From a virus, in the IMG/VR virus record IMGVR_UViG_3300008459_000447, positions 1 through 22,450 of that record: a stretch of DNA of 22,450 nt; one strand, given 5' to 3'. Below the pieces are notes generated by a model that was given only the letters and a program-made list of their open reading frames with translations, was not told the origin of the DNA and made no database searches. Both the position numbers and the translations under genes were made by a program. Shown here in pieces: positions 1 through 22,450 of this stretch; position 1 is the stretch's first letter; each line of letters opens with the position of its first letter.

Positions 1-5
1 GGTTC

Positions 6-71
6 AGCCTGTTCTATTCCACTTTTATAATAATCCTTTTACAATTCTTTTACATTCTTTTAGAACAGGCT
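6..71. repeat. 11-bp perfect inverted repeat around an AT-rich loop
   Basis: AGCCTGTTCTA at 6-16 is the exact reverse complement of TAGAACAGGCT at 61-71. The 44 bases between them are AT-rich. There is no T-run immediately after the right arm, so a classical terminator is not clear. It could be a protein-binding site, a cruciform or a processed stem. Confidence 0.7.
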
Positions 72-84
72 TTTACATTCTTTT
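36..84. repeat. Direct repeats of CTTTTACATTCTTTT
   Basis: The 15-mer CTTTTACATTCTTTT occurs exactly at 47-61 and 70-84. A version with one extra A, CTTTTACAATTCTTTT, sits at 36-51 and overlaps the first exact copy. The last two copies flank the right arm of the inverted repeat. Closely spaced AT-rich repeats like these resemble iterons or operator arrays, but nothing here proves either. Confidence 0.65.
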
Positions 85-320
85 TACTCTGCTCTTTTAG
101 CCCCAGACTTCGACCTCCCACGCAGGGGGCGGGGGGGTCTTTATCTTTTAGGTTAGGGGCTATATAATACCCATCCCAGTCCATAAACTTTTTAGTCTAA
201 TAAGGCTTAAGGTGTAGGCTTATGGCTTATAGATGAGGGGGTATGGGGGAGGTTCAAGGTGCTTGAGTCAAGCAAAAATTATCGTGGAGTAAAAAGCGTA
301 CCGAAATCGTACGAATTGTG

Positions 321-350
321 TTGACACAAGGAGATGTAAACCCCTAGAAC
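321..350 (+). promoter_or_regulatory. Candidate sigma70-like promoter (TTGACA / TAGAAC)
   Basis: A perfect -35 hexamer TTGACA lies at 321-326, and TAGAAC (4 of 6 matches to TATAAT) at 345-350, separated by 18 bases. The -35 box lies inside a small palindrome (TTGTGT-TG-ACACAA, 315-328) that could be an operator. It points toward the tRNA array. Without transcript data this is only a plausible promoter. Confidence 0.35.
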
Positions 351-371
351 CCCTGTGAGCAACCCCCTCAG

Positions 372-391
372 TCCCCCAGATTCTTGGGGGA
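372..391. other. GC-rich hairpin, 7-bp stem
   Basis: TCCCCCA at 372-378 pairs perfectly with TGGGGGA at 385-391 across a six-base loop. No U-tract follows on either strand, so it is not a standard rho-independent terminator. It could act as an RNA processing or stabilising structure in the leader of the tRNA transcript. Confidence 0.55.
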
Positions 392-411
392 AGGGATTTA
401 ATTATTTCTCG

Positions 412-440
412 TTGACTTCTGAATATCTCTTGGGAATAAA
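412..440 (+). promoter_or_regulatory. Candidate promoter for the tRNA array
   Basis: TTGACT (5 of 6 to consensus) at 412-417 is followed after 17 bases by AATAAA at 435-440 (4 of 6). Transcription would begin around 447, some 13 bases before the first tRNA at 460, which is a natural arrangement for a tRNA operon. This is inference from consensus and position. Confidence 0.4.
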
Positions 441-459
441 CAACTCGTTCTTTGACTTC

Positions 460-531
460 GCCTTGTTAGCACAGCGGTAGTGCATCTGTTTTGTAAACAG
501 AGGGTCGTCAGTTCAAATCTGACACAAGGCT
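460..531 (+). tRNA. tRNA-Thr (anticodon TGT)
   Basis: The cloverleaf is complete. The acceptor stem GCCTTGT pairs with ACAAGGC, the D-stem is GCAC/GTGC, the anticodon loop TTTGTAA gives anticodon TGT (reads ACA), and the T-arm is GTCAG-TTCAAAT-CTGAC. The discriminator base is T and CCA is not encoded. It is the first of the array, close behind a candidate promoter. Confidence 0.93.
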
Positions 532-536
532 CGCTT

Positions 537-615
537 TGAAGCGAGGTGCTAGATATATACTGATGCACACCCCTGCGTAGCGGGGGAGGTACAGGTGCGA
601 GTCCTGTCGCTTCTA
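537..615 (+). tRNA. Atypical tRNA-like element, possible tRNA-Tyr (GTA)
   Basis: The T-arm ACAGG-TGCGAGT-CCTGT is perfect. The strand GAAGCG at 538-543 pairs with CGCTTC at 608-613, and GTGC/GCAC makes a D-stem with an oversized 15-base loop (TAGATATATACTGAT) that lacks the usual GG. The anticodon arm CCCCT-GCGTAGC-GGGGG would show GTA (Tyr), but position 33 is C where nearly all tRNAs have U, the T-loop is off consensus, and the outermost acceptor pair is T-T. It is either a degenerate tRNA, a special-purpose tRNA mimic, or a gene that needs a different fold. The identity is weak; the tRNA-like shape is visible. Confidence 0.4.
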
Positions 616-619
616 CATT

Positions 620-750
620 TGGGTGCTAGTCCTAGTGACTAGGCATAGGCAACGGATTGGTAATAGACCTAATGATGCAACTCCGATAAACACTATTACA
701 TACAAGAAGTTATACTATGACTGTGCGGTTTAAATCCCACACACCCACCA
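620..750 (+). ncRNA. Structured tRNA-like segment with a tRNA-type 3' end
   Basis: At the 3' side, GTG(C)GG-TTTAAAT-CCCAC forms a T-arm with one bulged C, and ACACCCA (741-747) pairs with TGGGTGC (620-626) apart from one C-A mismatch; CCACCA ends the segment at 745-750. The distance between acceptor halves is about 130 bases, far beyond a normal tRNA. The interior contains a hairpin CTAGTC/GACTAG (626-631, 637-642), a D-arm-like stretch GGATTGGTAATAGACC, and a possible GTAATAG/CTATTAC stem. No clear anticodon loop can be assigned. It could be a tRNA with insertions or an intron, or a tRNA-mimicking RNA. It has no protein frame. Confidence 0.35.
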
Positions 751-755
751 ATTTT

Positions 756-842
756 AGAGGGTTGGCAGAGAGGCTTATTGCATCTGTCTTGAAAACAGAA
801 GTCGGGTTCACTCGACCACAGGTTCAAATCCTGTACCCTCTG
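756..842 (+). tRNA. tRNA-Ser (anticodon TGA)
   Basis: The acceptor AGAGGGT pairs with ACCCTCT. The anticodon loop CTTGAAA gives TGA (reads UCA). A long variable arm with a GTCG/CGAC stem is present as expected for serine tRNAs, and the T-arm is ACAGG-TTCAAAT-CCTGT. The discriminator is G, the usual serine identity base. CCA is not encoded. Confidence 0.93.
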
Positions 843-847
843 ATTTA

Positions 848-919
848 CGACCCATAGTTCAACGGATAGAACACTCGCCTTCTAAGCGAGTCATCTAGGT
901 TCGATTCCTAGTGGGTCGA
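848..919 (+). tRNA. tRNA-Arg (anticodon TCT)
   Basis: The acceptor CGACCCA pairs perfectly with TGGGTCG. The anticodon stem CTCGC/GCGAG carries loop CTTCTAA (anticodon TCT, reads AGA), and the T-arm is CTAGG-TTCGATT-CCTAG. The discriminator is A and CCA is not encoded. AGA is a very common arginine codon in the phage genes downstream, so this tRNA has an obvious use. Confidence 0.94.
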
Positions 920-923
920 TTCT

Positions 924-985
924 GACGGCAACAGGAAAGTCCTAACAGTTGCAAATGTGGAGTGGTTCAAGTCCACTTGCCGTCT
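924..985 (+). tRNA. Short atypical tRNA, probable tRNA-Cys (GCA)
   Basis: The acceptor GACGGCA/TGCCGTC and T-arm AGTGG-TTCAAGT-CCACT are perfect. The anticodon loop reads TTGCAAA, the usual cysteine loop with anticodon GCA. However, the gene is only about 62 bases long: the D-arm is reduced to AGG-AAAGT-CCT and the anticodon stem has only three good pairs (ACA/TGT). It may be a functional minimal tRNA or a decaying one. The type is supported by the loop, the function is uncertain. Confidence 0.55.
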
Positions 986-991
986 ACTTTC

Positions 992-1062
992 ACCCCGATG
1001 GTGTAATGGTAGCACAGGAGTTTTTGGTACTCCTTGTCGGGGTTCAAGTCCCTGTCGGGGTT
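992..1062 (+). tRNA. tRNA-Gln (anticodon TTG)
   Basis: The acceptor ACCCCGA pairs with TCGGGGT, the D-stem is GTG/CAC with a GG-containing loop, and the anticodon arm GGAGT-TTTTGGT-ACTCC gives TTG (reads CAA). The T-arm is CGGGG-TTCAAGT-CCCTG. CCA is not encoded. CAA is frequent in the glutamine-rich ejection proteins downstream. Confidence 0.92.
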
Positions 1063-1067
1063 TTTTG

Positions 1068-1141
1068 TGCAGGGTAGCGTTCTGGTTGAACGCAAGTGTC
1101 TCATAAGCACTCATAGGTGGGTTCGATTCCCGCCCCTGCAA
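1068..1141 (+). tRNA. tRNA with CAT anticodon (Met, or Ile2 if lysidine-modified)
   Basis: The acceptor TGCAGGG pairs with CCCTGCA, the anticodon arm AGTGT-CTCATAA-GCACT gives CAT, and the T-arm is GTGGG-TTCGATT-CCCGC. The discriminator is A and CCA is not encoded. The anticodon stem lacks the three G-C pairs of initiator tRNAs and the first pair is T-A, so it is not an obvious initiator. CAT could also be modified to read AUA isoleucine codons; this cannot be settled by eye. Confidence 0.9.
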
Positions 1142-1146
1142 CTTTA

Positions 1147-1219
1147 GGGATTGTAACTCAATGGTTAGAGTAGCCGCCTTTTAAGCGGTTGGTTGCTGGT
1201 TCAAGTCCAGTCAGTCCCA
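1147..1219 (+). tRNA. tRNA-Lys (anticodon TTT)
   Basis: The acceptor GGGATTG pairs with CAGTCCC, allowing one G-T pair. The anticodon arm GCCGC-CTTTTAA-GCGGT gives TTT (reads AAA), and the T-arm is GCTGG-TTCAAGT-CCAGT. The discriminator is A and CCA is not encoded. Confidence 0.93.
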
Positions 1220-1226
1220 TTTTTAC

Positions 1227-1298
1227 TGGAGGGTAGTTCAGCGGTAGAACACGGAACTGTTAATTCCGTAGTCGGTGGTTCGATTCCACCCCCTTCAG
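1227..1298 (+). tRNA. tRNA-Asn (anticodon GTT)
   Basis: The acceptor TGGAGGG pairs with CCCTTCA (one G-T). The anticodon arm CGGAA-CTGTTAA-TTCCG gives GTT, and the T-arm is GGTGG-TTCGATT-CCACC. The discriminator G is followed directly by CCA (1299-1301), the only confident member of the array where CCA is present in the DNA, possibly by chance. Confidence 0.93.
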
Positions 1299-1305
1299 CC
1301 ATTTC

Positions 1306-1378
1306 ACGGCAGTAACTCAATTGGCAGAGTGTCAGTTTTCCAAACTGGATGTTGCGGGTTCGACCCCCGCTTGCCGTA
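1306..1378 (+). tRNA. tRNA-Gly (anticodon TCC)
   Basis: The acceptor ACGGCAG pairs with TTGCCGT (last pair G-T). The anticodon arm TCAGT-TTTCCAA-ACTGG gives TCC (reads GGA), and the T-arm is GCGGG-TTCGACC-CCCGC. CCA is not encoded. Confidence 0.92.
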
Positions 1379-1391
1379 ATCTTATATACAG

Positions 1392-1464
1392 GGGTGTGTA
1401 GTTCAAAGGTTAGAACACTCTGCTCATAACGGAAGAAACGCTGGTTCAAATCCAGCCGCACCCA
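1392..1464 (+). tRNA. Second tRNA with CAT anticodon (Met or Ile2)
   Basis: The acceptor GGGTGTG pairs with CGCACCC, the D-stem is GTTC/GAAC, the anticodon loop CTCATAA gives CAT, and the T-arm is GCTGG-TTCAAAT-CCAGC. The anticodon stem CTCTG/CGGAA has one mismatch at its base. The anticodon loop is identical to that of the CAT tRNA at 1068, but the bodies differ, so the two probably have different charging identities, for example one Met and one lysidine-type Ile. CCA is not encoded. Confidence 0.9.
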
Positions 1465-1541
1465 CCTGTAAGTCTAATTTACAAAATTCGATGTGACGAT
1501 TTAGGTTGACCAAATCGCCACATTCTGACGAATATGTCGAT

Positions 1542-1940
1542 ATGAAAGAAAAGGCTCTTTCCACAGCACTAGGTCTCAGCAGAGATATTCTCAAGGAACT
1601 CCGTTCTTCGTACATCGAGGGGACGGACTGGCATCGTGTTGAATCACGAAAGCCACAGCACCTCTGGGAAGTCGAATGGACGCACGAAGGCATCCAGAAA
1701 CTCAAGGAGAACATCGGCTTCAAAGAGCCAGAGGTCATTACAGCCCCAGAACAGAAGCGTGGGACTGTGTACGCCAAGTTCAAAAACCCAAAGGTCATCG
1801 GTGCGTTGATTGACGGCAAGAACTACAATGTGCTGTGCAAGGACTCCACGAAATTCCACATCGGTATGCCTGTTGATGTCCGCTGGGACGGCAACCGCTG
1901 GTGCGTCATTCGTCATCCTAGATTTAACGGAAAATACTAA
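1542..1940 (+). CDS. Winged-helix-like protein, candidate small terminase subunit
   Basis: This predicts 132 residues from ATG 1542; the same frame could start at TTG 1506, but the ATG is preferred because no Shine-Dalgarno supports the TTG. The N-terminal part (about residues 4-50) looks like a winged helix-turn-helix of the kind found in phage DNA-binding proteins: helix ALSTALGLSRDILKEL, a turn with GTDWHRV, then a wing and a closing helix WTHEGIQKLKE. The C-terminal part (about 75-132) is beta-rich with alternating hydrophobics and ends in basic residues, as in a small OB- or SH3-like fold. It is the first protein gene after the tRNAs and lies three small genes before the large terminase, where phages often keep the small terminase. 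That role is inference from fold and position; a transcription regulator is the alternative. Confidence 0.6.
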   Translation: MKEKALSTALGLSRDILKELRSSYIEGTDWHRVESRKPQHLWEVEWTHEGIQKLKENIGFKEPEVITAPEQKRGTVYAKFKNPKVIGALIDGKNYNVLCKDSTKFHIGMPVDVRWDGNRWCVIRHPRFNGKY

Positions 1941-1941
1941 T

Positions 1942-2184
1942 ATGGCTACATACAAGAACAGGAAGGTAACGCTGAACAAGCCGTTCAGAACCCCAACAGC
2001 CGCCAAGAAGTCCGCTGTTTATGTAAAATCTGGAAGCAAGGTTAAGATTGTTCGCTTCGGTGACCAGAACATGAGCATCAAGAAGAACGACCCAGAGCGT
2101 AGGAAGTCGTTCAGAGCGAGACACAAGTGTGCAACCGCTAAAGACAAGACATCACCCAGATACTGGAGTTGCAAGGCTTGGTGA
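1942..2184 (+). CDS. Small basic conserved phage protein with Cys/Trp-rich tail
   Basis: This predicts 80 residues from ATG 1942, two bases after the previous stop (TAATATG). It is strongly basic. The N-terminal half has the pattern LNKPFRTPTAAKKSAVYVK and a GDQNMSIKKNDPERR segment; the tail has SFRARHKC followed by YWSCKAW. This combination recurs in a family of small proteins of unknown function in tailed phages and some large viruses. The conserved His and two Cys could bind a metal or take part in nucleic-acid contacts, but no function is established here. The longer frame that opens at 1810 overlaps the preceding gene and is rejected as a start. Confidence 0.75.
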   Translation: MATYKNRKVTLNKPFRTPTAAKKSAVYVKSGSKVKIVRFGDQNMSIKKNDPERRKSFRARHKCATAKDKTSPRYWSCKAW

Positions 2185-2185
2185 T

Positions 2186-2257
2186 ATGGCTTTGCTAGAC
2201 CCAGAAGAGTACGAAGATATGGAAGACATCCCTATCGAGGAAATTATGTGGTATTGA
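2186..2257 (+). CDS. Possible 23-residue acidic peptide
   Basis: An open frame from ATG 2186 to TGA 2255-2257 fills the space between two real genes almost exactly, with one base on each side (TGATATG on both ends). The product is very acidic: MALLDPEEYEDMEDIPIEEI and then MWY. A weak AAGG sits 9-13 bases upstream. The tight fit and the repeated stop-start pattern argue that it is translated, perhaps as a charge-balancing partner to the basic neighbour, or only to couple translation. It is too short to match to a family by eye. Confidence 0.45.
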   Translation: MALLDPEEYEDMEDIPIEEIMWY

Positions 2258-2258
2258 T

Positions 2259-2456
2259 ATGTTCTTAGAATTCAGAAATCCAATCCCAGTTCATACCGAA
2301 ATCGGTTATGGGTGGTTGATGTATGTGCGAGACGGAGGTACTTGGTCTAACGATATCTTTGCTGTGGTTATGGAGAAGGATGGAGTGATTAGGCATATGC
2401 GTACAGACCAATTCAAGGTGCTTCAGAACAACACCTTTGACATAGAAAACAAGTAA
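2259..2456 (+). CDS. Small conserved phage protein upstream of large terminase
   Basis: This predicts 65 residues from ATG 2259. It begins MFLEFRNPIPVHTEIGYGW, continues with a GTWSNDIFAVVMEKDG strand pair, and ends with a RHMRTDQFKVLQN segment. Small beta-rich proteins with this RNPIPV...GxGW...NDxxxVV...G.VRH arrangement are common just before terL in podovirus-like genomes. Function unknown; a structural or packaging accessory role is inferred only from location. No signal peptide or membrane segment is present. Confidence 0.75.
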   Translation: MFLEFRNPIPVHTEIGYGWLMYVRDGGTWSNDIFAVVMEKDGVIRHMRTDQFKVLQNNTFDIENK

Positions 2457-2457
2457 T

Positions 2458-4065
2458 ATGGCTTTTTCTCCGACACCTCACCCGATTCTTGTTACCCCTA
2501 CTAGGGATGACATCAAAAGACTCGTTGAAAAGGTAGGAGAAGAAAAGACGCTGGAAATCCTCAATCTCCGAGAGGATAAGATACAAGCGGAGAAGTTCGA
2601 CCCCTATCGTCACGGCTTTGACCTACCGCATTGGAAGGAAGCGGACGAGATACTCAAGGGCAACAACGAGATTCTAGTCCTAGGTGGCAACCGAGCATCC
2701 AAAACCGAGTGGGCGGCTAAAAGAGTAGTTCAGACGCTATGCAACATGGAGAACGCCAGAGTCTGGTGTTTGCACACGACTAACCAGTCGAGCATCCAGA
2801 TGCAACAGCCTGTAATCCACAAGTACTTGCCGAGCGAGTTCAAGGAACTCCGTAAGAACAGGATTCAGAATGTATCGTACACGCAGAAGAACGGCTTCTC
2901 CGATAACACCTTCATTTTGCCAAACAAGAGCCAATGTATTTTCATGAACTACGCCCAGAAGCGAGATGTCATCGAAGGTGGCGAAGTTGACCTCATCTGG
3001 TGCGATGAACTTGTGCCGTTGGACTGGATTGAGACGCTACGCTATCGTATCGTCACAAGAAGCGGTAAACTCATCGTTACATTCACTCCAATCACAGGAT
3101 ACAGTTCCGTAGTTAAGGAATATGTAAGCGGTGCGAAGATTATTGAGCATAAGCCGTCTCCGTTGCTACCCGATAACATCAATGTGATGGGTTGCCCAAG
3201 GGGAACGATGCCCTATAAGGCTAAATCCTATGTCCGTCCTGCTGGCGTAATGTGGTTTCATAGCGAACTCAACCCCTACAACCCATTTGAGCAGTTAAAA
3301 AAGACGCTACTTGGCAAGAAACCTTATGAAATCAAAATCAGAGCCTACGGATGGGCTGACAACATCAGCGGAAACCAGTTTCCAAGGTTTAATCCAGAGC
3401 ATAATGTGGTCAAACCCGCTGATATCCCACAAGATGGCACAAATTATATGGTGGTTGACCCCGCTGGTGCGAGAAACTGGTTCATGCTATGGATACGAGC
3501 AACTGAAGACGGAAGTCTCTATGTATATAGGGAGTTTCCAGATTCCTCAGAAGGTGAATGGGCTTTACCTTCGGCTGACCCAGACGGAAAGATGGGGACT
3601 GCACAGCGTAATGGTGCTGGACGCTCTCTTGCTGAATATAAAACATTGATACTTAACTTGGAGGATGGGGAGACCATCACCGAGAGGTATATCGACCCTA
3701 GGGCTGGTGGTTCAAAGGCTGTCACGGAGGACGGAGGGGTCACGCTGATAGATATGCTGGACGATGGCGAACAACCGATGAACTTCACCCCATCCGCTGG
3801 AATTAGAATCGAGCAAGGCGTATCAATAATCAATGACGGCTTTGCCTATGACTACAGCCAAGATATCTCCCCGCTTAATAAACCTAAACTATACATATCA
3901 GAAGAATGTCAAAACCTTATATACTGTTTGAAAGAATGGACTGGGCTGGATGGCGAGAAGGGGGCAACAAAAGACCCAATCGACTGCCTACGCTACTTGA
4001 TGACCATGAACCCAGAGTACCTAGATTCGGATTCCTTGCAAGGGCAGGGTGGAGGAAGTTACTAA
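2458..4065 (+). CDS. terL: Terminase large subunit
   Basis: This predicts 535 residues and is the packaging motor that pumps DNA into the prohead and cuts the concatemer. The ATPase half shows a Walker A-type loop GGNRASKTE (residues 76-84), with the adenine-motif region just before it, and Walker B VDLIWCDE (177-184) ending in the catalytic acidic pair. The nuclease half (RNase H fold) shows candidate metal-binding acids at D334 (MVVD), D413 (YIDPRAGG) and D506/D509 (KDPIDCLRYL), in the order expected for the family. The length is typical. The start at ATG 2458 follows the upstream stop as TAATATG, with no Shine-Dalgarno. Its stop overlaps the next ATG (TAATG). Whether packaging is headful or site-specific cannot be told from this gene alone. 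Confidence 0.95.
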   Translation: MAFSPTPHPILVTPTRDDIKRLVEKVGEEKTLEILNLREDKIQAEKFDPYRHGFDLPHWKEADEILKGNNEILVLGGNRASKTEWAAKRVVQTLCNMENARVWCLHTTNQSSIQMQQPVIHKYLPSEFKELRKNRIQNVSYTQKNGFSDNTFILPNKSQCIFMNYAQKRDVIEGGEVDLIWCDELVPLDWIETLRYRIVTRSGKLIVTFTPITGYSSVVKEYVSGAKIIEHKPSPLLPDNINVMGCPRGTMPYKAKSYVRPAGVMWFHSELNPYNPFEQLKKTLLGKKPYEIKIRAYGWADNISGNQFPRFNPEHNVVKPADIPQDGTNYMVVDPAGARNWFMLWIRATEDGSLYVYREFPDSSEGEWALPSADPDGKMGTAQRNGAGRSLAEYKTLILNLEDGETITERYIDPRAGGSKAVTEDGGVTLIDMLDDGEQPMNFTPSAGIRIEQGVSIINDGFAYDYSQDISPLNKPKLYISEECQNLIYCLKEWTGLDGEKGATKDPIDCLRYLMTMNPEYLDSDSLQGQGGGSY

Positions 4066-4283
4066 TGGAAATATACTTTCCATGTCTGTTGTCTAGAAAC
4101 AAAGCAATGTTACTTATTGGCTTGACAAGACGGCAACTAGAACTCCTTGCTATAAAAGGAATAATCAGAACCTACCGAACCAAGGGTGGGCAAAAGCGTT
4201 ATTTCCGTGACGATTTAATCAAATTTATAAATGAGCATAACAAAGAACAATCTTTCGACCAAGTACAATCCCAATCAAGATAA
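4065..4283 (+). CDS. MerR/excisionase-like helix-turn-helix protein
   Basis: This predicts 72 residues from ATG 4065, sharing one base with the terminase stop. A strong GGAGG at 4051-4055, nine bases before the ATG, makes it the best Shine-Dalgarno in the window. Residues 15-58 form a compact HTH of the excisionase/MerR N-terminal type: LIGLTRRQLELLAIKGII, then RTYRTKGGQKRYF as the wing, then DDLIKFI. A DNA-binding role is therefore likely. Its place between terminase and portal is unusual, and its end overlaps the portal start by 53 bases. It may be a late-gene regulator or a moron-like acquisition; a recombination directionality factor is less likely because no integrase is visible. The longer frame from 3906 lies inside terL and is rejected. 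Confidence 0.75.
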   Translation: MEIYFPCLLSRNKAMLLIGLTRRQLELLAIKGIIRTYRTKGGQKRYFRDDLIKFINEHNKEQSFDQVQSQSR

Positions 4284-6444
4284 ACTGGTCTACGCTTCGG
4301 AAACGCCAGATGTCCCCTATCTTTGGCAGGAATACAATCGCTCTACGCAGAATGGCGGTAATGTCGCTAACATCATGGAGAATGACGATATCCGTCTCTC
4401 CAGATGGGCTGGTCAAACTTCTGACGGCAAAAAGCACAGCGAATCACGAATGGAGGGCGATGCAGCCTTTCCATTTGAAGGTGCTTCTGATGTCCGTTGC
4501 CGACTGATTGACCGCACAATTAACGACACAGTTGCTATGCTGATGACCACCTTTGACCGCTGTAAGGTCAAGGTTAAGGGTACGGAATACAACGACTACG
4601 ACTTCGCTGGCTCTGCCAATGTTCTAATGGACTGGCTTACCCAGTCTAAACTCCGACAGGAACTTCGTGCAGAGGCTGACTTGCTTGCACAGTACACACA
4701 GCAATACGGCTGGGCTGGACTCCATGTCATGTGGGAGCAGGAAATGGCTCTTCGCTATCAGACCATCAGAATTGATGAAATTGCTCAACTCAGCCAACAG
4801 GCTGAACAGTCTGGCTCATCGCTCAAGGACTTGGCTAACGCCATTATGAATCCAGAGCAGGAGCAGTACGCCATCGACCTCATCTCGCAGTACCTCACGG
4901 ATGTGAAGCCAAAGGACATCAAGAAGGCTGTCCGTGAACTCAGAGAAACTGGCAAGGCTGATATCCCAGAAGCCTATGTTTCCAAGAACATTCCTTCAGT
5001 CGTTGCACTAAAACCATTTGACGAGATTTCGTTCCCGCCAGAAACCATCGACATACAAGACGCTAGAGTCATCTTCAGACGCACATTTATGACGGAGATG
5101 GAGATTCGTTCTCAAGCCGCCCAATATGAATGGAGCGAAGAGTTTGTCAATCAAGCAGTCAGCGTTGCTGGACTCCGCACTAACTTCCACGACCCGAACA
5201 TCCTTCCTGCGGCTACGCTGATTAACTACCAGATTAACCGCAATATGCACCTTATCGAAGTGGTGTATGCGTACAGCCGACTCATCAATAAAGACGGCAC
5301 GCAGGGCATCTACTGCACCATCTTCTGCCCTAGGGCTGGTAGCGACATCTACGCCTCGCACGAATTGCTTGGCTACGCCCACAACAAGTATCCGTTTGTC
5401 ATCTACCGCAGAGAACGCATCCGCAGACCTATTCAAGAGTCTAGAGGAATCCCAGAGGTCGCAATGACCGACCAGTTTGAAATCAAGGCACAGCACGACT
5501 CTATCCGTGACCGAACTGCGTTTACCACGATGCCTCCTATCCTTGTTAAAAAGAGACTTGGTGGTATCAATAAGATTGCACCAGGAATTCACTTACCTGT
5601 TACAACGCCAGATGACTACAAGTTTATGACTCCTCCGCAATCGGAGACTCAGACTGCGTTTAACCTCATCAACATCGTTGAGCAGAACCACGCCGCCTAT
5701 TTCGGTATCTATCACCCCAATGTGCCTCCCCAGAGAACACAAACAACCCAGCAATACATCGTCAATAACTGGCTGGATGTCTGGAGTGAAACCTTCGGAA
5801 TGATGTTTAGCCTGTGCTTGCAGTACCTCGACCCTGCTGAAATCGAGTCTATCACGAACAAGCCGATGCCACAGAATATGTCGGCTATCAGCAATCAGTT
5901 CGACTTCCAGATTAAGTACGATGTCCGTGAAATCGACACCGACTTCGTGATGCAGAAATTGCAAGCGATTATGCAGTTCGTTATGCCTCTGGACTCTGCT
6001 GGTGTTATTGACAAGAGCAAGTTGGTGCGAGCCGCCATTGAAGCCATCGACCCCGACAAGGCTAAAGACCTCATTGTCGAACAGGCTAGTGCGTCTCAGA
6101 TGCTGTATAAAGATATCCAGTCCGATATTGGTCTGATGATGCTTGGTAACGAGGCTAACTATGTCGAGAACGACCCAACAGCCCAAACCAAGTTGCAGTA
6201 CCTCCAAGACATCATGGGCAAGAACCCCAAGGCTCAACAGGCTATGCAGGGTGACCAGCACTTCAGAGCGTTGCTTGATAACTATGTCAAGAACCTCCAG
6301 ATGAGCGTCAGCCAACAGCAGAACAAGCAAGTTGGCAGAACTGGCGTGACCCCTGTCGGTCAACAAGCCGCCTCTGCAATGGAAGGTCAAATCAAGCAAG
6401 CCGACCAGATGCAAAAAGAACAAGAATCCCAGATGGGAATGTAA
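4231..6444 (+). CDS. Portal (head-tail connector) protein
   Basis: This predicts 737 residues, forming the dodecameric ring through which DNA enters and leaves the head. The size fits large podovirus portals. The N-terminal part has the acidic/aromatic FPFEGASDVRCRLIDRTI segment seen where portals carry the W/F-P-x-x-GASD motif, and the C-terminal third is long, helical and Gln/Met-rich (about 640-737), suited to a barrel or core-contact region. The C-terminal region contains TGVTPVG (residues 704-709), a motif shared with two ejection proteins. Starting at ATG 4231 makes a 53-base overlap with the HTH gene; the next ATG would remove a conserved-looking N-terminus, so 4231 is retained. No Shine-Dalgarno is visible. 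Confidence 0.9.
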   Translation: MSITKNNLSTKYNPNQDKLVYASETPDVPYLWQEYNRSTQNGGNVANIMENDDIRLSRWAGQTSDGKKHSESRMEGDAAFPFEGASDVRCRLIDRTINDTVAMLMTTFDRCKVKVKGTEYNDYDFAGSANVLMDWLTQSKLRQELRAEADLLAQYTQQYGWAGLHVMWEQEMALRYQTIRIDEIAQLSQQAEQSGSSLKDLANAIMNPEQEQYAIDLISQYLTDVKPKDIKKAVRELRETGKADIPEAYVSKNIPSVVALKPFDEISFPPETIDIQDARVIFRRTFMTEMEIRSQAAQYEWSEEFVNQAVSVAGLRTNFHDPNILPAATLINYQINRNMHLIEVVYAYSRLINKDGTQGIYCTIFCPRAGSDIYASHELLGYAHNKYPFVIYRRERIRRPIQESRGIPEVAMTDQFEIKAQHDSIRDRTAFTTMPPILVKKRLGGINKIAPGIHLPVTTPDDYKFMTPPQSETQTAFNLINIVEQNHAAYFGIYHPNVPPQRTQTTQQYIVNNWLDVWSETFGMMFSLCLQYLDPAEIESITNKPMPQNMSAISNQFDFQIKYDVREIDTDFVMQKLQAIMQFVMPLDSAGVIDKSKLVRAAIEAIDPDKAKDLIVEQASASQMLYKDIQSDIGLMMLGNEANYVENDPTAQTKLQYLQDIMGKNPKAQQAMQGDQHFRALLDNYVKNLQMSVSQQQNKQVGRTGVTPVGQQAASAMEGQIKQADQMQKEQESQMGM

Positions 6445-6447
6445 TCT

Positions 6448-6693
6448 ATGCTACCGCAACCAATTATTCACGGATTTGGCTTTGAAAAGGACAATCCTGT
6501 CTGGAAGGCAACCTTGATGCTCCTTGACGCATCCATTGAGTCCGAGACCGCTTACGCTCTCCAGAAGGAAAATCGTGGCGAAGACAGGGCTTACCATTGC
6601 GGTAGAGCCGAGGCACTCGTTGCCTTCAAGAGCGTTATGCTTTCTACAAGAGATGCCGTCCTTAAGGACATCGGTAGACCTCTTGACGAATGA
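6448..6693 (+). CDS. Small conserved phage protein after portal
   Basis: This predicts 81 residues from ATG 6448, three bases after the portal stop. It is mostly helical with a WKATLMLLDASIESETAYAL helix, followed by a segment with GRAEALVAFKSVML and RDAV. Similar small helical proteins with the W-KA-L...E...A and C/HGRAEAL pattern are often found next to the portal in tailed phages, with unknown function. It may be a portal or core accessory. It is the last gene before a 128-base gap. Confidence 0.75.
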   Translation: MLPQPIIHGFGFEKDNPVWKATLMLLDASIESETAYALQKENRGEDRAYHCGRAEALVAFKSVMLSTRDAVLKDIGRPLDE

Positions 6694-6821
6694 TTCGTGC
6701 GATTATGGTACAAAGCATAGTTCAGACTTGCTTATATAATAATTAAACAGAATTTACCCCTAGTTCTGGGACTATTACAAAACCCTGCTTATAGTAATAT
6801 AGGACTTTAGACCTTCATCTA
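6694..6821 (+). promoter_or_regulatory. Intergenic gap, probable promoter/leader of the capsid genes
   Basis: This 128-base gap is the largest in the structural block and contains no open frame of note. It is AT-rich, with TATATAATAA at 6733-6742 (a perfect TATAAT at 6735-6740) but no convincing -35 box at standard spacing, which would fit a phage-modified or extended promoter. ACCCCTAG at 6756-6763 recurs in other gaps. High capsid and scaffold expression makes a promoter here likely; it is inferred. Confidence 0.4.
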
Positions 6822-7838
6822 ATGAATACAGAAAATCAATCCGACCTTGGGACGGAATCAAATAACCCCACGAAAAACGAAGGCTCTGCCCAGCCTTTTG
6901 ACCAAAACAATCTTGCTGACATAATTGGCAAGACCTTCCTAGGAGGCGAGGAAGTAGCGGAGGATTCAGACTCCCAGAAACAGACTGAAACGGATGGTCA
7001 AGCGACATCCGAAGAAGATAGTGAAGTTCTTTCACAGGAAACCAATACAGAAAGCGAGCAGGAACAGTCAGAAGACTCCGAGGAAACCGAAGAAACCAAG
7101 TCTGATGATGATGAACTTGAGCGTGGACTGCCAAAGGGTGTAAAGAAACGCATCGATAAACTCTCTGCAAAACGGAGAGAAGCGGAAGCAGAAGTGGAAA
7201 GGCTCAAGTCCGAAGTGGATAGACTGTCGCAAGAGGCTAACAAGCCAGCACAGACTCCAAAGTCGGACAACCCCTATTCAAATCTGAAGACACTTGAAGA
7301 AGTGAATCGTGAGGCTGAACAAGCCAAGCAGATTAGACGCTGGTGCGAGATGAACCCCGATGGTGCAACAGTAACTGGAGCGAATGGTGAAGAAGTAGAT
7401 TATTCCGCTGAAGAAGTCCGAAGAATCAAGATTAAAGCCCTTGATGCCCTTGAGGAACACCTCCCAGCAAGAGCCAAGTACATCGAGAATTATTCTCAGA
7501 TTGAACAAGTGGCGACAAAGGAATATCCGTGGTGGAAAGACAGAAGTTCAAACGAGCGTCAAATCGCTGAGTCTTTCCTCAAACACTTCCCCGAAATCAC
7601 CCGCTTCCCAGACTACAAGATGGTGCTGGGAGACTACATCAGAGGAGTCAAGAGCCGTGAGGCTACAAAGAAATCCCCTGCGGTCTCAAACCGAACAGCA
7701 CCTGTTCAACCAAAGCGTACAGCGACCCCGCCTTATGTTCCCGAAAAGGAAGCAAGAGCGAAGGAAGCCCAAAAGCGTTTTGGGGCTAATGGTAACCGAG
7801 ACGACCTAACATCTATTATCGCTAACCGATTCCTGTAA
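6822..7838 (+). CDS. Scaffolding protein
   Basis: This predicts 338 residues. It assembles the capsid shell and leaves before or during packaging. The first 100 residues are extremely acidic and low in complexity (runs of D, E, S, Q, T). Residues about 100-150 form a charged coiled coil (KRIDKLSAKRREAEAEVERL), the middle is helical, and the C-terminus is basic (AKEAQKRFGANGNRDDL), as expected for the capsid-binding end of scaffolds. It lies immediately before the major capsid gene, the normal position. The start ATG 6822 has no Shine-Dalgarno. No protease motif is seen, so it is probably not a fused maturation protease. Confidence 0.88.
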   Translation: MNTENQSDLGTESNNPTKNEGSAQPFDQNNLADIIGKTFLGGEEVAEDSDSQKQTETDGQATSEEDSEVLSQETNTESEQEQSEDSEETEETKSDDDELERGLPKGVKKRIDKLSAKRREAEAEVERLKSEVDRLSQEANKPAQTPKSDNPYSNLKTLEEVNREAEQAKQIRRWCEMNPDGATVTGANGEEVDYSAEEVRRIKIKALDALEEHLPARAKYIENYSQIEQVATKEYPWWKDRSSNERQIAESFLKHFPEITRFPDYKMVLGDYIRGVKSREATKKSPAVSNRTAPVQPKRTATPPYVPEKEARAKEAQKRFGANGNRDDLTSIIANRFL

Positions 7839-7862
7839 TCACCCCTAACCCTATATACAACT
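7839..7862 (+). promoter_or_regulatory. Leader of the major capsid gene
   Basis: The 24 bases before the capsid ATG lack any Shine-Dalgarno and instead hold ACCCCTAA (7841-7848) followed by TATATACAA (7852-7860), three bases before the start codon. The same two elements occur in the 6694-6821 gap. They may be a promoter for a nearly leaderless transcript or an A/T-rich translation-enhancing leader. Evidence is by recurrence only. Confidence 0.3.
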
Positions 7863-8894
7863 ATGGCAAATCTCACAGAACCCTCCTTCTCGTCTGGTAA
7901 GAGAGAAGAACTCGCTGACCTCATCGCCCTTGTCGATGCGAAGGATACTCCCTTCACTTCGATGGCGAAGAAAGGCTCAAAACCCGGAAATACTCTTTTC
8001 CGCTGGCAGGCTGACCGCCTCCCCACCCCTAAGACAACTGGTACAGTCGATGGCACAGATGTGACCACCTACGAAAACTATGTCAAGGATGGTGCTACTG
8101 TCTATCGTGCTGAACTCAGCAACTACATCCAAATCTTCAGACGCTCCGTCCGTGTGTCCCCGCTTACGCAGGATATCTCGACTGTCGCTGGTGTTCGTGA
8201 TGAACTCGCTAACAATGTCGCTAAGGGCATCCAAGCACTCAAGCGTGACATGGAAGCCACCTTCTGCGGTACGCAAGGTGCTCAGTTGGACAACGGCACT
8301 AACGCTTACCTCACAAGAGGTCTCGACAAGTGGCTGAAGCCTACTGGTTCGGTTGACACAGTTCTCCCCTACGACACGCAGTTCGCTACCCCTGCCGCTA
8401 ACCGCAACACAACGGCTACGACTGCCACGATGACTGAAACCCATGTCCAAGATGTCCTCACAGGTATCTACACACAGACTGGTCAGTTCCGTGACTTCGA
8501 CCTCCTCTGCGGTTCTGCCCTCAAGAGAGCGTTCACAAACCTCGCTTACACGACCTCACAGAACGGCACGACAAACACCGCTTCTGCTATCCGCACACTT
8601 AATCGTGAGTCGGATGCTTCGTCCTACATCTCGTCTGTCGATGTGTTTGAAGGTGACTTCGGTAAACTCCGTCTTCACCCCTCACACTTCCTCAAGGTGT
8701 CGGCTGGCGTTGGTAACACAACTTGCGGCTATGTCATTCCTTTTGACATGGTTGAAGTTCGTTATGGTGGCAATGTCGCTGGTGTGACTGCTCTGCCTAA
8801 CGCTGGCGGTGGTGAAGCCCGAATGATTGAAGCGGTTGCTGGACTCTGCGTCTACAATCCTCTCGCCTTCGGTGTTTTCGACTTCGCTTCGTAA
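7863..8894 (+). CDS. Major capsid protein, SU10-type
   Basis: This predicts 343 residues forming the icosahedral or prolate shell with a HK97-like fold. The N-terminal part, DAKDTPFTSMAKKGSKPGN followed by TLFRWQADRL and GTVDGTDVTTYENY, matches the SU10 major head protein family (DUF5309 type), as do the central RRSVRVS helix start and the C-terminal VEVRYGGNVAG strand. Codons are strongly C-ending (CTC, TTC, ACC/ACG), unlike the A/T-ending codons of the tail genes, which fits selection for very high expression. No Shine-Dalgarno. It follows the scaffold and precedes the connector genes, as expected. Confidence 0.92.
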   Translation: MANLTEPSFSSGKREELADLIALVDAKDTPFTSMAKKGSKPGNTLFRWQADRLPTPKTTGTVDGTDVTTYENYVKDGATVYRAELSNYIQIFRRSVRVSPLTQDISTVAGVRDELANNVAKGIQALKRDMEATFCGTQGAQLDNGTNAYLTRGLDKWLKPTGSVDTVLPYDTQFATPAANRNTTATTATMTETHVQDVLTGIYTQTGQFRDFDLLCGSALKRAFTNLAYTTSQNGTTNTASAIRTLNRESDASSYISSVDVFEGDFGKLRLHPSHFLKVSAGVGNTTCGYVIPFDMVEVRYGGNVAGVTALPNAGGGEARMIEAVAGLCVYNPLAFGVFDFAS

Positions 8895-8900
8895 TCACGG

Positions 8901-9266
8901 ATGTCAGACTTAATCCAAAGTCTGTCTGAGGTTATTCCTCCTCACCTTAGAAATAGGGTGCAGGAGGAGTTAATCCGTGGCTGGAGACAAGAAGAGGTCA
9001 AGATGAAGGCTGTTGCAAAACAGAACGGACACTTTGACAAATTCAACGAAAACAAAGCCATTGAAGGTGTCGGTCAGAAGATAGCATCAATTCCTGTCCA
9101 AGCATGGCATTACTGGGGTCAACGCCTTGGTTATGATTGTTGGGAAGACAAGACATTCATGCGTGAATTCCTCCGAGACAATCCAGAGACTGCGGTTAAG
9201 AACTACGCCAAAAAAGCCTGTGTGAATGGTGCAATATTCACAGCGGACGGATACATTACCAGATGA
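8901..9266 (+). CDS. Conserved structural-region protein of unknown function
   Basis: This predicts 121 residues from ATG 8901. It is mainly helical with aromatic clusters: VIPPHLRNRVQEELIRGWRQ, then a GVGQKIASIPVQAWHYWG segment, then CWEDKTFMREFLRDNPE. No catalytic motif, signal or membrane segment is seen. Its position between capsid and tail-tube adaptor suggests a head completion or minor virion role, but a nucleotide-level link to that role is lacking. Its TGA overlaps the next ATG (ATGA), so translation of the two is likely coupled. Confidence 0.65.
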   Translation: MSDLIQSLSEVIPPHLRNRVQEELIRGWRQEEVKMKAVAKQNGHFDKFNENKAIEGVGQKIASIPVQAWHYWGQRLGYDCWEDKTFMREFLRDNPETAVKNYAKKACVNGAIFTADGYITR

Positions 9267-10030
9267 GAACTACAAACTTCAGCCAAGTGCTGTTCGATGC
9301 ACTTCAATACTCTGGTAATGACCGCCACAACATCACGGACGAAACATTCGCCCAGTTCCGTGATTTCGCTTCATCTCGTATGAGGGAAGCATGGGAATCA
9401 AACCAATGGTCAGATGTCTGCCGTATCGTAGACTTCACGACCACTCAAGATGCAAGCGGGACGAACTACTTCGTGCCATCTGCTGACGCTTCGGAAATCC
9501 TTGGTGTGTGGAATAAGAACCCACAAGACACCAGCAGAGCCAAGCAAGTAGATTATCAGATTTACAACGAAGGTTCTGAAATCAGAATCGTTCTTCCCAG
9601 CATCATCGCTAGTGGCTCATACCTGTACAGACAGAACTGTCCTGCACTCACAGGTGACCCATACAAAAGTAATGTGGTTTACTACTTAAATAGCCAAATT
9701 TATTTTGATTCTGGTTCTGGTACTGGCTCTCTGATGCCTGTGCAGGGCAAGCCTCATTATGGCAATTTTTACATCTGTCTTGCGAACTCAACTTCTGTTG
9801 GGCAGAATCCTAATACTCATCCTACTCTATGGAGTAAGATTGAAATTCCGTACATCTTTGGCTCGTTCATGGCTTGGGGTGCGGCGGCTAACTGGTATGT
9901 CTCTGAAACTATGATTAACGAGGCTACTGTAATTGAAAGCAAGGCATCGCAAGTCCTTGAGCAAGAATACGACAAGTTCCTGCGTCAGCAGGGTCAGTTC
10001 GGCAAAATCAACATGAACAGAACTTACTAA
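9263..10030 (+). CDS. Tail tubular/adaptor protein (T7 gp11-like) with insert
   Basis: This predicts 255 residues. The N-terminal part (1-130) and C-terminal helix (about 195-255, with ASQVLEQEYDKFLRQQGQ) fit the helical adaptor that seals the portal in podoviruses such as T7 gp11, and it lies in the matching place between capsid and nozzle genes. Residues about 132-193 form a distinct beta-rich insert with YYLNSQIYFDSG, then a HYGNFYICLANSTSVGQNPN segment and HPTLWSKIE; this Y-x-C...G-x-N-P...W pattern resembles small carbohydrate-binding-type repeats found in many phage proteins. The insert (about 9658-9840) is more AT-rich than its flanks, suggesting acquisition. Adaptor identity is inferred from context and size. 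Confidence 0.7.
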   Translation: MRTTNFSQVLFDALQYSGNDRHNITDETFAQFRDFASSRMREAWESNQWSDVCRIVDFTTTQDASGTNYFVPSADASEILGVWNKNPQDTSRAKQVDYQIYNEGSEIRIVLPSIIASGSYLYRQNCPALTGDPYKSNVVYYLNSQIYFDSGSGTGSLMPVQGKPHYGNFYICLANSTSVGQNPNTHPTLWSKIEIPYIFGSFMAWGAAANWYVSETMINEATVIESKASQVLEQEYDKFLRQQGQFGKINMNRTY

Positions 10031-10034
10031 TTTT

Positions 10035-10337
10035 ATGTCAATCATCTCAACATCCTCTCCGTTCCTGCGTAGTTATTCTACCACGCAAACGACCCTTAGC
10101 ACCACGAAGGTTCAAGTGCTTACCCCTCCTGCCAACATCACTACCAAGCGTATCGTTGTTGTTATCCAGAACACATCTGCGACAGATACTGTCCAAGTCA
10201 TGGGTAACGCCACGGACACAGTTGGCATCGTCCTTCCTCCTACATCTCAGTTCTCAATCGACAATTACCAAGGTGGTCTTTGGGCTGTTGCCAATGCTGG
10301 CACTCCTGCCATCAACATCACAATCGGCTCTGTCTAA
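10035..10337 (+). CDS. Small beta-rich virion-type protein
   Basis: This predicts 100 residues, rich in Thr, Val, Ile, with no charged clusters and a regular alternation consistent with a beta-sandwich: KRIVVVIQNTSATDTVQVM, then GIVLPPTSQFSIDNYQG and INITIGSV. Such proteins occur as head decorations or tail-associated parts in phages. No family is recognised with confidence. Its stop overlaps the next ATG (TAATG). No Shine-Dalgarno. Confidence 0.6.
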   Translation: MSIISTSSPFLRSYSTTQTTLSTTKVQVLTPPANITTKRIVVVIQNTSATDTVQVMGNATDTVGIVLPPTSQFSIDNYQGGLWAVANAGTPAINITIGSV

Positions 10338-10726
10338 TGAGTATCAATGTTTCTGTCGGTGTGATGATTCCAGTTGATGTGCTGGAAGTCGGTAACGAAA
10401 TCTCTGCTGACCAACTTGCGGCTATCCAGAACGCTTCAATGGCTTCTGCTAGTAATCCGATGATTACAAAGGACAAGGCTCTTGCCAATGCCCTTGCTTC
10501 AATGGTTCAATACACTTGGAGTACAGGAAATGATTCAGATAGAACTGCTTGTGGCATTTCCAATGCTGGGATTCTTGCTGGCACAGGTTCATTTGCTGGA
10601 ATCTGGGATGGAACTACTGCAAGTTGGGGATTTCCTGCTTTTTATACATCAGCAAATAATGGTTCAACTCAAATGCTGTATGTTATCGTAAACAGCACAT
10701 TGTCAGATTTTACTATTCAAAACTAA
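10337..10726 (+). CDS. Unrecognised beta/loop-rich protein
   Basis: This predicts 129 residues from ATG 10337, which overlaps the previous stop; an upstream in-frame ATG at 10280 lies inside the preceding gene and is not used. It begins MSINVSVGVMIPVDVLEV, has a helix SADQLAAIQNAS, and then a loop-rich stretch with many Gly, Ser, Thr and aromatic residues (WDGTTASWGFPAFYTS). Part of a receptor-contacting or decoration protein is possible given the neighbours, but no motif proves it. Codons turn more A/T-ending here, marking the start of the AT-leaning tail segment. Confidence 0.6.
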   Translation: MSINVSVGVMIPVDVLEVGNEISADQLAAIQNASMASASNPMITKDKALANALASMVQYTWSTGNDSDRTACGISNAGILAGTGSFAGIWDGTTASWGFPAFYTSANNGSTQMLYVIVNSTLSDFTIQN

Positions 10727-10727
10727 T

Positions 10728-10865
10728 ATGTTTACATTCCTCCTTTCACTCACAGTAATCGTCCTAGCCTTCCTTGGAGGCTTCTACGCTGGCATTAAGA
10801 ACGCCAAGTCGGAGAAGGTCTCTTGGGGTAAGGAAATGCTGAACAAACTGAAGTCTAAAGACTAA
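10728..10865 (+). CDS. 45-residue single-span membrane protein
   Basis: An open frame from ATG 10728 to TAA 10863-10865 fits exactly between the neighbouring genes (TAATATG before, TAATG after). The product begins MFTFLLSLTVIVLAFLGGFY, an uncharged membrane span of about 20 residues, followed by a short basic tail (AGIKNAKSEKVSWGKEM, then LNKLKSKD). The topology would be N-out/C-in. It has no Cys lipobox. It resembles small phage membrane peptides such as minor holins or i-spanin-like proteins, but lies amid tail genes, so a virion-associated or regulatory membrane role is equally possible. The frame is clear; the function is not. Confidence 0.65.
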   Translation: MFTFLLSLTVIVLAFLGGFYAGIKNAKSEKVSWGKEMLNKLKSKD

Positions 10866-12733
10866 TGGCTGATGGCACATACCTAAAGGATGGCGATGCA
10901 GGGTTCATAGGTCTAAACAGCCGTGACAACCCATCCGCATTGCCTCAAGGGTATGTATCAGAGGCTAGTAATTACAGACTCGATAGAGGCGTAGCATCAG
11001 CCAGAAAAGGTCTTGAACGAAAGACAGTTGGTAGCATTGTAGGTAGAACCATATACGGCTCTTGCACCTACATTGATGCGGTTGGGCAGGAAATCATAGT
11101 TCTTATTACGGAGCGTGACCTCTGGTATTATAACCCGCAAAGCGAGGTACTTTCGCTTCCTGTGCCATTTCCTAGTCGTGTAAATGGTGGCACATTTACT
11201 TCTGCCACTATTGGTACAGCCCCAAACCAACAAACGCAGATAACAGTTACTAAGACTGCACACGGATATACATCTGGTAACTCGTTGTCCATTGAGACAT
11301 CAAATCTTAACTACAATGGTGTATACACAATCACAGTTACTGGGGTAAATACATTTACATATGTAGTCCCTTCATTACTTGTGCTTACTACTGGCACTTG
11401 TAATATGTCTACAGAGTACATAAATACATCTGACGGCTGTGATGTTGTGCAAGCAATTGACAATATTTTCATTACCAGAGGTCACGAAAAGCGTCCTTTA
11501 AGATGGGATATGGGCGTTACTGTTTATGCAATCCCACCCTCTTCTGGAGGTTCTCACGAATTTCCTAATTGCTCTCAATTAATTTACTACGGAAACAGGC
11601 TTATTGCTCAAGGAAAATATCATAATGACCCAGAGCCAAAAAGAAAAAGAGATACTGTTTGTGTAAGCAATTATCTTGATTACGACAAATGGGATATCCT
11701 AGACGCATTTACATTTAATAACGGAGGTAATGACGAAGTTACGGCTGTTTCACCTTGGACTCTTAACGAGTTCGTGGTGTTTATGCGTCACAGCATCTTC
11801 TATGTAAACACAGGCGTAGGGCGTTATGTTACTGGAGATGGGCTTTCTAACGACTCGTTCATCAAAACCCTTGTAAGCGATATCGGGTGCATTGCAAAGC
11901 GTAGCGTAGTTCAAGCCGATGGTGGGGTTATCTTCCTATCAGACAATGGCGTATATGCAATGAATCCAACACAGGTTGGGGCTAATGAGGCTATGAGACT
12001 CCTTACAAATGCCCAGCCACTATCAGCACCAATAGATGATGTTATTCAACGAATTAACAGAACTTACGCTTATCGTGCTGTTGGGACTTATTGGGGCAAT
12101 CGTTATTACCTTGCCGTACCTGTTGATGGTTCTACTGAGAACAATGCCGTTCTTGTTTATAATTTTATCTTAAAGGCTTGGGAATCCGTTGATACATACC
12201 CTGCTGGAATTGATGTATTTAACTTTGTCATTGCCAAGAAAAACAACACAAGAAGATTGTATATTATCGATTCAGACCAAGGCGTGTTCTTGACTGAAGA
12301 ATTGGATTACGATGAATACGGCAATAACATCGGTACTCCTGTTCTTCACGAAACCCCTCCATCTGTTCCGTACCTTCCGTTCTACCTAGGTGAAGACGAG
12401 TTCCAAGGTAACCTTATCCAGTCATCTCTTACTACAAGAAGATATATATTTAATACATTTAATGACAAGCGTTTTAGTGGAAGTGAAATAGATTTGCTTT
12501 TCCAAGCGGGTGCTGTTTTAGATACATATGTTGATGTGGCTAATAACGACTCATCTATTCTTATCGACTCATATGGCTCTCCTGCCGACAACGATGAAAC
12601 CAGAAGAACTCCTATCAGAAAAACTGGCACAGGAATTCAGTTCAGATTCGTTGCAAGAAACTTAAGACCCGCAATTCGCTCCGTATTTGCTTACGGAACT
12701 GTTAAAGGCAAAAACATTATATCAAAAGACTAA
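10865..12733 (+). CDS. Tail nozzle protein (T7 gp12-like tail tubular protein B)
   Basis: This predicts 622 residues. The N-terminus contains GFIGLNSRDNPSALPQGYVS, then a segment with EASNYRLDRGVASARKG, the recognisable start of podoviral nozzle/tail tubular B proteins, which form the distal short tail below the adaptor. The rest is beta-rich, with repeated strands and a beta-propeller-like pattern (TAVSPWTLNEFVVFMRHSIF; GGVIFLSDNGVYAMNP). Residues about 112-182 contain a small beta domain with the TVTKTAHGYTSGNSLSI...NGVYTITVTGVNTFTY pattern, seen as an inserted module in many phage tail proteins. It follows the small membrane protein with a one-base overlap. Slightly shorter than T7 gp12. 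Confidence 0.82.
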   Translation: MADGTYLKDGDAGFIGLNSRDNPSALPQGYVSEASNYRLDRGVASARKGLERKTVGSIVGRTIYGSCTYIDAVGQEIIVLITERDLWYYNPQSEVLSLPVPFPSRVNGGTFTSATIGTAPNQQTQITVTKTAHGYTSGNSLSIETSNLNYNGVYTITVTGVNTFTYVVPSLLVLTTGTCNMSTEYINTSDGCDVVQAIDNIFITRGHEKRPLRWDMGVTVYAIPPSSGGSHEFPNCSQLIYYGNRLIAQGKYHNDPEPKRKRDTVCVSNYLDYDKWDILDAFTFNNGGNDEVTAVSPWTLNEFVVFMRHSIFYVNTGVGRYVTGDGLSNDSFIKTLVSDIGCIAKRSVVQADGGVIFLSDNGVYAMNPTQVGANEAMRLLTNAQPLSAPIDDVIQRINRTYAYRAVGTYWGNRYYLAVPVDGSTENNAVLVYNFILKAWESVDTYPAGIDVFNFVIAKKNNTRRLYIIDSDQGVFLTEELDYDEYGNNIGTPVLHETPPSVPYLPFYLGEDEFQGNLIQSSLTTRRYIFNTFNDKRFSGSEIDLLFQAGAVLDTYVDVANNDSSILIDSYGSPADNDETRRTPIRKTGTGIQFRFVARNLRPAIRSVFAYGTVKGKNIISKD

Positions 12734-12734
12734 C

Positions 12735-13685
12735 ATGGCACAAATTCAAAAAGGCGATACATTTACAGACGGAGAACTTGTTACAGCGGCTCGGCTTAAT
12801 GCGTTGCTGGATTCCGCTGTCCTTAACACTAACGCTATTACTGACCAAGCGTTGATTACTACTGGTAGCACTTCTGATATGCTATTGGTGTATCAAACAT
12901 CAACATCTACTCTTAAAAAGATTGCATTTGATGATTTGATTGGTATCAGTACTGGTGGCGGTTTGGGAGTTCTTACAGCAACTCAAATCTTTGGAAATAC
13001 TGGACTTAGTATTATTGGAAATACATCCGTAACTATTAGTTCTGTTTCTGGAAATACCGAAGTAGGAAGTTCAAGTGGCACATCTGGTGACACAAATATT
13101 TACTCATACAACGATGTGAATGTAACTTGTTCTACTGGTGAAATTAACATCACAGGAGACACTACTATTACTGGTGACCTTACAATAGTCGGAAGCAACA
13201 ACATTATGCCAATTGGTGCTGTGATGTTGATGGCTATGGCTTCAGTTCCTTCTGGATGGGCTAAGTGCAATGGTGCGGCTGTTTCAAGAACATCTGGAAC
13301 ATATTCTGCTTTATTTGCGGTTATTGGAACTACTTATGGTGCTGGCGATGGTGTAAACACATTTAACCTTCCAGACCTTCGTGGTGAGTTTGTACGAGGC
13401 TGGGATGACGGAAGAGGCGTTGATACAGGAAGAGCAATTGGTTCAACGCAACAACAGCAACTTGAGAAACACAAACACATTTCATCAAACAACGATTGCA
13501 ACACTTACTCTACAATCAATGGGATTGGTACTGGCTCATATAATGTGTGGTGCGATACAGGTGGTACTGTTACGGATTCAAACGCATCACTTACTGGAGA
13601 TGGTAGCCATACTGAGCAAACCGCAAAACTTGGTACAGAAACACGCCCTCGAAATGTGGCTATGCAATACTGCATTAAATTGTAA
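12735..13685 (+). CDS. Tail fibre/collar-domain protein
   Basis: This predicts 316 residues from ATG 12735; the upstream in-frame ATG at 12687 lies within the nozzle gene. The N-terminus has the FTDGELVTAARLNALLDSA pattern used to attach fibres to phage virions. The middle (about 90-155) is a Gly/Ser/Thr/Asn repetitive beta stretch (GNTGLSIIGNTSVTISS). From residue 158 comes a phage tail collar domain: PIGAVMLMAMASVPSGWAKC, NGAAVSRTSGTYSALFAVIG, and FNLPDLRGEFVRGWD, with the typical fibre end RPRNVAMQYCIKL. Collar domains mediate trimerisation and host attachment. It probably recognises the host surface. Codons are AT-leaning, consistent with a fast-exchanged gene. Confidence 0.88.
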   Translation: MAQIQKGDTFTDGELVTAARLNALLDSAVLNTNAITDQALITTGSTSDMLLVYQTSTSTLKKIAFDDLIGISTGGGLGVLTATQIFGNTGLSIIGNTSVTISSVSGNTEVGSSSGTSGDTNIYSYNDVNVTCSTGEINITGDTTITGDLTIVGSNNIMPIGAVMLMAMASVPSGWAKCNGAAVSRTSGTYSALFAVIGTTYGAGDGVNTFNLPDLRGEFVRGWDDGRGVDTGRAIGSTQQQQLEKHKHISSNNDCNTYSTINGIGTGSYNVWCDTGGTVTDSNASLTGDGSHTEQTAKLGTETRPRNVAMQYCIKL

Positions 13686-14110
13686 TGGATTTTTCAGAAG
13701 AAATAACCTTTATCACGACTAACAAGAATATTGGTCGCAGGGATTATTTTGACTGGAAAACAGAAAGCCTTCCCCTTTATCTTAAGTGGTCGCTTACATT
13801 TGACTATCTATTTAAGGTAATTGAAGATAATAAAATAACAGGCATTGGTGTTGCATATCCTATTCAAAGAGATTGCAAGTGCATGGAAGACCTATATATG
13901 TTTGGAAATATCGTCAAGAAAGAGGACGAATCAAACAAATCACTTTTCATACTTGAATGGCTTGCTGTCACCCCAAACGCCAGACGAGAACTAGTAACCA
14001 AGTTCAAGCAAAGATATCCAAACTGGGAAAATCAAAAGAAGTTTGGAATACAATTTGATAAAATGAAGTTGCTATCAAATAGATACATAAACCTTTTAAA
14101 CAATATATAA
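13685..14110 (+). CDS. Protein in the T7 gene 13 position, weakly GNAT-like
   Basis: This predicts 141 residues, starting with a one-base overlap on the fibre stop. It contains a strand pattern LFKVIEDNKITGIGVAYPIQ, then SLFILEWLAVTPNARREL and a C-terminal MKLLSNRYINLLN helix. The alternation of helices and strands is reminiscent of GNAT acyltransferase-like folds, which are also suggested for T7 gp13, and the gene lies just before the ejection-protein series as gene 13 does. No clear acetyl-CoA loop (R/Q-x-x-G-x-G/A) is seen. So a virion-assembly role is an inference; enzymatic activity is not supported. Confidence 0.55.
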   Translation: MDFSEEITFITTNKNIGRRDYFDWKTESLPLYLKWSLTFDYLFKVIEDNKITGIGVAYPIQRDCKCMEDLYMFGNIVKKEDESNKSLFILEWLAVTPNARRELVTKFKQRYPNWENQKKFGIQFDKMKLLSNRYINLLNNI

Positions 14111-14112
14111 CA

Positions 14113-15048
14113 ATGGCAAAAGTAGACGCACCTAACGAAAGAAGATACTTAAATGAAATGCAATCAGCCCTTGAGGGTCAGATGGGTATTCAAGGACAAC
14201 TTCTTAGTGCCGAGAAACAATACACCCCCGAATGGCAAGCAATTCAAAAGCAAGCCCTTATGGGAGGAATGGGTAATCTTGCAAGCATTTATGGTCAAAC
14301 CAATGAGCAATCAATGGCATTGCAACAACAGAACTTGCAAGGTCAAGGTGCGTTGTATGGTCAAGTCGGTAATTTTGCAAGAAACGCATACAACAATACG
14401 CTAGACCCTACTACGGCTGGGCTATATAGCACTATGGCTTCGCAAGCGGCTAGTGGCTTGGCTGATGGTCGAAACCTGTCTGAACAGGAAACTCGTATGG
14501 CTCAAGGCAACGCTAGGGCGGCTATGGCGGCTAGGGGTATGCAGTTCGGCAATCAAGCAATTGCGGCTGAAGTTCTTAATTCATACAATCTCTCTAATCA
14601 GCGTGAAGATAGAGCAAGACAATATGCTGGTAGCGTTTATGGAATTGGGCAACAAAACGCTCAACAGGCTATGCAGATGTATGGTCAACCTCTTATGACT
14701 CAAATGAATCAATTCTCTACACCTACATTGCTTGGACAATCTCAACAATTGTATGGTGGTCTTGGTGCTAAATTATTCCAACCAGAGTCTGAATATAATG
14801 CTTCACTTATCTCAGCAAATCAGCAGAATCAAATGCAAGCAGAGATGGCTAATGCTCAAGCACAGGCTGGAATGATTTCTGCTGGCATTGGTGCTATTGG
14901 AATGATGGGAGGAGGGCTTCTTGGAAACGCTGGATTGTTTGGAGGGGCTGGTGCTGGGGCTGGTTCTGGTGGGCTTACGGCAGTTGCAAATCAAAAAGCC
15001 CAATATGGAGGTCTTGGTCAATATGGTAAATCTGCATACAAAAAATAA
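14113..15048 (+). CDS. Internal ejection protein, Gln/Met/Ala-rich (T7 gp14-like position)
   Basis: This predicts 311 residues, very rich in Gln, Met, Ala, Gly and Asn, largely helical, without Cys. A Gly-zipper hydrophobic segment close to the C-terminus (GMISAGIGAIGMMGGGLLG, then GLFGGAGAGAGSGG) could insert into a membrane, followed by a basic tail GKSAYKK. This design matches internal virion proteins that leave the head before the DNA and make the outer-membrane channel in T7 (gp14) and P22. Its place directly before two larger ejection proteins supports this. Start ATG 14113; the leader TATATAACA has no Shine-Dalgarno. Sequence identity to a named family cannot be claimed by eye. Confidence 0.75.
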   Translation: MAKVDAPNERRYLNEMQSALEGQMGIQGQLLSAEKQYTPEWQAIQKQALMGGMGNLASIYGQTNEQSMALQQQNLQGQGALYGQVGNFARNAYNNTLDPTTAGLYSTMASQAASGLADGRNLSEQETRMAQGNARAAMAARGMQFGNQAIAAEVLNSYNLSNQREDRARQYAGSVYGIGQQNAQQAMQMYGQPLMTQMNQFSTPTLLGQSQQLYGGLGAKLFQPESEYNASLISANQQNQMQAEMANAQAQAGMISAGIGAIGMMGGGLLGNAGLFGGAGAGAGSGGLTAVANQKAQYGGLGQYGKSAYKK

Positions 15049-15055
15049 ATAATTT

Positions 15056-17320
15056 ATGGCAATGTTTCAACAATACCAGAATGGGGTAACTCCTGTGACT
15101 GGAATGGCAGAGGCTGGTGCAAACATCGGAAAGATGTATATGCAGGGTATTGGACAAATGGGAGAAAGCCTTGCAAAAGGAATACAGGCTTACAACGAAA
15201 ACTCTGCCAAGTCAGAGATGGCTAATGTCAAGATTCAGTCCCTAAGCCAAGACATAACAAATAAAATTGCAATGTACAGCCAAGACCCAGAGATTGCCCA
15301 ATCTGGGATTCTCCAAGGTTTGATGCAGAAGGGTCAGATGCTTACGGAAGCCCCATCAAAGGGTCTCTCACAGCGTCTTGCTATCGCCCACGATGCCGAG
15401 ACATCTCTGGCTGGCTTTGGTCAGCAACTTCAAGAATGGTCGTTCCTGCGTGGTAGAGCCATCGAGCGTGGCATCCAAGAAGGTCTCAATAGGTTCAAAG
15501 AAACCAAGTCTATCACAAGCCCTGTGTTCTACGATGGTAGCGACCCATTGCTTGCCGTTGACCCTAATCAGAACATTCAACAGCAGAAGGACAGAGTCCT
15601 CAAGAGATTCAGAGACATCAAGGTGGCTAACCCTGCTATTGAAGGTACTGAAGAGCAGTTCTGGGCTAACTGGATTAGCAATGCTGAACAGAGATTTGCC
15701 AAGGGAGTTGATGGTGTTGCTCCGACTGTTTCTTCTGCCCAACTTGAGGCTCTACAGGCTGAACGCAATATCTTGAAGTCGCAGGAAGATGTTAATAAAC
15801 TTGATGCTGGTGCTGTCGGTGGTCTTATAATGAACAAGGACGGACTCTACGAGGAGCAAGCAAATGTCTCAGTTCCTGTAAAGGATTATGAGGCTACAAT
15901 GAAGTCTGCCGAGCAAATGGTAACGGAAAATACAGAAGAAGGAATGAAGAATCTGTTTGGTTTTGATAAGGATATGTTAAAGCCAGATGAAGCGTTGACT
16001 GGCATAGCAAATAAGGCAAAAGATGAAATAAAGGCATTAAGAGAAAAAGAAGCAAGTTTATTGACAGCCATTGAACAAGAAAAGAAAAATTCTTACTTTG
16101 GAAAGAAATCATCAGCAGAAAATACATTTAAAAACGCAATCCGCAGTTTCAATGACCTTGCAATTGAACAAGGTTCTCAGTTTGTTAAGATTGACCCTAA
16201 AACTGGAAAGCCTTCAATAGATATTGGAGTTACTGCAAGAAAGTTCCTTGGTGCTGGGTGGCCTGGTGGTATTGTTGCAGAACAAACTGGTATATTTGAC
16301 GATAGGTCTCAATACCAAAAAGACCTTGTTTCTTCTTTTGCTGAAAAACAAAAGACTAAAGAATTGCTTTCAATTGATGACAAGAAAGGTGCAGTTGAAA
16401 CAATAAGAAAAGACATCAAAACTCAACAGTCTATTATTGAAGGAGTCTCCAAGGCTTCTGAAATGCCTGTTAGAACTCCTTCGCCAAAAGTTGCCCTTAG
16501 AGGAGATGTTGTGGTTGGCTCTACGACTTATGAAAGACCTGTTTCAGTTAGCGAGCGTAAATCTCAAGTTCAAGACTTCTTGACGGAACGATTTGGTGCT
16601 ATTGACCCTACCGACCCTACAGGCAAGCGTAGAATTCCAGTTCAAGGTTTTGAGTCATTCTTTGCCAAGGCTGTCCCAGAGTCTGAGATAAAGGAGTTTA
16701 CCACAGAGAGTGGGCAAAAACTTATACATCTTAACGGCAAGTGGGAAATGGTTAAGTCTGCTGAACCTAGGTCTCTTGCAGACATTCGCAAAGATATGGT
16801 TGGCGTTTATGGCAAGCAAACTGCTGATGGTAGACTTGTTCCTACTGAATTTATTCCGAACTCTGGTATTGAAATTGGTGGTCTTTATAGGGGTACAGAT
16901 GCCTCAGAAGCCCAGTTTAACGATGAAATGACCCAACTGTCTGATGCTAGACGCTCAATCAGAAAACTCCAAGAAATCAACGATAGCGTTGGTGAGTTCG
17001 CTGACTTGACCAAGGCTGGTATCGCAGAAGTCGAGGTTATGAACCTTAAATCTGCTTTGCGTAAGGACATCATTGGTGTCGGAACAGTCTCTAACTTTGA
17101 ACAAAGCCTTATTGATAAGGTCATCAGAAACCCCACGGACTTCTTCTCTATGGAATCCAAGGATAGGGCTATTCTCTTGGCACTTGCACAAAGAATTGAT
17201 AGAAGAATTCAGAATATTGGTGCGGCAAAAGGCTTGACAGTTCGTATTAGAGATGTTGATTCTGGCAATAGGTATGAAGCCCTTCGGCAACAATACCTTA
17301 AAGCAAAAGGACTACTCTAA
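15056..17320 (+). CDS. Large internal ejection protein (T7 gp15-like position)
   Basis: This predicts 754 residues, close to T7 gp15 (747). It is almost all helical with Gln/Lys/Glu-rich coiled-coil stretches (EIKALREKEASLLTAIEQE, about 325-343). The N-terminal region carries GVTPVTG at residues 10-16, a motif shared with the giant protein next door and with the portal C-terminus. The central part (about 280-495, nucleotides 15890-16540) is more AT-rich with A-ending codons than both flanks, suggesting a swapped segment. No lysozyme or transglycosylase motif is seen. The role, forming part of the periplasmic ejection tube, is inferred from order and length. Its stop overlaps the next ATG by one base, after a weak AAGG. 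Confidence 0.75.
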   Translation: MAMFQQYQNGVTPVTGMAEAGANIGKMYMQGIGQMGESLAKGIQAYNENSAKSEMANVKIQSLSQDITNKIAMYSQDPEIAQSGILQGLMQKGQMLTEAPSKGLSQRLAIAHDAETSLAGFGQQLQEWSFLRGRAIERGIQEGLNRFKETKSITSPVFYDGSDPLLAVDPNQNIQQQKDRVLKRFRDIKVANPAIEGTEEQFWANWISNAEQRFAKGVDGVAPTVSSAQLEALQAERNILKSQEDVNKLDAGAVGGLIMNKDGLYEEQANVSVPVKDYEATMKSAEQMVTENTEEGMKNLFGFDKDMLKPDEALTGIANKAKDEIKALREKEASLLTAIEQEKKNSYFGKKSSAENTFKNAIRSFNDLAIEQGSQFVKIDPKTGKPSIDIGVTARKFLGAGWPGGIVAEQTGIFDDRSQYQKDLVSSFAEKQKTKELLSIDDKKGAVETIRKDIKTQQSIIEGVSKASEMPVRTPSPKVALRGDVVVGSTTYERPVSVSERKSQVQDFLTERFGAIDPTDPTGKRRIPVQGFESFFAKAVPESEIKEFTTESGQKLIHLNGKWEMVKSAEPRSLADIRKDMVGVYGKQTADGRLVPTEFIPNSGIEIGGLYRGTDASEAQFNDEMTQLSDARRSIRKLQEINDSVGEFADLTKAGIAEVEVMNLKSALRKDIIGVGTVSNFEQSLIDKVIRNPTDFFSMESKDRAILLALAQRIDRRIQNIGAAKGLTVRIRDVDSGNRYEALRQQYLKAKGLL

Positions 17321-20300
17321 TGGCTGAACTCTACGAGCAACCTAAACTGTATGCTAACCGCCCCGCTGGGGTAACTCCTATATCTGGTGACCCAGATTTG
17401 GATAAGGTGTTGGCAGAACTCCCGCCAGAAGAGCGTGAGATGGCTATGCAGAAGATTACTGCCCCGCCAACTGGAGAGGAAATAGCACAGGCGATGCAGG
17501 AAAGGAACGCCAATGGTGAGTTGTTCAATATGACGCTCGACCAGTACAGGCTGTATAAGGCTCACCAGAAGAACAAGGAGGTAGATATTATCTCAACTTT
17601 TGGACAGGCGGCTAGTGGCATCTATGACGAGATAACCAAGGCTGGTGAATCTATCGTCAATGACCCTGCCAATGCTATTGGAAAACTTACGCCATCCTTG
17701 ATTGAGGCGTTTGCACAGGGAACAAGAAGTTTGTATGGAATGGCGGCTCAGTCGGTTGACCCTTCCAGCGTGATGTTCCGCATGAAGAACGCTTTGTCCG
17801 CTAATGGTAGCGATGAGGAAGCAGAGTACAGGCAGTTTATGGAAGCCCAGCAGTTCAATGTTCACTCGATGAACTTGATGTCTGGCAAGGAAACCTTGAT
17901 TATGGACAAGGATGTCATTAACCCAGAGATGACACAGGTGATGTCTTATGTGGCTGACCCTACCCTATTCATTCCGTTTGGTGGCATAGCCATGAAGGGG
18001 GCTAGATTGGTCGGTATGGGCGAAGGTCTTGCCAAGGCTTCAGCCAGAGCCTCAATGATTAGAAACAAGGTTCTTGGTGGTACTCTTAAGTGGGGCGTAG
18101 GTGCTCCTATTGAGTTCATGGGTTCTGCCGTCAGAAATACCATTGACTACGGACTTGAGCGAGGCTCACAGGCGTTTGAATTCGCCACAGGTATGCCAGC
18201 CGCAGAAGCCAGAGCAACGGCTCAGATGTACGGACTTCAATCTACATCAGCCGCCCTTTCTGGGCAGAATATCCCCCTTCCTATGGTCGGGAATGTCGCT
18301 GGTGCTATGGTTGGCTCTACAACAGCCAGAGGCGTAGGCGAGGCTCTCGTTACCCTTGGAGACCAAATTTATAAGCAATCTAAGCATGGTCGTGGCGTTC
18401 TTTCATACGCTGGACAGGCTCTTCGTGACACAGAGAAGTCTGGTGTCGTTCTTTCTAATCACGCCAAGGGACTCCTAAAGGTCATTGATATGGCTGACCC
18501 ATTGTTCGTGTACTCGGCTGATATTGCTGAAGGTGCTGGAACAGGTATGGTTATCGGTGGTGGTCTTGGATACCTCGCTGGCGGTGAGGAAGGTATGGCA
18601 AGCGGTGCTGGTGCTGGCTTTGCCCTTGGTACTGTCGGTGCTGGTCTCGGTAGCGTAACCGCTGATGTGACCAACAACAGACTCTACGACAGAATCGCTA
18701 TTCAGCGTAAGATGGTCATTGAAGGTCTTAGGGGTACGGATGATGTCAAGGCAACGGCTCTTGAAGGTCTTGCAATGGTTGGCGAGATGAACGCTGAAAG
18801 AACAGGAAACAGGAGACTGCAAGCGGAAATCGATGGAATGATTGCTGGCATCGACATAATGACTCCTAACTCCAAGTTCAATATCAGAACTGAAGCGGAG
18901 CATACGGCTTGGCTGGAAAGCCTTAAGATTGACCCAAAGACTGGACGACTTAAGGAGACTAGTGCCATCCTTCCTCAGTTCGGTTCAGACAGAAAACAGA
19001 GAGCGACAGCGTTGTCGTTCCTGTCTATGGTCAGCGATAACTTCTCTGGACTCCCAGAAAACCTCAAACAACACATTGACGCTCTTCCTGCCGACCATGC
19101 AATGAAGAAGCATTGGGCTAGACTGCCAGATGCCGTAAAGAAGGTCGTGATGGATGAGGTCAAGCAGAACGCCAACATCGAGTACAGAAAGCAATTTGGC
19201 GGTAAGAAGGCTAACGAGTTCTACGGAGACATCAACTACGCAGAGGCTCACACGGCTAGAATCAATTCATTGTTCGACTCTGGTAATCCTACCCAAGCCA
19301 AGGAGCGTATCAATATGCTTCTCAAGGAGGAGACCAAGGGTGGCAAGTTGACCAAGCGTGGCGAGTTGCTTAAGGAGAAGTTGGCTACCGAAGGTTACTT
19401 TGACAAGGATGGAGCAATGCGTCCGTCCAGACTCAAGGATGTCGAGATGACGGAAGATGTGTACAAGAATGTCGCTGGATTCGTCATCAGAAGAGACAGT
19501 ACTGGACAGGTTGAAATCAATCTGAATCTTGACCAGATGGGCAGAGATACCGCTGTCCACGAACTGTTCCACGCCATCATGCTGGAGTCCCCAATGAAGG
19601 ACGAGTTCATCGACAGACTGTCAACCAAGTTGCTCGGCAAGTTCGATGCCAACGGCAAGAGACTTGAAGGTGCATCAGTTGACACGAACCAAGTCAAGAA
19701 GTTCTTCCAGCGTTACATCGACTCTCTGCATAGAAACAACCCAACAGAGCGAGCCAACGAGACTACACGGCTTCAGCGAGCCATCGAGGAATACGAGCAG
19801 AGAGGTGACCAGAACAAGGTCAACAGAACCACATCTACGACTCTTGAAGACCTAGTCGAAGAGTTCGGTGCGTTCTACTTCCCTAAGTTCATCCAAGACA
19901 AGCCTGTGGATTACCTGTTCAGAGGCGGTGAACTCGGTGCTATGCGTGAGATGTTCCAGTCAGTCAAGTTCGGCTGGCTTGACTTCTGGCGTGAAAAGAT
20001 TGGTACACGCAACCCAGAACTCAACTTCGATGCCGTTCAAGGCTATGCGATTTCAAAGGCTTTTGGCAAGGACGGACAGCCTAGATACAAGAACAAGGCT
20101 CTTGACCTCTTCATGCAGGACTTCGTTAGGGCTACGGCTATGGCGAACCGCAATGGTCAGTTCGACCTCTCACGGCTCTCTAACGATGCCCAAAAGACAT
20201 TCGTAAAGAACAACGGCATCAGAGGCTACGGAACAATCGACAAGGACGGCAAGGTTGTCCGTCTTAACAGACGCACAGCGGTCAAGGAAGAGATGCGTGT

Positions 20301-22450
20301 CGGCAAGGAAATCTACAAGATTGTCGCTGGTATTGACCCTAAGTACAGACAGTCATTGACGATTGACGGAGAAGGAAACTTCTCTGGTCGCATCTCACCA
20401 GAACTTGCGGAAGAACTCGTCAAGAGCGGTCATGTTGACAGGGCTTGGGTTGACAAACTTCTCAGAGCCTACGACATCGTTGATGGCAAAGGTTCTAATG
20501 TAATCGAGTTCGGTTACCTTGGACGCACAGCCCAAATCGGTGACTACGCATGGCCTCGATTGGTTGGTTCAGATGTTCCGTTCAAGAACCGCAAGGCTAT
20601 CCTGCTGGATGTAGACTTCAAGATTGGCAAGGACGGACGGATGACCGCCCTGTACCATACGCTTGACCACGCTGTCATCGAGGGCAGAGCCAACACGCTC
20701 TGGAGCGACCCTGCTGTTCGTCAGTTGTGGGATGGAGATAGAGGCTCAATGGAGGCTGACTTCTTCAGATACCTCTCAAACGCTTCGTTGCCATCAGACC
20801 ATCCGAACAGGGTATCGTCTGCTAAACTCCTTGAGGACGGCACAGGCAAGGGTGTTATGCGTAGAAACGCCCTGCACCAGATGCTTGGTATGGCTAAGTT
20901 GGATGGGGATGTGTACATCAACAAGCCTATCGCTGAAATCCCGCTTGGCATCCGTCACAGCGTCACAACCTTCAATGTCGATGGCGTGTCTGGCTTGAGA
21001 GTCAGAGATGGTGCTAGATACGATTACAACCACCAGAACGCCTTCCGTGACCTCAGTCGCAACTTTATGATGTCTGAGATGGCATCAGAGGAAACTCCTA
21101 ACGGAAAGATACTGAAGCATGGTACTGGATATAAGATTACAAAGATGGCTGGCTCTAATAGGTTCAGCGTGTTCGATGTAGATGGCAAGGAACTTGGTAG
21201 ATTTGATACGCTTGCAGACGCTGGTCGGGCGGCTCAAAAGGACTATAACGCAAGGTTTGATGCTAAGGTTGAAGGCAAAGACTTGCCTGTTCCTAGAACT
21301 GAAGTCCCTCCGTCAAGAGTTGGATACAAAGACAAGCGTGTTCAAAAAATTTTAGATGACAATAAGATTGAACAAACAGTAATAGAAGCACTAGAAAAAG
21401 AAATAAACGGAATTACTTCTAAAGAAAATTACCCAGAATCAGCCGCCAATTATTACGCAAGACCTTTTAAAGATGCTATAGAAGCAATCAAAAGAGATGG
21501 TTTAATAAAGGCTGTATCTAATGAAGATGCAAGTCATGTAAAAATACTGCAACAACAATTAATTAAACCAGATGTTTCTTCCTTGGGCGATATCGACATC
21601 GGAATTCCTCACTACGCAAAAGAGTTAAAGGTCAGTTATTTATTGGATAAATTAACTAAACTTGCTCAACATGAATACGATTCCATGTATCCTATGGAGA
21701 TTAAGTCAGCCCTTCACGGACGGCTTGCTCAAATCATGCAGGATTACCCTAACCTTACGGCACAGGGTCTCCTCAAGAAACTTGATGTCTATGGTTCACA
21801 GGGATATAGATATCTGCAAGAGGCTACAGAAATCGGTCTTGTAGACCTTCTTAAGTCTAAGATTAAACCAACAATTGAGATATACAGAAAGTTTGATGCT
21901 CAAGGAAATCCAACAGGAGAAGTTGTTCAGCGTGAACTTCCTGTTCTGTTCCGTGAAATAAAGGTAGATGTTAAGGATGCCGAAGGAAATGTGCTTACGG
22001 ACGAAAACGGATATCCTATAAAGGAAACCAGACAGACAAACGAAAACATCCAAGGCACTCAGCCTGTCCTTGATATGCAGGAAATCCTAGACTTTGCTAA
22101 GTCCAAAGAAATAAAGGTTACCATTGAGGAAGGTGCTAGGGAAGTTAACAGAATGAACACAGAACAACTTACTCTTGGTGGAGATAAGTCTAATTACAAA
22201 GAAACTGCTATTCGCATCAACCCAGAGTACGCTCACGGAATTCGTGGTCATTACGGAGAAAATACAATCGTTCACTTCCGAACTACCGAGCGTCTAGATG
22301 CAGAAGGAAATAAAGTTTTGTTTATTGAAGAAGTACAGGCTAATAATACTGACATTGAAAGTAAGCAAACAAGATATACTGAGGCAGAAGTTAAAGTTCA
22401 AGAAGACCTTGTTAAAGTAAGAAAGAATATTCTAAAAGAATTAAAACAAG
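17320..22450 (+). CDS. Giant ejection/polyvalent protein with zinc peptidase motif (3' partial)
   Basis: An uninterrupted frame from ATG 17320 runs off the window after at least 1,710 residues. It is in the T7 gene 16 position, last of the ejection series. The N-terminus has GVTPISG (17-23), as in the upstream ejection protein. A long Gly-zipper hydrophobic stretch (about 407-450: GTGMVIGGGLGYLAGG and AGAGFALGTVGAGLG) suits membrane insertion. HELFH at 747-751 is a zincin metallopeptidase motif; EEFGA at 847-851 is a possible region for the third zinc ligand. The C-terminal part (about 1440-1710) matches a module common in phage polyvalent proteins: LLKKLDVYGSQGY...EIGLVDLL, then VLDMQEILDFAKSKEIKV, then the VHFRTTERL...VLFIEEVQ sequence near 1650-1674. 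Base composition turns AT-rich at about 21340. The upstream half fits virion use; the tail suggests effector domains. The true end is outside. Confidence 0.85.
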   Translation, partial: MAELYEQPKLYANRPAGVTPISGDPDLDKVLAELPPEEREMAMQKITAPPTGEEIAQAMQERNANGELFNMTLDQYRLYKAHQKNKEVDIISTFGQAASGIYDEITKAGESIVNDPANAIGKLTPSLIEAFAQGTRSLYGMAAQSVDPSSVMFRMKNALSANGSDEEAEYRQFMEAQQFNVHSMNLMSGKETLIMDKDVINPEMTQVMSYVADPTLFIPFGGIAMKGARLVGMGEGLAKASARASMIRNKVLGGTLKWGVGAPIEFMGSAVRNTIDYGLERGSQAFEFATGMPAAEARATAQMYGLQSTSAALSGQNIPLPMVGNVAGAMVGSTTARGVGEALVTLGDQIYKQSKHGRGVLSYAGQALRDTEKSGVVLSNHAKGLLKVIDMADPLFVYSADIAEGAGTGMVIGGGLGYLAGGEEGMASGAGAGFALGTVGAGLGSVTADVTNNRLYDRIAIQRKMVIEGLRGTDDVKATALEGLAMVGEMNAERTGNRRLQAEIDGMIAGIDIMTPNSKFNIRTEAEHTAWLESLKIDPKTGRLKETSAILPQFGSDRKQRATALSFLSMVSDNFSGLPENLKQHIDALPADHAMKKHWARLPDAVKKVVMDEVKQNANIEYRKQFGGKKANEFYGDINYAEAHTARINSLFDSGNPTQAKERINMLLKEETKGGKLTKRGELLKEKLATEGYFDKDGAMRPSRLKDVEMTEDVYKNVAGFVIRRDSTGQVEINLNLDQMGRDTAVHELFHAIMLESPMKDEFIDRLSTKLLGKFDANGKRLEGASVDTNQVKKFFQRYIDSLHRNNPTERANETTRLQRAIEEYEQRGDQNKVNRTTSTTLEDLVEEFGAFYFPKFIQDKPVDYLFRGGELGAMREMFQSVKFGWLDFWREKIGTRNPELNFDAVQGYAISKAFGKDGQPRYKNKALDLFMQDFVRATAMANRNGQFDLSRLSNDAQKTFVKNNGIRGYGTIDKDGKVVRLNRRTAVKEEMRVGKEIYKIVAGIDPKYRQSLTIDGEGNFSGRISPELAEELVKSGHVDRAWVDKLLRAYDIVDGKGSNVIEFGYLGRTAQIGDYAWPRLVGSDVPFKNRKAILLDVDFKIGKDGRMTALYHTLDHAVIEGRANTLWSDPAVRQLWDGDRGSMEADFFRYLSNASLPSDHPNRVSSAKLLEDGTGKGVMRRNALHQMLGMAKLDGDVYINKPIAEIPLGIRHSVTTFNVDGVSGLRVRDGARYDYNHQNAFRDLSRNFMMSEMASEETPNGKILKHGTGYKITKMAGSNRFSVFDVDGKELGRFDTLADAGRAAQKDYNARFDAKVEGKDLPVPRTEVPPSRVGYKDKRVQKILDDNKIEQTVIEALEKEINGITSKENYPESAANYYARPFKDAIEAIKRDGLIKAVSNEDASHVKILQQQLIKPDVSSLGDIDIGIPHYAKELKVSYLLDKLTKLAQHEYDSMYPMEIKSALHGRLAQIMQDYPNLTAQGLLKKLDVYGSQGYRYLQEATEIGLVDLLKSKIKPTIEIYRKFDAQGNPTGEVVQRELPVLFREIKVDVKDAEGNVLTDENGYPIKETRQTNENIQGTQPVLDMQEILDFAKSKEIKVTIEEGAREVNRMNTEQLTLGGDKSNYKETAIRINPEYAHGIRGHYGENTIVHFRTTERLDAEGNKVLFIEEVQANNTDIESKQTRYTEAEVKVQEDLVKVRKNILKELKQ

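Follow-up and report, generated by a model that had tools for sequence, protein, structure and literature searches.

The tRNA cluster of phage T4 encodes two small RNAs, rnaC (species 1 RNA, 139 nt) and rnaD (species 2, 119 nt), presented in a 2022 paper, with a Northern blot, as late-class 'RNAs of yet unknown functions' (PMC9697503). Other non-coding RNAs of phages and prophages, GOLLD and ROOL, are likewise of unknown function and often lie near tRNA islands, and many GOLLD members exceed 800 nt (PMC12286853). Phage M3 RNA and C4 antisense RNA are named as non-tRNA substrates of RNase P (PMC11143913). Finally, phage tRNAs can rescue from tRNA-cleaving defences; examples are T5 tRNA-Tyr, which acts against retron-Eco7, and tRNA-Lys, which acts against PrrC170 (PMC11555353). 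The element described below is, like the two T4 RNAs, a small RNA within a phage tRNA cluster. It resembles GOLLD and ROOL in lying near phage tRNA islands but is far below the length of many GOLLD members and is matched by neither Rfam model, and its kinship with M3 RNA and C4 RNA is one of presumed processing only.

The window analysed here, a stretch of 22,450 bases of viral DNA, encodes a SU10-type major capsid protein (Pfam SU10_MCP) and carries nine tRNA genes at positions 460-1466, on which ARAGORN and Rfam agree. Neither program calls a gene between tRNA-Thr(TGT) (460-532, plus strand), whose position upstream defines the slot here and in relatives, and tRNA-Ser(TGA) (755-843, plus strand), the downstream neighbour of the element. 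The element itself occupies 618-750 on the plus strand and consists of a TTT leader, the RNA and an ACCA tail; its score of 117.2 bits to our covariance model R1 is not independent, the window's sequence being one of the eight that built the model. A further 25 contigs have homologues at this slot. On these sequence comparisons, the element is very probably a phage-encoded, tRNA-like non-coding RNA of ~117-133 nt that has no anticodon and is conserved as such. A promoter scan placed one weak promoter-like site within it (687-716, plus strand), shuffled sequences averaging 2.0 per stretch. Two further features were seen at the far end of the array. A 14-pair inverted repeat at 1491-1523, just past the array, is listed as terminator-like on the minus strand. 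The last gene of the array, called as tRNA-Met(cat) (1392-1466), may be a tRNA-Ile with a CAU anticodon; 13 loci end in tRNA-Ile(tat) instead, and one relative (L003) has both tRNA-Met(cat) and tRNA-Ile(tat), which argues against a simple swap.

Comparison among relatives gave a fold in which an acceptor-like stem (P1) sits on a T-arm-like hairpin (P4), accompanied by a short hairpin at the D-arm position (P2) and a long two-part arm (P3a and P3b). The 5' strand of P1, GGGTG (621-625, plus strand), is invariant except for one GU and pairs with CACCC (742-746, plus strand), which runs on from P4 as in a tRNA. The preliminary description had noticed a longer pairing, TGGGTGC (620-626) with ACACCCA (741-747), which is present with six of its seven pairs, C626 standing opposite A741; only GGGTG/CACCC is general across the family. 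It had also correctly identified the 6-bp hairpin P2 (CTAGTC-ctagt-GACTAG, 626-642, plus strand), in which four of the six pairs show compensatory changes, and the T-arm-like hairpin P4 (TGTG(C)GG-TTTAAAT-CCCACA, 722-741, plus strand), in which C726 is bulged or mismatched. Compensatory changes affect three of the five P4 pairs, or four when a diverged group of four contigs (L179, L176, L180 and L181; the L179 group) is counted, and every cell is paired. The ACCA tail (747-750, plus strand) is found in 7 of the 19 distinct sequences of the family, the others ending in TCTT, TCTC, TCCT, TCTA, CCTA, CCTT or CCCT.

The long arm begins with P3a, in which CATAG (644-648, plus strand) pairs with CTATG (715-719, plus strand) and all six pairs of the model have changed on both sides. 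Above it lies the 7-bp long-range stem seen earlier, P3b, formed by GTAATAG (660-666, plus strand) and CTATTAC (693-699, plus strand); in relatives, helices of other letters with the same place and pairing were picked by eye, P3b being absent from the covariance model. The stretch GGATTGGTAATAGACC, once described as D-arm-like, forms no separate hairpin, its GTAATAG being the 5' strand of P3b. The apical loop of 26 nt (667-692, plus strand) contains AAUG and CCGAUA stretches common to part of the relatives. We likewise see no anticodon arm in the segment.

Taken singly, the window's sequence folds no better than chance. Its 620-750 segment reached -30.5 kcal/mol (z -1.07), with 38 of 200 shuffles as good, and inclusion of the leader (618-750) gave z -1.48. 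Single-sequence z values for 14 members ranged from -0.40 to -3.90 and were at or below -2 in nine, the window's not among these. A per-sequence test of the P3a helix was weak: the helix was reached by at most 8% of shuffles in 7 of 14 sequences (93 of 2000 for the window) and by 15-91% in the remaining seven. The fold is thus rated above chance because of the comparison among relatives rather than single-sequence energy.

Relatives were collected by several routes. A terminase search of viral contigs gave 60 related loci, diverged copies were revealed by BLAST and by direct reading of the spacer past tRNA-Thr, and a search for the pattern of the two conserved ends returned 25 stretches. L172 came from scans with internal pieces, and the L179 group from a scan that used a different element. 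The resulting family comprises 26 contigs with a full-length copy, the window counted, and 19 distinct sequences of 117-133 nt; two further copies (L009 and L017) cut by contig ends stand outside this count, and L075, L077, L078, L079 and L173, repeat fetches of one contig, were not recounted. Eight of the pattern matches (L065-L070, L072 and L073) were rejected, having no such array, no fold and no R1 match; one of these contigs, L068, carries two tRNAs, far from its pattern match.

tRNA-Thr(TGT) lies upstream on all 25 contigs with an intact copy of that gene, at a distance of 0-124 nt, and the contig L013 begins within the apparent last bases of tRNA-Thr. tRNA genes flank the element on both sides, and TTT immediately precedes P1 in 18 of the 19 distinct sequences, a feature that one of the scans demanded. 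Among loci picked independently of the sequence of the element, 12 of 14 terminase-related ones with tRNA-Thr(TGT) carry it downstream (exceptions L021 and L029), as do 10 of the 13 Thr-bearing loci from the scan with another element (exceptions L174, L175 and L178), the two sets overlapping. Its lack at these five loci indicates that the element is dispensable. In INPHARED the sole terminase match was phage C75C1 (33.5%), which had neither an annotated tRNA nor an R1 match. A pattern scan of bacterial genome contigs gave 79 matches, only two of which were matched by R1 at E <= 1 (best 17.5 bits, E 0.38), and given these scores all 79 were taken as chance; the pattern requires TTTGGGTGCT and CACMCACYC, so that members of the L179 type would escape it. 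The element family is a conserved structured RNA of the tRNA arrays in a clade of SU10-type phages. Judged from the open-access literature and Rfam 15, which does not amount to proof, it is undescribed, and ARAGORN and Rfam searches as used here pass over such elements. Within the clade, one locus (L016, 2072-2191) carries an element of the type found in L018 and L019, whose terminases are 80% identical to the window's, even though its own terminase is 90% identical to the window's, which suggests that parts of the arrays have been exchanged between phages.

The covariance model R1 was built from 8 sequences and contains 22 pairs. Over 81 sources it gave 27 matches at E <= 1, every one of which falls in the slot or where a contig end truncates it. 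The model also finds sequences that were left out of it, L013 with 57.7 bits and L016, L018, L019, L063, L064, L076 and L172 with 37-49 bits. In the model alignment of 18 distinct rows, which included two truncated ones but neither L172 nor the L179 group, 13 of the 22 pairs had changed on both sides with pairing kept; the covariation score was 0.364, compared to 0.115 in shuffled alignments and 0.03-0.08 when partners were slid, and 93.0% of cells were paired, compared to 37-57% with partners slid. In an alignment of 17 sequences that included L172, L179 and L176, 16 of the 22 pairs had changed on both sides, with a score of 0.545 (0.148 shuffled, 0.05-0.12 slid) and 92.4% of cells paired (35-55% slid). 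Both alignments were fitted to the model, a bias in its favour, and scores based on shuffling are inflated by the kinship of the sequences, the sample being 19 sequences. Of the helices, P3a fared worst in the model alignments, with only 74.5-76% of its cells paired and about a quarter unpaired.

Alignments made without structure point in the same direction as far as the score is concerned. In one of these (A3, 8 sequences), 6 of 22 pairs had changed in a compensatory manner compared to 2.6 in shuffles, with a covariation score of 0.182 compared to 0.094. In a second (A5, with 7 sequences of 93% identity), pairing was complete over the 189 cells and the score was 0.138 compared to 0.065 in shuffles; its compensated cells numbered 9 compared to 3.8, and its three compensated pairs, two in P2 and one in P4, were not above the shuffled mean of 2.6 (340 of 500 shuffles reached three). 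The count of pair types was a weak measure, reached by 71, 46 and 40 of 500 shuffles in A3 and the 18-row and 17-sequence alignments, respectively, and by 499 of 500 in A5. RNAalifold on the MAFFT alignment A1 recovered only 14 pairs, those of P1 and P4 and some of P2 out of register, since the P2 and P3 regions of the different groups are misaligned by MAFFT; hand reading of the members found P3a with 4-6 pairs and P3b with 3-7 pairs in every one. Comparative folding in related phages, a check that the preliminary description had proposed, thus yielded a common four-helix fold with pairing kept through compensatory changes.

Because the shape was kept while the letters changed, the element probably works as an RNA in its own right and is neither a broken nor an interrupted tRNA, as far as sequence comparison can tell. 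A functionless remnant of a decaying or duplicated tRNA might be expected to have an irregular shape and to be missed by tRNA finders, as this element is, and yet the compensatory changes in P2, P3a and P4 speak against such an origin, which we regard as highly unlikely.

The membership of the L179 group can be read in two ways. R1 scores were 25.4 bits for L179 and 22.7 bits for L176, L180 and L181 (E 0.0008 to 0.003), and the remaining hits of that search at E <= 1 fall on tRNA genes. The element of this group begins 3 nt after tRNA-Thr and has the helix order of the family in different letters (P1 GCGGGG/CCCCGC, P2 TCGT/ACGA, P4 GAGGGG/CCCCTC). Blastn between the group and other members found nothing better than E 0.3, and the global identity to the window of 0.62 is matched by the highest of 100 shuffles, whose mean was 0.55. 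The group is either a very diverged member, the grounds for homology being slot, architecture and a weak model score, or an unrelated tRNA-like RNA in the same slot; compensation in P1 depends on this group alone.

The preliminary description had offered three readings of the segment, of which a novel tRNA-mimicking RNA is upheld by the covarying four-helix fold in a fixed slot, whereas a tRNA with an intron or with insertions is not. According to the latter, an intron or insertion, later removed, would divide the anticodon arm, and indeed P1, P4 and P3a sit at the places of the acceptor, T and anticodon stems, with tRNA genes all around. We nevertheless consider an interrupted tRNA very improbable: no version lacking the intron was found in the slot, P2 is not a D arm and we read no anticodon. 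In a tRNA the D arm has a loop of about 8-11 nt with GG. In the 21 members read, the P2 hairpin has 4-6 bp and a loop of 4-7 nt that lacks GG; the loops of L063 and L064 are the GNRA tetraloops GTGA and GAAA, and that of L002 has 7 nt on 5 bp, as read from the sequence. No anticodon arm of 5 bp and 7 nt with U33 was readable in any member; P3a and P3b fill its position, with an apical loop of 26-38 nt across the family, and the ends of the would-be anticodon loop vary among members. P4 is continuous with P1 in 21 members and has a 6-bp stem and a 7-8-nt loop with TTC only in some; a C bulge or C-C mismatch is present in many members, relatives without the bulge having a 6-bp stem, and the P1/P4 stack departs from the 7+5 of a tRNA.

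ARAGORN in bacterial, intron, mitochondrial and tmRNA modes found nothing in 10 members, the intron mode (-i0,3000, introns up to 3000 nt) having been run with no positive control; at a lowered threshold its calls were scattered over both strands and mutually inconsistent, occurring in 5 of the 10 but not in the window's element. The Rfam search including introns and tmRNA that had been proposed along with the interrupted-tRNA reading gave no match at 618-750 at E up to 10, even to RF00005, and no intron or tmRNA match was found in the window's element or in those of L003, L005, L012 and L080. Known Rfam families, tmRNA and group I/II introns were therefore set aside as identities. The bacterial Y RNA YrlA (RF02553) gave only sub-threshold matches, on true tRNAs of the array and none at 618-750. 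No uninterrupted tRNA was found in the slot: in L174 and L175, tRNA-Ser(TGA) follows tRNA-Thr by 3 nt. A tRNA-Asn in the slot of L178 was considered as the uninterrupted version and rejected, being 84% like the tRNA-Asn that the window carries elsewhere in its array, besides the element, and matched by the elements only in short words.

A short frame in the P3 loop would make the element a minigene or tmRNA-like RNA, which is the least probable of the alternatives weighed. An AUG is present in the apical loop of the sequences read by eye, L013 excepted, but the frames differ (AUG-GCA-UAA in the L016 group, AUG AUG CAA CUC CGA UAA in the window, none in L013), the window has no visible ribosome-binding site upstream, and the tmRNA mode of ARAGORN and Rfam were negative.

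Several other tRNA-like segments were seen in these arrays. In the window, 538-613 (GAAGCGA...TCGCTTC) has a T-arm-like hairpin and a 4-bp D-like stem, is missed by the bacterial tRNA search and is called Tyr(gta) by ARAGORN in mitochondrial mode; a relative with a different middle arm lies elsewhere in the L003 array (2337-2414). A short segment between tRNA-Arg and tRNA-Gln (924-984, GACGGCA...TGCCGTC) has no tRNA call, and its slot in the near relatives L002 and L003 holds a different element, GACGCAT...ATGCGTC. The latter is a second conserved tRNA-like RNA of ~65 nt, found in L003 (2491-2555), L005 (2120-2183), L016 (2374 onward) and 12 more loci. It has an acceptor-like stem, a small D-like hairpin (GTTTA/TGAAT or GTGTA/TGCAT), a short middle hairpin with a 4-5-nt loop and a T-like arm of 6 bp with an 8-nt loop (GAAAGG/CCTTTC or AAGAGG/CCTCTT), with paired changes visible by eye. 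Between the element and tRNA-Ser, L012 (6492-6750) and L003 (2030-2250) have a structured stretch of ~220-260 nt with GCCGT/ACGGC as its closing strands; a T-arm-like hairpin stands close to its beginning, and Rfam gave no match at gathering scores. Between tRNA-Ser and tRNA-Arg, L005 (2040-2114) and L080 (reverse strand) have a tRNA-like segment, GAYGGCT...AGCCRTC, in both copies of which the 7-nt loop at the anticodon position is TACATAG, lacking U33, and the T-like loop is AGGAAGA. Finally, in the related array of L178, ARAGORN calls at 1156-1250 a tRNA whose anticodon is two bases long (tc) and whose anticodon loop thus has six.

In being encoded in a phage tRNA cluster and having a tRNA-like 3' domain, the family is like T4 species 1. 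rnaC has a stem that closes the ends, two more arms and a T arm on the 3' side, and the family resembles it in place and general shape; rnaC differs in that its T arm is a canonical one of 5 bp and 7 nt and in its long first arm. rnaC folds far better than its shuffles (z -4.57); the best fold of rnaD is no better than its shuffles (z -0.83) and has no T arm. R1 found no match over the T4 locus (L062) at E up to 1, and thus no sequence relation. The rnaC-rnaD region, used as a query that also included a piece of tRNA-Arg, matched 764 records, mostly of Escherichia and Shigella phages, with 80% or more of the query covered in 650, and belongs to a phage group other than that of the element family.

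We propose that the element is transcribed together with the tRNA array and would be freed by the tRNA-processing enzymes of the host, with RNase P cutting at UUU|G and RNase Z or trimming forming the 3' end. The TTT|G leader is the same sort of short spacer as that between the tRNAs of these arrays. RNase P acts on the acceptor/T-arm stack, from which we infer that the element is released together with the tRNAs; such joint processing is probable. The product would be a stable RNA resembling T4 species 1 RNA (rnaC). As a whole, conserved structure together with processing is a likely explanation of the element, a judgement that leaves aside the decoy role discussed below. A different use of the same enzymes would make the element a processing module: by recruiting RNase P and RNase Z to the spacer that follows tRNA-Thr, its fold would secure correct excision of the adjoining tRNAs. 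Its location between tRNAs and the spacer of only 0-3 nt to tRNA-Thr in several loci are in keeping with such a module. Against it, L174, L175 and L178, which lack the element, have the next tRNA 3-7 nt past tRNA-Thr, and a mere spacer needs no conserved arm of 64-79 nt, making this explanation improbable.

What a released RNA of this kind might do is suggested by its parts. With the ends of a tRNA and no anticodon, it cannot decode. The single likeliest mechanism, and the least certain part of our explanation, is that the element would act as a decoy that engages a factor recognising the acceptor/T-arm minihelix, possibly a host enzyme that handles or attacks tRNAs, with the long arm P3 giving specificity or stability; we put this forward tentatively. 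Alternatively, the element could be a stable regulatory RNA whose tRNA-like ends function in release and protection alone and whose P3 loop pairs with an RNA of host or phage or binds a regulator. The decoy fits the conserved tRNA-like ends, and a regulatory RNA fits the shared stretches of the P3 loop, the large loop of the long arm being where the shared unpaired stretches lie; there is also a precedent in C4 antisense RNA of phage, listed in the review cited above (PMC11143913) among RNase P substrates. On the other hand, a test of six loci, each searched with its own loop and not always a whole genome, found complements of at most 9 nt, a length that shuffled loops reach as well. Regulation is slightly the more credible of the two, though still rather unlikely, its standing being a joint one for a bundle of mechanisms and that of the decoy belonging to one mechanism.

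A more speculative extension is that the anticodon-less tRNA mimic represents a new class of phage counter-defence RNA, which we think unlikely. Freed from the array in bulk, the mimic would then occupy tRNA-cutting toxins, defence nucleases or processing enzymes of the host and would itself escape inactivation at an anticodon. The rescue tRNAs mentioned at the outset are true tRNAs that supplement the cut one, whereas an element lacking an anticodon could act by binding only. If this were true, the other odd tRNA-like RNAs of these arrays and T4 rnaC and rnaD would belong to the same strategy. Since a second phage group, with no detected sequence relation, keeps such an RNA, diverged enough for covariation to back its fold, tRNA-like RNAs may recur in phage tRNA arrays, and the present family offers a fold, ends and a loop to test.
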